The position numbers and the translations under genes were made by a program. Under the pieces are notes generated by a model. That model was not told where the DNA came from. It saw nothing but the letters and a program-made list of their open reading frames with translations, and did not search any database. Below are positions 1 to 64,000 of a DNA stretch of 64,000 nucleotides, in pieces (position 1 is the stretch's first letter; each line of letters opens with the position of its first letter). This stretch comes from Caldithrix abyssi DSM 13497 (lineage in GTDB: Bacteria > Calditrichota > Calditrichia > Calditrichales > Calditrichaceae), in NCBI RefSeq assembly GCF_001886815.1, contig NZ_CP018099.1, positions 2,354,501 to 2,418,500 on the forward strand. The letters run 5' to 3'.

Positions 1-1
1 T

Positions 2-1102
2 GCGCACGATTTTAACAATATTCTGGAAATTTTACTGGGCAATTACACCATTTTAAAAGATGCGCTGGCGCCTGACTCCGAATTGTACTTTTCGTTAGAG
101 CTCATCCGCCAGGCCATTGAACGCGGAAAGAACCTTGTTCATAATCTGCTTACTTTTGCCAGTAAAAAAGAGCCGAAATACATTGTATTGGACCTGAATA
201 AAGAGATCATGCATGTTGTGGAGTTGTTGCAGCAAACCACGCCGCGCGCCATCTATTTTGATTTACACTTGAGCGAGGAAAGGATCTGGATACGGTTTGA
301 CCAGGTCCAGATTCAGCAGATGATTTTAAATTTGTGTTTGAATGCCATCGACGCCATCAAGGCTAAAAAGCCACAGGGAACGATTACGATCAGAACGAAA
401 GTCCTCTCAAAAGAGGCTATAAAATCAATTCCCCGCCTTTCCGACATCTCGCATGTGGCCCTGCTTGAGATTGAAGACGACGGCATCGGAATTGATGATC
501 AGACGCAGAAATTTTTGTTCGATCCTTTTTTTACCACCAAAAAACGGGGCACCGGCCTGGGGCTGTCAGTGGTTTTTGGCGTGGTTAAAAGCATTAAAGG
601 GCATATTCAGATCAAAAGCGTTCCGGGCGAAGGGAGTTGTTTTTCCTTTTATTTGCCGATGACGGCCCCCGCAGAACAGCCGGTAAAAAAAACCGTTCAA
701 ACAGAGAAGAAAAGTCCCGTGCGTCACGGTAGCCAGGCGCGCATTTTGTTGGTAGAAGACGACACGCTCCTGAGCAAGATGTTAACTTACATTTTAAATC
801 GCTACGGTTACAGAGTTCAACAGATTTATTCGGGACGTCAGGCGCTGACCTATTTCGAAAATCATGCGGATGAGATCGATCTGGCCATTCTGGATTACGA
901 TATACCGGAATTAAACGGCTGGGAATTAGCCCAAAAAATTTTGCAACGCCGCGTCGATTTAAAAATCATTCTGACCAGCGGATTTCTGGATCCTGAGGTA
1001 AGAGAACGTATCGAAGAACACGATGAAATTAAGTTGTTCGAAAAGCCCTACGAACCCGAACAGTTATTAGAATACTTGATTGATTATCTCGATCAAAAAT
1101 GA
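2..1102 (+). CDS. Hybrid sensor histidine kinase / response regulator, 5'-truncated by window edge
   Basis: The open frame is already running at base 2, where it reads AHDFNNIL, the phosphoacceptor-histidine box of a HisKA dimerisation domain, so the true start and any sensor domains lie upstream of the window. Next comes a HATPase domain with N-box CLNAIDAI, G1 box DDGIGID and G2 box GTGLGLS. The C-terminal receiver domain has the acidic pair VEDD, the phosphoacceptor aspartate in LDYDIPELNG, the switch region ILTSG and the KPYEP lysine. It should autophosphorylate on His and pass the phosphate to its own Asp. No DNA-binding output domain is present, so the phosphorelay partner or target is unknown. 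A TTG at 83 could be mistaken for a start, but the kinase homology continues upstream of it. Confidence 0.9.
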   Translation, partial: AHDFNNILEILLGNYTILKDALAPDSELYFSLELIRQAIERGKNLVHNLLTFASKKEPKYIVLDLNKEIMHVVELLQQTTPRAIYFDLHLSEERIWIRFDQVQIQQMILNLCLNAIDAIKAKKPQGTITIRTKVLSKEAIKSIPRLSDISHVALLEIEDDGIGIDDQTQKFLFDPFFTTKKRGTGLGLSVVFGVVKSIKGHIQIKSVPGEGSCFSFYLPMTAPAEQPVKKTVQTEKKSPVRHGSQARILLVEDDTLLSKMLTYILNRYGYRVQQIYSGRQALTYFENHADEIDLAILDYDIPELNGWELAQKILQRRVDLKIILTSGFLDPEVRERIEEHDEIKLFEKPYEPEQLLEYLIDYLDQK

Positions 1103-1192
1103 GTTCCTTTCAAAAAAAGATCGGCTGTTTTTTTGCAGCCAATAAAATCCATTTTTTAAAGCAAGCGCATTTAAAATTGAAAAAGGAAACTT

Positions 1193-3046
1193 ATGAAAAA
1201 AATTAAAACTGAAATTTTAATCGTCGGCGCAGGAGCCAGCGGCGTGTGCGCAGCCATCCAGGCGGCGCGCATGGGACGCAAGGTGGCGCTGGTGGAAGAA
1301 TCGCCCTGGCTGGGCGGCATGCTGACCGCCGCGGGTGTTTCGGCCATTGACGGCAACCATAAACTGCCTTCCGGATTGTGGGGGGAGTTTCGCAGCAGAC
1401 TGTACGACCATTACGGCGGCCCCCAGGCGGTGGAAACCGGTTGGGTGAGCAACACGTTGTTTGAACCAAAGGTTGGGGAGCGCATTTTGCGCGACATGGC
1501 GCTCAGCGCGGGAGATGTGCATCTATTCCATGGCTTTTTTCCTGTAGAAGTTTTAATGGAAAAAGACAGAATTATGGGCGTGCGCTTTAGTAACGATCAA
1601 AAGCAGCAAATGGAAATTCGCGCCCTTTACACGATCGACGCCACGGAATATGGCGACGTTATCGCATTGAGCGGCGCGGAATTTCGCTACGGTCGCGAAA
1701 GCGCGGCCGAAACCGGCGAACCCGGCGCTCCTGCAAAAGCAGATCGCTTTGTTCAGGACCTGACTTATGTGGCCGTTTTAAAAGATTACGGCCCCGATGC
1801 GGACAAAACCATTTCCAGGCCGCAGGATTACGATCCGCATGAATTTAAAGGCTGTTGCCGCGAATGGGGCGATGAGTTTCAGAAAAATACAATTGACGCC
1901 CAAAGGATGCTGGAGTACGGACGCCTGCCCGGCGATAAGTTTATGATTAACTGGCCGCGCAACGGCAACGATTATTTTTCCCATTTAGCCGTGATGGATC
2001 GGGCCGGTCGGCTGGCCGAAATCGAAAAGAGTAAAGCCGTTACTTTGCGTTTTGTGTACTTCATCCAGCAGCAGTTGGGTTTTAAAAATCTGGGCCTGGC
2101 CGACGATGAATTTCCGACGTCGGATCGCCTGGCGCTCATTCCCTACATCCGCGAAGGTCGAAGAATTGTCGGTAAATCAACCTTGAAATTGCAATATATT
2201 TTGCATCCCTATTCCGCAGAGGCCGCAGGACTTTACCAGCAGGGCATTGCCGTAGGGAACTATCCGCTGGATCATCACCATGACAAAGCGGGCATTGCGG
2301 TTGATGAAGAATATGCGCCCATTCCGGCTTTCAATGTGCCCTTTGCCTGTCTGATTCCACAAAAAGTACGAGGATTAATTGCAGCAGAAAAGAGTATCTC
2401 CGTCACGCACATGGTGAACGGCTGCACGCGCCTGCAGCCGGTTGTCATGCAGATCGGTCAGGCGGCCGGCGCCGCTGCCGCGCTGGCCGTTGAGAAAGAT
2501 CGGCCGGTAGAAAAATTGAATGTGCGCGAACTGCAGGAAACGCTTTTGCAAGCCGGAATGTGGTTGATGCCCTTTACCGACGTCACGCCCGAGCACTGGG
2601 CGTTTAAATCGTTGCAGCGCGTTGCCCTGTGCGGACTTTTAAAAGGGCAGGGTAAAGCAAGCGACTGGGCTAACGAATTTTACATCTTTCCCGAGAAACC
2701 TGTTACCGCCCGGGAGGCGGTTGAGGCCTTAAGTGCGTTGAATCCGGAGTTTAAGGTAAATAATGATCTCCATTTCCCGGAAAACCTGGAGCATTCCTTA
2801 ACGCGCCAGGAGGGCGTGCGTATGATCTGGCAGGCGCTTGGCTCGCCAAAAGAAAGCGTTAATCTGTTTTTAAACGATGTGCAGGATTTAGCCGTTGATT
2901 TTATTCTGGCTCAAAATCTGGGAGCGCCGTGGATCGATTTCGAAAAGGAATTATTTTACCCCAAGGAACCTATGACGCGCTCTGTATTTGCGCATTTGAT
3001 CGACCATTTGTTCCAGCCTTTTAAAAAGCCGTTATTTTTTGAATGA
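1193..3046 (+). CDS. FAD-dependent oxidoreductase with SLH-like C-terminal segment
   Basis: A 617-aa protein that opens with a Rossmann dinucleotide-binding motif (VGAGASGVCAA, about residues 8-18) and a following acidic strand end (ALVEE), typical of the FAD-dependent oxidoreductase family PF12831. The ATG at 1193 has a good ribosome site (AAAGGAAAC). There is no signal peptide, so the protein is probably cytoplasmic. Residues from about 460 onward depart from the flavoprotein fold: DVTPEHWAFKSLQRVALCGL looks like an S-layer-homology repeat, and a second weaker one may follow (PMTRSVFAHLIDHLF). The substrate cannot be read from sequence. The next gene begins 46 bases downstream on the same strand, but no functional link is obvious. 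Confidence 0.8.
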   Translation: MKKIKTEILIVGAGASGVCAAIQAARMGRKVALVEESPWLGGMLTAAGVSAIDGNHKLPSGLWGEFRSRLYDHYGGPQAVETGWVSNTLFEPKVGERILRDMALSAGDVHLFHGFFPVEVLMEKDRIMGVRFSNDQKQQMEIRALYTIDATEYGDVIALSGAEFRYGRESAAETGEPGAPAKADRFVQDLTYVAVLKDYGPDADKTISRPQDYDPHEFKGCCREWGDEFQKNTIDAQRMLEYGRLPGDKFMINWPRNGNDYFSHLAVMDRAGRLAEIEKSKAVTLRFVYFIQQQLGFKNLGLADDEFPTSDRLALIPYIREGRRIVGKSTLKLQYILHPYSAEAAGLYQQGIAVGNYPLDHHHDKAGIAVDEEYAPIPAFNVPFACLIPQKVRGLIAAEKSISVTHMVNGCTRLQPVVMQIGQAAGAAAALAVEKDRPVEKLNVRELQETLLQAGMWLMPFTDVTPEHWAFKSLQRVALCGLLKGQGKASDWANEFYIFPEKPVTAREAVEALSALNPEFKVNNDLHFPENLEHSLTRQEGVRMIWQALGSPKESVNLFLNDVQDLAVDFILAQNLGAPWIDFEKELFYPKEPMTRSVFAHLIDHLFQPFKKPLFFE

Positions 3047-3092
3047 AAAAATAACCAGCGTGTAAAACATAAACTTTTGGAGAATCTTTAAA

Positions 3093-3776
3093 ATGCACAG
3101 AGCTTCTTTTTTAGGTTTAATCCTGTTCTTGCTTATCGCACCGGGACTCGTTCAGGCACAAAGTGTTGCCGATCCCGATCCGCAACGCTTTGTTAAGGAA
3201 ATTGATCATTTTATCCGCTACGATCAAAAGAATAGCTTTCCGCAAAAGGCCGTTCTTTTTATCGGTAGCTCCAGCATTCGTTTGTGGAAAACGCATCTGG
3301 CCTTTCCGGAAATACCGGTCATTAATCGCGGCTTTGGCGGTTCGCACATTTCCGATGTTTTGTTCTATTACGAAAAGCTGGTTAAAAAATACCAACCGCA
3401 AACCATCGTCTTTTACGCCGGCGACAATGATATTGCAGCGGGAAAATCGGTGGAACAGACGGTTGCCGATTTTAAGACCTTTGTGGCAAAGGTTAAAAAA
3501 GACCTGCCCTTTACAAAAATCATCTATTTGCCCATTAAGCCATCGTTGTTGCGCTGGAATTTCTGGCCGGCCATGCAAAAGGTGAATCAGGTCATCAGCA
3601 ATATTTGCGCTGCAGATTCAATGCTCAAATATGTTGATACGGCATCCGTTTTATTGGACGACTCCGGTAAGCCAGATAGCACGTTTTTCATGGAAGACGG
3701 TTTGCACTTGAATGAAAAGGGCTACCAGAAGTGGAACGCCCGTTTGAGTCCCATCTTAAATATACTAAACCATTGA
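3093..3776 (+). CDS. Secreted SGNH/GDSL-family hydrolase
   Basis: A 227-aa protein with a clear signal peptide (hydrophobic residues 6-20, cleavage likely after VQAQ). The SGNH blocks are visible: FIGSSSIRLW (block I, catalytic Ser about residue 60), NRGFGGSHISD (block II Gly), FYAGDNDIA (block III Asn) and DGLHLNEKGY (block V Asp and His). The family includes esterases, lipases and carbohydrate acetyl-esterases. The GSSSIRLW form is common in the platelet-activating-factor acetylhydrolase-like branch. The product is probably periplasmic or secreted. AGAATCTT lies upstream of the ATG as a modest ribosome site. The substrate is not predictable. Confidence 0.85.
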   Translation: MHRASFLGLILFLLIAPGLVQAQSVADPDPQRFVKEIDHFIRYDQKNSFPQKAVLFIGSSSIRLWKTHLAFPEIPVINRGFGGSHISDVLFYYEKLVKKYQPQTIVFYAGDNDIAAGKSVEQTVADFKTFVAKVKKDLPFTKIIYLPIKPSLLRWNFWPAMQKVNQVISNICAADSMLKYVDTASVLLDDSGKPDSTFFMEDGLHLNEKGYQKWNARLSPILNILNH

Positions 3777-3843
3777 AATGGCATTCAAAAGGTGAGTCGA
3801 TCCAGTAGAGTAAGCTAATCTATGCAATAAAAAAAGAGGCACC

Positions 3844-5406
3844 ATGAAAGCAATTGTTATTATTTCGGTTTTATTCAGTTTTGCATTTTTTACGCGTTGC
3901 GCCCAACATCCCTATCCCGAAGAAGTGCGCCAGGCGCTTGAACTGGCCGGCCCCAATCGTGGGGAACTGGAAAAGACGCTGGAGCATTACCGCCAGACGG
4001 GCGATTCTTTGAAATTAAAGGCCGCATTTTATTTAATAGGCAACATGTCCGATAAAGGATATTTTATTTACACGCTTAAGGACACGGCCGGCAACGAGGT
4101 AGCATTTAATGTTCTGGATTATCCGGATTACAGGACCATGGTAGCCGCCTGGGATTCCATTGCCGCCATCCGTGGCGAACTCGATTTTGAAAAAAAGGAG
4201 TTTATTAAAGACCTACATGTCATCAAAAGCGAATTTTTGATCCGCAATATTGATCTGGCTTTTGAAGCATGGCAAAAAAAGCCGTGGGCGCGGTTTTTGA
4301 CTTTTGAGCAGTTCTGCCGCTACATTTTGCCGTATCGGGGCAGTAACGAACCGCTGGAAGATTGGCGCAGCTATTTTTATGAGAAATACCAATGGCTCGA
4401 CTCCGCATTCGCTTCTTCAAACGATGTGGCGCAGATCGCCGCGGCCATTAATAACGACTTAAAGTCGTGGTTTAAGTTTGATGATCGATTTTACCGGCAT
4501 CCCACCGATCAGGGTTTAAAGGAAATGTTAAGAAATAAGATGGGCCGTTGCGAAGATATGGCCAACCTGGCCATTTTTGCCATGCGGGCCAATGGATTGG
4601 CCGTAACCAGCGATTACACGCCTTACTGGGCCGACGCGGCCAACAATCACGCCTGGAATGCCTTAATCGATCCTTCCGGTCGGGCTATTCCTTTTATGGG
4701 AGGCTTGTTTAATCCGGGCGCTTATTCATTACCCAACCGTATCGCCAAAGTCTATCGCAAAACGTTTGAACATCATAAAGAGAATTTAATCTTTAAAGTA
4801 AAAAACCGCCGTAAAATACCACGCTGGCTGGCCGGCAAAAGCTACATTGATGTGACAACTCAATACGTGCCCACGGCAAATGTGGAATTAACTCTGGAAA
4901 AAGAACGACCCGATTCCGTTCGTTTTGCTTATTTGTGCGTCTTTAACAGCGGCGAATGGAAGGCCATTCACTGGGCGGAAATTAAAGAGGACAGAGCTGT
5001 ATTTACCGATATGGGAAAGGATCTCGCCTATCTTCCCGCTTATTATCTGGATCAAACGATTGTTCCGGCAGGCCCGCCCTTTATCCTGCAGAAATCCGGC
5101 AACATCTTAAAATTGATTCCCGATACGGCGTCCACCGCAACGCTCAAGTTGATCTCCACCATGAAGCGCATAACCACCCAGGCCACGGATAGTAAAAAGA
5201 AGAGTTTTCTGGAAAACGGCGCTGCGTATGAACTGTTTTTCTGGGACGGAGATTGGCAGTCGTTGGGAACGAAAGAAGTGCGGCAAAACCAACCGCTGGT
5301 TTTTGAAAAAGCGCCGTCCAATGCGTTGTACTGGCTGGTTAAAAAAGGCTCCAAAAAGTACGAACGCATCTTTATTTACAGGGACGGGGAACAAGTGTGG
5401 TATTAA
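3844..5406 (+). CDS. Transglutaminase-like domain protein, probable lipoprotein
   Basis: A 520-aa protein. The N-terminus is a signal sequence ending at Cys19 (FFTRCAQ), which resembles but does not cleanly match a lipobox. The central part has a transglutaminase/cysteine-protease-like core: Cys236 in MGRCEDMANL, His269 in NNHAWN, and Asp276 a few residues later as a candidate third member of the triad. This order (C, H, D) is that of the transglut_core superfamily. The C-terminal 200 residues look like beta-sandwich sequence and I do not recognise them. Families like this in Bacteroidota-type genomes are usually surface or periplasmic peptidases acting on peptides or on isopeptide bonds. The role here is unknown. 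Confidence 0.7.
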   Translation: MKAIVIISVLFSFAFFTRCAQHPYPEEVRQALELAGPNRGELEKTLEHYRQTGDSLKLKAAFYLIGNMSDKGYFIYTLKDTAGNEVAFNVLDYPDYRTMVAAWDSIAAIRGELDFEKKEFIKDLHVIKSEFLIRNIDLAFEAWQKKPWARFLTFEQFCRYILPYRGSNEPLEDWRSYFYEKYQWLDSAFASSNDVAQIAAAINNDLKSWFKFDDRFYRHPTDQGLKEMLRNKMGRCEDMANLAIFAMRANGLAVTSDYTPYWADAANNHAWNALIDPSGRAIPFMGGLFNPGAYSLPNRIAKVYRKTFEHHKENLIFKVKNRRKIPRWLAGKSYIDVTTQYVPTANVELTLEKERPDSVRFAYLCVFNSGEWKAIHWAEIKEDRAVFTDMGKDLAYLPAYYLDQTIVPAGPPFILQKSGNILKLIPDTASTATLKLISTMKRITTQATDSKKKSFLENGAAYELFFWDGDWQSLGTKEVRQNQPLVFEKAPSNALYWLVKKGSKKYERIFIYRDGEQVWY

Positions 5407-5964
5407 AAAGGAATTTTATCCAATGTAGCGGAGCTGTAATCAAATAACCATCCTTTTTCACGCAAATTTTGCAGATAATAGCAAAAAAAATAAAAAAATT
5501 CGCGTTAATCTTCGCGAGCTGGTGAAAGTAAATTCTTCCACCATGAAAAAAGGAGAAGAATCTTAAACTATTCAATCACTAAGGTAATTCAAAAATAGTC
5601 GCATCTCGCAAGGGGGGAGCAGACCTTACGAAAGAAGTATTCCTAAAACAATTGCGCCAGACACCTTAAGATTGTGGGGAATGAAACAGAAAAGGCATTG
5701 ATGGAGCGTCTCCACAGAGTAAAAATATTCTAATTTTTTAGATTCAATTTCTCTTACACCAGTCTCCTGTCAGGAAAGAATTTACACAAAAAATTAGACT
5801 TGACTTTCTCCTTTCTGCCAAACAAATGCTTAATAAGCATACCTGTTGCTAAATCTTTAAGGGATTGTCTTAGCGTATATGGACAGAATTACACTACGTT
5901 AAATGTGAGCCTTCGAGCCATTTATTAAATGGCGGCCATATCGAAGGGTATTTTTTAGTTTCCG
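5407..5964. other. Intergenic region between convergent genes
   Basis: This stretch separates the end of the transglutaminase-like gene from the end of the minus-strand defence-like operon. I see no credible gene. It contains fragments resembling the degenerate intergenic repeats found elsewhere in the window (for example GAAGTATTCCTA near 5635, related to AGTATTCTAA at 41046) and a hairpin close to its right edge, annotated separately. Confidence 0.6.
5910..5956 (+). terminator. Two-tier hairpin with T-run, possible terminator
   Basis: The inner stem GCCATTT/AAATGGC is perfect with a 3-base loop (5917-5933). An outer stem CCTTCGA/TCGAAGG (5910-5916 with 5941-5947) encloses it, and TTTTTT follows at 5951-5956. 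As a plus-strand terminator it would end transcription coming from the left. It also lies just past the stop codon of the minus-strand ATPase gene, where the other side is less T-rich, so it may serve both directions or may be a structured repeat. Confidence 0.5.
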
Positions 5965-7803
5965 CTAGAATTTTCTCACGAAGTTCAATTTCTCACCAGT
6001 TTTTTGAATTATAATTTCTTCCCAGAAATCTGCGCTTTTGAATTTATCCGATTTTTCATAATAGGAATCATACATTTTTTGCAAAGATTCATAACTGTGT
6101 TGCAAAAAACCTTTATTGCCATTTTTATGCACATAATAGTTAATCATTCCAGCGCCAAGCACACTTTCTGAACCAGGCATTTTGATTAATTTAAACTCGT
6201 CATGAATGATGATTTCAAATTTATATCTATCCGAGCTGTTTGCGTCGGTTAATTCAAATTCTAATTTGTCACCATGTTTTAGCACTGTTTTAAATTTAAT
6301 TTCCCGTAAATCTTCAAGAGTTTTGATGCAAGATGCAATCTCGGAATTAAATTTTGGAACGTCATAACTGCTGTGGCTTAGCGGATTAAAAATAAATTTA
6401 CGGTGGCTATCTAAGTTTTTGAACAAAGTTACATCCAGACCACTTTTTTGGGCATACTCAATACATTTTTGAATTTTTCCATCCAGGTTTAATTCTGTAT
6501 AGTCCTTTGACAATTGCAATCTTTTGGGCAAAAATTCTGCACAGAAATTTTCCGCTTCTTTACGTAGAAAATTACCGGCCGCTTCATATTCTTTTTGGTA
6601 AAAGTATTTTTTTGCCTTATGCAAAAAGCTCTTGGATTCAATAACGATTGGCTGCGGTATGCCATCCTTTTCGTATTCATAAAGTTCCAATTGCTTCCAT
6701 TTTTCGGATTGATTCAGTTTCTTAATTTTGTGTTTTGTCAATTCATAAAAATGACGGTCATGGGTCATGATGATTATTTGGTAATCGGAAAATTCGGTGA
6801 GAATATAATCCAAAACCACGTCCCGGTTACTCATGTCCAGACTGATTAAAAGGTCGTCCAAAACCAGAATTTTAGGCGCAGCAGAAAGATATTTTGCCTT
6901 CAGAACGGCGAAGCGCACGGATAGCGCAATAGCCGTGAGTTTTGCTTCATTTAAAAATATATGTGGTTTTCTTATACGGGTATGGCCTTCGTCAAAATAA
7001 TCATTTTGATATTCAACAACAATTTTTAAAATTGGCTTTGTTAAAATACGGTATCCTTTCCTATCGCCGGGTCTTCCATAAATACATCGATTGTAATCAA
7101 ATTTGATCCTATAGGGTTTCTTAAAATAATTATTTAGGATTTCATTGGATGTTTCCGTAATACTGTTCAAGAAAAATGTGAACTCGCTATTAAATTTTGA
7201 TACCATTTTCTGAAATGTATTATATTCTTTTGAATATTTGTAATAATTATCCGGCTTGTTTTTTAAAAGATAAGTCCACCAATCGGCGGCGTTGTTATTA
7301 CCGGTCGTTCCATCATAATGAACAAAGGGTTTTCTAAAACTAATGAAGGGCAATACTTCGCTTTCAAAAAGTGAAAACCATTCGATTTCCTGACTGTTGC
7401 GGAAATTGTGCATTCTGGAAAGAATTTTATAGTTCATTAAATCGCTGGCAAAGGCAGCTTCTTTTACCAGAGTGCCTGCTTTGGTATTGATAACATCTTT
7501 GGAAATCGTCTTTTCCGTTAATGTGCCGTCATCTGATTTGAATTGCACTTTAATGAAACTATCATCATTAATAGCAAAATGATTAATTAGGTTCTCTGGT
7601 TTGGATGAATCAAAGTATTTAGAAATTTCGGTGTTTTTTGATTTAAAGATGCTCTGAAGAAAAGTATAAATAGCCCAATAGATGCAGCTTTTGCCGCTTC
7701 CGTTTTCGCCGTAGAGCAAAATGTTCTTGCTCTCAAAATTGAGCGACACTTCGCCGTAAAAGAATTTGAAGTTTTTGAGTATAAGTTTGTTGATGCGCTG
7801 CAT
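5965..7803 (-). CDS. ABC/RecF-type AAA ATPase, third gene of a restriction-like cassette
   Basis: A 612-aa protein with the head-domain layout of SMC/RecF/ABC ATPases but no long coiled coil. It has Walker A GENGSGKS (residues 32-39), a degenerate signature-like segment LNEAKLTAIALS (about 284-295), Walker B ILVLDDLLISLD (312-323) and an H-loop MTHDR (His348). The last 250 residues form a separate domain that includes RKEAENF and RKFIFNPLSH (Arg468 to His477), reminiscent of helical HEPN-like or abortive-infection ATPase tails. The start ATG shares one base with the stop of the methyltransferase gene (TAATG), so translation is probably coupled. Such ATPases in defence operons usually sense or load on foreign DNA, or control a toxic effector. 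Its exact job is unknown. Confidence 0.85.
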   Translation of the reverse strand: MQRINKLILKNFKFFYGEVSLNFESKNILLYGENGSGKSCIYWAIYTFLQSIFKSKNTEISKYFDSSKPENLINHFAINDDSFIKVQFKSDDGTLTEKTISKDVINTKAGTLVKEAAFASDLMNYKILSRMHNFRNSQEIEWFSLFESEVLPFISFRKPFVHYDGTTGNNNAADWWTYLLKNKPDNYYKYSKEYNTFQKMVSKFNSEFTFFLNSITETSNEILNNYFKKPYRIKFDYNRCIYGRPGDRKGYRILTKPILKIVVEYQNDYFDEGHTRIRKPHIFLNEAKLTAIALSVRFAVLKAKYLSAAPKILVLDDLLISLDMSNRDVVLDYILTEFSDYQIIIMTHDRHFYELTKHKIKKLNQSEKWKQLELYEYEKDGIPQPIVIESKSFLHKAKKYFYQKEYEAAGNFLRKEAENFCAEFLPKRLQLSKDYTELNLDGKIQKCIEYAQKSGLDVTLFKNLDSHRKFIFNPLSHSSYDVPKFNSEIASCIKTLEDLREIKFKTVLKHGDKLEFELTDANSSDRYKFEIIIHDEFKLIKMPGSESVLGAGMINYYVHKNGNKGFLQHSYESLQKMYDSYYEKSDKFKSADFWEEIIIQKTGEKLNFVRKF

Positions 7804-10800
7804 TAGCCAACCGCTTTAATAGGCCCGATTAAATCCGCCAGGCGGATATCCATCAGTTTAAGGTTATTCATAATCTCGTTGTCTTTTTGACGCAACTTTT
7901 GATAGACGCTTCGAATGGTTTTTATTTTTTCTTCTTCGCTTAAGCCTTCAATGGGCGGAAAATTATCATCTATACATTTTATAAATTCTATACCGGCTTT
8001 TTTTAGTTCATCTTTAAAATATACTTCTACTACCATCGCATCTATGACTTCCTTGATTATTATTGCTATATGCGAATTAGGAACATGGGTATTTATTTTT
8101 ATATTTTCTAAAGAATATATAAAAACAATATAATTGACTAAATTAACAAACAATTTAATTATATTTATATTTGTTTCTGGAATTGGAATTGATTTAATTA
8201 TATCCGTATTAATATTTAAGTATCCTCCTGCCATTTTTAGAGATAGATAATTATTACTGATATAAAAATTAATTAACCTAGAATTAAGTATGGCAGTTAT
8301 GAAACAAAGAAAATCTCTATTCCCTATAACAATGGTTGTAGATTTTCCAGCATAGTATGAACCATTTTCATCAAAAAAAGCTTCAATAGAAATAGACATA
8401 CCTGCTATAATAATTTTAGTTGATTTTGATTGGATAAATCTAGCTTTATTAATATTTATCAAATCTTGATGCTTGATTCTAGGATATTGATATTTTCTTT
8501 TAATGTATTGAGTATGTTTTTTCCCCCACAATGAAATATATGGGTCTATTGTGCCAGTATTTATAAAATAGAAACTATTGTTAAGTTCTTTTTTATCGAT
8601 AATTACATTTTTAATCTGGTACGCTTCTGAAACTGTAGCAGATGCGGTTATAGATAAATTATTATACATTTCTAATTTTTTATGCTTATTAATATTTATT
8701 AATAAATTGAATAATTTTGAATCAAGAAAATATTTGTCCCAAAAAATATCATTTTTTCTTTCAAACAATTTTATGTTTATCCTACTTTGAATTTTATAAC
8801 CATCTTTTATTTTTATAAATATCGTATTTTGAGATGGCGTAATCTTATTTTTTGCCAAAAGTATAGTTATTGGATAAACATCTGTATTCCTGAAAACATT
8901 AATTCTAGAATAATCCCTTATTTCTATTAATGACAAGGAATTTAAAAATAATCTTGCATCTTTTGCATATTTAGCACCAATTAATTTATTTGGTACAATA
9001 AATGAAAAAATTCCTTTATACTTTAGTAATTCGATTCCACGCTCTATAAATATGATAAACAAATCCCAATTACCTTTTGCCAATAAATAATTAAGTTTTA
9101 AGTAATCCCTATATTCTTTATTTATTTTTGTCATTTTTTCAGAATCAACATAAGGCGGATTCCCAATAACTATATCAAAATTCTTTGTACCAAGCATCCA
9201 TTCCGAATCAAACCAATCGGTTTTGGAATGGTCAAAGGGATTCCAACTGCTAAGCATATAGGCGCGGGAATCTGTTCCTGTGTAAGACCTGAGTTGTTGT
9301 TTGAATATTTTATTCTGGATGCTTAAAAATTTTGTTTTTATTTCTTCCTTTTCCCGCCCCCAGCTTTGTAAGTATAACTTGCGTAATTTTTTCAACTCTT
9401 TTAATTCATCGTGGTTATCAAACAGATGCCCCTGGGCGCTCTCTTTGGGCAAACCAATTAGTGTATTGGCGGTTACAAATTTAAATTCCAGGTTGGGCAG
9501 CGGTTCCACGCCGCGGTTCGGTTTGTTTTCATCGATGTTTTCGTCCACAATCAAGGTTAAAAAACAACGCAGTTTGGAAATTTCCGCGGCGATGGGCTGG
9601 ATATCCACGCCGAATAAAGAGTTTTGAATGATGCCTAATTTGCGGGCGTATTCAACCGTTGCCGTATCCAGTTTTTCTTTAATCTGCTTTTTAAGAATGG
9701 GATTATCTATGCGGCTAATTTGGCGTTCCTTCCACCACGATGCATTCGGATCCAGCTTTTGCAAAGCCATAACGATTTTTTGCATCACGCCAATGGGAAA
9801 GGCGCCGGAACCGCAGGCGGGGTCCAACACGGTTAATTTATCCAGGGCGTCCAATATTTTTTCTTTTTCATCCTGCCGAAAAGAGACGCTCTCATCCATT
9901 TTGAAGATGGGTCTTAACCGGTCTATTTCGATGCCGGATTTATTATTCAGATAATAGAGCAAGCTTTCCGTTGCCATATAATCCACAATTTCGCGGGGCG
10001 TGTAATAGCTGCCGGTCGCCTTTCGCGCCGTTTCGCCGCTGTCCGGATCGATTTCCGCCAACAGATTCTCAAAGATGCGGCCCAGCATTTCCGGGTCAAC
10101 GCTTACTTCAATATCCACCACGGAATTTTCGTCAATGGTAAAATTGTATTTTTCCAGTTCCTGAAAAAATTCCAAAAACCATTCATCGGGTATTTTCAGC
10201 GTGTTTAAATTTTGGTTTAAACCGGTAACCGGATGCGGTTGGTAAAAATCATCGGGATGGGGTTCAAACAGACCGCCATTCAGGAAGGGTATCATTTCGC
10301 TGCCTTGCGGCAAATTATTCACTCTTTGATCAATGGGGGTATTAAGAATCTGGAAAAAGAGTCTTTCCAGAATTGTGTGATAATAATTTTTATTTTTCTT
10401 AACCGCCTGGCTGGATAAAAGCTCTTCTGGCAATAATGGAATACCGGAATCCGATTTTTTCATCTTAAGAAACCAGGAAAATATGATGCGACCAATTAGA
10501 CGTACTGCAAATTCCTGGTAAATCTTATCTGAATCATTTTTGGTAGGATCAATATCAGGTAATTGTAAAAGTCTTTCATACTTTACTACTTTTTTACCTT
10601 TTCCGGCCGTGGCGCCCACCAACTGATAAAAATGACGGGCGACAATTTTGTAAAATTCTTCATTCAGCGCTTCAACACTAAAGGCATTGCGGATATCTTC
10701 CAGCGTTATCGGTTTGCCGGCTAAAGAATAAAGCCGGTCAACCGGTGTTTTGGTTTTTTCATCTTTGCCCAGTAAATAGGTGTATCGCTTAGGTTCTGTG

Positions 10801-11192
10801 GTTACCGTTGCCGGATTTCCGTCTTCATCTAAAGCCCTGATTTCGGATACAAATGATAAGCGCCATTTATCATTTTGCACAAAAACGATTAACGCGCCAT
10901 CTACGTCATACTTGTAAACATGACGCAAAAGTTCGCGCAAACCGACCTTGTTGCGTTCCAGCCAAACATTGGGAAGCACGTTTACCTGGTACAAACCGAT
11001 CAGGCGATCATCCGCCGTATGAAAACTTCCCAGCTCAAAGGCGGAATCCGCTTTATTGTTGGAAGGCAAAAGAATGGGCTGGGGTTGTTGGTGAAATTGT
11101 TTTGCGCCGAATACTTCAAATAAAACCGTTCGCCAAGCGTCTAAATTAAATGGTGCCGATAAAACTTGCTGTAATTTCTGCTTAGTCATCAT
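7803..11192 (-). CDS. Eco57I-type N6-adenine DNA methyltransferase (modification/specificity subunit)
   Basis: A 1129-aa protein. SAM-binding motif I is DPACGSG (457-463) and catalytic motif IV is NPPY (678-681), in the order of gamma-class N6-adenine methyltransferases such as Eco57I and PglX. Residues 1-190 form a conserved-looking extra N-terminal domain (ERNKVGLRELL) that I cannot assign. The tail from about 690 to 1080 carries TaqI-type specificity-domain features (FINTGTIDPY and SKSTKIIIAGMS) and is very rich in Ile, Asn and Lys. The ATG at 11192 overlaps the helicase stop as ATGA. The likely role is to mark self DNA at a sequence chosen by the C-terminal recognition domain, protecting it from the adjacent PLD-helicase. 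Confidence 0.9.
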   Translation of the reverse strand: MMTKQKLQQVLSAPFNLDAWRTVLFEVFGAKQFHQQPQPILLPSNNKADSAFELGSFHTADDRLIGLYQVNVLPNVWLERNKVGLRELLRHVYKYDVDGALIVFVQNDKWRLSFVSEIRALDEDGNPATVTTEPKRYTYLLGKDEKTKTPVDRLYSLAGKPITLEDIRNAFSVEALNEEFYKIVARHFYQLVGATAGKGKKVVKYERLLQLPDIDPTKNDSDKIYQEFAVRLIGRIIFSWFLKMKKSDSGIPLLPEELLSSQAVKKNKNYYHTILERLFFQILNTPIDQRVNNLPQGSEMIPFLNGGLFEPHPDDFYQPHPVTGLNQNLNTLKIPDEWFLEFFQELEKYNFTIDENSVVDIEVSVDPEMLGRIFENLLAEIDPDSGETARKATGSYYTPREIVDYMATESLLYYLNNKSGIEIDRLRPIFKMDESVSFRQDEKEKILDALDKLTVLDPACGSGAFPIGVMQKIVMALQKLDPNASWWKERQISRIDNPILKKQIKEKLDTATVEYARKLGIIQNSLFGVDIQPIAAEISKLRCFLTLIVDENIDENKPNRGVEPLPNLEFKFVTANTLIGLPKESAQGHLFDNHDELKELKKLRKLYLQSWGREKEEIKTKFLSIQNKIFKQQLRSYTGTDSRAYMLSSWNPFDHSKTDWFDSEWMLGTKNFDIVIGNPPYVDSEKMTKINKEYRDYLKLNYLLAKGNWDLFIIFIERGIELLKYKGIFSFIVPNKLIGAKYAKDARLFLNSLSLIEIRDYSRINVFRNTDVYPITILLAKNKITPSQNTIFIKIKDGYKIQSRINIKLFERKNDIFWDKYFLDSKLFNLLININKHKKLEMYNNLSITASATVSEAYQIKNVIIDKKELNNSFYFINTGTIDPYISLWGKKHTQYIKRKYQYPRIKHQDLININKARFIQSKSTKIIIAGMSISIEAFFDENGSYYAGKSTTIVIGNRDFLCFITAILNSRLINFYISNNYLSLKMAGGYLNINTDIIKSIPIPETNINIIKLFVNLVNYIVFIYSLENIKINTHVPNSHIAIIIKEVIDAMVVEVYFKDELKKAGIEFIKCIDDNFPPIEGLSEEEKIKTIRSVYQKLRQKDNEIMNNLKLMDIRLADLIGPIKAVG

Positions 11193-14100
11193 GGTATAAA
11201 TGTTTCCGTAATTACGATTTCCGGTGAAATATTTAAATCCAATTCTTGCAGATTTTGTTCGTCTGAATCATTGATTTCAAACGCATCATATTTTTTTGCT
11301 ATTAACAGCAAAAGATTATCTGCCTGAGCATAAGTTAATTGCCGTTTGTCCAGTTTCTGGCGTATTTTCCGAATTTCATTCGGTAAAGGAGTATAGGTGC
11401 CTTTATCGATAAGCTCAATGAGATTTTGACAAATCGTTTTTACATTTTCATTTTTGCTTATACTTTTCATGTAGCGTAGAAATTTTTTAGCCTGCGCAGA
11501 GATAACATCCGCTTTTTCACTGGTGGTTACTTTTTCAGAACTTGAACTAAAAAAATCTTTTTCAAAAGTATCCAATGCTTTCTGTACATGATCATAATGT
11601 ACTTTAGGCAATTCAAATCCCGGTTCGCCCGAAAGAGCTTCAAAAATTTCAGCGGCTTCCAAAAAGGTTAAGTTTTCAATGGAATCATCATTGATTAAAT
11701 AAAACTCCATTTTGTAAGGTGATTTTAAGAAAACTACCGTTGCATTTTTAACTTCTTCTCTTTTAGCCTGTTTATTCTTGCGGGCCGTGCGGGCTTTTAA
11801 AGGGAATTGTTTGATGCGCTTAAACTCTTTGGGATTAGAATACTTGAATTCGCGGATGAAACGCAAGTATTTCAGCCTCTTGTCTTCGTCATCCGGCAAG
11901 CCTTCTTTGAAAAGTTCAAATTGTTCAACCAGTTCTTCATGGGTAAAAATTTGGGCGTCTTCGCCAAAGGCGGTATGAAAGCCCTGAAGTTTGACCAAGG
12001 CGTTATTGTATAAATTAATTTCTTCATCGCCTTGCTGCGACGGATAGAAATTATAATTATAAATAATACCGGCCGTACTGCCGATACGGTTAACGCGTCC
12101 GATACGTTGCATCAGGCGGGTGGCATTCCAGGGCGTATCGTAATTAACGATTACATTTGCCCGGTGTAAATTTATTCCTTCCGCCAAAACATCGGTTGAG
12201 ATGAGAATTTTGTAATCATCCTTAAAGTCACCGGGATAATTGGCGTCAAAGTTTTGCTGAATGATTTCAAACAGTCTTCTACGATTTTCTGATGATATAT
12301 TTAAAACTTTGATGTTTAGCTTTTCTTCAATTTTTTCTGCCAGATAATTGGCGGTATCCGTACTTTCGGTAAAAATAACCAACTTGCCGGAAGGATTTAT
12401 TTCCGGTTGCAACAGTTCTTCTTCCAGAACCTGAAAAAAGGTCTCTAATTTAGGGTCGTGTTTAACCTTTTCCCATTCGGATACGAGTTCTTGTAATAAT
12501 TCATAATCTTTTTTCAGGCCATCCAAAAATTCAGGATTAAAATCTTCAGGTGAAAAAATATTATTTCGCGGATTTTCGACGCTTATTTCGATAATCATTT
12601 GTTCGATATCTTCAAGGCTAACACCTTTTTCCATTAAATCATTTACATTTAAATCCGGTGCAATGAAGATTTTACCATTATCGAACATATCAATCATGCG
12701 TTTAGTTGCTTTGGTTAAATTATTCAAAGAGATGCGAAAAGCATGGAAGCTGCTTTCAAGCCGTTTAACCATAAGCGTTTTAATAATCCCGGCCAATGAT
12801 TTAGACACCAATACGGCTTGATCATAATACATTTCTCTTAAATCTTCATTTAGAAAGCGGATGGCCTGATAACGCAAAAAGTTGATTTTATCATCATCCG
12901 TTAAATAGAAAATAGTATGATAAAACAGTTTACTCAGTTTTGTATCCATTTGATACAGCTTTGGTCGGGGTGGCGCTATTTCGGGGAAAATAATCCCTTG
13001 CTGCTTCATATCTTCAATATATTTCGGGTAGTTTTGCAAATCTTTTCGAGTTCTTCGAACCGTAATTTGCGCGATGAGTTTTTCACGGATAATTGTGTAT
13101 AATTCACGTATTCTTTGAATATCGGGTTCATCTTGCCTGATAATTTCCCGATACTCTCTAATAATCGGGCCAAAAAAGTTTTGCAAATTTGTTACAGCCA
13201 AAGTGCTTCTGCGCGCGTCCTGAAACAACAATAGTTGATAATACAAATCTTGCGGGCGGTTATTTAATGGTGTAGCGGAAATCAGAATTACCTTTTTCTT
13301 AGTGCCCGGGATAAGACCTTCGCCATTGCGTGGCGCTTTACAAATTCGTTGCAAATTTGCGAACATTTGAGATGTGTGGTTTCGGTAACGGTGGGCTTCA
13401 TCAACCAAAACCAGATCGTAATCTTCTTTTGGCCAATAATTAAGGTCTTTTCCATCTATCAATTTATCTAATCGGCCATTGGTGATAAACTTTGTATGAC
13501 GATCAATGCCAAAATAGCGAAAAGTCGTTTTCCAGTTTTTTTCTAATGCGGGGGGATAAACTACAAGTATTTTTGTATTTAAAGAGCCGTTTGCTATAAG
13601 AAATCTTTTGGCAATCATAGCCGCAACAACCGTTTTCCCCAGACCAACTACATCGGCTAAGAAGAAGCCGTTGTGTTCAAGAAGCATCTGAAATCCCTGG
13701 TTGACAGCGTCAATCTGGTAACTGAGCTTTTTATAATTTTTAGGAAGATCGCCGACAGTATCGGGGTCATAATCAATATGTTTACCGAAATACTCAATGA
13801 GTAATTTTAGGTATAATTCTAATGGCGTAAACTTTTGTCCGATATGCGTTTTTTGTTTAAACTTCTGAATATCGGCTGGAAGGATAGGCGTTGAATTCTT
13901 CCAGAGCTCAAAAAATTCATTTTTTCCAAAATCAACATCATCAAAATCTTTTAAGGCAACATTAAGTTCATAATTAGGCGTCTTCTTTATGCCGAGTCCC
14001 GCTTCGGTAAGATTTGATGAGCCCATTATAATCCATCCGTCAGAATGCTCGGAATGATTTTCCGGAAGGAAGAGATAAAACTTAGCATGAAGCGATTTAG

Positions 14101-14485
14101 AGTTGTGTGCCCTAACTTCAATCCTACCTTCAATTAAATCATTAACAAATTTTAAAATACCTTCTTCAACTTCTTCGGAATATTTGGCTTCTTTGATATC
14201 CTGAATAAACCAGTTCAAAAATTCATGTTTGGTTTTATCATCGTCGCCAAAATAAAGCAAGCCTTTGCGTTGTGCTTCTGCAAACATTTGGTCAACGTTA
14301 ATGCCAACTAGTATTTTAATTTCTTTTATATCTTTTAAATAAGGTTGTAACGCAAAATAACCGGATGAACGAAAGTAACCTACCACTGCATAGAATGCAT
14401 AGAGGTCTTTCATATTTTCAATAATACCTTTAAACTTATCAAATAGATTTCGCTCGTTGGTATTTGTGAAGAATTTTGTAGACAA
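11189..14485 (-). CDS. HKD (phospholipase D-like) nuclease fused to SNF2-family helicase
   Basis: A 1098-aa protein, first gene of the cassette. The N-terminal 210 residues are a PLD-family nuclease with one HKD-type motif (LHAKFYLF, His133/Lys135, then IMGSSNLTEAG with Asn158). This domain is known to precede SNF2 helicases. The helicase part has the GLGKT Walker A (281-285), DEAH box (362-365), SATPLNN (403-409) and motifs V/VI (STDVLAEGINLH and MQRIGRVNRIGS) about 400 residues further on. One HKD motif means that two subunits would build the active site. It is the probable restriction effector, cleaving and translocating on unmodified DNA. DUF3780 and DUF499 partners of known PLD-helicase restriction-like systems are not seen nearby. 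Confidence 0.9.
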   Translation of the reverse strand: MSTKFFTNTNERNLFDKFKGIIENMKDLYAFYAVVGYFRSSGYFALQPYLKDIKEIKILVGINVDQMFAEAQRKGLLYFGDDDKTKHEFLNWFIQDIKEAKYSEEVEEGILKFVNDLIEGRIEVRAHNSKSLHAKFYLFLPENHSEHSDGWIIMGSSNLTEAGLGIKKTPNYELNVALKDFDDVDFGKNEFFELWKNSTPILPADIQKFKQKTHIGQKFTPLELYLKLLIEYFGKHIDYDPDTVGDLPKNYKKLSYQIDAVNQGFQMLLEHNGFFLADVVGLGKTVVAAMIAKRFLIANGSLNTKILVVYPPALEKNWKTTFRYFGIDRHTKFITNGRLDKLIDGKDLNYWPKEDYDLVLVDEAHRYRNHTSQMFANLQRICKAPRNGEGLIPGTKKKVILISATPLNNRPQDLYYQLLLFQDARRSTLAVTNLQNFFGPIIREYREIIRQDEPDIQRIRELYTIIREKLIAQITVRRTRKDLQNYPKYIEDMKQQGIIFPEIAPPRPKLYQMDTKLSKLFYHTIFYLTDDDKINFLRYQAIRFLNEDLREMYYDQAVLVSKSLAGIIKTLMVKRLESSFHAFRISLNNLTKATKRMIDMFDNGKIFIAPDLNVNDLMEKGVSLEDIEQMIIEISVENPRNNIFSPEDFNPEFLDGLKKDYELLQELVSEWEKVKHDPKLETFFQVLEEELLQPEINPSGKLVIFTESTDTANYLAEKIEEKLNIKVLNISSENRRRLFEIIQQNFDANYPGDFKDDYKILISTDVLAEGINLHRANVIVNYDTPWNATRLMQRIGRVNRIGSTAGIIYNYNFYPSQQGDEEINLYNNALVKLQGFHTAFGEDAQIFTHEELVEQFELFKEGLPDDEDKRLKYLRFIREFKYSNPKEFKRIKQFPLKARTARKNKQAKREEVKNATVVFLKSPYKMEFYLINDDSIENLTFLEAAEIFEALSGEPGFELPKVHYDHVQKALDTFEKDFFSSSSEKVTTSEKADVISAQAKKFLRYMKSISKNENVKTICQNLIELIDKGTYTPLPNEIRKIRQKLDKRQLTYAQADNLLLLIAKKYDAFEINDSDEQNLQELDLNISPEIVITETFIP

Positions 14486-14856
14486 AGTATAGGAACCTTT
14501 CTATAAATTATTTAAAATTAAAAATTATGATTAATTACGACATCAAGCAATTTATAAAATTTAAAAATATTAACATTCATCATGTAATGGCGTATGTAAT
14601 TATCATCATAATTATCTAGCATAATCAACAATTTTTCTATTAAAATATAATACTATTTATTTTTTTATCCTTCACAGTGAGTTTCTTTAAATAAGGTTTT
14701 ACAATTTTCACAAATTACAATTATTCTGCCTGTTTTTCAAGCCTGACTTATTCCTCCTTTCCACCGGCAAAACAATGTAGCAAAATCCGGTTTATGAAAG
14801 AAAGCTTTTTAACAGCGCTTTACTGTGATCATCGGATCAAAAGTACTTATTGCGAT
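14486..14856. other. AT-rich upstream region of the restriction-like cassette
   Basis: No gene is visible. The region lies upstream of the helicase start and must contain the cassette promoter. It is distinctly A+T-rich, especially 14500-14650, compared with most intergenic DNA here. I could not pick one convincing -35/-10 pair. There is no regulator gene next to the cassette. Confidence 0.5.
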
Positions 14857-15192
14857 TTAATTTACCCTGATTACCTTGTCCGCTTTCGTCATTATTTCTA
14901 CAGTCATTTTCATCGTGCCAATCTGACCGATCAAAAGCTTTTCTGTCTTTCCGTAATGTTTTAAACATGTCCCGCAGGTAGCTATTTTTGTTCCTCTCTT
15001 TTCAAATTCTTTAAAAATCTCCAGTACATCACTACCTTCTATCGTTAAGTTTATCCCAGAATTTACACATCCTACAAAATCTATTTTGGTGTTTGAAGCT
15101 AATAGCTCACTTAAAAATGACTTCAGTAATTTTTTGCCCAGTTCAGGATCACCGTCGCCCATTTTATCCGAATTAAGGTACAAAAAAATCAT
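14857..15192 (-). CDS. DsrE-like protein, YedF C-terminal type
   Basis: A 111-aa protein matching the DsrE-like C-terminal domain of the selenium-metabolism protein YedF. It opens with LYLNSDKMGDGDPELGK, contains LTIEGSDVLE and has the hallmark CGTCLKHYG (Cys pair about residues 73 and 76). Typical YedF has a TusA/SirA domain in front, which is absent here. A strong ribosome site (GAAAGGAG) precedes the ATG at 15192. DsrE-fold proteins carry sulfur or selenium as persulfide or perselenide on cysteine. No selenium genes (selD, selA, selB) are in the window, so its pathway is open. Confidence 0.75.
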   Translation of the reverse strand: MIFLYLNSDKMGDGDPELGKKLLKSFLSELLASNTKIDFVGCVNSGINLTIEGSDVLEIFKEFEKRGTKIATCGTCLKHYGKTEKLLIGQIGTMKMTVEIMTKADKVIRVN

Positions 15193-15705
15193 TTTTTTTT
15201 ATCTCCTTTCTAAATGTTGAGCATTACCTTAAGGCCGCCAATGAACAATTCGTCCAGATGGCCCTTTCAATAATTGACATTTTTGTCAGGGAGGTTTCCT
15301 GATCGTTTTTGGCCACATATTATCCATTTTTATGTTTAGCAATTGTTTCTGTAAAATCAGGTTTTACAGTAATCTCGCATTGCTACCTAATTCGCCTCTG
15401 CAATGATGGCCTACAAATTAATTTTGCTACATTAATCACATAGAATATATCGAGGAACGATAAAAGTATCAAAAGATTTTTAACGGAAAAATTAGCCTTT
15501 GCCCGATAAATCGGGATTGGGAATGAAAGATCGGGTTATAAAGCAACCACTTCTGCAACACAAAAATCTTCGCACGCTAAAGCATCAGATATTATGAATA
15601 AAGTATGCCAAGAAATGCTTCGCCAGCAATTTCTGTAAAAAAATCAACTTTTTTGTTGAAGTTAAATCTCGTCCATTCCGCAACTTCGTATCAGCTCATG
15701 AAAGA
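15193..15705. other. Intergenic region with degenerate repeat
   Basis: No gene is visible. A small hairpin CCCGATAAATCGGG lies near 15500. The stretch around 15570 (TTCGCACGCTAAAG) recurs at about 40627, so this is a fragment of one of the dispersed intergenic repeats. The promoter of the DsrE-like gene should lie in the first 100 bases. Confidence 0.5.
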
Positions 15706-17313
15706 TCAACGCAAAAGTAAAGCCCGTTTCGTTAAAACCTGTTCCCATGTCCGTATTTGAACAAAATAGATGCCAGAAGCCGCCTGCCTGCCGAAATCGT
15801 TTAAGCCGTCCCAGGTAAAAGACCAGCTCATGGCGTTCAGGTGGCGATTACGAATCAAAGTTCGTACCTTTTTACCATGAATATCAAAAATTTCGATGGT
15901 CACTTCCCCTGCCTGCGGTAAATCGAATTTGATCTGTGTGGACGGATTAAAGGGATTGGGGAAAATTTTGACCTGCCATTGGTCGGGCGTTTGCACATCG
16001 GAAGTTAATCCGGAAACCGTATTTCCGGAGCCGGGCGAGCCCAGGTCTCCGGCCGAGCCATCCCACGGAAGTTGCGAAACGCTCCACAGAGAAGGATCAT
16101 TGTTGTCCTGATTCATTTCGCCGGAAAAATACATGGAAGCGCCGGTGGGATCGGGCCAGTTGGGGCCGCCGTCGTATTCCACACGATCGATTTCGGTGGT
16201 TCCATCGGCGGCAATCAGGACGATTTCGTCCGCGCTGTTGGCCAGGTCAATGCCGGAATATTGATAGGCCACATCAACGCCGCCATTGGTATTGATATCT
16301 GCATTGCGTCCCAGAACCAGGTATTCTCCCGGTTGAATAACCACGCTCTGGCCGATGGTGTGAATATCGGAATCCATGTCTTTGATCGTCCAGCCGTTTA
16401 AATCGATGGCCTGATCGCTGGCGTTGTAAATTTCGAACCATTCGCCATTGGAATCATAAACGGCGTCGGGATTTTGCATGATTTCGGTAATAACGATATC
16501 GCCAGGCTGGGCCGTACTGCCGCCTCCGCCACCGCCGGTGGTATCAGAGGATTCTTCAAAATAGGCGCGGCGCACCAGGGTGGAATCCAGAATAAAAGGA
16601 TTCTTCTTATTGTCCTGATAGGGCGCAATTCTTTCGTTACGCTCCCGTTCACGGGCGTCAACCGTGTCGATATTGTGCCAACGTCGTAAGGTATATTTCT
16701 GAAGTTCAAAAAAACTGGTGTCTAATTGTTCCTTGTACATGGTGTAGATGTAAAAGATGGCCCGGGCGGCGTTTCCCTTGTGGTCTTCGCGCGGTTCAAA
16801 CCAACCGTCGTAATCTTTCTCGCTGTATTCGTCAATGTAGGCATCCGGGATGACGGTTAAATAATAATCTTTGCGCCACCATTTGTCGGTGTCCTGATCG
16901 GGAATATCTTTAAAAGGATCGTTGCTGCGGGAAGAGTTTACCTGTTCCCGGCAGGGGAAGAGATGGTGTAAATCACTGTTGGCGTTTCCCGTATCTGTTC
17001 CATAGCTTTGCGGCCAGGTGTGTTCGGTATTCATGCCCTTGGTGTAGGCGTCGGTGCTGGGATCCTGCGTGGGGTCGATGTAAATGGTGTAGCTTGAGTA
17101 CACGCAGCTTACGCTATCGTTGTAATTGTCAATCTCTGAAAACATGACATCCCTGGCTTCATCATAGCTTAAAACGGTTGCCGGTTTGTAATAAAAGCGC
17201 AGGCTGTCAATTAATTCCTGACCGGTGAGGCTGGGGAAAATACTTTCCTGGGCAAATAAGCCGGCAATGCTCAGCAAAAGCAGCAGTAAAAGTCCGTTAA
17301 ATCTCAGTTTCAT
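15706..17313 (-). CDS. Secreted endonuclease I with lamin-tail domain and C-terminal sorting domain
   Basis: A 535-aa multidomain secreted protein. The signal peptide is residues 1-21 (LLLLLLLSIAGLFAQ). The nuclease domain of the endonuclease I / NucM family (about 30-245) shows NTEHTWPQS, SDLHHLFPC and SSRSNDPF, including the family histidines. A Gly-rich linker leads to a lamin-tail domain (about 265-400: GDIVITEIMQNP and GEWFEIYNAS). The tail, FPNPFNPSTQIKFDLP with GIYFVQIRT, is a FlgD-like / type IX-type sorting domain of about 90 residues. The product probably digests extracellular DNA or RNA for nutrients while attached to, or exported across, the outer membrane. It appears to be transcribed alone. 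Confidence 0.9.
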   Translation of the reverse strand: MKLRFNGLLLLLLLSIAGLFAQESIFPSLTGQELIDSLRFYYKPATVLSYDEARDVMFSEIDNYNDSVSCVYSSYTIYIDPTQDPSTDAYTKGMNTEHTWPQSYGTDTGNANSDLHHLFPCREQVNSSRSNDPFKDIPDQDTDKWWRKDYYLTVIPDAYIDEYSEKDYDGWFEPREDHKGNAARAIFYIYTMYKEQLDTSFFELQKYTLRRWHNIDTVDARERERNERIAPYQDNKKNPFILDSTLVRRAYFEESSDTTGGGGGGSTAQPGDIVITEIMQNPDAVYDSNGEWFEIYNASDQAIDLNGWTIKDMDSDIHTIGQSVVIQPGEYLVLGRNADINTNGGVDVAYQYSGIDLANSADEIVLIAADGTTEIDRVEYDGGPNWPDPTGASMYFSGEMNQDNNDPSLWSVSQLPWDGSAGDLGSPGSGNTVSGLTSDVQTPDQWQVKIFPNPFNPSTQIKFDLPQAGEVTIEIFDIHGKKVRTLIRNRHLNAMSWSFTWDGLNDFGRQAASGIYFVQIRTWEQVLTKRALLLR

Positions 17314-17464
17314 TGTATCCTCTTCAGTTTTTAATCCAAAAAATAGAACTTACTTTTAATTAAAAACAAGTTTAAATCTACATAATAATGCTCGTCAAAA
17401 AAAAGACAAATATCACTTTATTCGGCAGGCGTTAAGGAAAATGTCCATTTTTTAATGGAATAAA

Positions 17465-17497
17465 AAGGCCCGGCGGCAAGATATCCGCCAGACCTTT
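17465..17497 (-). terminator. Rho-independent terminator of the peptidoglycan operon, now separated by the IS
   Basis: On the minus strand the sequence forms AAGGTCTGGCGG, a 7-base loop, then CCGCCGGGCCTT followed by TTT. The stem is long and G+C-rich. Before the insertion sequence arrived this hairpin lay about 60 bases past the stop of the AmpG-like gene, so it is most likely that operon's terminator. It is now 2.4 kb away. Confidence 0.7.
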
Positions 17498-17503
17498 ATC
17501 TCT

Positions 17504-17512
17504 GGTTAGAGG
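17504..17512. repeat. Target site duplication, left copy (IS copy 1)
   Basis: GGTTAGAGG directly abuts the left end of the first insertion sequence and is repeated exactly at 19854-19862. A 9-bp duplication is what Tn5/IS50-type elements make. Confidence 0.92.
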
Positions 17513-17529
17513 CTGGACCTGGCACACAC

Positions 17530-17558
17530 TTGACACAGGGGGAATAATTTGTTAAATT
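17530..17558 (+). promoter_or_regulatory. Transposase promoter inside the left inverted repeat
   Basis: A perfect -35 box TTGACA (17530-17535), a 17-base spacer and TAAATT as -10 (17553-17558). The -35 lies in the terminal repeat. A start site 7 bases downstream of the -10 would fall on the A of the transposase ATG at 17565. Together with the lack of any Shine-Dalgarno sequence, this suggests a leaderless transcript. Confidence 0.7.
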
Positions 17559-17564
17559 TTCTAC

Positions 17565-19823
17565 ATGCAAATATATGGGAAAATTTTTAGCGAACCAATA
17601 TTAAAACGTATTAATGCGATCATTGCCCGGCAGCCGCAGATATCTCGTAGGAAATTATCACGAGAGGTATGCGAACTGATGGACTGGAAATCTCCCAATG
17701 GGAAATTCCAGGAGATGAGCTGCCGTAAAGCCTTATTAGAGCTGGATCGGCGCGGTTTAATCAAATTACCAGAACGAAAAAAAAGCTATGCTTTTGAAAA
17801 AAAGAAAAAGCGTAAGCTTGATGTTCCAATCGCCTCCATTGAAGGCCATTTATCGGTTTTAGGCGAAATTGTAATCGAGCCGATCAAAAGCCGCTACAGC
17901 AAGGATTCGCGCGCATGGTTTCAGTTAATAGAGAATTTCCATTACCTTAAAAGCGCAAAACTTTGTGGCGCTCAGATTCGCTATATTGTAAAAAGCGAGA
18001 AGTATGGCTATATTGGCGCTTTAGGCTTTAGTTCAGCGACTTATAAATTACGAGCCAGGGATGCCTATATTGGCTGGAGCGAAAAGGCGCGAAGGGAGAA
18101 TATCCAGTATGTGATCAGTAATGATCGTTTTTTGATCGTACCTACGGTTAAGGTCAAGAATCTGGCTTCATTTCTGTTGAGTAAAGCCTTGCAGCGTATT
18201 GGAACCGATTGGGAGAGTCGTTATGGTTATCGCCCGGTTTTGGTGGAAAGTTATGTGGATTCTAGTGTTTTCAAAGGCATCGGTTACCTGGCTTCCAACT
18301 GGCTTTATGTAGGAAATACCAGCGGTCGTCGTGACGGTATCGCCAAAAAGGTATTTCTTTATCCATTGCAAAGGAACTGGCGAAAGATTTTGTGTCAGGA
18401 GAGTGCGGACGGTTTAGGCCAAGGACGATTAATCAAAGACTCATCGAATTGGGCGGAGCGGGAATTTGGCAGCATTCGCTTATATGACAATCGTCTCAAA
18501 CAGCGTTTGTACGCCATAGCGGATGACTTTTACAACAAGCCGCAGGCCAACATTCCGGAGGCCTGTGGTGGTAAGGCGCGCACGATGGGCGCCTATCGAT
18601 TTTTTCAAAACGAGAAGGTAACCATGGATATTATTTTAGATGCACATACCGAGGCGACGATAGATCGCATAAAAGAACACAAGGTGGTTTTAGCGCCTCA
18701 GGACACGACCATTTTAGACTACAGCACGCATCCCATGACCAAAGACTTGGGGCCGACAAGCCATATAGATCACCAGAGCATTGGCTTGATTTTACATGAT
18801 ACATTGGCCTTTAGTGAGGATGGCACGCCGTTAGGCGTATTGGATGCCCAGGTATGGGCTCGTGATCCGAAGGATCGAGGCAAGACGCGTCGTCGGAAGG
18901 AATTACCCATTGAGCAAAAAGAGAGTATGAAATGGTTACGTAGTTATCGCCGGGTCAACGAGATCGCTAAGTTATGTCCGGAGACGCTTATCGTAAGCGT
19001 GGGCGATCGAGAGGCGGATATCTACGAATTATTTCATGAGGCTCAAAGGAAAGATAGCAAGGCAGGACTTTTGGTACGCGTGGGCAAGCGCCGCAATCGC
19101 AAAGTGGCCGGAATTGATCTGTGGGATTACATGTCCAGTCAAGAAGAGCGCGGTCAATTTCAAATTCATGTTCCTCGTAGGGGCAATATCAGGGCTCGTG
19201 AGGCCAAGATGTCCTTGCGTTATTCGTCGATAGACTTAGAACCGCCGAAACGATTTTCGTCCTCTAAGCCCATTAAGGTGTGGGCTGTTTATATCCGAGA
19301 GGTCGATCCGCCAGCTGATATTAAGAGTCCAATAGAGTGGATGTTATTGACCACGGTGTCGGTAGAGAATTTTACTGATGCCTATCAACGAGTGCAGTGG
19401 TACACTCGTCGTTGGGGTATCGAGATATATCATCGAACGCTCAAGAGCGGCTGCCGCATAAAAGATCGTCAATTAGGCAGTGCGGATCGTTTAGAGACGG
19501 CCTTAGCCGTGGATATGGTTGTAGCCTGGCGCATTTATCATATGACCATGTTAGGTCGTGAAATACCGGATTCGCCGGCGAGCGTATTTTTCAAAGAAGA
19601 GGAATGGAAAGCGTTGTATTGCTATGTGCATAAGACGCCCATAGCGCCGGAGGAGCCGATGAGTTTACGAGAAGCCATCCGTATGGTAGGTCAGATCGGA
19701 GGCCATTTAGGCAGAAAGAGTGATGGCGAGCCTGGCACAGTAACGCTCTGGCGAGGAATACAGCGATTGGATACGGCAACCGAGATGTATATTATTTTTA
19801 CTTCAAGCCGAGACGGCCCATAA
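17565..19823 (+). CDS. DruA-domain / Tn5-family (IS4) transposase
   Basis: A 752-aa protein with two parts. Residues about 85-265 match the DUF4338 family, the family of the Druantia defence protein DruA (FHYLKSAKLCGAQIRY, GFSSATYKL, NDRFLIVP). From about 295 onward it is a Tn5-type transposase: the DNA-binding region WAEREFGSIRLYDNR and MGAYRFFQNE, then the DDE catalytic triad Asp380 (PQDTTILDY), Asp481 (VGDREADIY) and Glu620 (YTRRWGIEIYHRTLKSG). These align residue for residue with the Tn5 motifs EDTTSLSY, CDREADIH and YTHRWRIEEFH. The catalytic residues are all intact, so the element should be active. It lies alone in the insertion sequence. Confidence 0.95.
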   Translation: MQIYGKIFSEPILKRINAIIARQPQISRRKLSREVCELMDWKSPNGKFQEMSCRKALLELDRRGLIKLPERKKSYAFEKKKKRKLDVPIASIEGHLSVLGEIVIEPIKSRYSKDSRAWFQLIENFHYLKSAKLCGAQIRYIVKSEKYGYIGALGFSSATYKLRARDAYIGWSEKARRENIQYVISNDRFLIVPTVKVKNLASFLLSKALQRIGTDWESRYGYRPVLVESYVDSSVFKGIGYLASNWLYVGNTSGRRDGIAKKVFLYPLQRNWRKILCQESADGLGQGRLIKDSSNWAEREFGSIRLYDNRLKQRLYAIADDFYNKPQANIPEACGGKARTMGAYRFFQNEKVTMDIILDAHTEATIDRIKEHKVVLAPQDTTILDYSTHPMTKDLGPTSHIDHQSIGLILHDTLAFSEDGTPLGVLDAQVWARDPKDRGKTRRRKELPIEQKESMKWLRSYRRVNEIAKLCPETLIVSVGDREADIYELFHEAQRKDSKAGLLVRVGKRRNRKVAGIDLWDYMSSQEERGQFQIHVPRRGNIRAREAKMSLRYSSIDLEPPKRFSSSKPIKVWAVYIREVDPPADIKSPIEWMLLTTVSVENFTDAYQRVQWYTRRWGIEIYHRTLKSGCRIKDRQLGSADRLETALAVDMVVAWRIYHMTMLGREIPDSPASVFFKEEEWKALYCYVHKTPIAPEEPMSLREAIRMVGQIGGHLGRKSDGEPGTVTLWRGIQRLDTATEMYIIFTSSRDGP

Positions 19824-19853
19824 CCCACGGTGCTATGTGTGGGTAAAGGTCAG

Positions 19854-19862
19854 GGTTAGAGG
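19854..19862. repeat. Target site duplication, right copy (IS copy 1)
   Basis: GGTTAGAGG, identical to 17504-17512, immediately after the right inverted repeat. Confidence 0.92.
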
Positions 19863-19875
19863 GGAGGGGTATTGC

Positions 19876-21759
19876 TCACACATTCTTTTTGCCGAAATCT
19901 TTGTCCAGTGGAATGAACGGTAAAATCAGAAAACCGGGGATGGTGGCGATCATCACCCAGATGAAAAAGTTATGATAACCGATCAGCTCCTGAATCCAGC
20001 CGGAGAACATGCCCGGTATCATCATGCCCAGGGCCATAAAACCGGTGGTGATGGCAAAATGGGCTGTTTTATGCCGACCCTGCGAGGCGTAAATCATGTA
20101 CAGCATGTAGGCCGTAAAGCCAAAGCCGTAGCCAAACTGTTCAATGGCCACGCAAACGTTGATGATAAAAAGGCTATCTGGCTGGGCGGCGGAAAGATAG
20201 ATGTACACCGCATCGGGTAAATTGATGGCAATTGCCATGGGCCACAGCCAGAATTTTAACCCGTGTCTGGCGGCTAAAAATCCGCCCAACAAACCGCCAA
20301 GAGTCAAAGCCAGAATGCCCACCGTACCATAAACAAAACCCACCTGGCCCGTGGTCAGAGCCAGCCCTCCGGCTTCCTGAGCGTCTAACAGAAAGGGAGA
20401 GGCCAACTTCACCAGCTGCGATTCGCCAAGCCGGTAAAGCAGCAAAAAGGCGATGATTAAACCGATGCGTTCTTTTTTGAAAAATTCAACGAACGTGGCG
20501 ATAAATTCGCGTAAAATATTAGCCAGCCCCTCGGTTGCTCCGGGTTGATCGCTGGCCGGAAAAGGTAAAATCATTTTATGGTAGATGAAAAAGGCAATAA
20601 AGAGCGCAGCCATTAACAAAAAGGTGAGCGACCAGGCCAGAGGAATGTTGCCGGCTGTTGCCGTAAACGTGGCCATGGAGCGGTGTTTTAATTTGGGGTC
20701 TAACTGGATTACCGCAATGGCTGGTTTGTTCCAGTTTTGTTCATTAAAGATCAGGCGGCTGCCATAAGCGCTGCCTTCCAGCAGAAAAATACTCTTATCG
20801 CCCGCAGTACGGCCGAAATTGATCACCACCTCCTGATCCGCTTCCGGCTTATTCGAAAGGTAAAAATAAATCAAACCAATATTGCCGGTCAGGTCGCTTT
20901 CGAGGCTCGGATCGGCGTGGTGGCCAAAATTTTCTTTGATCCAGTTGCCCAGCGGTTCAGAGACGTGATTGGTCCACCACGATTTTTCGCTTTTACTTTT
21001 ATGCACAAAACGCTGGTCGGGAACGGCAAAGCCGTGTTCAACATTCCATTGGCGTACAAAACTTAGAATGGAATCCGCTTTTTCTTTTTTTAGAGGAGTG
21101 GTCGGAACGATTAAAGTGTCTTCAGGGAAGTGCACAATGCGTAACTCTCCCTGCAGCGGCTCAATGGTCAGGCAATCCGGATTGACCATTTCAACCGTAG
21201 ATTGACCGGGCTCGGCCAGCACGTTCAATTGAACGCTTTGCAGGCCGGTATTGCTCTCCAGATAACCGGCAAAGATAATCAAAAGTCCCTGTCCGGTAAT
21301 CATGGCAAACCGATAAAAGGTGCTTCTGACGCCCACAAACCAGGCCTGCTGGCGCTGCGTCAAGCCCAGCATGTAAAAACCGTCGGCGGCAATATCATGA
21401 GTTGCCGAGCTAAAAGCCAGCAGCCAGAAAAAGATCAGTGTAAATTTAAAAAAGTTGGGCAGGGGAATGGTCAGGCCAACGCCTGCCAGCCCGGCGCCAA
21501 TCAATAACTGCATGGCCAGAATCCAGAAGCGCTTGGTCTTAATCAAATCGACAATGGGGCTCCACAGCGGTTTAATCACCCAGGGTAGATAAAGCCAGCT
21601 GGTGTACAGCGCAATATCCGTATTGGAAACGCCAAGCCGCTTGTACATGATAACCGAAACCATCATCACAACAATGTAAGGAATCCCTTCGGCAAAGTAG
21701 ATGGAAGGCACCCACAACCAGGGATTGCGCGACTCTTTTTTAGATGAATTAGAAGCCAT
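19876..21759 (-). CDS. AmpG-like MFS permease with large extracytoplasmic insert
   Basis: A 627-aa membrane protein of the major facilitator superfamily. The first helices (IYFAEGIPYIVVMMVSVIMY and LPWVIKPLWSPIVDL) and ATHDIAADGFYMLGL are typical of the AmpG/PAT muropeptide and acetyl-CoA transporter branch. AmpG imports anhydro-muropeptides. An unusual feature is an insert of about 190 residues between the first and second halves, rich in charged residues and probably periplasmic. The ATG at 21759 is chosen because it follows the upstream stop by two bases and has AAGGA in front. A start at 21861 would overlap the SpoIID-like gene by 100 bases. Last gene of the minus-strand peptidoglycan operon. 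Confidence 0.75.
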   Translation of the reverse strand: MASNSSKKESRNPWLWVPSIYFAEGIPYIVVMMVSVIMYKRLGVSNTDIALYTSWLYLPWVIKPLWSPIVDLIKTKRFWILAMQLLIGAGLAGVGLTIPLPNFFKFTLIFFWLLAFSSATHDIAADGFYMLGLTQRQQAWFVGVRSTFYRFAMITGQGLLIIFAGYLESNTGLQSVQLNVLAEPGQSTVEMVNPDCLTIEPLQGELRIVHFPEDTLIVPTTPLKKEKADSILSFVRQWNVEHGFAVPDQRFVHKSKSEKSWWTNHVSEPLGNWIKENFGHHADPSLESDLTGNIGLIYFYLSNKPEADQEVVINFGRTAGDKSIFLLEGSAYGSRLIFNEQNWNKPAIAVIQLDPKLKHRSMATFTATAGNIPLAWSLTFLLMAALFIAFFIYHKMILPFPASDQPGATEGLANILREFIATFVEFFKKERIGLIIAFLLLYRLGESQLVKLASPFLLDAQEAGGLALTTGQVGFVYGTVGILALTLGGLLGGFLAARHGLKFWLWPMAIAINLPDAVYIYLSAAQPDSLFIINVCVAIEQFGYGFGFTAYMLYMIYASQGRHKTAHFAITTGFMALGMMIPGMFSGWIQELIGYHNFFIWVMIATIPGFLILPFIPLDKDFGKKNV

Positions 21760-21761
21760 TC

Positions 21762-23111
21762 CTAATAAATCCTTTTTAACTGACTGCCAGGGTAATAATG
21801 CATTACGATTTCTTGAGAAGTATGTCCGGTTAAAGACATGCCCAGGGCGCCGATCTGACACAGGCCAACGCCGTGGCCCCAGCCTGCGCCGCGATATTTA
21901 AAAGTTTGGGGAACGCCGTCTGCGTTCGCGTTTTGCGCTTCTATGATGATGGCCGAACTGTAGAGAAAAGAAGGATGCAGGCCAAGCCGGACATCATATT
22001 CTTTTTGCAGAATAAATTCTCTTTCCTGCCCGTTAGAATCCAGATACTTTACGCCTAACTTACCGATCCTGCCGGAACCGCCGCGTTTAATAGCGGTCAT
22101 TGATTTGACCGCGCTGGCATTTAAGGCAAAATGGCGATTCAAATTGTTAACCAGCGTCTTTTGATCGATGGTAACCTCCCAGCGAAAGTAGTGGCCGGAT
22201 TCGTCAACCTTGCCCAGGTAATTGTGCAAACTGTCTTCCGGCACCACATGCGGCGAACAAAAGGTTTTAGGCGTACTGTTCAGCCATTTGCGGAAATTAT
22301 CTTCGTTGGAAAGCGGTTTTTGCCATTCCGCCGGTTCTTCTTCGGCGTCGGCTTTAACTTTAAAGTAGGGAAGGGGATCGCCTCCCCAGATGGTTTCAAA
22401 ACTTTCCATCACTCCGCCGCAGCTTTTGGAATAACGCGCATCGCAGATTTGATCCTGAAATAGCAGCACCTGTCCGCGCGTATTTTCTGTGGCCATAATG
22501 GATTGTTCGCTCAAAAAGGTTGTGCCCTGATAGCGTTGACAGCAATCGTCATTGCAAACATCCATTCCTAGATGACGATGCTTTTGCTCCACATTGGCCA
22601 GCAGCCAGGAGCGCGCGGCAATGGTTTGTGCCTCCAGCAAGGCAATGGGACACTTTGGGCCCATCTCCGAAGTGGCCACACACATCAGATATTTTTCCAT
22701 GGGCAGTTCATTTATCACGATCAGGTTGTTCTCTTGAAAGCGCAGAATGATGGCATCGGGCAGAATGACATTAATGTATTTTTTCCAGTGGAACCCCCGT
22801 CCGGCCACCACATTTTTTAAGGTTAGTCCCTGGCCGGGTTTTAAAGAATCCGATTTAAAAACGGGATAGATGCGTATTTCATTGGGCGCCAGGTAGTCCT
22901 GATCATTTATTTTGAAAAGAATGCCATTGCTTTGAAGTTTAAAAAATAGTTCGCTTTTGGGCCCCAGTAAAAAGTTTTTGCCAGAGAATTCAACCTGATA
23001 ATCTTCATCTTCCGGCGTGGTTACCGCCAGGGAAGTATAATTATCTTCCGGCAAAACAATGCCCACATTAATCGTTGGTTCTTTGTCTGGAATAACGCCT
23101 TTTTGCAACAT
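21762..23111 (-). CDS. SpoIID/LytB-domain protein
   Basis: A 449-aa protein with the SpoIID domain in its second half: LPMEKYLMCVATSEMG, AQTIAARSWLLA, YQGTTFLSEQS, ARYSKSCGGVMES and the terminal GAGWGHGVGLCQIGALGMS. SpoIID proteins are lytic transglycosylases acting on denuded peptidoglycan, and LytB enhances amidases. No signal peptide is visible, which is odd for a wall enzyme; a start further upstream is not available because of the next gene. Its position between an amino-sugar kinase and an AmpG-like permease supports a role in peptidoglycan turnover. Confidence 0.85.
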   Translation of the reverse strand: MLQKGVIPDKEPTINVGIVLPEDNYTSLAVTTPEDEDYQVEFSGKNFLLGPKSELFFKLQSNGILFKINDQDYLAPNEIRIYPVFKSDSLKPGQGLTLKNVVAGRGFHWKKYINVILPDAIILRFQENNLIVINELPMEKYLMCVATSEMGPKCPIALLEAQTIAARSWLLANVEQKHRHLGMDVCNDDCCQRYQGTTFLSEQSIMATENTRGQVLLFQDQICDARYSKSCGGVMESFETIWGGDPLPYFKVKADAEEEPAEWQKPLSNEDNFRKWLNSTPKTFCSPHVVPEDSLHNYLGKVDESGHYFRWEVTIDQKTLVNNLNRHFALNASAVKSMTAIKRGGSGRIGKLGVKYLDSNGQEREFILQKEYDVRLGLHPSFLYSSAIIIEAQNANADGVPQTFKYRGAGWGHGVGLCQIGALGMSLTGHTSQEIVMHYYPGSQLKRIY

Positions 23112-23121
23112 AAAAAGATCC

Positions 23122-24312
23122 TTATTTTTGGAACATTAAATATGCGTCAATACCAGCGCCCAGGGCCGGCGCTTCGCGCAGCCTGGAAACACTCAGGATT
23201 TTTCCCGGATCGGCGTAATGGTTTTTGGCCCTGTCATCCAGAAAGGGAGACTGCTGAATCAACATGTTAAGTCGTTCTTCCAGCGGCGCTTTTAATATCA
23301 CCTTGCCGGCCTCTGATTGGATTAATTCTCCGAGCCGCTGGCCGAGAATAACACGTTCCAGCAAGGCTCCCAGGTAGGGATGTTTTTCGCTCAGGGGCGG
23401 CCGGTTGGGATTGACAAAGCCAAAAAGGTTTTTCCAGCCGGCGTAGAGCGTTACGATCCGTTCATAAAGCAAATCAGCCAGATTTTTAACAATCAACTCA
23501 AAGGTTTTTAAAGCATGGCTTTCATTTTTTAAAGCCAGCTCAGCAATTTGCAAGGGATAAACGCCCTGTTCGTTCAGTTCGGCCACTGATTTGCCGCTCA
23601 TCTCGGCGTACAGCCTTTGCATGCCGCCCACCGAGGCAAACTGTTCAAGCGATCGGCCGTCAGCGGTTTTTAATTCCCACGTTTTGGCCATCCAGGATTT
23701 GGTTTGGTCAAAAGGAACGAGTTGATCTTTTAATTTCAAAGCGTCTGCCACGCCGGTGCCGCCGCCCAGATAGTAAGCGTTGGTCACACTTTTAAATTGT
23801 CCTTCGCTGGAATAGTTTTCACCGATTCCGCAGTAATCCGCGTCGCTGCCGATCCGCTGCAAAGGCTTAACATATTCAATGCCGGAGAGCTTCAAGCGCT
23901 TTTCGAGCATGTTAGCGTAATCAGGAATGCGCGGGCCATTGGCCACCACCTCAATACCGCGCAGGTCGGCGGTTTTAAGGCCTGGCATTCCAAGGCCAAA
24001 CAGAACCTTGTTTTGGCCGGATTGGCGGGCAATATCTTCAATGACCAGCGCGCAGGCTTCCACATAAACCGCGCCCTGCTGTTCTTCCTCCGGCGTAATC
24101 CGTATTTTACCGGCATCGCGTTCTTTTAACTGGTCGGTAACGGGAACCGGTTTGAAATCGGGTAAAAATCCGGGCAATTCTGAATAAGAGCGGGTCGCGT
24201 TCCAGCGCCCCATGGTAAATTCCTTTTTTTGCGGATCGACCTGTACGTCCCGGGCGCTGACCTTGGTCGCGCCGCCGTCGATGCCAATTAGAATAAAATC
24301 CCTTTGATCCAA
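23122..24312 (-). CDS. BadF/BadG-type ASKHA kinase, probable amino-sugar (GlcNAc/MurNAc) kinase
   Basis: A 396-aa protein beginning with the phosphate-1 loop of the actin/hexokinase/Hsp70 fold (GIDGGATKVSARDV) and with GGGTGVADAL in the middle. The family includes N-acetylglucosamine kinase and the clostridial MurNAc/GlcNAc kinase MurK, as well as activators of benzoyl-CoA reductases. No cysteine cluster of the activator type is seen. With a NamZ-like muramidase three genes upstream and an AmpG-like permease downstream, phosphorylation of MurNAc or GlcNAc released from the wall is the most economical reading. ROK kinases are the alternative. The starting ATG has GGAAAGGATG spaced just upstream. 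Confidence 0.65.
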   Translation of the reverse strand: MDQRDFILIGIDGGATKVSARDVQVDPQKKEFTMGRWNATRSYSELPGFLPDFKPVPVTDQLKERDAGKIRITPEEEQQGAVYVEACALVIEDIARQSGQNKVLFGLGMPGLKTADLRGIEVVANGPRIPDYANMLEKRLKLSGIEYVKPLQRIGSDADYCGIGENYSSEGQFKSVTNAYYLGGGTGVADALKLKDQLVPFDQTKSWMAKTWELKTADGRSLEQFASVGGMQRLYAEMSGKSVAELNEQGVYPLQIAELALKNESHALKTFELIVKNLADLLYERIVTLYAGWKNLFGFVNPNRPPLSEKHPYLGALLERVILGQRLGELIQSEAGKVILKAPLEERLNMLIQQSPFLDDRAKNHYADPGKILSVSRLREAPALGAGIDAYLMFQK

Positions 24313-24329
24313 TTTACATCCTTTCCTGC

Positions 24330-25892
24330 TTAGTTGCTGGCGGCGTTCAGTTTTTGGCGACGTTTAATGGCTTCGGCGCGCATAAAATCTTTGGCTTCGT
24401 CGTTGCGATCGATGGTAATTTGATCGATGTTGTGATCGGTTCCGCCGGAGTGACGAACCACCTCGTAAATGGCTTCCCACACGCGGCCGATGCGGTGGCG
24501 TTCGCTGACCTGCAGCACCATGTGGTAGTCTTCGCCGTAGTTGCGGGCAAAGGGTTCTTCATTCATGCTAAAACCGATCTCCCGAATTAACGGGATGGGT
24601 AAAGATCGCGGAGCGCCTGCGCCGTTAATGCGCAGCAGGTTGTTGCGACCGTTCTCTTCGGTCCATTCATCGTGTGTAACCACCGGCAAATCTTCCATTC
24701 TAAAATATCGGCCGTCGTCTTCCAGTTGCCATACTTCGTAAGACCCGATCACCATGCCAATTTTAGGATCGCTGTCGTAAACGGCCAATATCTTTTCCAC
24801 GGCATCCGGTTTTAAACGATCGTCGGAATCCAGTTGCACGTAGTACTGGCCGCGAGCGATTCTGGCGCCCATATTCAGGCAAAAACCAATATTATTGATA
24901 TCGTAAACCAACAGGCGAACTTCAGGTTTATCGGGATCGTACTTGTCGCCGCCAGATTGGTAACGTTTAACTTCTTCTACTGTCGGATCATCCGGCCCAC
25001 CGTTAACCACTACAATAACTTCCACTTCTTTTACGGTCTGGGCCTGCACGCTTTCGATGGCGCTTCCGATGAATTGAGGACGATTATTAACCGGAATGAT
25101 CACCGAAGCTTTTAAAGTGGCGTCTTTCGCCGGTTCAGGGCGTTCGGTGTAAAAAGCGCCGGGCGCCAGGTAGGCGTTAATGCGCTTCAGGTGTTCCGTA
25201 ATCACCTTTTCCGCCTCTAACTGGCTTTCTTTACTGGCCAGTAAATAGTCGAATACGTTGTGTTTTTTTCCTCTGGAAACAACGCGGTAGAGCGAACCAT
25301 TGTAACGATTGGCAATATGCACCAGTTCGTACTTTTCCGAAAGTCGCAGGCGAAGATCGTAAAGCGTATTGAATTTTAATTGAGGATCGGCTTTCCCGAT
25401 TTGCTGCAGGGCCTCTTTGACAAAGAAAAAGACGCGTCCGTAATCCTGATTGTCGCGCACCCGGCCAATATGGTGTTTTAAAAGATGCAATTCCGTAACA
25501 CGTCCGTCTTCTTCCAGCTCGTAATCGCTGTAGATCATACCTGCATTTTTATGATGAACTACCGATTCCAATAGCAAATCGATGGCCGCTTGTTTAAGGC
25601 GAATTTCGCTTTGCTGGTTATTGATGTAAAGGATGTACCTGCCCTGCGCCCTGTCGATGGCCGCGTTTAATTGCTCTCCCTGTGTCTGAGATTCGCTGAC
25701 TTCAACCAGATTAAACAGCAGGTTGTTTTGGTTACCCGATGTCATTTCATTTTGATCCAGGGCCTGCGGCTTACTGGTGATTAACAATATTTCAATGTCA
25801 TGATTGGTCTGCGAAAAAATGCTTTCAAGCGTGGGCAATAAACGTTGTGGTTCTTCCTGATGTAAAACAACCGATACATCGATTTTTTTCAT
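24330..25892 (-). CDS. Family 2 glycosyltransferase with two tandem GT-A domains
   Basis: A 520-aa protein with two GT2-like domains. The first (residues 4-200: DVSVVLHQEEPQRLLPTLES) has Asn-Asn-Gln-Gln at 91-94 where a metal-binding DXD is expected, so it is probably inactive. The second (262-480) starts with ASVIIPVNNRPQFIGSAIE and keeps DSDD at 355-358 and NINNIGFCLNMGARIA-like nucleotide contacts. No membrane helix is visible. Such duplicated GT2 proteins often build polysaccharides. In this operon it could act on cell-wall or envelope glycans, but donor and acceptor are unknown. Confidence 0.85.
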   Translation of the reverse strand: MKKIDVSVVLHQEEPQRLLPTLESIFSQTNHDIEILLITSKPQALDQNEMTSGNQNNLLFNLVEVSESQTQGEQLNAAIDRAQGRYILYINNQQSEIRLKQAAIDLLLESVVHHKNAGMIYSDYELEEDGRVTELHLLKHHIGRVRDNQDYGRVFFFVKEALQQIGKADPQLKFNTLYDLRLRLSEKYELVHIANRYNGSLYRVVSRGKKHNVFDYLLASKESQLEAEKVITEHLKRINAYLAPGAFYTERPEPAKDATLKASVIIPVNNRPQFIGSAIESVQAQTVKEVEVIVVVNGGPDDPTVEEVKRYQSGGDKYDPDKPEVRLLVYDINNIGFCLNMGARIARGQYYVQLDSDDRLKPDAVEKILAVYDSDPKIGMVIGSYEVWQLEDDGRYFRMEDLPVVTHDEWTEENGRNNLLRINGAGAPRSLPIPLIREIGFSMNEEPFARNYGEDYHMVLQVSERHRIGRVWEAIYEVVRHSGGTDHNIDQITIDRNDEAKDFMRAEAIKRRQKLNAASN

Positions 25893-25907
25893 GAAGCGCT
25901 CCTGAAT

Positions 25908-27179
25908 TTAGTACATTAAATATTTTTCTCTTTTCATTTTAAATTGTTCAAGCTCATCCTGCCATTTTAAAGCGATTTCTGAAACGCTATGGCCGGCTTT
26001 CAAGTCCTCAATGATCCAGTTACAGCCGATGACTTTTTGGAACATGGAAACGCGATTTTCGAACTTAAACGGATCGTGCTGCGGATAGAGCTTTAACAGC
26101 GTTTGTAAAATATACAATCCGGTTTGATACGAATTGAAAGTGTGCGGATTGGTAATGTGTAATTGTACGCCCTGACAGACCTCTCCCTTGTAAGAGGCGT
26201 AATAGGGTTTAAAGTAGAGTGGTCTGAAAATTACGCCCGGTAAATTAAGCACATTTAGCTCACGGGCGAAATCATAGCCATCGATCCATGGCGCGCCAAC
26301 CAATTCGAACGGTGAGGTGTAGCCAACGCCTTCGGAAATGGTACGTAATTCGCCAATGGTTCCCGTGGCGCCCATGTAGAGAATGGTTTTCCAGTGGGGA
26401 ACATGCGGCGAGGTGGGCACCCACAACAGCCCGGTTTGATCCCATAGCATATCGCGTGTCCAGCCGACCATGGGCACAACCTGCAGATCGCAGTGAATAT
26501 CGAACTCCTGATTAAAATACCGGGCCAGCTCGCCAATGGTCATGCCATGCCGGTAGGGGATGGGGTACAGTCCTACAAAAGATTCAAAACCTTTTTCAAC
26601 TAAATTGCCTTCTATTCTAATGCCGTCAATGGGATTGGGGCGATCCAGCACAATAACCTGTTTGCCGGATTCGGCGGCCGCTTCCATGACCAGCGCCATG
26701 GTGTAGATGTAAGTGTAGCCTCGCAGCCCGATATCCTGAATATCAACAAGAATAACATCAACGTTTTCCAGCATCTTTTTAGTGGGCTTTTTGTGCGCGC
26801 CGTACAGACTAAAAACCGGCAACCCTGTATGTGGATCGATTTCGTTTTTTACGTGTTCGCCGGCGTAAATGGCGCCGCGAATGCCATGCTCCGGACCAAA
26901 AAGAGCCGTAAGATTGATTGTTTTGTCTTCAAACAATATATCCGCCGTGCTTTTTAAGCGGGAATCAACCCCGCTGGGATTGGTCAATAAAGCCACGCGT
27001 TTGCCCTTAACCAGCGATTTATAATTGGTTAAAAAATTCTCGATGCCTAAAATCACTTTTTGGGGCGAGATTTTTTCAGCGTCTCGCTTTGGGGTTACGC
27101 CTTTGGTAAGCCTGGCCTGGCAGCCGCTAAAAATAAAAATGGCGCCCACAAAAAATAAAAAAATCAATTTTTTCATCAT
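25908..27179 (-). CDS. NamZ-like exo-beta-N-acetylmuramidase (DUF1343), lipoprotein
   Basis: A 423-aa protein. The signal peptide ends in the lipobox FSGC with Cys20 as the lipid attachment site. The DUF1343 / GH171 family motifs are clear: ALLTNPSGV, ALFGPEHGIRG, ILVDIQDIGLRGYTYIYT, LDRPNPIDG and PYRHGMTIGEL. The founding enzyme NamZ removes MurNAc from the non-reducing end of peptidoglycan chains. This is the first gene of a minus-strand set of five with spacings of 2 to 17 bases, so it should start the operon. Two adjacent ATGs (27179, 27176) are possible starts, and neither has a strong ribosome site. Confidence 0.88.
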   Translation of the reverse strand: MMKKLIFLFFVGAIFIFSGCQARLTKGVTPKRDAEKISPQKVILGIENFLTNYKSLVKGKRVALLTNPSGVDSRLKSTADILFEDKTINLTALFGPEHGIRGAIYAGEHVKNEIDPHTGLPVFSLYGAHKKPTKKMLENVDVILVDIQDIGLRGYTYIYTMALVMEAAAESGKQVIVLDRPNPIDGIRIEGNLVEKGFESFVGLYPIPYRHGMTIGELARYFNQEFDIHCDLQVVPMVGWTRDMLWDQTGLLWVPTSPHVPHWKTILYMGATGTIGELRTISEGVGYTSPFELVGAPWIDGYDFARELNVLNLPGVIFRPLYFKPYYASYKGEVCQGVQLHITNPHTFNSYQTGLYILQTLLKLYPQHDPFKFENRVSMFQKVIGCNWIIEDLKAGHSVSEIALKWQDELEQFKMKREKYLMY

Positions 27180-27272
27180 TCAAGCCCACAGTTTATTAAG
27201 AAACTAAACAAACTTTGAAAAGATAAGAATATCTTTCATAAATTACAAGAATTTTTGCATTCCTGAAGAGTG

Positions 27273-27535
27273 AATTCTAAGCCAGCACAGCTGCAACCAA
27301 AAACGAACCACCAAGATCGCAAAGAAGCCACAAAGCGCGCAAAGACTTTTTCACGCAACCTTTTCTGTCCAGCGTCAGCTGAAACGGGAACGCAAATATC
27401 GAAAAGGAAAAATAGAACTGTATCTCAATATGTAAGCGTGCGTAAATTGTTGTTCTGTTTTTAAAACTCATCCCCCATCGATTTGCTTAGTTTTCGTCTT
27501 ACGCATTACATTTTTTGCAGAAAATATTCTAAGGC
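27273..27535. repeat. Dispersed degenerate intergenic repeat, about 250 bp
   Basis: This stretch shares blocks in the same order with the reverse complement of 62900-63190: GCAACCAAAAACGAACC, CGCAAAG, GCGTCAGCTGAAA, GGGAACGC, AAAACTCATCCCCC and TTTGCTTAGTTTTCGTCTTA. It lies in the 514-base gap between the divergent peptidoglycan operon and hisA. No gene is visible in it. Partial relatives occur at about 40500-40720, 40960-41060 and 29790-30010. Confidence 0.7.
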
Positions 27536-27693
27536 AAAGCGCAAATAGGAGAGGGCATTAACGCACCTAACGGCATGTCTTTTTTTACCGATTAAAGTTT
27601 TCTTTACGTTGGGTTTATTGTATTTTGCAATTTGCGACTTATCGCCTTATATTCTGCGCTGGTTTTAATAAAATTACACAAATGCAAATGAAT

Positions 27694-28425
27694 ATGAAAC
27701 AAAAAATGCAGTTAATTCCGGCTATTGATTTAATCGACGGGCAGTGCGTACGCCTTACGCGCGGCGCTTATGATTCCAAAACGGTTTATTCACGTGACCC
27801 GCTGGAGCAGGCGAAAATATTCGCCGGGGCTGGCTTTAAACGCCTGCATCTGGTTGACCTGGACGGCGCCCGGCTGGGACGCGTCATCAATCTGAAAGTA
27901 CTGGAAAAAATCAAGCAAAACACCAGTCTGGTTGTAGATTTTGGCGGCGGCGTTCGCACGACCTATGATGTGCAACAGGTATTTGACGCCGGCGCCGATT
28001 TTCTGACGGCCGGCAGCATTGCTGCTAAAAATTCCGCGCTGGTGGAAAACTGGATGCAAAAGTTTGGCGGCGAGAGAATTATTCTGGGCGCCGACGTGAA
28101 AGGGGAGCGCATCGCCATCCACGGCTGGCAGGAAGAAGCGTCATGGACAATTTATGACCTCATTGCATTTTATCTGCCCAGAGGCGTTAAAACGGTGATC
28201 TGTACGGATGTCGATAGAGACGGCATGCTGCAGGGGCCCAATGTGGAACTTTACCATCAGTTGCGCAAACGCTTTCCAGAGCTAAAGATCATTGCCAGCG
28301 GCGGGGTGAAGGATGTGGACGACTTTGCCGCGTTGCAACAGGCTGGCGTTAATGGCGTGATTTTTGGGAAAGCCTATTACGAGGGCTTTATTCAACTGGA
28401 AGAACTGAAGGATTACCTATGTTAA
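27694..28425 (+). CDS. hisA: HisA, phosphoribosylformimino-5-aminoimidazole carboxamide ribotide isomerase
   Basis: A 243-aa TIM-barrel protein of histidine biosynthesis. Family motifs are [15 protein letters not shown] with the first catalytic Asp, [22 protein letters not shown], and [13 protein letters not shown] with the second Asp, then IASGGV. The frame is open from a TTG at 27625, but the family begins about where the ATG at 27694 ([10 protein letters not shown]) or 27706 lies. Neither has a clear ribosome site. It overlaps hisF by 7 bases. hisH, hisG and the rest of the pathway are not in the window. Confidence 0.95.
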
Positions 28426-29174
28426 CCAAACGCATCATTCCCTGTCTGGATGTTAAAGACGGTCAAACGGTAAAGGGCGTCAACTTTGTTCAGCTCCGGC
28501 AGGCCGGCGATCCGGTAGAATTAGGTAAAGCCTATGCTGAGCAGGGCGCCGATGAGCTGGTGTACCTGGACATTACCGCCACGGTAGAAGGGCGCCGGAC
28601 ATTTGTGGAACTGGTAAAGAAAGTGGCGCTCAATCTGAATATTCCATTCACGGTTGGAGGCGGAATTAAAAGCGAAGACGATGTACGGCTTTTGTTGGAC
28701 GCCGGCGCAGATAAAGTTTCCATTAATTCGGCGGCCGTGCGCGACCCTGATTTGATTGAACGATTGGCCTTGGCTTTCGGCAGCCAATGCGTGGTGCTGG
28801 CCATTGACGCCAGAAAAGTTGGCAGCGGCTGGCTTGTTTATGTGGATGGCGGACGAACGCCCACGAAGTTAGACGCCGTTCAATGGGCCAAAGAAGGCGT
28901 GCAGCGCGGCGCGGGTGAAATTTTGCTCACCTCCATGGATCATGACGGCACCAAAAACGGTTTTGCCGTTGAATTAACGCGAACCATCTCCGAAGCGGTT
29001 GCCGTGCCAGTCATTGCTTCCGGCGGAGCGGGCAAAAAAGAGCATTTTGTGGAAATTTTTCAGCAGGGCAAAGCCGATGCCGCCCTGGCCGCCAGTATCT
29101 TTCACTTCGGAGAAATTCCCATTCCCGAATTAAAACAATTTTTAAAAAAACAAAATATTGCGGTGCGTTTATGA
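28419..29174 (+). CDS. hisF: HisF, imidazole glycerol phosphate synthase cyclase subunit
   Basis: A 251-aa TIM barrel. It starts [19 protein letters not shown] with the catalytic Asp of the N-terminal half, and has [19 protein letters not shown], and [14 protein letters not shown] with the second catalytic Asp, then VIASGGAG. It should work with a HisH glutaminase to make IGP and AICAR. HisH is not adjacent, which is unusual but not rare. It overlaps hisA and hisIE, so the three are co-translated. Confidence 0.97.
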
Positions 29175-29764
29175 AGTTAAATTTTAGCAAAAACAACGGT
29201 CTGATTCCGGCCATCGTCCAGGATGCCAACACCGGCAGGGTGTTAATGCTGGCCTACATGAATGATGAAGCATTACAAAAAACAAAAGAGAGCGGTTTGG
29301 TTACTTTTTTCAGCCGCAGCCGACAAAAACTATGGACCAAAGGCGAAACATCTGGAAATTATTTAAAATTGAGGGAAATTCTACCCGACTGCGACGGCGA
29401 CACTTTGCTCATTAAAGCTGTGCCTACCGGACCGGTTTGCCACACCGGTAGCGACACCTGTTTTTTTGAAGAAAATCAATCTTCCATCGATTTTTTAAAT
29501 CAACTGGAAGCATTGATTGAAAGCCGGAAAAAAGAACTGCCAGAAGGATCCTACACCACGCATTTATTCAAAAAAGGAATAAAAAAGATCGCCCAAAAGG
29601 TGGGCGAGGAGGCCACGGAAGTGGTGATCGATGCGGTCACCAACAACAAAGAACGTCTGCTGCAAGAAACGGCCGATTTAATGTACCATTTGCTGGTGCT
29701 GTTAAAAGCGCACGATTTAAGTCTGGGAGATGTGGCTCAGGTGCTGGAAAAACGTCACGGTTAG
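29171..29764 (+). CDS. hisIE: HisIE, bifunctional phosphoribosyl-AMP cyclohydrolase / phosphoribosyl-ATP pyrophosphatase
   Basis: A 197-aa fusion. The N-terminal HisI domain (about 1-105) has the zinc/metal motif DCDGDTLL and [12 protein letters not shown]. The C-terminal HisE domain (about 110-197) has [27 protein letters not shown] and [13 protein letters not shown]. It performs steps 2 and 3 of histidine biosynthesis. The ATG overlaps the hisF stop by 4 bases (ATGA). No further his gene follows. Confidence 0.97.
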
Positions 29765-30052
29765 ATTTTAACAGGTCTGTTGGCAATATTTCCTTTGCAG
29801 GCGAACACCGCAGATACTCACCAAAAAGTAAAAACTCTGCGTCAATCTGAGCGATCTGCGAAAAGCGCATTTTCATGCTCTGCTGTTAAGCTTTTTATTG
29901 CACGCAGATTTTGCAGATGATCGCAGAAAAAATCATAAAATTTAAACAATTTTAAATATTTCTTGTAGTTTGGCTGTGCTTTAAACTCACCCCCTATCAT
30001 ACAAGGGATTCTTCACTACGCTGGCGCTCTGTTCAGAATGACTTCCAAACAA
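29765..30052. other. Intergenic region with degenerate repeats
   Basis: No gene is visible. The stretch contains alternating CGCAGAT / GCAGATTTTGCAGAT-type words and the block AAACTCACCCCCTATC near 29985, related to AAAACTCATCCCCC in the other dispersed repeats. It separates hisIE from the convergently oriented tRNA-Ala. Confidence 0.55.
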
Positions 30053-30082
30053 ATGAAAAAGGCTGCCATCAGGCAGCCTTTA
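30053..30082 (-). terminator. Rho-independent terminator of tRNA-Ala
   Basis: On the minus strand, AAGGCTGCC - TGAT - GGCAGCCTT is a perfect 9-bp stem with a 4-base loop followed by a run of T. It begins 7 bases after the tRNA 3' end. Confidence 0.93.
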
Positions 30083-30085
30083 AAA

Positions 30086-30159
<74 letters not shown>

Positions 30160-30177
30160 GTGATTTTTGAGTTCCCA

Positions 30178-30206
30178 AATATAATCAAATAAACAAATGG
30201 TGTCAA
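30178..30206 (-). promoter_or_regulatory. tRNA-Ala promoter
   Basis: On the minus strand there is a perfect -35 TTGACA (30206-30201), a 17-base spacer and a -10 TATATT (30183-30178), ending 18 bases before the mature tRNA 5' end. It is the best housekeeping-type promoter match in the window. Confidence 0.85.
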
Positions 30207-30301
30207 CTACAATTTTATCCGCCCTTTTCATTTTTGATTTTATCGGTCACAAACGTTACATTTGACGTGCTGAGGATTTTTACTATTTTTTTGGAGGCGT
30301 A

Positions 30302-31087
30302 ATGAAAAATTTAATTCTCTGGTTCAGTTTGCTTTTTATCTTTTCTTTCAATTCGCTGTTTGCGCAGTATTACGACGCCATTTCTATTGATCGGCCGGGA
30401 CAATCCAATACTTACACAACGTTGAAAAAAATGCGCTTTCAAATCGAAAGTGGGTTTACCTACACGGTGGACAAAAATTTTCCCGGCAATGAAAATCTGG
30501 AAATGGTTAAAATGCAAATGGCCAGTACCACCTTGCGCTTTGGTTTAACCAAGAAATTTGAATTGCGCCTGGGCAGCCAGTTTACCTATCAGCGGGAAAA
30601 AATTCTCGATCAAAAATCTTCAATCAGCTCTATTGAAGGGCTTAACCTGGGCGCCAAACTCAGAGTGCTGGAAAGCAAAGGCATTATTCCTGATGGCGCG
30701 CTGCTAATGACGGTTGGCTTACCGGTGGGGTCAAAAGAGCTAATTTCCGATAAAGTTGAACCGGGGGCGACGTTCATCGGATCGCATCCTTTGAGCGAGG
30801 CCGCGCGTTTTGAGTACAATGCAGGCTTTACCTATCGCAATGCAGACTTTATGGAATATTTTTATTCGCTGGTGCTAAGCGTCAATTTTTCAGAACAAAC
30901 ATCGGCATTTATCGAAGTGGCGCGCACGGATCCGGCAAAAGGCGAAGCGCTATCTGTCTTTGATTTTGGTATCAGTGTTCTGACCAGTCGAACAGTTATC
31001 TTTGACATTTACGGAGGTAAAGGGCTAAACAAAGAAGCGCCTGACTGGTTCATCAGCGTGGGTGGTGGAATCCGCCTGCCCAGATAG
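30302..31087 (+). CDS. Outer-membrane protein of the MetA-pathway / transporter type
   Basis: A 261-aa protein with a signal peptide (residues 1-21, ending LFAQ). SIDRPGQSNTYTTL, alternating hydrophobic strands and LGLTKKFELRLG-like repeats fit the family labelled putative MetA-pathway of phenol degradation (PF13557), small outer-membrane barrels of unclear function. It ends in an aromatic-poor LPR rather than the usual Phe. A strong ribosome site (TTGGAGG) precedes the ATG. It appears to be transcribed alone, with 265 bases to kdsA. Confidence 0.6.
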   Translation: MKNLILWFSLLFIFSFNSLFAQYYDAISIDRPGQSNTYTTLKKMRFQIESGFTYTVDKNFPGNENLEMVKMQMASTTLRFGLTKKFELRLGSQFTYQREKILDQKSSISSIEGLNLGAKLRVLESKGIIPDGALLMTVGLPVGSKELISDKVEPGATFIGSHPLSEAARFEYNAGFTYRNADFMEYFYSLVLSVNFSEQTSAFIEVARTDPAKGEALSVFDFGISVLTSRTVIFDIYGGKGLNKEAPDWFISVGGGIRLPR

Positions 31088-31352
31088 GAGAATACGTCAA
31101 CACTAACTGGACATAATTCGTTTAGTTTTTTTAATTTGCATTTAACTGATCAAAAGTTGTTGGTTGCGGTTGTACCGCTTCTGATTTTCAGTATTAATGA
31201 GCTTTAAAACAACAGTCCTGAAAAACATTAAAAATCTTTAATGCAGGCGCCCCATGATGGGCGAAAAAACAGGGTGTTTTAATTGAATCCATTCCATTAA
31301 TCCCGTAAATTGTCGCATTTAAAAAATCAGACTATTAATTCAGGAGGAGTAA

Positions 31353-32228
31353 ATGAAAATTATTGACGTGGCGGGTATTAAAATCGGCCCGGGACATCCA
31401 CTGGCGCTCATTGCCGGACCGTGTGTAATCGAAAGCGAAGATATTGTTTTAAAAACGGCAGAACAGGTAAAAGCGATTGCCGATAGACTGGACATGCCAT
31501 TAATTTTCAAATCGTCCTATTTAAAAGACAACCGATCTTCTGCGGAATCCTACCAGGGCCCGGGTCTGGAAAAGGGTTTGAAGATACTGCAAAAAGTAAA
31601 AGATACGTTCGGCATTCCGGTGCTTTCCGATATTCATGATGCGCACGACGCCGAAGCCTGCGCGGAAGTGCTGGATGTTATTCAGGTGCCGGCCTTCCTT
31701 TCCATGCAAACAACGCTTTTGCTGGCTGTGGCCCGCACAGGTAAGGTGATCAATGTAAAAAAAGGACAGTTCCTGGCTGCATCGGACATGCAGACGGCCA
31801 TTAACAAAATAACCGGTCAGGGCAACGACAGAATATTGCTGACCGAGCGTGGTACGTTTTTCGGCTATCACAATCTGATCGTTGATATGCGAAATCTCAA
31901 AATCATGCGCGATCTTGGCTATCCGGTGGTGCTGGATCCCACGCATGCCATTCGAAAATACGGCGTCAGTAGCAGCGATCCACGCGGCGGGGCTAAAGAG
32001 TTTATTTTTGGTTTAACGCGAGCCGGCGTTGCCGCCGGTGTAGATGCGCTGTTCATCGAAACCCATCCCGATTGCGATGGCGCCCTGTGCGATGCGGCCA
32101 GCATGCTTCCCTTGCAAAAACTGGAAGAGCTGCTCAAACAGGCCAAAGCCATCGATGAACTGATCAAACCCCATTTGCCATTTGATGAAACCGGTCTTTA
32201 CGATTATAAAAATTATTCAGGAAAATAA
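31353..32228 (+). CDS. kdsA: KdsA, Kdo-8-phosphate synthase (metal-dependent type)
   Basis: A 291-aa protein. It condenses phosphoenolpyruvate with arabinose-5-phosphate to Kdo-8-phosphate. Recognised from LIAGPCVIESED, FKSSYLKDNRSS, PVLSDIHD, VIQVPAFLSMQT, NVKKGQFLA, ERGTFFGYHNLIVDMR and FIETHPDCDGALCD. Cys24 in the GPC motif marks the metal-dependent class (as in Aquifex), whereas E. coli has Asn there. The usual RQTD after PAFL is MQTT here, an uncommon change near the active site. The ATG has a perfect ribosome site, AGGAGG. It is followed 14 bases later by a transporter. kdsC and kdsD are downstream on the same strand. Confidence 0.95.
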   Translation: MKIIDVAGIKIGPGHPLALIAGPCVIESEDIVLKTAEQVKAIADRLDMPLIFKSSYLKDNRSSAESYQGPGLEKGLKILQKVKDTFGIPVLSDIHDAHDAEACAEVLDVIQVPAFLSMQTTLLLAVARTGKVINVKKGQFLAASDMQTAINKITGQGNDRILLTERGTFFGYHNLIVDMRNLKIMRDLGYPVVLDPTHAIRKYGVSSSDPRGGAKEFIFGLTRAGVAAGVDALFIETHPDCDGALCDAASMLPLQKLEELLKQAKAIDELIKPHLPFDETGLYDYKNYSGK

Positions 32229-32242
32229 AACAGGAGCATGTA

Positions 32243-33568
32243 ATGGAAGAAGCCAAACTTAGCTGGAAGTTTCCCCGTGAATACTGGGTGGCAAACATCA
32301 TTGAACTGTTTGAACGCGCCGCTTATTACGGCATGTTTATTGTTCTCGCTGTTTATTTGACGCGTGAAGTAGGTTTCACCGATGTGGAAACCGGTTGGGT
32401 AACCGGTCTGTTTGCCTCGTTAATCTATTTATCGCCAACCTTTACCGGAACCCTGGCCGATAAAATGGGCTTCCGGTCTGCTTTGCTGCTGGCCTTTGCA
32501 TTGTTAAGCGGCGGCTATTTTTTACTGGGGCTATGGCCCACCAAGTTGGTTGCCGTGACCGCGCTGGCCTTTATCATGCTGGGCGGCTCTTTTGTTAAAC
32601 CAATCATTACCGGCACCGTTGCCAAAGCTTCCGATGAAAGACACCGTGCGCGGGCCTATTCCATCTTTTACATGATGGTCAACATCGGCGCCTTTTTAGG
32701 CAAAACTATTGCCAAGCCTCTGCGCGTTGAACTGGGACTGCGCTACATCAATTTCTACGCCGCAGGCATGGCTTTTATTGCTCTGATCATCGTTTATTTT
32801 ATGTACAAAGATCTCGACACCACCGGCAAGGGCAAAAGTTTAAAAGAAGCGCTGGACGGGCTGATTCGTGTATTGAAAAACGTGCGTTTTATGGCGCTGA
32901 TTTTAATTGTCGCCGGATTCTGGGCCATTCAACACCAGTTGTACGCCACCATGCCTAAATATACTCTGCGACTGGTGGGCGAACACGCATCGCCCGAATG
33001 GCTGGCTAATGTCAATCCCCTGGTCGTTGTGCTTTTTGTGGTGCCCGTTACCCATCTGGTGCGTAAAATTCAACCGGTTAGCTCGATTGGCATCGCCTTG
33101 CTCATTATCCCCTTTTCGGCGTTGAGCATTGCGCTCAGCCCTGTTTTAACGGCCATTACAGGCGATCAGGTTTCTATTTTCGGTCTGTTTACACTGCATC
33201 CCATCACAGTCGCCCTGATCTTCGGCATCGCTTTACAGGGATTGGCCGAAACCTTTCTTTCGCCGCGTTTTTTAGAGTATGCTTCCAAACAGGCCCCAAA
33301 AGGTGAAGAAGGGCTTTACCTGGGCTATTCGCACTTAACGACCTTCTTTGCCAATTTGTTTGCTTTTGTCTCAAGCGGTTATCTGCTGGACAAATACTGT
33401 CCGGATCCCAGAACTTTGACCGAATTGCAAAAGGCAACCGCTTATGAACATGCGCATTACATCTGGTATTTTTATGCCGGCGTCGGCTTACTGGCATTTG
33501 TGTTGTTGATGATTTACAAGTATGTTTGCGATACCATCGATCGAAGGAGAGCACAACAGACTGCGTGA
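32243..33568 (+). CDS. POT/PTR-like MFS transporter
   Basis: A 441-aa protein with about 12 membrane helices. The first helix carries ELFERAAYYGMF, matching the ExxER-type signature of proton-coupled oligopeptide transporters (POT/PTR, SLC15-like). GTLADKMGFRSALL is the loop 2-3 motif of the MFS. Peptides or peptide-like substrates are therefore likely, but the fold alone does not fix it. It follows kdsA closely (14 bases, ribosome site AGGAGC) and is closed by a strong terminator, so kdsA and this gene form a two-gene unit. Confidence 0.8.
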   Translation: MEEAKLSWKFPREYWVANIIELFERAAYYGMFIVLAVYLTREVGFTDVETGWVTGLFASLIYLSPTFTGTLADKMGFRSALLLAFALLSGGYFLLGLWPTKLVAVTALAFIMLGGSFVKPIITGTVAKASDERHRARAYSIFYMMVNIGAFLGKTIAKPLRVELGLRYINFYAAGMAFIALIIVYFMYKDLDTTGKGKSLKEALDGLIRVLKNVRFMALILIVAGFWAIQHQLYATMPKYTLRLVGEHASPEWLANVNPLVVVLFVVPVTHLVRKIQPVSSIGIALLIIPFSALSIALSPVLTAITGDQVSIFGLFTLHPITVALIFGIALQGLAETFLSPRFLEYASKQAPKGEEGLYLGYSHLTTFFANLFAFVSSGYLLDKYCPDPRTLTELQKATAYEHAHYIWYFYAGVGLLAFVLLMIYKYVCDTIDRRRAQQTA

Positions 33569-33622
33569 CCTAAAAAATGTATTTGGTAACAAAAAATGAG
33601 GCCTTTGCCTGAAGGAATAAAA

Positions 33623-33650
33623 AGTGCAGCATTTTGTGCTGCACTTTTTT
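33623..33650 (+). terminator. Rho-independent terminator after the kdsA - transporter unit
   Basis: AGTGCAGCA - TTTTG - TGCTGCACT is a perfect 9-bp stem followed by six T. It lies 54 bases after the transporter stop and 24 bases before the DJ-1 gene, so the latter needs its own promoter or read-through. Confidence 0.92.
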
Positions 33651-33673
33651 CCAAAACCTAACGGAGGGAAAAC

Positions 33674-34195
33674 ATGTCTATAGAAGATAAACGCATTCTG
33701 TTTTTTGTGGAAGACCTTTACGAAGACCTGGAACTATGGTATCCGAAGCTCAGATTACTGGAAGCCGGGGCCAAAGTGCTGGTTGCCGGGCCGCAAAAGG
33801 GAAAGATCTACAGGGGGAAAAACGGTTATCCCTGCCAGGCGGAGGCAGCTATTGATGAAATCAGCTTTGAAGATTTCGATGGTCTGATTCTTTCCGGAGG
33901 ATTTGCACCCGATAAGTTAAGGCGTATGGATAAGGTAAAACACATTACCGCCGAAATCCACCAACGCGGCAAGTTAATCGCCCATATCTGTCACGGCGGT
34001 TGGATCGCTATTTCGGCAGGCATTGTAAAGGGCTTTACCTGCACTTCCACGCCGGGTATTAAAGACGATCTGGAAAATGCCGGCGCCAAATGGGTAGATC
34101 AACCGGTAGTGGTGGACCGCAACATGATTTCCAGCCGACGACCGGACGACCTGCCGCAATTTTGCAAGGCGATCATTAATTTCTACAAAAGTTGA
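33674..34195 (+). CDS. DJ-1/PfpI family protein
   Basis: A 173-aa protein of the class I glutamine amidotransferase-like fold. The nucleophile Cys106 lies in the elbow AHICHGGW with His107 next to it, and an acidic residue near the start (VEDLYEDLEL) fits the Glu that contacts the nucleophile. GLILSGGFAPDKLR is characteristic of PfpI/YhbO-type members. Described activities of the family are peptidase, glyoxalase III and deglycase. Which applies here cannot be told. A strong ribosome site (GGAGGG) precedes the ATG. Confidence 0.88.
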   Translation: MSIEDKRILFFVEDLYEDLELWYPKLRLLEAGAKVLVAGPQKGKIYRGKNGYPCQAEAAIDEISFEDFDGLILSGGFAPDKLRRMDKVKHITAEIHQRGKLIAHICHGGWIAISAGIVKGFTCTSTPGIKDDLENAGAKWVDQPVVVDRNMISSRRPDDLPQFCKAIINFYKS

Positions 34196-34263
34196 ATTAC
34201 AAGCGTTTTTTCGCTAAAATTAAGACGATAATCTTGTAAAGTATCTAAAATAAATGGTTTAAA

Positions 34264-34779
34264 ATGCGCAAAAAACTTTCTCAAATTCAATTGATTTTAA
34301 TGGATGTTGACGGCGTGCTAACCGCCGGGGAAATCATCTATTCCGCTGCCGGCGATGAGTTGAAAATGTTTAACGTGCAGGACGGCATGGGAATCACCCT
34401 GGCGCGCATGGCCGGGCTTAAAACAGGCATTCTGACCGGGCGTAAATCGGAACTGGTGCGGCGGAGGGCAGAGGAATTAAAAATCGATATCGTTTCGCAG
34501 GGCAGTTTTGAAAAATTGCCCGAATATGAGAAGATTAAGCAACAAATGCAATTGAGCGACGAGCAAATTTGCTATATTGGAGACGATGTGCTGGATATTC
34601 CCGTTTTGAAGCGTGTCGGTTTTAGTGTGGCGGTGGCCAATGCCCGCGATGAGGTAAAAGCCATTGCCGATTATGTTACGGTGGCCGAAGGCGGCAAGGG
34701 CGCCGTGCGCGAAGTAATCGATAAAATCTTAAAATGGCAAAACAAACTTCACGCGCTCATCGATCAGTTGTCACGATAA
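34264..34779 (+). CDS. kdsC: KdsC, Kdo-8-phosphate phosphatase (HAD family)
   Basis: A 171-aa HAD-superfamily phosphatase of the short, cap-less KdsC type. Motif I LMDVDGVLT has the nucleophile Asp14 and Asp16. It also has MFNVQDGMGITLAR, motif II TGILTGR, and motif IV YIGDDVLDIPVL. It removes the phosphate from Kdo-8-phosphate, the step after KdsA. First gene of a run that continues to lptB with short gaps or overlaps. Confidence 0.95.
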   Translation: MRKKLSQIQLILMDVDGVLTAGEIIYSAAGDELKMFNVQDGMGITLARMAGLKTGILTGRKSELVRRRAEELKIDIVSQGSFEKLPEYEKIKQQMQLSDEQICYIGDDVLDIPVLKRVGFSVAVANARDEVKAIADYVTVAEGGKGAVREVIDKILKWQNKLHALIDQLSR

Positions 34780-34794
34780 ATCTCGAGTGTGACC

Positions 34795-35643
34795 ATGTTT
34801 GTATCGAAAAAAATCCTGGCCTTTTTAATCCTTTTAATACCGGGTTTTATGGCGCCGTTAACAGCGCAAATTCACGTGGCCATCACCAGCTTTGAAAATC
34901 AAACCGATGAAATCCTGCTCGACGGCTGGCAGCGCAATTTACCCGATTATTTAAGCGTGGAACTGGGCGCCTCGCAAAACCTGATTTTACTTGAGCGTAA
35001 CCGGCTGAAAGAAATATTTGCCGAAATGCACCTGGCCCTGAGCGGCTTTGTGCAAAACCCGACGCTGGCTGAAAAAATCGGTAAACTGGCCGGCGCGGAT
35101 GTAATCCTGAGCGGCGTAATTACAAAAGTGGGCCAAAACTATGTGATTTTAGCCCATATCACGCGCGTGAAAACAGGCGAGGTAATGGTCGAAAAAGTGG
35201 AAGCGCCGGACAATAAACATTTCGCGCAGATGGCTCATTTGCTGGGCAACAATATTCGCTTTCGCCTGACCGGCGAAGGGAAGTACCAACAAAAAGTTTC
35301 ATTGAAGCGCTACCCAACCGCTTACTTTTTGTTGGGCGCTCTGGTCAGCGGTATGACCGCCGGCCTGTTAGAAAAGAATGCTCAAAATGCCTATGATGAT
35401 TACCACGCGGCGACATCTTTAAAAGACTTTGATCGGTATTACGATAAGGCTAACCGGTTAAATCGGCTTTCGGATGCCTTTTGGGGACTGGCCGGAATCA
35501 GTCTGGTTGGCGCAACCGTTAGCTGGCTAAAAAATATGAAGCAGAAGGATTTAAAGGCGGGCTCCGAAAAGGGGCCCTCGATTAATTACCAGTGGGATTT
35601 TTATGAAAGAGGGGCGCGGTTTGGCTTTACGATTCGTTTTTAA
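34795..35643 (+). CDS. CsgG-like periplasmic/outer-membrane protein
   Basis: A 282-aa protein with a signal peptide ending APLTAQ. Residues about 25-165 match the CsgG/FlgO/TolB-N-like fold: VAITSFENQT, LERNRLKEIFAEM, AGADVILSGVITKVG. These proteins form or contact outer-membrane complexes. The C-terminal third has one possible hydrophobic segment (YFLLGALVSGMTAGLL). The ATG at 34795 is preferred; an in-frame GTG lies two codons upstream (34789). The gene sits inside the Kdo/Lpt cluster, and its end overlaps the next gene by 41 bases. Confidence 0.65.
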   Translation: MFVSKKILAFLILLIPGFMAPLTAQIHVAITSFENQTDEILLDGWQRNLPDYLSVELGASQNLILLERNRLKEIFAEMHLALSGFVQNPTLAEKIGKLAGADVILSGVITKVGQNYVILAHITRVKTGEVMVEKVEAPDNKHFAQMAHLLGNNIRFRLTGEGKYQQKVSLKRYPTAYFLLGALVSGMTAGLLEKNAQNAYDDYHAATSLKDFDRYYDKANRLNRLSDAFWGLAGISLVGATVSWLKNMKQKDLKAGSEKGPSINYQWDFYERGARFGFTIRF

Positions 35644-36430
35644 AGCGCTGCCGCTTTTTATTATTTTGTCTGGCTTGTTTGGCCTTTCCTGCACGGATCT
35701 GGAGCGCGATAATCTGTTAGATCCTAAAAATCCCGACAGCTACAGCCAGACCGTTCCGCTGGTAGAAGCCTTTGTTAATCTGGCGCATCCCTCTCCGTAC
35801 AATAGATGGGCGGTGCAAAGTTTAAATGCTCTGACGGCCGATTTCCCTTTGAAAATGATTGTGGTGCATTACCACCGCGATCTGCTGCTCGATAGCGCCC
35901 TGTACGATGATCCGTTTAACGACGACCAGCAGCAGACCTATTTTCTGCAGTTGCAGGATAAATATGTTCAGGCGGCGTCCGATCTTCCGCGCGTATTGCC
36001 CGATGTGTATTTGAATGGCGCGCAGGCAAGATTTTCCGGCGCCTATGATGAAAATTCCTTAAAAATGAGGATGGAGCGGGCGGTTTCGGAACTTATCGCT
36101 CAAAAGAACGATTACATTCTTGAGCCCATCATTGAAAGATCGGCGGGCGTGGTACAGGTTCGTTGTTTGATCGCTCGACTGGGCAAACGCCAGGCAGAAA
36201 ATTTACGCTTACGCATCTTGTTTTTAAAAAAGAACGCCTTTGAAAATCTGGAACTGAATTCGGTGGTGAAAATGAGCTGGCCGGGGATTTTAATCGATAA
36301 AATTAAGGCAGGGGAGTATGTAGAAATTTTGGGTGGGCAGATTGCAGAGCAGCGCGCCGATGGTGTGGCGTTTGCCCTGGTGACGGAAGACGAGCTGCAG
36401 GTGTTGCAGTCCAAATATGTGGAATTTTAA
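35603..36430 (+). CDS. Lipoprotein with degenerate thioredoxin-like (Omp28-like) fold
   Basis: A 275-aa protein. A hydrophobic signal ends in the lipobox GLSC (Cys30), followed by TDLERDNLLDPKNPDSY, a mature N-terminus often seen in lipoproteins of this group. The segment PLVEAFVNLAHPSPYNRWAVQSL resembles the start of Omp28-type thioredoxin-like domains, but the expected Cys-x-x-Cys is missing, so redox activity is unlikely. It overlaps the CsgG-like gene by 41 bases and its stop is followed one base later by the next start. Function unknown; envelope role inferred from context. Confidence 0.6.
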   Translation: MKEGRGLALRFVFKALPLFIILSGLFGLSCTDLERDNLLDPKNPDSYSQTVPLVEAFVNLAHPSPYNRWAVQSLNALTADFPLKMIVVHYHRDLLLDSALYDDPFNDDQQQTYFLQLQDKYVQAASDLPRVLPDVYLNGAQARFSGAYDENSLKMRMERAVSELIAQKNDYILEPIIERSAGVVQVRCLIARLGKRQAENLRLRILFLKKNAFENLELNSVVKMSWPGILIDKIKAGEYVEILGGQIAEQRADGVAFALVTEDELQVLQSKYVEF

Positions 36431-36431
36431 T

Positions 36432-37115
36432 ATGAACGTTCGATTCATTCTTCTCCTTGTATGGGGGTTGTTTTTGTGGAGTGGCTGCGAACAGGTCGGC
36501 GAGCTGATCAATCCAAAGCAGCTGCCGGAACTGGACGAACGGGGTATTGTGCTCTCTCAGGATCAGGTGATGCCGCGCGATACCATTCGCGCCAGCATCA
36601 AAGCCACCAATCCGTTGGAAGGCCCGTTACAGTACGACTGGCACGCCGATGGCGGAAGCTTTTTACCGCCCTTCGACAATGATACAGTGTTCTGGGTAGC
36701 GCCGTTGAGCGGCGGGCTGTATCATTTGTGGGTGATCGTTAAAAATGAGGATGGTGAAAGCGCTTCGCCCCGCCGGCAGATTAACGTGATCAGTACGTCG
36801 GAGCCGGTCGTCAATATTCTTGAACCCCAGGATGGGGCGTATTTTGTTACGGGGCAAAGCTGTGCGGTTACAATACAGGCCGAGCATGAAAACGACGTTT
36901 CCATAGTGCGTTTATTGATCAACGACCATTTAATGGGCGAATCGGATAATGCGCAGAACGGCCTCTATCTGTTCAATATTACGCTTGATGAGACGATGGT
37001 TGGCAAAACGGCGTTGAAAGCCGAAGCGACCGCCAACAACCAGTTGCAAAGTAAAGGGCAGGATGTAATTTACATTTATGTCGGAGGAATTTTACCCGGT
37101 GAAAATGAACAATAA
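36432..37115 (+). CDS. Lipoprotein with Ig-like domains
   Basis: A 227-aa protein. The ATG at 36432 is chosen because it gives a clean lipoprotein signal (FILLLVWGLFLWSGC); an ATG 15 bases upstream overlaps the previous gene and adds no signal. The mature part has PKD/Ig-like sequence (YDWHADGGSF, GLYHLWVIVKNEDGE) and a second Ig-like segment beginning PVVNILEPQDGAYFVTGQ. Surface or periplasmic binding scaffold is a guess. It overlaps the kdsD start by 17 bases. Confidence 0.6.
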   Translation: MNVRFILLLVWGLFLWSGCEQVGELINPKQLPELDERGIVLSQDQVMPRDTIRASIKATNPLEGPLQYDWHADGGSFLPPFDNDTVFWVAPLSGGLYHLWVIVKNEDGESASPRRQINVISTSEPVVNILEPQDGAYFVTGQSCAVTIQAEHENDVSIVRLLINDHLMGESDNAQNGLYLFNITLDETMVGKTALKAEATANNQLQSKGQDVIYIYVGGILPGENEQ

Positions 37116-38076
37116 TCGGATTATTGAAATAGGTAAAAAGGTCATTCAAATTGAAAAGCAATCGTTGGCTGCGCTGGAAGAACGTATTAACGAAAATTTC
37201 GCGCAGGCTGTTCAGGTGATTCTGGATTGTAAGGGCCGGGTGATTGTGACCGGCATGGGAAAATCCGGCGCCATTGGCCGCAAAATTTCATCCACCCTGG
37301 CCAGTACGGGAACAACGTCGGCCTTTCTGCATCCGGCCGAGGGCATTCACGGCGATCTGGGCATGGTGCATCGGGACGACGTGATCATCGCCATTTCCAA
37401 AAGCGGCGAAACGGTGGAGCTGGTTAATCTTCTGCCTTCTTTCAGGAGACTGGATGTGCCGGTCATTGCCATGACGGCCAATAAAAAATCAACCCTTGCC
37501 CGGTACGCTAAGGTCTGGCTGGATATCAGCGTAAAAGAGGAAGCCTGTCCCAATGATCTGGCGCCCACGGCCAGTACCACCGTTACCCTGGCTCTGGGCG
37601 ACGCCCTGGCCATCGCCCTGTTAGAAGCGCGCGGTTTTTCGGCCGAGGATTTTGCCCTGCTGCACCCCGGCGGAACTTTGGGGAAAAAGTTACTGATGCG
37701 CGTTTCGGATTTAATGGAAAGCGGCGACCGCCTGCCGTTCTGCTTTCAGGAAGACATCATGCAAAAAGCGATTATGGAAATGGCTCACAAACGCGGCATC
37801 TGTCCCGTTGTGGATCATCAAATGCATTTAAAGGGCGTGATTACCACCGGCGATTTAAACCGCCTGATTGAAAAAACCGAACAAATTTTTCATATTCCGG
37901 TTACCGATGTTATGAATCCAAATCCCAAATACATCCACAAAGACGATCTGGCTACCATCGCCTACAAGGAAATGGAAAAATTCCGCATTATCGCCCTGCC
38001 TGTGCTGGATGAAAAGGAAAAACTGGTCGGCGTTGTTCATTTGCATGACCTGATGCAGGAGGGAATCACCGCATGA
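37099..38076 (+). CDS. kdsD: KdsD (KpsF/GutQ), arabinose-5-phosphate isomerase
   Basis: A SIS-domain sugar isomerase of 325 residues, followed by two CBS domains. The SIS core shows VIVTGMGKSGAIGRKISSTLASTGT, HPAEGIHGDLGMV, AISKSGET and ACPNDLAPTAST. The CBS pair runs from about residue 205 (VSDLMESGDRL, then VTDVMNPNPKYI) to the end. It makes arabinose-5-phosphate, the KdsA substrate. GTG at 37099 is preferred because GGAGGA at 37083-37088 is 10 bases upstream; ATG at 37105 is possible. It overlaps lptC by 4 bases. Confidence 0.93.
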   Translation: MKMNNNRIIEIGKKVIQIEKQSLAALEERINENFAQAVQVILDCKGRVIVTGMGKSGAIGRKISSTLASTGTTSAFLHPAEGIHGDLGMVHRDDVIIAISKSGETVELVNLLPSFRRLDVPVIAMTANKKSTLARYAKVWLDISVKEEACPNDLAPTASTTVTLALGDALAIALLEARGFSAEDFALLHPGGTLGKKLLMRVSDLMESGDRLPFCFQEDIMQKAIMEMAHKRGICPVVDHQMHLKGVITTGDLNRLIEKTEQIFHIPVTDVMNPNPKYIHKDDLATIAYKEMEKFRIIALPVLDEKEKLVGVVHLHDLMQEGITA

Positions 38077-38612
38077 AATGGAAATGTTGCCTTCTTCTGG
38101 CCTTTCTGCTCCTGGCCTGTTCGCAGGAGACACCGCAAACAGGTCAGGCACCCGAACCTCAGGCCTTTCCGGATCAGGAAAGCTGGAATACCACCGTTTT
38201 AATTACCAAAGACGGAAAAACCGTCGGCGTTTTGAAGGCCGGTCATGTGCAAAAGTTTTCTAAAAAAAATGTTACCTTACTGGATGAGAATATTCAGGTC
38301 GATTTTTATGATGAATTCGGCAATCATAAATCCGTATTAACCGCGCAGGGCGGACGCATCAACGACCAGACCCAGGACATGGAAGCTTACGGAAATGTGG
38401 TGGTGGTTTCGGACAGCGGTGTAACGCTTTATACCGATACGCTTAAATGGGATAATAAAAAACAAGAAATCTATTCTGAAATCCCCATCATGTTGACCAC
38501 GGAAGAAAACGATACGCTTTATGGCGATCGCTTTCGTTCCAGCCCGGATTTGATCAATTATGAAATCATCAATCCCCGGGGACGTAGTTCTAAAAAAATT
38601 GATCTCGAGTAG
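38073..38612 (+). CDS. lptC: LptC, LPS export periplasmic protein (lipoprotein form)
   Basis: A 179-aa protein with a lipobox (LLLACS, Cys16) in place of the transmembrane anchor of E. coli LptC. The rest is a beta-jellyroll of the OstA/LptC type: AGHVQKFSKKN, IQVDFYDEFGNHKSVLTAQGGRI, EAYGNVVVVSDSGVTLYTDTLKW. It bridges the inner-membrane LptBFG transporter and LptA in carrying LPS. ATGA overlap with kdsD and 3 bases to lptA show one transcription unit. Confidence 0.85.
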   Translation: MKWKCCLLLAFLLLACSQETPQTGQAPEPQAFPDQESWNTTVLITKDGKTVGVLKAGHVQKFSKKNVTLLDENIQVDFYDEFGNHKSVLTAQGGRINDQTQDMEAYGNVVVVSDSGVTLYTDTLKWDNKKQEIYSEIPIMLTTEENDTLYGDRFRSSPDLINYEIINPRGRSSKKIDLE

Positions 38613-38615
38613 CCC

Positions 38616-39698
38616 ATGGTACGTAATGTTATTTTGCTCTCCCTATTAATCATCGCTAATCTGTTTGGTCAGAGTCAGGGCATCGAGCTGATTCATGCCG
38701 ATAAACACATCGGGAAAAAAGTCGGCGGCGAACAACTGCGTATTTTTGAAGGTAATGTGCACTTCCAGCAGGATACCATTCACATGTGGTGCGATCGAGC
38801 CGTGATGTACGAAGAAAAGGAGAAAATTGACTTTGAAGGTCATGTAATCATTACAGACGGCAAAAGCACCATTCGCGCCAAAAAAATCGAATACTATTGG
38901 CAACCGCAGCAAAGCTATTGCTATGGACAGGTGCGCATCAAAACAGAAAAAGATTCGCTCTATTCCGAATATCTTGAGTACAACTTTAAAGACGGCAGCG
39001 CCCTGGCCAGGGAAAATCTTTATCTTTTTAATCGTGAAAATTTAACGCACATCTGGGGGCAATACGGCTTTTACAATCCGCAGGAAAAGTTCAGCCAGGT
39101 TTCGATTCAGGCTCATCTAATGAAGATCGACAGCGCTTCGAACGACACTTTGAATATTTTCGGACAGGTTTTGCAATATTTTGATCGAAAAGAAGAACGT
39201 AAAGCGGTGGCTATTGATAGCGTGACCATTTTACAGGGCGATTTAAAGGCAGTGTGCGACACGGCTATTTACTGGATCGAAAAAGACCTGGCCGTGTTGA
39301 AACATAATCCGCGCGCCTGGTACGAAGACAGCCGGTTAAAAGCGGTGGAGATGGAAGTTTATTTTGATTCGTTGCGCCTGAAAAGAATTACGCTCATCGG
39401 GGAGGCCGAGGCCAGAACTCTGGCTGATTCCACAACGGGTGAAGAAGACGTGTTAAAAGGCAAGCTAATTCATTTCCATATAAAAAATAAAAAAGCGGAA
39501 CGAATTATTGCCATTGATAACGCCAGCAGTTTATATTACATCACCGATGAAAACGAGGAAAGGGGCGCCAATTTCGCCACGGCGGACACCATTAAAATCT
39601 TTTTTCAAGCCGGCAGGCTGGACAGCATCAGCATAATTGGCGGGGCGCGCGGAACCTACTATCCCGAAGCGTTTAAAAAGGAGATTGATGTTGAATAA
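38616..39698 (+). CDS. lptA: OstA/LptA-like periplasmic LPS transport protein
   Basis: A 360-aa protein with a signal peptide (residues 1-20) and a string of OstA-type beta-repeats: VHFQQDTIHMWCDRAVMYEEKEKIDFEGHV-like units (only part shown here as FEGNVHFQQDT and DFEGHVIITDGK), then GQVRIKTEKDSLYSEYLEY and DLKAVCDTAIYW. It is about twice the length of E. coli LptA, as in Bacteroidota-type OstA-like proteins (PF13100). Expected role: periplasmic bridge for LPS. The stop overlaps lptB by 11 bases. Confidence 0.82.
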   Translation: MVRNVILLSLLIIANLFGQSQGIELIHADKHIGKKVGGEQLRIFEGNVHFQQDTIHMWCDRAVMYEEKEKIDFEGHVIITDGKSTIRAKKIEYYWQPQQSYCYGQVRIKTEKDSLYSEYLEYNFKDGSALARENLYLFNRENLTHIWGQYGFYNPQEKFSQVSIQAHLMKIDSASNDTLNIFGQVLQYFDRKEERKAVAIDSVTILQGDLKAVCDTAIYWIEKDLAVLKHNPRAWYEDSRLKAVEMEVYFDSLRLKRITLIGEAEARTLADSTTGEEDVLKGKLIHFHIKNKKAERIIAIDNASSLYYITDENEERGANFATADTIKIFFQAGRLDSISIIGGARGTYYPEAFKKEIDVE

Positions 39699-40440
39699 TA
39701 AAAACACTGAACCGGCTGTTCTGGAAAGCAAAAATCTGGTAAAAATTTACCATAAAAGGCGCGTGGTAGATGACGTTTCCATTTATCTGCGGCAGGGCGA
39801 GATTGTTGGATTGCTGGGGCCCAACGGAGCCGGTAAAACCACGACGTTTTACATGATTACGGGGATGATTAAGCCCAATGCAGGGAAAATTTACCTGAAC
39901 AACGAGGATATCACCAAACTGCCCATGTACCGCCGCGCGCGACGCGGTGTGGCGTATTTGCCGCAGGAGGCGTCCATTTTTCGTAAGCTTACGGTGGAAG
40001 AAAACTTGCTGGCCATCATGGAAATGATCGGCGTGCCGCGCGACGAGAGAAAACGGCGCACCGAACAGCTGCTGGAAGAGCTGAGCATTACGCACATCGC
40101 CCGATCGAAAGGCTTTCAACTCTCCGGCGGCGAGCGGCGGCGCACAGAAATCGCCCGTACGCTGGTTACCAATCCACGTTTTATCTTGCTGGACGAGCCT
40201 TTTGCCGGCGTTGATCCCATTGCCGTGGAAGACATTCAAAATATTGTGCAGGGATTGAAAAAGCGAAACATCGGCGTTTTGATTACCGACCACAATGTGC
40301 ACGAAACGCTTTCCATTACCGATCGCGCTTATCTGTTGTTTGAAGGCCGCATTTTAAAAGAAGGCGATGCGGATTTTCTGGCCAACGACGCCGAAGCGCG
40401 CAGACTCTACCTGGGAGAACGCTTCCGTTTGGACCGGTGA
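39688..40440 (+). CDS. lptB: LptB, LPS export ABC transporter ATPase
   Basis: A 250-aa ATPase. Walker A GPNGAGKTT, Q-loop PQEASIF, signature LSGGERRRTEIART, Walker B FILLLDEPFAGVDP-type (LLDEPFAGVD), H-loop ITDHNV. The signature form SGGERRR is diagnostic of LptB. ATG at 39688 has AAGGAG directly upstream; a longer frame to 39637 lies inside lptA and is not needed. The membrane partners LptF and LptG are not in this window. Confidence 0.95.
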   Translation: MLNNKNTEPAVLESKNLVKIYHKRRVVDDVSIYLRQGEIVGLLGPNGAGKTTTFYMITGMIKPNAGKIYLNNEDITKLPMYRRARRGVAYLPQEASIFRKLTVEENLLAIMEMIGVPRDERKRRTEQLLEELSITHIARSKGFQLSGGERRRTEIARTLVTNPRFILLDEPFAGVDPIAVEDIQNIVQGLKKRNIGVLITDHNVHETLSITDRAYLLFEGRILKEGDADFLANDAEARRLYLGERFRLDR

Positions 40441-40721
40441 GAAATACAATTAAAAATTAAAAATCATCACGCCACAGCGAGAGGCTGGGCTCGAATTAGG
40501 GATGAGTTCATTCTAAGGCAACATAGCCGCAACCAAAGCTTTAATTTAATCAACCGCAAAGCAGTCGCAAAGAACGCCAGGACTTAACGAAGTAATGAGA
40601 AACGCGTCAGGCGTTTACGAAAATTTTCGCACGCTAAAGTATTAGAATACTTCCTCTGAAAGCTTTAACGGAAAAGCGTTTGAAAATTTTTGTGCTGTTT
40701 TAAAAACTCATCCCCCAGCCG
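40441..40721. repeat. Degenerate dispersed intergenic repeat
   Basis: Blocks such as CCGCAACCAAAG, ACCGCAAAGCAGTCGCAAAG, TTCGCACGCTAAAG and AAAACTCATCCCCCAG recur in the other intergenic repeats (27.3 kb, 15.6 kb, 63.0 kb). No gene is present. The region abuts the MITE-like element. Confidence 0.6.
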
Positions 40722-40897
40722 AGGGTGTCTCAAAAGCGACATCAAATGTATATTTATGCAAAAAATAGAGAAAAGTTTACAATAGCCCTCACCCCCTTTC
40801 CCCCTATCCCGATTTTCGGGAGAGGGGGAATTAAAGGGAGTGAGGGAAAGAAAAACTTTATAAAAATACATTTTCTTTGACTTTTGGGACAGCCCCG
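40722..40897. mobile_element. MITE-like element, about 176 bp
   Basis: The ends are imperfect inverted repeats: left GGGTGTCTCAAAAGCGA, right read inward GGGGCTGTCCCAAAAGTCAA. The centre is a palindrome CCCGATTTTCGGG flanked by complementary blocks (CCTCACCCCCTTTCCCCC and GGGGGAATTAAAGGGAGTG). There is no coding capacity. A second copy, in inverted orientation and split by insertion sequence copy 2, lies at 60272-62794. A short element with terminal repeats and several copies fits a MITE mobilised by an unrelated transposase. Confidence 0.7.
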
Positions 40898-41083
40898 GGC
40901 GTAAATAGCGCCGTTTTTGTTTATCTTTTGTCTTAAATGTTAAATAATTTTCTGCGATTATTGGCGTAATATGCGAGAAAATTACTATGCACGTGTTGCG
41001 GTTGATTTAGGTTGCGGCTACGCTGCTTTAGATCTTTTAAAGGAAGTATTCTAATTTCTTTTCAGGCGCCTGTTGCTTCACCG
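40898..41083. other. Intergenic remnant repeats
   Basis: No gene is visible. GTTGCGGTTGATTTAGGTTGCGG and AGGAAGTATTCTAATT (41042) are words shared with the other dispersed repeats, for example GGATACTTCCTCC at 62937 in reverse. Confidence 0.5.
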
Positions 41084-42538
41084 CTACCCCTTAATTACGC
41101 CAATGGGTCGTAAACGGGCCACTTTAAGGCTAATGCCGCTCTGGTGCATCACGTTCACAACCGACTGGACGTCTTTGTAGGCCTCGGGCATCTCTTCGGC
41201 CACCGTGGCCTTGCCTCTGGCCTGTACCACAATTCCGCGCGCCGAAAGCTCTTTAATTAAATTGCGTCCAGCGCCTGCTTTTTTAGCCTGGCGGCGGCTG
41301 AGCAGGCGGCCGGCTCCATGACAGGTGCTGCCGAAAGTCTCTTCCATCGCCTTTTGCGTACCGATGCAAACAAAAGAGTAGCGTCCCATATCGCCGGGAA
41401 TTAACACCGGTTGTCCGACGGCGCGATATTTTTCAGGCAGCAGAGGATGCCCCGGCGCCAGCGCTCTGGTCGCGCCCTTGCGATGGACGCAAACGGTTTT
41501 TTCTCGGTCGCCAACTTTGTGTGTTTCCTTTTTGGCAATATTGTGCGAAACATCGTAAACAAGGTTAAATTGCAGATTGGCGTCAGAAATATTGAAAACG
41601 TGTTTAAAAACGCGTCGGGCCAGATCCATGATCACCTGGCGATTGCTCCATGCGAAATTGGCGGCACAGGACATGGCGGCAAAATAATCCTGGCCTTCCG
41701 GACTTTGAATGGGCGCGGCAGCCAGCTGGCGATCCGGTAAATCCAGATGATATTTTTGCGCGGCTTTGCTCATCACCTTTAAATAATCGTCGCAGATTTG
41801 ATAACCAAAACCGCGTGAACCGCTATGAATCAAAACAACGATTTGTCCTTCAAACAAACCTAAAGCGGCTGCTGCTTGCTCATCGTAAATTCGATCTACA
41901 ACATCCACCTCCAGAAAATGATTGCCGGAACCCAGGGTGCCTAATTGATCCAATCCGCGTTCAATGGCGCGCTGGCTTACGGCGGAGAAATCGGCAAAGG
42001 GCATTCTGCCTTTTTCTTCAATGACTTCCAGGTCTTCTGCCTTGCCGTAGCCCTGCTGAATGACCCATTGCACCCCTTCTTGCGCCACTTTTTTTAGATC
42101 GTTTTTGGAGAGCTTTTTAATGGCGTGCGAAGAGCCGACTCCCGTGGGAATGGCTTTAAACAATTCCTGGATTAGTTTATCCAGCCGTTTTTTTACTTCA
42201 TCTTCTCTCAGGCTGGTAGTGGCCAGACGCATGCCGCAATTAATGTCGTAGCCCACGCCGCCCGGCGAAATCACACCTTCCTGCCAGTCGGTAGCCGCCA
42301 CGCCGCCAATGGGAAAACCGTAACCCCAGTGAATATCGGGCATGGCCAGCGAATATTTTTCAATGCCGGGCAGGTGCGCCACATTGATAACCTGTTGTAA
42401 AGGAGCCTGCTCTTCCAGAAGACCTTCCATCATTTCCGGCGAGGCGTAAACGCGTCCCGCAACGCGCATGTCTCCAAAAGGCTCAATCTCGTATAAATTT
42501 TCGTCGATCTTTTTAATAGGGATTTTAGGATTTTTCAT
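41084..42538 (-). CDS. rtcB: RtcB, GTP-dependent RNA ligase
   Basis: A 484-aa protein of the RtcB family, which joins 2',3'-cyclic phosphate (3'-phosphate) and 5'-OH RNA ends. Conserved blocks: MPDIHWGYGFPIGGVAATD, GVGYDINCGMRL with the metal Cys, GSGNHFLEV, LIHSGSRGFGYQI, VYDVSHNIAK, and GSTCHGAGRLLSR with the guanylated-His region (TCHGAGR). The archease activator gene lies just upstream, 58 bases away. Roles in tRNA repair or stress RNA repair are typical in bacteria. No RtcA or RtcR is seen. Confidence 0.96.
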   Translation of the reverse strand: MKNPKIPIKKIDENLYEIEPFGDMRVAGRVYASPEMMEGLLEEQAPLQQVINVAHLPGIEKYSLAMPDIHWGYGFPIGGVAATDWQEGVISPGGVGYDINCGMRLATTSLREDEVKKRLDKLIQELFKAIPTGVGSSHAIKKLSKNDLKKVAQEGVQWVIQQGYGKAEDLEVIEEKGRMPFADFSAVSQRAIERGLDQLGTLGSGNHFLEVDVVDRIYDEQAAAALGLFEGQIVVLIHSGSRGFGYQICDDYLKVMSKAAQKYHLDLPDRQLAAAPIQSPEGQDYFAAMSCAANFAWSNRQVIMDLARRVFKHVFNISDANLQFNLVYDVSHNIAKKETHKVGDREKTVCVHRKGATRALAPGHPLLPEKYRAVGQPVLIPGDMGRYSFVCIGTQKAMEETFGSTCHGAGRLLSRRQAKKAGAGRNLIKELSARGIVVQARGKATVAEEMPEAYKDVQSVVNVMHQSGISLKVARLRPIGVIKG

Positions 42539-42596
42539 TGGACTTTCCCTTCTTTTTTCTTCTTTTTAACAAACGCCAGGCCTGCGCCTTTGTTTC

Positions 42597-43043
42597 TCAA
42601 ATATCAAAGATAATGGTCGCAGCATATTGCCCATTCTTTTGGATGATTTGTAAACCATGATAGGTTACCGCTTTAATTTCCGTAAGTTGTTCTTGCAATT
42701 CCAATGGGAGCATCTGACGGGGCGCTTCCATCTGTAAGGTATAAGCGCCATTTTGTTGTTCAACAGTCAAACTTTTAAGCGGAAAAAAAACCGTCTTCCG
42801 GACCTGCACATTGAAGTTCAGCTCGCTTAAAAAGGCGATCAATAAATCTTCCCTGCTCGGTTCTGACAGGCGCAATAGATCGGGCCGGGCAGAAGAGGGG
42901 AGTAACTGCGACAATAGTTCCAGTTTTCCAAAACAAAGGTAGTAAAATCCGGCATGCGCGTTAATAAACAATTCCGAAATGGTTTTGCCAAACACTTCCA
43001 GCCCAAGGTCCGCGGTATGTTCAATTTGTCTGAAACTCATCAT
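42597..43043 (-). CDS. Archease, RtcB activator
   Basis: A 148-aa protein. It begins RQIEHTADLGLEVFGKTISELFINAH, the archease signature with the metal-binding Asp of HTAD. The C-terminus has VTYHGLQI and the final D-rich strand FDI. Archease speeds RtcB guanylation and turnover. It is the first gene of the minus-strand pair with rtcB and diverges from the lipoprotein gene at 43142 with a 98-base promoter region. Confidence 0.92.
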   Translation of the reverse strand: MMSFRQIEHTADLGLEVFGKTISELFINAHAGFYYLCFGKLELLSQLLPSSARPDLLRLSEPSREDLLIAFLSELNFNVQVRKTVFFPLKSLTVEQQNGAYTLQMEAPRQMLPLELQEQLTEIKAVTYHGLQIIQKNGQYAATIIFDI

Positions 43044-43141
43044 GATTAAATTTGCTCTTGATCTTCTACTCTTACTAAGGTAAAATTAAATTGTGACGAA
43101 TATACTGCAAAGTCAAAAAAAAATACAGGAGAACTTACGAG

Positions 43142-45205
43142 ATGCGCTTTAAAAACTGGAGCCTGCTTGGTTTAATTTTAATTTTTGCCGGGGCCTGCAC
43201 CATTCATGAGCCGGACCCGCCTGTGTGGGATACCTCATGGAAATTAGAATTGCCCGTTAAAAACATCACCATGAAAGAAATTGTAAACGATTCAACTTTG
43301 TTGGCCGATACGACGGACGGACAGCCGATTGTGAAATTTAACCTGGAAGATAGTACGGACTGGGAATACGTTGAAGAGAGCGATTTAACGATTCGGCCTC
43401 AGGACACACAGTTCAGCTCTGAAATTGGTGCGATTAAATTACAGGAAAAAAGCGAGATGAAATCGACGGAGATTACTTTAAGTGAATTGTTGCCTCCTGA
43501 GGTTATCGCAAACGATACCATTCCGCCTTATCCTGCTGTAACGGTGACGCCTGATCCCAAAGAAGTGACTTACGATTTTTTTGAAAGAGCCGTCATAAAA
43601 AGCGGATATATCTATTTAACATTTTATAACGATTTGTTTATCAAAGTTGACGCTGGCATGACGATTGAGGTTTATAATAATGACAGTCCCAATCCAACTC
43701 TGGTCACCACGATTGAATTTCCTGATCCCATTGAACCTTATGCCGTTACGCAAAGCAATATTGTTGATCTCAGCGGTCTGGAAGTGAGCAACAGCTTTTT
43801 ATTGAAATACACCATCCCCATTGCCGGTTCGGATACGGCGCAGGTTGTAACGCAAGAGCAAAAAAACGGCACCATTTATTCTATTTTAACCATCGAAAAT
43901 ATTGAAGTGAGCGAAGCGGACGCTAAAGTGCCCGAACAAACTTTTTCTAATGACGAAAGGATCGCTCTTCCGCAAAATGAACACCAAATAATTCAGGCGC
44001 AAATCAAACAGGGGCTAATTACGCTGAATATTGAGAATGGCCTTTCTTTGTATAGCCATGCTACCATTACCTTACCTGAAATAATAAATGATAGCGGCCC
44101 CATACAAATTGAACTGGATCTTCAGCCTTTTCAAAATTCGCTTACACAAATTAATCTTGCCGGATACGAAATTAAAAATATTAATCAGCCGGGCTCGCCT
44201 CTGGATTCCATTCATGTCCGGTTAGAGGCCACGGTTAGTTCCAGAGACTCCATCGTTACGATTAAAGAAACAGATCAAATTTCGATTGACGTAACTTTTG
44301 AGGATATCATCTTCGAAAATGTAACGGGCATTATTCAACCGATCGTGTTCAATATTGAACCGCAAACGCTTAATAATGAGGATCTGTTTGATAAAATAAA
44401 TGGCAGCGGTCTGGTGCTGGACGACCTTGTTTTAACGCTGAGGGTGGAAAACCAGATCGACATCCCGCTTCATCTGGTTTTAAATCTTAAGGCGTCTAAC
44501 GACACCGAGAGCAAAGAGATGACGGTGGATGCGATAATTCAGGCTGCCAGTCAGGCGCCGTACACCGAAATCATTCTGGATAAAAATTACAAAACGCCCA
44601 ATAGTATTGTTGACCTTTTTGCGCTGCTACCCAAAGAGGTGGAAATCAGCGGACAGGCAACCATAGAAGGGCAGGGAACAATTGCCATTGGCCAGGGCGT
44701 GCGTACGGTCTTCTCGGTTGAAACGCCGTTGTTTTTTAAGTTGCTGAATCCCATTATCTATGAGAGCGATCTGGACAGCATTAAAAAGAATGACATCGAT
44801 CAGGACGTCAGGGATCGGCTGGCCGAAGATGTTCACGAAGGAACGTTTAATCTGATAATCAAAAACGGAACGCCGCTGGCCACCAATTTTGTACTTGTGC
44901 TGGCCGATGATTCGCTGGAGGTCAACTCGACAACCATAAGCGATTCAACGCGCAAGATTGTTATTACAGCCGATATCCAACGCGGTGTTATTGGAGACGA
45001 CGGCTACGTTTCCAGTCCTACAGCCAGCGAGGTTACCATTCGTCTGACAGAACAGCAAATGCAGTTATTCCAGAAATCGCCGATTTATTTAAAACAAAAA
45101 GCAACCATTTTACCCACGGGCGAAACCAAGATTAAGTTACGAACCAGCGATATGATTGAACTTGACGCATTTGTTCAATTAAACTTTACCGTAAGATTTG
45201 AATAA
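43142..45205 (+). CDS. Large hypothetical lipoprotein
   Basis: A 687-aa protein with a lipobox (FAGAC, Cys19). The mature protein is almost all predicted beta-strand with many Thr, Ile, Asp and Glu and no recognisable catalytic motif. Stretches such as TIRLTEQQMQLFQKSPIYLKQ near the end suggest a repeated jellyroll-like unit. It is followed after 17 bases by an outer-membrane barrel candidate, so the two are probably co-transcribed and may form a surface complex. Function not recognised. Confidence 0.6.
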   Translation: MRFKNWSLLGLILIFAGACTIHEPDPPVWDTSWKLELPVKNITMKEIVNDSTLLADTTDGQPIVKFNLEDSTDWEYVEESDLTIRPQDTQFSSEIGAIKLQEKSEMKSTEITLSELLPPEVIANDTIPPYPAVTVTPDPKEVTYDFFERAVIKSGYIYLTFYNDLFIKVDAGMTIEVYNNDSPNPTLVTTIEFPDPIEPYAVTQSNIVDLSGLEVSNSFLLKYTIPIAGSDTAQVVTQEQKNGTIYSILTIENIEVSEADAKVPEQTFSNDERIALPQNEHQIIQAQIKQGLITLNIENGLSLYSHATITLPEIINDSGPIQIELDLQPFQNSLTQINLAGYEIKNINQPGSPLDSIHVRLEATVSSRDSIVTIKETDQISIDVTFEDIIFENVTGIIQPIVFNIEPQTLNNEDLFDKINGSGLVLDDLVLTLRVENQIDIPLHLVLNLKASNDTESKEMTVDAIIQAASQAPYTEIILDKNYKTPNSIVDLFALLPKEVEISGQATIEGQGTIAIGQGVRTVFSVETPLFFKLLNPIIYESDLDSIKKNDIDQDVRDRLAEDVHEGTFNLIIKNGTPLATNFVLVLADDSLEVNSTTISDSTRKIVITADIQRGVIGDDGYVSSPTASEVTIRLTEQQMQLFQKSPIYLKQKATILPTGETKIKLRTSDMIELDAFVQLNFTVRFE

Positions 45206-45222
45206 AGATGGAGTTAAAAACA

Positions 45223-46533
45223 ATGAAAAAGATATTAATCATTCTGGCTTTTGCTTCGACGCTTTTCGCTCAGGGGTTTGACGGCGTTGCGCTCGGATTT
45301 GGAGACAACTATTCGGCGCTATCCCGGGGCGTGAAGGCCATCAATTATAATCCGGCCAATGTTACGCTTCCGCGCGGCAATGCATTCGAACTGAACGTGT
45401 TTGGTATTAACGCCAGCGTTTTCAACAACAGCTTCAGTTTTGATACCTACAATAACTTTTTTGTAACCGATGAACCGGAAAACCGCTGGTCTGAATCGGA
45501 CAAAAAAGATTTTTTAAGCCTGATTCCGGATGATGGCTTAAAAATGAATTCCCATGTGGTTGGCAATGCCCTGGGGCTGGCTTTTAACAATTTTGCGCTC
45601 GCCGCGCAGCCCATTGTAATGGGAGAATTGAATACGTTTGAAGATAAGTCATTGTTAGAAATTGCCCTGTTTGGCGATACGGTTTCCAGAGACTATGAAC
45701 GCAGCTACGATAATTTCGTTAAAGGCCAAAGCATGGGCGCCGTCAAAGTTTCGCTGGCTTATGGCTATCCCTTTTTACAAATCAAGAAATATTTACCGGA
45801 TTTTTCCTATTTAGCGGTTGGTATTGGCGTCAATTATTTTATTTCCATGGCGTACGCTCAAACCGAAGAATCGGATCTGTGGGTAAAACGGACGCAATTT
45901 GATGATTATGAGCTGGTTGAATTAGCGGCCACGGCTCAGTTAAAAACCGCCGTCGCCGAAGGTTCTAATCCCGTTGGTAAGGGGCGGAGCTTTAATTTAG
46001 GTTTTGCCACACAGTTTAAAGAAAAATGGAATTTTTCTCTGAGCTTTTTAAATCTTGGCGGATCCATTGAATATACTGAAAATACCGAACGGGTCATCGT
46101 AGAGGAAAATAAAACCATTAAAATCTATCATTCGACGGATCTGGATGATGAAACCATTGAAACGTCAACAGACACCACGCTGACCATTGGCGCATTTAAG
46201 GTGGATATCCCCACCACCATGCGCCTGGGCGCTTCCTATGAATTCAAAAACAATCTCATTTTTATGGCTGAGTGGGTACAGGGCTTAGATCATACCCTGG
46301 GCAACTCGACCACGCCGCGCATTGGAGCAGGCGTTCTGTACAAACCGTTCTGGTGGCTGCCGGTTCGCGGCGGCTTTTCGCTGGGCGGCAACCGCGGCTT
46401 TATTCTGGCTATGGGCAGCGGCGTTGATCTGAAATATTGGAGCCTCGATTTTTCATTTGCCATGAAAAACGCCCTGTGGCCAACGCATTCGGAAGGCCTG
46501 TTCGCCGCCTTAAGCATGATGTTCAAATTGTAA
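45223..46533 (+). CDS. Outer-membrane beta-barrel protein (FadL/PorV/DUF5723-like)
   Basis: A 436-aa protein with a signal peptide (KKILIILAFASTLFAQ). LSRGVKAINYNPANVTLPRG near the mature N-terminus resembles the plug/hatch region of FadL-like and PorV-like barrels. Alternating strands continue to a C-terminal MMFKL. ATG at 45223 is chosen because GATGGAG lies in front and the signal starts here; the frame also has an ATG at 45208. A strong terminator follows. Confidence 0.65.
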   Translation: MKKILIILAFASTLFAQGFDGVALGFGDNYSALSRGVKAINYNPANVTLPRGNAFELNVFGINASVFNNSFSFDTYNNFFVTDEPENRWSESDKKDFLSLIPDDGLKMNSHVVGNALGLAFNNFALAAQPIVMGELNTFEDKSLLEIALFGDTVSRDYERSYDNFVKGQSMGAVKVSLAYGYPFLQIKKYLPDFSYLAVGIGVNYFISMAYAQTEESDLWVKRTQFDDYELVELAATAQLKTAVAEGSNPVGKGRSFNLGFATQFKEKWNFSLSFLNLGGSIEYTENTERVIVEENKTIKIYHSTDLDDETIETSTDTTLTIGAFKVDIPTTMRLGASYEFKNNLIFMAEWVQGLDHTLGNSTTPRIGAGVLYKPFWWLPVRGGFSLGGNRGFILAMGSGVDLKYWSLDFSFAMKNALWPTHSEGLFAALSMMFKL

Positions 46534-46568
46534 TCCAGAAATAAATCAAATTTAGTCTGCCATTTCTT

Positions 46569-46608
46569 AAATGCGCATTCCGGGAAAGTTCGGGATGCGC
46601 ATTTTTAT
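46569..46608 (+). terminator. Rho-independent terminator after the barrel gene
   Basis: AAATGCGCATTCCGG - GAAAGTT - CGGGATGCGCATTT forms a long stem with one bulged base, followed by TTTATTTT. Confidence 0.88.
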
Positions 46609-46735
46609 TTTCAATGGCCCCACCAATCGTCAATCATCAATCATCAATTAAATTGCATGATATGCCTCTTTTTTTGTTTACGGGTATTGTAAAAAACGAA
46701 TTAATTTCCTAAATTTAATTAGAAATTAACAATCA

Positions 46736-46834
46736 ACTCCGAGCCAAAGAGCCTACGTCCTGTGAATCGGGATATGGTTCGCGGCCGATAGGGTAAGACG
46801 GGAAACGGTCTTGCCTCCCGTGTTTGGAAAGGAG
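46736..46834 (+). promoter_or_regulatory. Moco riboswitch upstream of moaA
   Basis: The leader has the features of the molybdenum-cofactor RNA motif: CTCCGAGCC at its 5' side, a hairpin AAGAC-GGGAAACG-GTCTT, then GCCTCCCGTGTTTGGAAAGG just before the start codon. The end is nearly the same as the E. coli moaA leader (GCCTCCCGTATCTGGAAAGG). CTCC at 46737-46740 can pair with GGAG at 46831-46834, which is the Shine-Dalgarno sequence of moaA, so binding of Moco (or tungsten cofactor) should block translation start. Confidence 0.88.
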
Positions 46835-46839
46835 CGTAA

Positions 46840-47853
46840 ATGGAAATGGATCAACCCTCACTTAAACCTGCTTCGGTATTAACCGATCCTTATGGTCGCA
46901 TTTTAAATTATCTGCGTATTGCCTTAACCGACCGTTGTAATTTACGCTGTACCTATTGCATGCCGGCCGAAGGCGTTCCTTTTATTGAACATGAACAAAT
47001 CATGCGCTTCGAAGAGATTTTGCGCCTGGTGCAAATTATGCTTCCATATGGCTTGCGCAAAATCCGCGTTACCGGCGGAGAACCGCTGGTGCGCAGAGGA
47101 ACCATTTCATTTTTACAAAAGCTGCGTCAGGTAGGCCCTGAGCTGCAAATCCATTTAACAACCAACGGCGTCCTTTTAGAAGATTATTTTAAAGAACTTG
47201 TAGAAATCTCCATCTCCGGCGTCAATCTTTCGCTGGACACGTTAAATCCCCAAAAATTTAAAAAAATTACGCGTCACGATTCCTTTGTTAAAGTGTGGCG
47301 GGCTTTGCAACAGGTTCTTGATAGTAATATTCCATTAAAACTAAACATGGTGGTGCAACGCGGTTTAAATGAAGATGAAATCATCCCCATGGCTGAACTG
47401 GCCAGGCAGCACAGCCTGGAGGTGCGCTTTATTGAACAAATGCCTTTTGACGGGTTGTCGCGAAAGATCGAACGTCCTTTTACAGGCGAGGAAATTCTGC
47501 AAACGCTGCGGACGGCTTTCGGAACTCTGGAGAGTACAAAAAAACAAAACGGCACGGCGCAATTGTACAAAATTCCGGGTTTTAAAGGAACCATCGGCAT
47601 TATTTCCGGTTACAGCCGCACCTTTTGCAGCGACTGTAATCGATTGCGCTTAACTTCAACCGGCGTGCTGAAAACGTGTCTTTATGATCGTGGCAGCGTT
47701 AACCTGAAAGATTTAATGCGCGCCGGATACGACGACGCCCGGCTTTTAAAGGCCATAGAGCGGGCAGTTCGGGAAAGGCACAAGGATGGTTTTGAAGCCG
47801 AAAAGGAAAGCTTTGACGTTCAAAAGCTGTCCATGTCTCAAATAGGAGGCTAA
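46840..47853 (+). CDS. moaA: MoaA, GTP 3',8-cyclase
   Basis: A 337-aa radical-SAM enzyme, first step of Moco synthesis. The SAM-binding cluster is C33-x3-C37-x2-C40 (DRCNLRCTYC), with GGEPL at 79-83. The second [4Fe-4S] cluster is Cys263, Cys266 and Cys280. The protein ends in the conserved Gly-Gly needed for activity. The partner MoaC is two genes downstream. The ATG is 5 bases after the GGAG that the riboswitch can mask. Confidence 0.97.
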   Translation: MEMDQPSLKPASVLTDPYGRILNYLRIALTDRCNLRCTYCMPAEGVPFIEHEQIMRFEEILRLVQIMLPYGLRKIRVTGGEPLVRRGTISFLQKLRQVGPELQIHLTTNGVLLEDYFKELVEISISGVNLSLDTLNPQKFKKITRHDSFVKVWRALQQVLDSNIPLKLNMVVQRGLNEDEIIPMAELARQHSLEVRFIEQMPFDGLSRKIERPFTGEEILQTLRTAFGTLESTKKQNGTAQLYKIPGFKGTIGIISGYSRTFCSDCNRLRLTSTGVLKTCLYDRGSVNLKDLMRAGYDDARLLKAIERAVRERHKDGFEAEKESFDVQKLSMSQIGG

Positions 47854-47854
47854 C

Positions 47855-49078
47855 GTGAAGGAGTGGTTAAGAAAAATCGACTTTCTACGCGAAGAAGATG
47901 AAAAACCTGAAAATCAATTTACGCTTTCCGAATTTTCCGGATCGGTGGGCGATCTGGGAACGCTTTTGCCGCTGGCTTTTGCCCTGATTGTGTTCAACGG
48001 TTTTTCCAGCGCCATCATCTTCTTTTTGTTCGGCGTGATTTACCTGTTAACCGGTTGGTTTTACCGCGTTCCCGTTTCCGTTCAGCCCTTAAAAGCCATG
48101 TCGGTTATTGCCATTGGCCAGGGCTTTTCGCCTGAATTTTTGGCCGGCACTTCCGTTTTGTACGGACTACTGATGGCTTTTCTGGCCTTAACCGGCCTGA
48201 TCCGCTGGCTGCAAAACTGGTTTACGCCGGCGCTGGTGCGCGGCATTCAATTTGGCATCGGATTGATTTTGACGCAAAAAGCGCTGGAGCTGGTGTGGCA
48301 AAAAGGAATTTTACTCCATTTAGATAATTCCTCTCTATCATTGGGTTTTTTACTGTTAGCGCTTTTTTTGGCCATAATCTGGTGGTTTCAGGTTAAAAAG
48401 GATCTGCCTGCTGCCCTGATTATGATCTTTTTATCCATCCTGTTTATTGCCATCTGGGGGCCGGCTCCTCCGATTCGTGAGGGGCAGCATCTGTCTTTAA
48501 AGCTGTATCTTCCAGACTTTTCCATCTGGAAAGAAGCGCTGATCTTTCTGATCATACCCCAGTTGCCTTTAACTCTTGGCAACGCCGTTTACGCCGCAAA
48601 CGATTCGTGCCATACATTGTGGGGCAAACAGGCTCAACGCGTAACGCCCACACGACTGGCGTTTAGCATCGGGCTCAGCGACGTTTTAATCGGCCTGTTT
48701 AAAGGATTTCCTGTCTGCCATGGCGCGGGAGGAATGGGCGCACATGCCCAGTTTGGAGCCCGCACCGGAGGAGCGACCATGATTATCGGCGCTGTGCTGG
48801 TGATTAGCGCGCTGATTCCCGCATTAAATCAATTTATTTTTTTAATTCCCGTGCCCTTGTTAGCCGCCATGCTCATCTTTGACAGCTACCGCATGATGAT
48901 TATGGTTCGCAGGCTGGAAGGCTGGCAACCATTGTTCGTCGCGCTGCTGGTGGGCGGCATCTCCTTTTTAACCAGAAATTTAACCATCGCTCTGGTAGCT
49001 GGCTTTTTAACTGAACGTCTTTTAAAATTAATGATCAATAAATCAACCAAAACGGTTATAGGAGCGGAAAATGATTGA
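47855..49078 (+). CDS. MOT1-like molybdate/sulfate transporter
   Basis: A 407-aa membrane protein with about 10 to 12 helices. It matches the MOT1 / sulfate-transporter-like family (PF16983): FSGSVGDLGTLLPLAFAL, RVPVSVQPLKAMSVIAI, PVCHGAGGMGAHAQFGARTGG. MOT1 proteins import molybdate. Placement between moaA and moaC-mogA under a Moco riboswitch strongly supports molybdate (or tungstate) uptake. GTG start at 47855 with AGGAGG in front, one base after the moaA stop. Confidence 0.9.
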   Translation: MKEWLRKIDFLREEDEKPENQFTLSEFSGSVGDLGTLLPLAFALIVFNGFSSAIIFFLFGVIYLLTGWFYRVPVSVQPLKAMSVIAIGQGFSPEFLAGTSVLYGLLMAFLALTGLIRWLQNWFTPALVRGIQFGIGLILTQKALELVWQKGILLHLDNSSLSLGFLLLALFLAIIWWFQVKKDLPAALIMIFLSILFIAIWGPAPPIREGQHLSLKLYLPDFSIWKEALIFLIIPQLPLTLGNAVYAANDSCHTLWGKQAQRVTPTRLAFSIGLSDVLIGLFKGFPVCHGAGGMGAHAQFGARTGGATMIIGAVLVISALIPALNQFIFLIPVPLLAAMLIFDSYRMMIMVRRLEGWQPLFVALLVGGISFLTRNLTIALVAGFLTERLLKLMINKSTKTVIGAEND

Positions 49079-50003
49079 TGTCAGCCCAAAATTTGTTACG
49101 CTGCGCTATGCCAAGGCCAGCGGCGTATTGTTCGCCCAAAAGGAAACCATTCAAAGAGTAAAAAACAAAACCGTACCCAAAGGCGATGTACTACAGGTTG
49201 CCAGGGCGGCAGGCATTTTGGCCGCTAAAAAAACGGCCGATTGGATCGTGTTCTGTCATCCCATTCCCATCGACTGGATTGAAATCCATTTTGAATTGTT
49301 CGAAGACCGCATTCAGGTGTTTAGCGAAGTGAAAAGCGTCTGGAAAACCGGCGTGGAGATGGAAGCGATAACCGCCGTTCAGGGCGCTTTAATGAATATG
49401 TACGATATGCTGAAACCGCTGGATCAGCAAATGTACATGACCGATATTAAACTGGAAGGAAAAAGAGGCGGAAAATCAGATTTTACGGACGAATTTAAAG
49501 GAACCATCAAGGCCGCGGTACTGGTTATCTCTGACTCCACCTTTGCCGGTCAAAGAGAAGACCGATCCGGTAAAATTATTAGCGACTTTTTAAAACAGCA
49601 AAAAATTGACGTCAGCGTTTATGAGATTTTGCCGGATGATGTATCGAAGATTCGAGAGCGTGTTAAAAATTTGGTGGACGAGGAAGGAATCGATCTCATT
49701 TTTACCACGGGTGGTACAGGCTTTGGTCCAAAGGATTTTACGCCGGAGGCCATTAAGCCCTTACTGGAAAAAGAAGCGCCGGGCATTGTGGAAGCCATCC
49801 GTCGTCACGGCAAAGAAAGAACGCCGTTTGCCATGCTTTCCAGAGAGATCGCCGGCCTGCGCAAACAGAGTTTAATAATTACTCTACCAGGTAGTTCGCG
49901 CGGGGCCGAAGAAAGCTTGCAGGCCATTTTCCCCGGCCTGTTGCACGCCTTTCCCATGATCTGGGGAGGTAAACACGACAAACAGGGGAGAGCCGTGTTA
50001 TGA
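49071..50003 (+). CDS. MoaC-MogA fusion, cyclic pyranopterin monophosphate synthase / molybdopterin adenylyltransferase
   Basis: A 310-aa bifunctional protein. Residues 1-145 are MoaC: MIDVSPKFVTLR, KGDVLQVARAAGILAAKKT, FCHPIPID, WKTGVEMEAITA, GGKSDF. Residues about 150-310 are MogA/MoaB: AAVLVISDS, IFTTGGTGFGPKDFTPEA, ITLPGSSRGAEESL. It joins the second step of Moco synthesis with the step before MoeA. Overlaps with the transporter (8 bases) and moeA (4 bases) show one transcript. No separate moaD or moaE is in the window. Confidence 0.95.
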   Translation: MIDVSPKFVTLRYAKASGVLFAQKETIQRVKNKTVPKGDVLQVARAAGILAAKKTADWIVFCHPIPIDWIEIHFELFEDRIQVFSEVKSVWKTGVEMEAITAVQGALMNMYDMLKPLDQQMYMTDIKLEGKRGGKSDFTDEFKGTIKAAVLVISDSTFAGQREDRSGKIISDFLKQQKIDVSVYEILPDDVSKIRERVKNLVDEEGIDLIFTTGGTGFGPKDFTPEAIKPLLEKEAPGIVEAIRRHGKERTPFAMLSREIAGLRKQSLIITLPGSSRGAEESLQAIFPGLLHAFPMIWGGKHDKQGRAVL

Positions 50004-51214
50004 TTAGCATACAGGAAGCCATGGAAAGAATTTGGGCCAGGCTACCGGAAAAGAAGAGAGAAACGCTCGACATTTCAGAGTCAACCGGTCGTGTCCTGGC
50101 GCATCAGGTGACCGCCGCAGAGCCTTCTCCCCGTTTTACCAACTCCGCCATGGATGGCATGGCCGTACGATTTGAAGATTTACAGTCATTACCGGTTGAA
50201 CTAAGCATTGTTGGAGAAAGTCGCGCCGGCGTGCCCTTTCAGGGAATTGTGCAAAATGGCCAGGCCGTGCGTATTAGCACCGGCGCCGTGCTACCACAGG
50301 GCGCAGATACGGTAATTCCTATTGAAGATTGCCAGGTGGAACAAAGTCGGGTTAAAGTTCTGACGGCGAAAAAGAAAGGCGCCAACGTTCGGAAGAAAGG
50401 CGAAGAGTTCGAGAGTGGAGAAGTTCTGCTGGCATCCGGAACAACGCTTTTTCCGGAACATCTTGCTCTGCTGGCCGCGCAGGGCATTCAACGCGTGGAA
50501 GTGTATGCCCGTCCGCGCGTGGTCTTGTTAACCACCGGAAGCGAGGTCAAGTCCTTTAAAGAAGAGATAGCCGATTACGAAATTCGCGATTCTAACCTGC
50601 TCATGCTTGGCGAAGCCATTAAGTTAGCGGGCGGAGCGCTTGTCGTATCTGATCGTCTGCCGGACGATTTTTCGTTAACCGTTCAAAAGTTGAAAGAAGC
50701 ACAAAATAAGGCCGATGTAATCGTCCTTTCCGGCGGCGTTTCGGTGGGCCCGCACGATCATGTAAAGAAGGCGGCGGCAGAGGCCGGATTTAGCGAAGTC
50801 TTCTGGAAGGTAAACCAACAACCGGGCAAACCGCTCTTTTTTGCCGCCAGTGATAACACGCTTTTGTTTGGCCTGCCCGGAAATCCGGTTTCGGCCTTTA
50901 TGAGTATGGCACATTACGTGTATCCGGTTTTACGTCGTTTGCAGGGCTTTGACGACGACCGGGCGGTGTGCGTTGCCCGGGCCCGGAGCCGGCTGGAGAT
51001 CAATAAAAAGCGCGCCCAATTGTTGCGCGTCCGTCTGGAAAAAACGGATGAAGGCTGGCATTTTATTCCGTTGAAAAGGCAGGGCTCGCACATGATAACT
51101 TCCATCAGTCAGGCCGATGGCTACATTGTTGTCGGGCCCGTGGAAACCATTGAGAAAGATGAAACGCGAAATGTTTATCTATTTCCCTGGAGGAAAAGTT
51201 ATGGGTTATGTTGA
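50000..51214 (+). CDS. moeA: MoeA, molybdopterin molybdotransferase
   Basis: A 404-aa protein of the MoeA/gephyrin-E family. It inserts molybdate into adenylated molybdopterin. Motifs: SPRFTNSAMDGMAVR, RISTGAVLPQGADTVIPIED, LLTTGSEV, DSNLLMLGEAI, VIVLSGGVSVGPHDHVK, NQQPGKPLFFA, FGLPGNPVSAF. Start overlaps moaC-mogA as ATGA. The MOSC gene starts 14 bases before its stop. Confidence 0.96.
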   Translation: MISIQEAMERIWARLPEKKRETLDISESTGRVLAHQVTAAEPSPRFTNSAMDGMAVRFEDLQSLPVELSIVGESRAGVPFQGIVQNGQAVRISTGAVLPQGADTVIPIEDCQVEQSRVKVLTAKKKGANVRKKGEEFESGEVLLASGTTLFPEHLALLAAQGIQRVEVYARPRVVLLTTGSEVKSFKEEIADYEIRDSNLLMLGEAIKLAGGALVVSDRLPDDFSLTVQKLKEAQNKADVIVLSGGVSVGPHDHVKKAAAEAGFSEVFWKVNQQPGKPLFFAASDNTLLFGLPGNPVSAFMSMAHYVYPVLRRLQGFDDDRAVCVARARSRLEINKKRAQLLRVRLEKTDEGWHFIPLKRQGSHMITSISQADGYIVVGPVETIEKDETRNVYLFPWRKSYGLC

Positions 51215-51665
51215 ATCGATCTGCATCAGCCACAAAAAAGGTATCGTTAAAAAAGAAATTAAAGAAGCAAATTTTATTAAAGACTACGGAATCGAAGGGG
51301 ACGCCCATGCCGGTAAGTGGCATCGGCAGGTTTCTCTGCTGGCCGGCGAAAGCATCGATAAAATGAAAGAAAAAATTCCTTCCCTTCAACACGGCGCATT
51401 CGCTGAAAATTTGGTTCTGCGGCAGGTGGATTTTAGCCGGATTCGTGTGGGCGATTTGTTGCGCATTGGCGATTCGGTTCTGCTGGAGGTGACGCAAATC
51501 GGAAAAGAGTGTCACACCTCCTGCGCCATCAAAAAAATAGTGGGCGATTGCATTATGCCGCGCGAGGGATTGTTTGCCCGCATTTTACAGGGGGGCGCCG
51601 TCCGAACAGGTCAGGAAGTTTGCGTGCTGACGCAGAATGAGACCACAGTAAAACAGGCCATGTAA
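51201..51665 (+). CDS. MOSC-domain protein
   Basis: A 154-aa protein consisting of a MOSC domain: IEGDAHAGKWHRQVSLL, GAFAENLVLRQVD, VGDLLRIGDSVLLEVTQIGKECHTSC, MPREGLFARILQGG. The Cys in KECHTSC fits the conserved cysteine of the family. MOSC proteins carry sulfur to Moco or act on metal-sulfur ligands. ATG at 51201 is chosen: GGAGGAAAAGTT precedes it. A longer frame from 51117 lies inside moeA. Confidence 0.9.
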   Translation: MGYVESICISHKKGIVKKEIKEANFIKDYGIEGDAHAGKWHRQVSLLAGESIDKMKEKIPSLQHGAFAENLVLRQVDFSRIRVGDLLRIGDSVLLEVTQIGKECHTSCAIKKIVGDCIMPREGLFARILQGGAVRTGQEVCVLTQNETTVKQAM

Positions 51666-51715
51666 AACGGCTCAATCAAATTGCTACCCCGGAAGCTTTG
51701 AGGATCGGGTTTGGT

Positions 51716-54700
51716 TCAGGTTTGCAGTACTTCTTTTATTTTAGAAGCAAGCTGCTCCACAGAGTAAGGTTTAGGTACAAAATGGATGCCTTTTTCTAAC
51801 AGGCCGTTTTGCACAATGTGGTCGTCGGTGTAGCCCGACACATAAATTACTTTTAGCTCAGGGAATAGTTTCTGTAATTTAATGGCCAGCTCTTTGCCGT
51901 TCATTTCAGGCATCACCAGGTCTGTAATTAATAAGTCAGGTTTTAGGTTTGATTTTTTCACCAATTCCAGAGCTTCGCGGCCGTTGGAAGCAGAATGGAT
52001 TTTAAAGCCGAAATTGCTCAGCGCTTTTTCGGCAAAATGGCGAACGCTGGCCTCGTCTTCCACCAGCAAGATGGTTTCTTTGCCCCTGAAATTTAAATTT
52101 ACTTTTTTCTTCTTTTCATCATCAACCGATTTTAATTCCATGGCCGGCCAGTTTACGGTAAAGGTCGTGCCCAATCCGGGTTCAGAGTAAACATAGATGG
52201 CGCCGTTGTTCTGTTTTACAATTCCGTAAACGGTAGAGAGACCCAGGCCGGTGCCTTTTCCTTTTTCTTTGGTTGTAAAAAAGGGTTCAAAAATATGTTC
52301 AATCGTTTCCCGATCCATACCGATGCCGTTATCCATTACCTTTAACACCACGTATTTGCCGGGATGCAGTCCGGGATGCGTGCGTATGTATTCCTCGTCA
52401 TATTCGGTTTGCAGGGTTTCGATGGTAATTCTCTTTTGAAATTTTTCTCTCTGCGCCATATTCACCGCGTCGCGCGCATTAACCACCAGGTTAATTAAAA
52501 TCTGATCGATCTGCGATCGATCAGCAAGAATGGGAGAGATGGATTCCTGCAATCTGAGCTCCAATTTAATGTCCTCGCCGATCAGGCGCATGAGCATCTT
52601 TTGCGTATCTAAAATCACTTTGTTCAAATGAAGCAGTTCCTGATTGACGATTTGTTTGCGGCTAAAGGCCAGTAGCTGATTGGTTAAATTAGCGGCGCGT
52701 TTGCCCGCCTCCAGAATGGCCTTAAGCGCCGAATGCCTGGAATCGTTTTCGGTCATGCGTGAGAGCGTTAACTCCGCGTAACCATTAATGACGGTTAGCA
52801 AGTTGTTAAAATCATGAGCTATCCCGCCTGCCAATTGGCCGATGGCTTCCATCTTTTGCATCTGGCGCATTTGTTCCTGCAATTTAATCTCTTTATCTAT
52901 GTTTCTGGCGCTTTTACACAAATTAATGATATTGCCCTGGCTGTCGCGGATGGGGAAGATAGCCACTTCTTCATGAAAGGAAGAGCCATCTTTACGTTGA
53001 TTAATCCACTGACCTTTCCAGACCTGGCCTCTACCAATGGTTTCTAAAATCGCATCGCGATATTTACTTTTAAGGATGGGCAGTGTTTGCCCTACAACCG
53101 TTTCTTTTTTAAATCCGGTCACCTGTTCAAAAGCAGGATTCACATATTCGATTATTCCATCTTTATCAGTAATGATAAAAGCCGTATTAGATTGTTCCAC
53201 CAGGGTGGCCAGACGTTTAATTTGTTCGGCGGATTTTTGTTGTTCTTCCATATATTTAATTTTTTGTAAAGCGATTTTTATCAACTGAACCACCGCCCGG
53301 ATAAAACCAATTTCTTCCTGTTTCCAGAAATGTGTAGTGGAGAAAAAGTTAAGCGTCAGTAAATAGTTTTCGGAAGCGGACAGCGAAATGGGATACCAGA
53401 TCAAACTTTTAATTTTTAGCTGGTCGTGCAGGATTTTTGCGGAATTTTCCTGGCTTAGCAACGAATGATATCTGTTTGCATGACTTTCCAGCCAGGCTTG
53501 ATCTTTAATCAGATGAGAAGCTGAATGCTTAATAACTTCAAGTGGGGGGTGAATATTCGTTTTTATCGATTCAACCGTTTTTTCGTTGGACCATTGACTG
53601 ATGAGTTGCGAGGATTCCGCCGCTAAATTTATTTCAAAAATTAAGCATTGATCCAGACCAAGCGTCCGCCCGATAAGCGATGCGGATTCTTTTAGGATTT
53701 CTTCACGCCTGGTTTCGCTGATAATCTTTTTAGCCAGATGATTAATGGCGTTGGAAAAGTGTAATTGTCTTTCCAGTAATTTTTCCGTTGCTTTCAGCGC
53801 CGTAATATCGCGACCAAATACTACCAATCCCTTACGACTGCCGTCTTCGTTAAAAAGCGGCACTTTAATCACATCATAGATTTTTACCGTGCCGTCGGGC
53901 CTGGGGACGATCTCTTCAGCGCGGGTTATGGTCCCTTTTTGCCAGGCCAGCTCATCAGATATTTCGCAAGTTAAAAAGGCGTCCTTGTAAAAGGGCGCAA
54001 ACTCCGCCAGTTCGCTATCCTTTTTTCCTCGATATTCAACGTTTTGTAGTTCAAACAGTTTTAAATCCGCCTCATTGGCTTCTAACCAGCGGCCTTCCTC
54101 GTCTTTAAAACAAATGATATCGGGCGTGGCGTTAATGAGAGTGCGTAGTTGTTCTTCGCTGCGTAAAATGACCTCCTCTTTGGCCTTTCGCTCTCGAACA
54201 TTGCTAATAATTTCGGCAAAGAGCTTAAGGAGGGTAATTTCGTTTTCACTCCACTTTCTGATCTTTTTAACGGAATCAAATCCTGCAAAGCCAATACAGC
54301 GTCCATTGCGCATAATAGGGACGGTGATGAAAGTTTTTATCTCCTGAGCCTCTAAAAATTTCTTAATAGGGTCTCCTGGGGGTAAGGCATTAACGTCCGG
54401 AACATGAACCATCTGGCCTTTGGCATGGGCATCAAGCCACTCCGGTGACAAATTAATAGGTACTTTCTGTAAATTATCTATCTGCGGAGTTATTCCCGGG
54501 GCGCACCATTCATGGGTATTGGTCATAATGCCTTTCTCAAAGAGATAATCGAACAAATAAACGCGATCCACGCCAGTAAACTCTCCCAGTATCTGTAGCG
54601 CTTTATTTATTTTTTCATCAAATTGCTCGATAGGAACATTAATATATTCCGTAGCAAAGGTTAAAATCAATTTTTGAAATTCGCTTAACTTTTTAACCTC

Positions 54701-56032
54701 ATCCCGCGCTATTTTTTGTTCGGTAATATCGGTGATGGCGCCTTCAAAATAAAGAAAATTACCTTGCTGGTCATAAATGGGCCGACCGTTCATTAAAACC
54801 CAGATAGGTATGCCATCTTTTCGTTTTAACTTAACTTCCACATTCTTTAGCAAACCATATTTCAGGACCATATTGATCAAACGGTCTCTTTCTTCAAGAT
54901 GCCAGTACATTTTACGCGCATCACCTTGGGTTATCAGTTCCTGCGGAGAATCGTACCCCAATATTCTGGCCATGGAAGGGTTTGCGGCCAGAAACTTACC
55001 GTCATAGGTGGTTTGATAGATTCCTTCTACAGAGTTTTCAAAAATAGCCCGATATTTCGCCTCCGACTTCGATGCCTGCTCCAGGGCCCGCATGCGCATG
55101 ATAATGGCTGTTAGATTGTCGGCCAGTAATTGGACCAGTTGTTCATCTGCTTCCGAATATTCCGTTTGACGATCATAATAAACCATAAACTTGCCAAGTA
55201 AACCGCCGGGATGAACCAGAGGCACAAAATACAGCGCTTTTATTCCCTCTTGCAACACTTTCTTTTTTATGTCTTCTGGCAAATTTGAACTTTTTACATC
55301 GGAAATAAAGATAGGCCGGGCATTAATATCTTCTTTTTCCCAGGGACAATGTCCGTCCAACGCTTTGCGATAGTTTTCCGAAAGCCCATCCCAGGCCACA
55401 AAATGGACTTTATTATCCAGGCCAAATATGAGAATAGAAGCCCGATCAGCCTTTAAAATAGCTTTTACTCCTTTGAGCGCTATTTCATAAACTTCTTCCA
55501 GAGATTTCGCCCTGTTTAAATTGGCAATTACTTCATAAATTAATATCATACACTGTTGAGTTTCCGAAAAATCACGCAGCGCTTTAATATGGCCAGTAAC
55601 ATCGATGATTTGACATTGGAATTCAGATACACGGTTCTTTGTATCAGTAAAAACACTTATAAAATCTACTATCCACACCCATTGCCCGTTTTTGTGTTTT
55701 ATTTGATACGGCTTGTTCTGAAAACTCGTATTACCGCTATTTAATTGCTTTTTTATGTAAGTTAATACGCGTTTTTGATGTGATTCAGAAATAAGTTGAG
55801 AAAAAGTAATTTTTCCGGTTAAAAAATCTTTTGCGGAATATCCCGTTATTTTTTTTATGCCTGGAGAAATCTCGGCAGGTATGCCGCTAAAAAAATCGTC
55901 CAATTTTTTCCATTTTAAATAGCAGGTGTTTTTTACAATATACTTTTCCACTGAGTTACTTTGAAAAATGTCGCTCAAAGTCGATAAGTATTTAAGAAAG
56001 TTAAATTGTTGACTAATTTTTTGGGAATCCAT
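51716..56032 (-). CDS. Multi-sensor hybrid histidine kinase, 4 PAS and 3 GAF domains
   Basis: A 1438-aa protein. No membrane segment is seen, so it senses cytoplasmic signals. Order: PAS (about 35-150), GAF (165-315), PAS (320-445), GAF (450-630), PAS (635-760), GAF (770-945), PAS (950-1060), HisKA with phospho-His1073 ([13 protein letters not shown]), HATPase with DNGIGMD and GKGTGLGLS, then a receiver with Asp1371 ([11 protein letters not shown]). ATG at 56032 has AAAAGGATT in front and is preferred to one 36 bases upstream. It stands alone, with no response regulator beside it. The signals are unknown. Confidence 0.95.
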
Positions 56033-56237
56033 TTTTAATCCTTTTGATTTACGCTTATTAATAAACATGCGTTTATCGTTTTATTTATAAAAAACTTTAA
56101 TAAATATTGGCTCATTTTCGGTTTATTCAGAAAAAATATTGAAAAACAATCTGATAAAAAAATAGGACACGGCTCTCAATTTATAAAGTGGTTTATCGCC
56201 TATTAATCCTATGTTTTTGGGGAAACTTAAAATTAAC

Positions 56238-56294
56238 TTGACAAAATGAACTTATGTTCATTATATTGCGTACAAGTAAATGAACATAAGTTCA
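56238..56294 (+). promoter_or_regulatory. Promoter with two overlapping TGAAC-N4-GTTCA operators
   Basis: Perfect -35 TTGACA (56238-56243), 18-base spacer, -10 TATATT (56262-56267). Two palindromes of the form TGAAC-N4-GTTCA lie at 56247-56260 (in the spacer) and 56281-56294, centres 34 bases apart (about three helical turns). The two sites are also inverted copies of each other over 16 bases. A dimeric repressor bound to both would block RNA polymerase. The obvious candidate is the DUF134 regulator encoded next. Confidence 0.85.
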
Positions 56295-56308
56295 ATTAAG
56301 GGGAGTTT

Positions 56309-56752
56309 ATGAGAGGTCCTTACAGGAAGCGAATGATCTGGCAGCCGCCGCAATTCAGGAATTTTAAGCCGAGCGGCATTCCCAGACGCGCGCTGGAGTC
56401 CATAGTGCTCACAGTGGATGAGTACGAGGCCATTCGTCTGGCTGATCATCTCGGTCTGGAACATCAGGCTGCGGCTGAACGCATGCACATTTCGCGCCCC
56501 ACGTTTACGCGTTTGATTGAGCAGGCCAGGCGAAAAGTGGCCACGGCCATTGTAGAAGGCAAAGAGTTGATTATTGATGGCGGGAATGTGAATTTCATAA
56601 ACACATTGACTCACTGTCAGGACTGCGGCGAAACCATTCAACAGCCGATTGACGCCGAGATTGATCAGTGTCCGGATTGTGGTTCGCAAAATATCGAAAA
56701 TTTAGCCCATCGTTATCTGGCCCAGGGAAGAAGACACAGGAGAGGACGTTAA
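56309..56752 (+). CDS. DUF134-family DNA-binding protein with zinc ribbon
   Basis: A 147-aa protein. Residues 1-95 match DUF134, a helix-turn-helix family: the motif LTVDEYEAIRLADHLGLEH followed by AAERMHISRPTFTRLIEQARRK as the HTH. The C-terminal 45 residues have CQDCGETI and CPDCGSQN, a four-cysteine zinc ribbon. It heads the operon of MinD-type ATPases and the NifX-like protein, as DUF134 genes commonly do. Autoregulation through the two palindromes upstream is likely. Ribosome site GGGGAG. Confidence 0.9.
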   Translation: MRGPYRKRMIWQPPQFRNFKPSGIPRRALESIVLTVDEYEAIRLADHLGLEHQAAAERMHISRPTFTRLIEQARRKVATAIVEGKELIIDGGNVNFINTLTHCQDCGETIQQPIDAEIDQCPDCGSQNIENLAHRYLAQGRRHRRGR

Positions 56753-56753
56753 G

Positions 56754-57611
56754 ATGAAGATAGCTGTTGCCAGCGGAAAAGGCGGAACCGGAAAGACCTT
56801 AATTGCCACCAATCTGGCCTTTGTGGCCTCACGATCGAAAAAAGCGGCGCTTTACGATCTGGATGTGGAAGAGCCGAATGTGGCCTTATTTTTTGCGCAA
56901 AAGGAGATTGATTCGCAAGCGGTAGAAAAGATGATACCCATTATTAATGATGCAGTTTGCGATTACTGCGGTATTTGCAGTCAGGTGTGTGAATATCATG
57001 CCATCATCACTCTGGCTGATCAGGTGATGGTTTTTCCGGAGCTCTGCCACAGTTGTTACGGCTGTCTGGAGATGTGTCCTGCCGGAGCGATTGAAGAAGG
57101 GAAGAAGGAAATCGGCCGAATTTCTCTAAGCCAATCCGACAACTTGCAGTTTGTAAGCGGCACATTAAAGGTAGGCGAATCGGCCACCACTGCTTTAATC
57201 AAAGATACCAAAAAGGCAGGACAGAACGAAGCGCAAATTTTCATCTACGATTCGCCGCCGGGCACATCCTGTCCGGTAATCGAGGCCGTAAAAGATATGG
57301 ATTACATCGTTCTGGTGGGAGAGCCCACGCCCTTCGGATTACACGATCTCGACCTGCTGGTTCAGGTGGTGCGACAGTTCGACAAGCCGTTTGGCGTGGT
57401 GATTAACAAAGCCATGGATGAAGAAGACCTCATTACAGAATATTGCCGGCAGAAGCATATTGAGGTGCTTGGCAGAATTCCCCATAGGCAAGAAATTGCC
57501 CGGGCCTATGCCCGGGGGCAGCTGATTACGCAGGCCGTAGAAGGTATGGAGCGGTTGTTTTTGAATCTTTTAAATAAGATTACGCAAAAAGTTAATGAGG
57601 TGGCGGCATGA
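56754..57611 (+). CDS. MinD-superfamily P-loop ATPase with inserted ferredoxin domain (first)
   Basis: A 285-aa protein. Deviant Walker A SGKGGTGKT (7-15) with DLDVEEPN as switch I. A two-[4Fe-4S] ferredoxin insert lies at about 63-112: CDYCGICSQVCEYHAI and CHSCYGCLEMCPAGAI. Switch II YDSPPGTSCPVIEA follows. Such proteins are found in pairs and are thought to move or insert iron-sulfur or metal clusters. It starts one base after the DUF134 stop and overlaps the second ATPase by 4 bases. Specific client unknown. Confidence 0.92.
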   Translation: MKIAVASGKGGTGKTLIATNLAFVASRSKKAALYDLDVEEPNVALFFAQKEIDSQAVEKMIPIINDAVCDYCGICSQVCEYHAIITLADQVMVFPELCHSCYGCLEMCPAGAIEEGKKEIGRISLSQSDNLQFVSGTLKVGESATTALIKDTKKAGQNEAQIFIYDSPPGTSCPVIEAVKDMDYIVLVGEPTPFGLHDLDLLVQVVRQFDKPFGVVINKAMDEEDLITEYCRQKHIEVLGRIPHRQEIARAYARGQLITQAVEGMERLFLNLLNKITQKVNEVAA

Positions 57612-58483
57612 AAGAGATTGTAATCATCAGTGGAAAGGGCGGAACCGGCAAAACTTCCATTACGGCTGCGCTGGGCGCCCTGGCAGGCAAAAGCGCTGTG
57701 GTGGCGGACTGCGACGTGGATGCCGCCAATTTACATCTGCTCTACGAACCGCGTGTTCGCCATGCAGAAGATTTTTACAGCGGCAAAACGGCGATTATTG
57801 ACAACGATCTTTGTACAGATTGCGGCCTTTGCGCTGAAAAATGTGCCTTTGACGCCATTCGGTACGAATATGGCCAGTACATGGTGGACGAAGTAAGTTG
57901 CGAAGGCTGTGCCGTTTGTTTTCATCTTTGTCCGGTTAACGCCATTCGCATGGAAGAGAATCTGGCCGGCAAATGGTACCGCGCCCAATCTCGATTCGAT
58001 AACGAATTTGTTTATGCCCATCTGGGAATTGGTCAGGAAAATTCGGGCAAATTAGTGGCTAAAGTAAAACAGGAAGCGAAAAAGATTGCCGAAAACGAGA
58101 ATATTCCCTTTATCTTTGTAGATGGCCCGCCGGGCGTTGGATGTCCGGTCATTTCTTCTTTGAGTAATGTCGATCATGTGTTGTTAGTTACCGAAGCTTC
58201 GCAATCGGGTTTGCACGATCTGCAGCGTCTGGTGGAGTTGATCGAATATTTTAAACTAAAAGCCTCTTGCGTAATTAATAAGAGCGATTTAAACGAACAA
58301 ATGGCCAGTGAAATTGATGACTATTGCCAGAAACATAACATTACCGTAATCAATCACATTCCCTATCATCCAGAGTTTGTTGAAACGCTAAATGCCAAAA
58401 AAACCTTGATTGAGGGAAAAGATAAGGCTATCAAACAAAAAATTTTCCAGATCTATCAATTTTTAACCAGAGAAGAGGAGTGA
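57608..58483 (+). CDS. MinD-superfamily P-loop ATPase with inserted ferredoxin domain (second)
   Basis: A 291-aa paralogue of the previous gene. SGKGGTGKT (8-16), DCDVDAANLH, ferredoxin insert CTDCGLCAEKCAFDAI and CEGCAVCFHLCPVNAI, switch II VDGPPGVGCPVISS. The pair probably forms a heterodimer, as adjacent MinD-ferredoxin genes are nearly always together. Translationally coupled through an ATGA overlap. Confidence 0.92.
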   Translation: MKEIVIISGKGGTGKTSITAALGALAGKSAVVADCDVDAANLHLLYEPRVRHAEDFYSGKTAIIDNDLCTDCGLCAEKCAFDAIRYEYGQYMVDEVSCEGCAVCFHLCPVNAIRMEENLAGKWYRAQSRFDNEFVYAHLGIGQENSGKLVAKVKQEAKKIAENENIPFIFVDGPPGVGCPVISSLSNVDHVLLVTEASQSGLHDLQRLVELIEYFKLKASCVINKSDLNEQMASEIDDYCQKHNITVINHIPYHPEFVETLNAKKTLIEGKDKAIKQKIFQIYQFLTREEE

Positions 58484-58488
58484 GTGTC

Positions 58489-58830
58489 ATGAAAGTAGCT
58501 TTTACAGCCCAGGGAAATGGCTGGTACGAAAAAGTAGATTTGCGCTTTGGACGGGGCAGAGGTTTTTTTGTAGTCGATACGAACAACGAAGAGACCAGGT
58601 TTATTGACAATGCTTCTAATGTGGAAGCTGCGCACGGCGCGGGTACCAGCGCCGCCCAGATTATCATCAATGCGGGGATTGATGTCCTGGTTACCGGACA
58701 TGTGGGCCCTAAAGCCGGTTCTGTTTTGAAAAGCGCAGGAATTAAGGTTTACTCTACAGAAGGAAATATAACCTTAAAAGACGCCTATCGCCTGTTTAAA
58801 GAAGGAAAGTTGAAGGAACAGGAATTGTAA
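58489..58830 (+). CDS. NifX/NifB-type dinitrogenase iron-molybdenum cofactor-like protein
   Basis: A 113-aa single-domain protein of the NifX/NafY/NifB-C fold: MKVAFTAQGNGW, LRFGRGRGFFVVDT, GAGTSAAQIIINAGIDVLVTGHVGPKA, IKVYSTEGNITLKDA. Stand-alone members often sit with MinD-ferredoxin ATPases in organisms that do not fix nitrogen. ATG at 58489 is chosen; GAGGAG lies 8 bases upstream, while GTG at 58480 adds only SV to the front. No nif structural genes are in the window. Confidence 0.9.
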   Translation: MKVAFTAQGNGWYEKVDLRFGRGRGFFVVDTNNEETRFIDNASNVEAAHGAGTSAAQIIINAGIDVLVTGHVGPKAGSVLKSAGIKVYSTEGNITLKDAYRLFKEGKLKEQEL

Positions 58831-58903
58831 TCTTTAAATGGGCGAACGGTTGAAGACTAACATTTTTAAATAAATTACGGCTAACTAAAAAGGAGGAATA
58901 ATC

Positions 58904-59281
58904 ATGCCGTGGGGAGATCGCACAGGTCCTTCAGGTCAGGGACCACGAACAGGCAGAGGATTGGGATACTGCGCGGGCTATGACAGCCCGGGCTACACCA
59001 GGGGAACGCCCATGGGCCGTGGATTTGGCTTTGGACGCGGTTTGGGTCGGGGCTTTGGCCGCGGCTTTGGCTTTGGGCGTGGTTTTGGATGGCGCTGGAG
59101 CTGGCCATGGCCGCAAACGGGCAGCGCCCAGGCCGCTCCAACTAGCGACAAAGGCAACCAGGCCGAGCTAACCGCCATGAAAAATGAACTGAACAGCCTG
59201 AAATCCGCGGTCGAGGGCTTGTTGAATCGGCTCAGCGCATTAACCGAAAAAAGCGCCGCCGGCTCCAAAGAGAACGACTGA
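58904..59281 (+). CDS. DUF5320-like Gly/Arg/Phe-rich protein
   Basis: A 125-aa protein. It begins MPWGDRTGPSGQGPRTGRGLGYCAGY, the DUF5320 signature (the GPrGrG motif), then a Gly-Arg-Phe repeat of the type GRGFGFGRG (residues 38-62). The C-terminal 40 residues form a short coiled coil (ELTAMKNELNSLKSAVEGLLNRL). Commonly found near NifX-like and MinD-ferredoxin genes. Function unknown. Ribosome site AAAGGAGG. Confidence 0.82.
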   Translation: MPWGDRTGPSGQGPRTGRGLGYCAGYDSPGYTRGTPMGRGFGFGRGLGRGFGRGFGFGRGFGWRWSWPWPQTGSAQAAPTSDKGNQAELTAMKNELNSLKSAVEGLLNRLSALTEKSAAGSKEND

Positions 59282-59438
59282 TTCTCAAGCCGAAAGATGT
59301 GGAGGCTGTTCGTCAAGCAACGGGCAGCCCCCGCATTTTTTAAGCTTAAATTCAGCTTTAGATGGAATTCATTAAAAACGGAGCTTTGGTATTTTACACG
59401 GCTCAAAATAAAATCAAAAACTTTAAAGGGAGGGAGCA

Positions 59439-59900
59439 ATGAGCGAACAAAATTCATCAAAAATTGTAAAGATTGGTATCATTATTTGCGATCGCTACCG
59501 CAATTGCGCGGCAGGCAAATGTTTAAGAGCGCTGAAAAACCGTGAAGGGGCTTTCGGTTATTATCAGGACGTGGAAGTGGAGCTGGTGGGCTTTACCACC
59601 TGCGGCGGCTGTCCCGGGGGCAATATTGAATACGCGCCGGCCGAAATGAAAAGAAACGGCGTGGACGTCATTCATCTGGCTACGGGCTTGCTGGTCGGTT
59701 ATCCGCCCTGTCCTTATTTAAAGTACTTTAAAGAATTTATTGAAATGCACCATCAGATCAAGGTGGTTTACGGGACGCATCCCATTCCACAAAGTTACTT
59801 TTTAACGCATCAGGAATTGGGATCGTGGGATTCGCCGGAGTGGAAAGAAATCATAACGCCAGAATTAACCATAGAAGATCAACGACTGAGTTACAGTTGA
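59439..59900 (+). CDS. CGGC-domain protein
   Basis: A 153-aa protein with the CGGC domain: KIGIIICDRYRNCAAGKC, VGFTTCGGCPGGN, VIHLATGL, CPYLKYF. At least six cysteines are placed to bind a metal or cluster. The family is of unknown function, thought to bind metal. Its start follows a strong ribosome site (GGGAGGGAG). It lies 157 bases after the DUF5320 gene. Confidence 0.88.
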   Translation: MSEQNSSKIVKIGIIICDRYRNCAAGKCLRALKNREGAFGYYQDVEVELVGFTTCGGCPGGNIEYAPAEMKRNGVDVIHLATGLLVGYPPCPYLKYFKEFIEMHHQIKVVYGTHPIPQSYFLTHQELGSWDSPEWKEIITPELTIEDQRLSYS

Positions 59901-59918
59901 AAAAAAAGGAGAATGAAG

Positions 59919-60131
59919 ATGGCAGGAATGGCCAGACAGACCATGGGCAGCGGAGGGTATTGTATCTGTCCAAAATGTGATTATCGGGCGCCGCATCAGC
60001 GCGGTGTGCCGTGTCAGGAGCAGCGCTGTCCCCATTGCGGAGCCAGATTGATGCGCGAAGGCTCTTATCATCACCAATTGTTATTGGAGAAGAGAAAGCA
60101 AAAAAGTGAACGCAAAGATGAGGGAAATTGA
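59919..60131 (+). CDS. Small zinc-ribbon (rubredoxin-like) protein
   Basis: A 70-aa protein. CICPKCDYRAPHQ and CQEQRCPHCGARL provide Cys pairs for one zinc or iron site. ATG at 59919 is chosen because AAAAGGAG ends 8 bases upstream; an ATG at 59913 is too close to that site. Last gene of the DUF134 region, 18 bases after the CGGC gene. Confidence 0.75.
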   Translation: MAGMARQTMGSGGYCICPKCDYRAPHQRGVPCQEQRCPHCGARLMREGSYHHQLLLEKRKQKSERKDEGN

Positions 60132-60347
60132 ATCCTGGCGCAGCTCTTTTGGCGCAATGAAGGAATGATTTGACATGGAAAAGTGGAATCATCTTTGCAA
60201 ATTAGCAAAAGTAAAAACAATGTATTAGTCTGAGAAAAAACACATGACATGCCAGAAATGGCGGACATTGGAGCTGTCCCAAAAGTCAAAGAGAATGTAT
60301 TTTTATAAATATTTTCTTTCCCTCACCCCCTTTAATTCCCCCTCTCC

Positions 60348-60356
60348 CGATTTTCG
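60348..60356. repeat. Target site duplication, left copy (IS copy 2)
   Basis: CGATTTTCG directly abuts the element and is repeated exactly at 62698-62706. Confidence 0.92.
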
Positions 60357-60386
60357 CTGATCTTTATACACACATAGCACCGTGGG

Positions 60387-62645
60387 TTATGGGCCGTCTC
60401 GGCTTGAAGTAAAAATAATATACATCTCGGTTGCCGTATCCAATCGCTGTATACCTCGCCAGAGCGTTACTGTGCCAGGCTCGCCATCACTCTTTCTGCC
60501 TAAATGGCCTCCGATCTGACCTACCATACGGATGGCTTCTCGTAAACTCATCGGCTCCTCCGGCGCTATGGGCGTCTTATGCACATAGCAATACAACGCT
60601 TTCCATTCCTCTTCTTTGAAAAATACGCTCGCCGGCGAATCCGGTATTTCACGACCTAACATGGTCATATGATAAATGCGCCAGGCTACAACCATATCCA
60701 CGGCTAAGGCCGTCTCTAAACGATCCGCACTGCCTAATTGACGATCTTTTATGCGGCAGCCGCTCTTGAGCGTTCGATGATATATCTCGATACCCCAACG
60801 ACGAGTGTACCACTGCACTCGTTGATAGGCATCAGTAAAATTCTCTACCGACACCGTGGTCAATAACATCCACTCTATTGGACTCTTAATATCAGCTGGC
60901 GGATCGACCTCTCGGATATAAACAGCCCACACCTTAATGGGCTTAGAGGACGAAAATCGTTTCGGCGGTTCTAAGTCTATCGACGAATAACGCAAGGACA
61001 TCTTGGCCTCACGAGCCCTGATATTGCCCCTACGAGGAACATGAATTTGAAATTGACCGCGCTCTTCTTGACTGGACATGTAATCCCACAGATCAATTCC
61101 GGCCACTTTGCGATTGCGGCGCTTGCCCACGCGTACCAAAAGTCCTGCCTTGCTATCTTTCCTTTGAGCCTCATGAAATAATTCGTAGATATCCGCCTCT
61201 CGATCGCCCACGCTTACGATAAGCGTCTCCGGACATAACTTAGCGATCTCGTTGACCCGGCGATAACTACGTAACCATTTCATACTCTCTTTTTGCTCAA
61301 TGGGTAATTCCTTCCGACGACGCGTCTTGCCTCGATCCTTCGGATCACGAGCCCATACCTGGGCATCCAATACGCCTAACGGCGTGCCATCCTCACTAAA
61401 GGCCAATGTATCATGTAAAATCAAGCCAATGCTCTGGTGATCTATATGGCTTGTCGGCCCCAAGTCTTTGGTCATGGGATGCGTGCTGTAGTCTAAAATG
61501 GTCGTGTCCTGAGGCGCTAAAACCACCTTGTGTTCTTTTATGCGATCTATCGTCGCCTCGGTATGTGCATCTAAAATAATATCCATGGTTACCTTCTCGT
61601 TTTGAAAAAATCGATAGGCGCCCATCGTGCGCGCCTTACCACCACAGGCCTCCGGAATGTTGGCCTGCGGCTTGTTGTAAAAGTCATCCGCTATGGCGTA
61701 CAAACGCTGTTTGAGACGATTGTCATATAAGCGAATGCTGCCAAATTCCCGCTCCGCCCAATTCGATGAGTCTTTGATTAATCGTCCTTGGCCTAAACCG
61801 TCCGCACTCTCCTGACACAAAATCTTTCGCCAGTTCCTTTGCAATGGATAAAGAAATACCTTTTTGGCGATACCGTCACGACGACCGCTGGTATTTCCTA
61901 CATAAAGCCAGTTGGAAGCCAGGTAACCGATGCCTTTGAAAACACTAGAATCCACATAACTTTCCACCAAAACCGGGCGATAACCATAACGACTCTCCCA
62001 ATCGGTTCCAATACGCTGCAAGGCTTTACTCAACAGAAATGAAGCCAGATTCTTGACCTTAACCGTAGGTACGATCAAAAAACGATCATTACTGATCACA
62101 TACTGGATATTCTCCCTTCGCGCCTTTTCGCTCCAGCCAATATAGGCATCCCTGGCTCGTAATTTATAAGTCGCTGAACTAAAGCCTAAAGCGCCAATAT
62201 AGCCATACTTCTCGCTTTTTACAATATAGCGAATCTGAGCGCCACAAAGTTTTGCGCTTTTAAGGTAATGGAAATTCTCTATTAACTGAAACCATGCGCG
62301 CGAATCCTTGCTGTAGCGGCTTTTGATCGGCTCGATTACAATTTCGCCTAAAACCGATAAATGGCCTTCAATGGAGGCGATTGGAACATCAAGCTTACGC
62401 TTTTTCTTTTTTTCAAAAGCATAGCTTTTTTTTCGTTCTGGTAATTTGATTAAACCGCGCCGATCCAGCTCTAATAAGGCTTTACGGCAGCTCATCTCCT
62501 GGAATTTCCCATTGGGAGATTTCCAGTCCATCAGTTCGCATACCTCTCGTGATAATTTCCTACGAGATATCTGCGGCTGCCGGGCAATGATCGCATTAAT
62601 ACGTTTTAATATTGGTTCGCTAAAAATTTTCCCATATATTTGCAT
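60387..62645 (-). CDS. DruA-domain / Tn5-family (IS4) transposase, copy 2
   Basis: The 752-aa product is identical to that of copy 1 (17565-19823), with the DruA-like domain at about 85-265 and the DDE residues Asp380, Asp481 and Glu620. At base 60453 the copy has T on the coding strand where copy 1 has A, in a Gly codon, so the change is silent. Intact, likely active. Confidence 0.95.
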   Translation of the reverse strand: MQIYGKIFSEPILKRINAIIARQPQISRRKLSREVCELMDWKSPNGKFQEMSCRKALLELDRRGLIKLPERKKSYAFEKKKKRKLDVPIASIEGHLSVLGEIVIEPIKSRYSKDSRAWFQLIENFHYLKSAKLCGAQIRYIVKSEKYGYIGALGFSSATYKLRARDAYIGWSEKARRENIQYVISNDRFLIVPTVKVKNLASFLLSKALQRIGTDWESRYGYRPVLVESYVDSSVFKGIGYLASNWLYVGNTSGRRDGIAKKVFLYPLQRNWRKILCQESADGLGQGRLIKDSSNWAEREFGSIRLYDNRLKQRLYAIADDFYNKPQANIPEACGGKARTMGAYRFFQNEKVTMDIILDAHTEATIDRIKEHKVVLAPQDTTILDYSTHPMTKDLGPTSHIDHQSIGLILHDTLAFSEDGTPLGVLDAQVWARDPKDRGKTRRRKELPIEQKESMKWLRSYRRVNEIAKLCPETLIVSVGDREADIYELFHEAQRKDSKAGLLVRVGKRRNRKVAGIDLWDYMSSQEERGQFQIHVPRRGNIRAREAKMSLRYSSIDLEPPKRFSSSKPIKVWAVYIREVDPPADIKSPIEWMLLTTVSVENFTDAYQRVQWYTRRWGIEIYHRTLKSGCRIKDRQLGSADRLETALAVDMVVAWRIYHMTMLGREIPDSPASVFFKEEEWKALYCYVHKTPIAPEEPMSLREAIRMVGQIGGHLGRKSDGEPGTVTLWRGIQRLDTATEMYIIFTSSRDGP

Positions 62646-62651
62646 GTAGAA

Positions 62652-62680
62652 AATTTAACAAATTATTCCCCCTGTGTCAA
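62652..62680 (-). promoter_or_regulatory. Transposase promoter, copy 2
   Basis: Same TTGACA - 17 - TAAATT arrangement as at 17530-17558, on the minus strand, with the -10 ending 6 bases before the ATG. Confidence 0.7.
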
Positions 62681-62697
62681 GTGTGTGCCAGGTCCAG

Positions 62698-62706
62698 CGA
62701 TTTTCG
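62698..62706. repeat. Target site duplication, right copy (IS copy 2)
   Basis: CGATTTTCG, identical to 60348-60356. Confidence 0.92.
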
Positions 62707-62899
62707 GGAGAGGGGGACAGGGGGTGAGTGTTAATGTAAGATTTACCATGTATTTAAATAAATATACATTTAATTTCGCTTTTGAGACACCCCCATTTCT
62801 CCTGCTTGAAAAGCCGCCTGTTTCAACCAAGGCCATGGGTTAATTATTAACGTAAAGCAAACAAAACGTACGCAAAGGCTGTAAATTTAATTCTTTTTA

Positions 62900-63190
62900 A
62901 ATTTCCCAAATAGCCTTATTTAGGATACTTCCTCCAAAAGATCTAGTGCTGTGGCGTTTGAAATAAAAAACTCATCCCCCAGCCCCTTCTCTTTAAAAAA
63001 AGGTGTAAATTGTGCCGGTTTGCTTAGTTTTCGTCTTAAATGTTGAGATGCAGGTCTATTTTTTTTCAATTTTGGCGTTCCCTTTTCAGCTGACGCTAGA
63101 CAGAAGGTTTTGCGTAAAAAATCTTTGCGCTCTTTGCGGTTCGTTTTTGGTTGCGGCCTTGCTGCCTTGGAGGTTTTGAGGTAGTTTTTG
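62900..63190. repeat. Dispersed degenerate intergenic repeat, inverted copy
   Basis: The reverse complement of this stretch carries, in order, GCAACCAAAAACGAACC, CGCAAAG, TTACGCAAAACC, GCGTCAGCTGAAA, GGGAACGC, TTAAGACGAAAACTAAGCAAA and GGGGGATGAGTTTTT, as does 27273-27535. No gene is visible. Confidence 0.7.
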
Positions 63191-63590
63191 AACCTTGATT
63201 AAAATGAATACAGGATTAACTTGATTTTTTTCACTCGTGAAAGTTTTACACTCAATTTTAAAGCAAAATTTTGTAAGCACAAAATACAAATCATGGAAAT
63301 CCCGAAATCAAGTAAATCATGGTTCAAAATTGATTGTCCGCCGGCCTGTCATTTTTTAATTTTAAACGTCCTTTGCCCCCTTTGTGACTCCTCTTTGCTA
63401 ACAGTGGTTACTTAAATCCCTGCGGAAATGATTTTTGCTGCTTTAGATACTGGAATGTTCGTTGTCCTTCACAACAATCCAAACCATTCGTTAAGTTTAG
63501 TGATCGCTTTGTTATCCATTTCTAATAAATTTGAATGAATGGACGAAAATAAACATTATACTAATCTTTTATCTTATTTAAGGATTATCC
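63191..63590. other. Intergenic region upstream of asnB
   Basis: No gene is visible. Words such as AATACAGGATTAACTTGATT and AATCATGGTTCAAAATTGATT recall the short junk-like dispersed repeats common in Bacteroidota-type genomes. The asnB promoter should lie in the last 100 bases, but no clear pair of boxes stands out. Confidence 0.5.
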
Positions 63591-64000
63591 ATGTGTGGAA
63601 TAGCAGGAATTTTCCAAATTAATGGTCCGATTGCACGGGCACAAGATAAAATAAAAAATATGGTGGGACAACTCTTTCATCGGGGCCCCGATGAATGTGG
63701 TTTTTATTTTGATTATCCAATAGCCATGGGCATGACCCGTTTAAGCATTATCGATGTGGCCGGAGGAAGCCAGCCTATATGTAATGAAAGTGAAGACATC
63801 TGGGTTGTTTTTAACGGCGAAATCTTTAATTACAAAGAGTTACGCGTTTTGCTGGAAAAATTCGGCCACCGCTTTAAAACCAGCAGCGACACCGAGGTTA
63901 TCGTTCACAGTTACGAACAATGGGGTGAGGACTTCATCCGATATTTAAACGGTCAGTTTGCCATCAGTCTGTGGGATCGGAAAAAAAGACAGCTTTTGCT
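63591..64000 (+). CDS. asnB: AsnB-type asparagine synthetase (glutamine-hydrolysing), 3'-truncated by window edge
   Basis: The first 136 codons are in the window. The protein starts MCGIAGIF, so Cys2 is the N-terminal nucleophile of the class II glutaminase. HRGPDECG, RLSIIDVAGGSQPI, VFNGEIFNYKELR and SDTEVIVHSYEQWG follow, all conserved in the family. The synthetase half lies beyond the window. Because similar enzymes also serve in exopolysaccharide or secondary-metabolite clusters, an amidotransferase of that kind cannot be excluded. AAGGATTATCC precedes the ATG. Confidence 0.92.
   Translation, partial: MCGIAGIFQINGPIARAQDKIKNMVGQLFHRGPDECGFYFDYPIAMGMTRLSIIDVAGGSQPICNESEDIWVVFNGEIFNYKELRVLLEKFGHRFKTSSDTEVIVHSYEQWGEDFIRYLNGQFAISLWDRKKRQLL

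Follow-up and report, generated by a model that had tools for sequence, protein, structure and literature searches.

Twin palindromes over a Caldithrix abyssi promoter as putative operators of the DUF134 protein encoded downstream

In a 64,000-nucleotide stretch of the Caldithrix abyssi DSM 13497 genome (hereafter the window), two copies of the palindrome TGAACN4GTTCA lie over a promoter, raising the question of which protein reads them and with what effect on the genes behind them. By comparison with the consensus, the promoter (TTGACA-18-TATATT) consists of a -35 hexamer TTGACA (56238-56243, plus strand) and a -10 hexamer TATATT (56262-56267, plus strand), separated by an 18-bp spacer. It matches the consensus at 11 of 12 positions over 56238-56267, in keeping with its description as strong in the first-pass annotation. 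Putative operator 1, TGAACTTATGTTCA (56247-56260, plus strand; ATGAACTTATGTTCAT at 56246..56261), is an exact match that occupies the spacer and keeps its position in relatives. Putative operator 2, TGAACATAAGTTCA (56281-56294, plus strand; ATGAACATAAGTTCAA at 56280..56295), is also exact, and the twin is likewise kept in relatives. It lies in the operon leader, at about +7 to +20 if transcription starts where the -10 hexamer predicts, with 14 bases between its end and the ATG of the DUF134 gene at 56309. The two centres are 34 bp apart, so that both palindromes, one between -35 and -10 and one past -10, were found as first described. Single exact copies of TGAACN4GTTCA occur in the 4.98-Mb, one-contig genome about as often as composition predicts (5 found, about 5.5 expected), but only about 0.0004 pairs at most 60 bp apart are expected genome-wide. 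The further remark that the sites are inverted copies of each other over 16 bases holds exactly (TGAACTTATGTTCATT), but it says little, since either site on its own comes close to a perfect palindrome, with a single asymmetric pair; in the relative G008 both are perfect. The cores, CTTATG and CATAAG, are each one base away from CATATG, which places both sites in the family of DUF134-associated palindromes described below.

The gene that follows (56309..56752, plus strand) encodes a 147-residue protein with a helix-turn-helix (HTH) and a C-terminal CxxC...CxxC ribbon, proposed here as an autorepressor. It belongs to the DUF134/UPF0251 family (PF02001, E=5.5e-24; 85 bits against a cut-off of 27). 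The sequence SRPTFTR of its recognition helix spans residues 62-68; in an AlphaFold2 model (mean pLDDT 91.7) the helix covers residues 63-83. Further genes follow on the same strand. Two open reading frames (ORFs) encode MinD/ParA-type P-loop NTPases with a ferredoxin insert (56754..57611, PF01656 and PF00037; 57608..58483, PF01656 and PF14697). They are followed by a Nitro_FeMo-Co (NifX/MTH1175-type) cluster-binding protein (58480..58830, PF02579, E=7.9e-20), a DUF5320 protein (58904..59281, PF17253, E=1.1e-24), a CGGC-domain protein (59439..59900, PF08821, E=6.1e-29) and a small cysteine-rich, ribbon-like protein without a Pfam match (59913..60131). By eye, the last of these resembles the product of the first gene of an operator-bearing CGGC operon in another genome (L321). 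The reading that we favor, with a probability of roughly 0.86, is that the twin palindromes are operators of the downstream DUF134 protein, which would repress its own Nitro_FeMo-Co/MinD operon.

Two neighboring regions deserve mention in their own right. Beyond the operon, on the minus strand (60387-62645), a 752-residue protein combines an N-terminal DruA domain (DUF4338, Druantia) with an IS4/Tn5-type transposase (PF14236, PF14706, PF02281), a fusion that suggests a link of DruA with transposition. On the other side, a molybdenum-cofactor cluster (49071-51665, plus strand) encodes MoaC fused to a MoCF-biosynthesis domain, MoeA and a MOSC protein. It lies near the Nitro_FeMo-Co operon, with a gene for a large PAS/GAF hybrid kinase (51716-56068, minus strand) in between.

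If the palindrome is a DUF134 operator, it is expected upstream of other DUF134 genes, the check that the first-pass annotation had proposed. A search for the PF02001 family gave a match in 30 of 98 relatives. The same twin site is present in close relatives (L007, L009, L012, L015, L016, L017 and L019), and more distant ones carry related palindromes such as TTATGAGCATATGCTTATAA, GGGCATATGCCC and TTGTGCATATGCACAA. A scan of named genomes added 80 loci from Cloacimonadota, Bacteroidota, Neomarinimicrobiota, Spirochaetes, Campylobacterota-type and other genomes, again with CATATG palindromes. Together with other phyla and plasmid records, which completed the set, the sample comprised 257 DUF134 genes with at least 80 bp of upstream sequence. 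CATATG occurs upstream of 128 of these, compared to 11.8 expected, and is by far the most enriched of the 64 palindromic hexamers. A full CATATG-like palindromic site precedes 149 of the 257 genes (shuffle mean 4.85), so that the expected conservation extends across phyla. The other 108 promoters have no site under the criteria used, and some of these genes may lie inside operons. Two helix classes, SRPTVTR and SRQTFQN, have no clear site among the upstream regions listed.

DUF134 genes are also found on plasmids. Matches occur in 189 plasmid records, and plasmid-borne DUF134-NifX cassettes from Proteus, Klebsiella, Salinivibrio and Morganella (L195, L196, L197, L326) are often accompanied by genes for a SLAC1-type channel and a PaaI thioesterase. 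A viral or phage origin was considered and rejected, as the matches included a single contig from a virus and none from a phage.

The placement of the sites bears on the direction of regulation. Site centers lie 8 or 5 bp upstream of the start of the -10 hexamer in 52 of 129 promoters and 12-18 bp downstream of it in 42. The spacers measure 17 bp in 84 promoters, 16 bp in 24 and 18 bp in 10, so that 118 of the 129 fall at 16-18 bp. Sites at promoters with optimal spacers, in the usual place for a repressor, point to autorepression, and it is only this placement that argues for repression over activation. DUF134 might instead bind and activate, untwisting the spacer as MerR does, or act as a dual regulator. 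Operator 1 sits inside the spacer, as a MerR site would, and the protein resembles sigma region 4, with a weak Sigma70_r4_2 match and a modelled HTH that fits a SigB chain to 0.8 Å. However, the spacers are near the optimum rather than 19-20 bp, and the 18 bp of the window promoter fall short of the MerR type; a large number of sites cover the start or follow the -10 hexamer, positions at which activation is unlikely, and the window promoter is already near consensus. MerR-like activation was rejected on the misfit of the spacer lengths, and we regard an activating or dual role in general as unlikely.

The twin layout had been taken to indicate that two dimers bind cooperatively on one face of the DNA. 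The 34 bp between centers correspond to 3.24 turns (34/10.5), which is no whole number. The arrangement is kept in the family to which the window's genome belongs, with spacings there of 32-35 bp, and is seen in about 21-23 of the 149 site-bearing promoters (0.2-2.6 in shuffles), mostly again at 32-35 bp; in some other genomes the spacing is 24-26 bp, and most DUF134 promoters elsewhere have a single site. Because the spacing varies and does not correspond to an integer number of turns, strict phasing finds no support, and cooperativity on one face is unsupported as originally stated. The layout speaks for a second dimer, though not for strict phasing.

If DUF134 proteins read these palindromes, their recognition helices should vary together with the operators. 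The helix follows the pattern S-R-x-T-F-y-z, and the half-site, T(±7), ±6, ±5, ±4, C(±3), tracks z, x and y, which are S+6, S+2 and S+5 when counted from the serine. We calculated mutual information with sequence weighting (effective number of sequences, 88.6). Among 93 protein columns, the top normalized values were obtained by S+5 for ±4, S+2 for ±5 and S+6 for ±6, although at ±4 S+2 ties with S+5 in the normalized value and exceeds it in the raw value. In weighted counts, threonine at S+5 goes with A at ±4 (29.3; G, 1.5) and glycine with G (24.6; A, 0.2). Proline at S+2 goes with A at ±5 (26.5; C, 0.5), serine with C (14.2; A, 7.3) and glycine with T (6.6). Arginine at S+6 goes with G at ±6 (67.4; A, 5.4), and asparagine with T (9.0). 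Both half-sites in the window are TGAAC, in agreement with proline, threonine and arginine at S+2, S+5 and S+6.

A table of helix class against strict pattern, with one mismatch allowed, is nearly diagonal; it is descriptive and not a test, as the classes had been suggested by the same data. TGAACN4GTTCA is found with 46 of 62 SRP helices that have threonine or serine at S+5, TGRGC with 34 of 53 SR[QPA] helices that have glycine at S+5 and arginine at S+6, TTRGC with 11 of 16 SRQ helices that have glycine and asparagine, and TGTGC with 19 of 35 SR[GA] helices that have glutamine and arginine. The SRS class (TGCAC in 35 of 44) is the least clean, since TGAAC is also matched in 19 of the 44.

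Shared ancestry was controlled for with pairs of proteins that are 60-75% identical outside the helix. Among these, the base at ±4 differs in 54 of 54 pairs that differ in class at S+5, compared to 24 of 666 pairs of the same class, and the operator differs in 80 of 80 versus 11 of 447 pairs for S+6; the effect is weaker for S+2 (60 of 130 versus 34 of 226). When operators were exchanged only between similar proteins, the observed mutual information was never reached at any of three thresholds (100 trials each). Paralogues within one genome behave in the same way. In G182, L137 (SRPTFSR) is associated with ATGAACATATGTTCAT and L171 (SRPTFGR) with ATGAGCATATGCTCAT; in G009, L016 (SRPTFSR) is associated with ATGAACATATGCTCAT and L192 (SRSTFSR) with ATGCACATATGTGCAT.

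The correspondence is loose in places. At S+2, serine is found with C or A and glutamine with A or G, and serine at S+5 sometimes goes with G. For proteins with the helix SRPTFSR (L012, L016, L049, L102), the operator is often a hybrid whose halves differ at ±4, one showing A and the other G (as in ATGAACATATGCTCAT), as if the serine at S+5 tolerated both. An out-of-sample look was taken at four plasmid DUF134 genes, two of which have this type of helix. Upstream of L323 (SRPTLSR) the palindrome is present, with G at ±4 where A was predicted, and the two CATATG sites of L326 fit the code in part. Judged from these comparisons, the recognition code is real, but it is not deterministic, given the mismatch at L323 and the partial fit at L326.

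The covariation also bears on the idea that another regulator with the same type of HTH, such as a SorC/DeoR-family protein, binds the sites. Bacillus subtilis DeoR, whose helix is SRPTVSR, does bind TTGAAC half-sites that are spaced identically (PMC11229326), but the operator letters change with the recognition helix of whichever DUF134 protein is encoded next to them. This holds even for paralogues that share a genome, which makes this idea very improbable.

The distribution of the motif beyond DUF134 promoters is consistent with a DUF134 operator as well. In 42 genomes around that of the window, TGAACWTAWGYTCA was found only in genomes that carry DUF134, with the sole exception of G027, where the copy lies inside an unrelated ORF; G009 has one additional copy, likewise within an unrelated ORF. 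Other extra copies precede genes of the kinds found in the window operon: Nitro_FeMo-Co plus DUF5320, and Nitro_FeMo-Co plus two NTPases, in G004 (L317, L318), a Nitro_FeMo-Co gene in G010 (L319), and a pair of cysteine-rich and CGGC genes in G013 (L321). Because these targets are of the kinds that make up the window operon, the operator stays with its gene set where that set has been divided among loci. In G004, the site of the DUF134 gene itself (L020) is degenerate (TGATCATAGGTTCA), and perfect sites stand before the split-off target genes. In the window's genome, two of the three other exact copies were examined, and both lie inside ORFs. No further promoter site was found there among the exact and near matches fetched, all of which overlap ORFs; this check covered matches other than the exact copy at 4366006 (G000) and those with three mismatches. 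A large regulon in this genome was rejected on these grounds, and a single target is likely, since the other fetched matches all overlap ORFs.

A Gram-positive-type LexA box (GAAC-N4-GTTC), which would place the operon under DNA-damage control, is the least probable reading of all and was rejected on the lexA promoter and the covariation: GAACATATGTTC does fall within the published S. aureus box CGAACATATGTTCT (PMC11442139) and the window's genome encodes LexA (L150), but GAACN4GTTC is absent upstream of this lexA even at one mismatch, so that the sites do not qualify as LexA boxes, half-sites in other phyla shift with the DUF134 helix to TGCAC, TGAGC, TTGGC or TGTGC, which LexA cannot explain, and the non-ORF extra copies in the 42 genomes precede Nitro_FeMo-Co-type rather than SOS genes.

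With conservation, residue-base covariation and the split regulons taken together, the suggestion that the palindrome is the site of the DUF134 protein is strongly supported at the level of sequence. We propose that a DUF134 dimer reads each palindrome through two HTH units. SRPTFTR would read the half-site T-G-A-A-C: G at ±6 would be taken by arginine (S+6), A at ±5 would go with proline (S+2) and A at ±4 with threonine (S+5), and the CATATG-like core would go with those helix residues that do not vary. Occupation of operator 1 would make the promoter unusable by RNA polymerase, and operator 2 would place a second dimer over the initially transcribed region; judging from these positions, DUF134 would thereby autorepress the operon. 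The operon proteins probably handle an iron-sulfur or metal-sulfur cluster in this anaerobe, and release probably depends on the cluster or metal state, sensed by the zinc-ribbon-like C-terminal tail or, alternatively, by the Nitro_FeMo-Co domain that is fused to DUF134 in other species. Such sensing is suggested by the CxxC tails and the Nitro_FeMo-Co fusions. At least two CxxC motifs are present in a short tail in 143 of 260 DUF134 proteins, and 26 of the 260 have a long tail, which was a Nitro_FeMo-Co domain in both full-length cases tested. A Nitro_FeMo-Co ORF is present in the fetched stretch at 165 of 260 DUF134 loci, and at 43 of the 56 where the stretch is at least 5 kb.

In the open literature, to which our search was confined, we found no description of a function or operator for DUF134/UPF0251/COG1342. 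On balance, we lean towards a broader view in which DUF134 proteins are widespread one-component regulators of Fe-S/Mo-S cluster operons in anaerobes, a three-residue code (S+2, S+5 and S+6 to ±5, ±4 and ±6) keeps paralogues orthogonal, and the tail or the fused Nitro_FeMo-Co domain senses the cluster that is handled. A domain of unassigned function that occurs in many bacterial phyla and some archaea would then turn out to be a regulator whose operator, regulon and specificity code are defined. This would open a direct way into the Nitro_FeMo-Co/MinD operons of anaerobes, which are poorly understood, and the code predicts which residue substitution should alter which base.

Of the known systems, the LexA SOS box of Gram-positive bacteria shares the GAAC-N4-GTTC letters. 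It differs in its target genes, the lexA promoter here is without the motif, and the DUF134 motif covaries with its protein instead of being constant. The MrpORP/ORP system of Desulfovibrio (NF041136; PMC6345978) similarly combines MinD-type P-loop NTPases with Nitro_FeMo-Co proteins for Fe-S clusters in anaerobes. However, the window proteins score far below the MrpORP cut-off, and regulation of the orp operons involves sigma54 together with a cognate activator, according to the title of Fievet 2011 as cited in PMC6345978. A third likeness is to DeoR of the SorC family (PDB 7bhy/8r7y). The B. subtilis DeoR operator, ATTGAACAAAATTTCAAT, has the TGAAC half-site with a 6-bp gap; R39 contacts G4, and R34 touches another base (PMC11229326). 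By their spacing, these arginines would correspond to S+6 and S+1, respectively. The helices are ISRPTVSR in DeoR and ISRPTFTR in DUF134, and the two systems share the TGAAC half-site, the 6 bp between TGAA and TTCA, a two-part operator and the HTH fold. The modelled DUF134 HTH, which is of the DeoR type, superimposes on the DeoR-operator complex (7bhy) to 0.8 Å over 39-40 columns with 40-41% identity. DeoR differs in having a C-terminal effector domain and forming tetramers. No SorC/DeoR-type sugar-phosphate effector domain was found at the C-terminus of the 147-residue DUF134 protein, which carries the CxxC...CxxC ribbon in its place. Unlike DeoR, DUF134 proteins have only a short additional stretch at the N-terminus and a tail that is either a zinc ribbon or a Nitro_FeMo-Co domain, their gene set is different, and here the second site is itself fully palindromic. 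The proposed kind of regulator, a repressor with a DeoR-like HTH that acts at a palindrome, is thus a known one; what would be new is the operator of the DUF134 family, its gene set and its recognition code.
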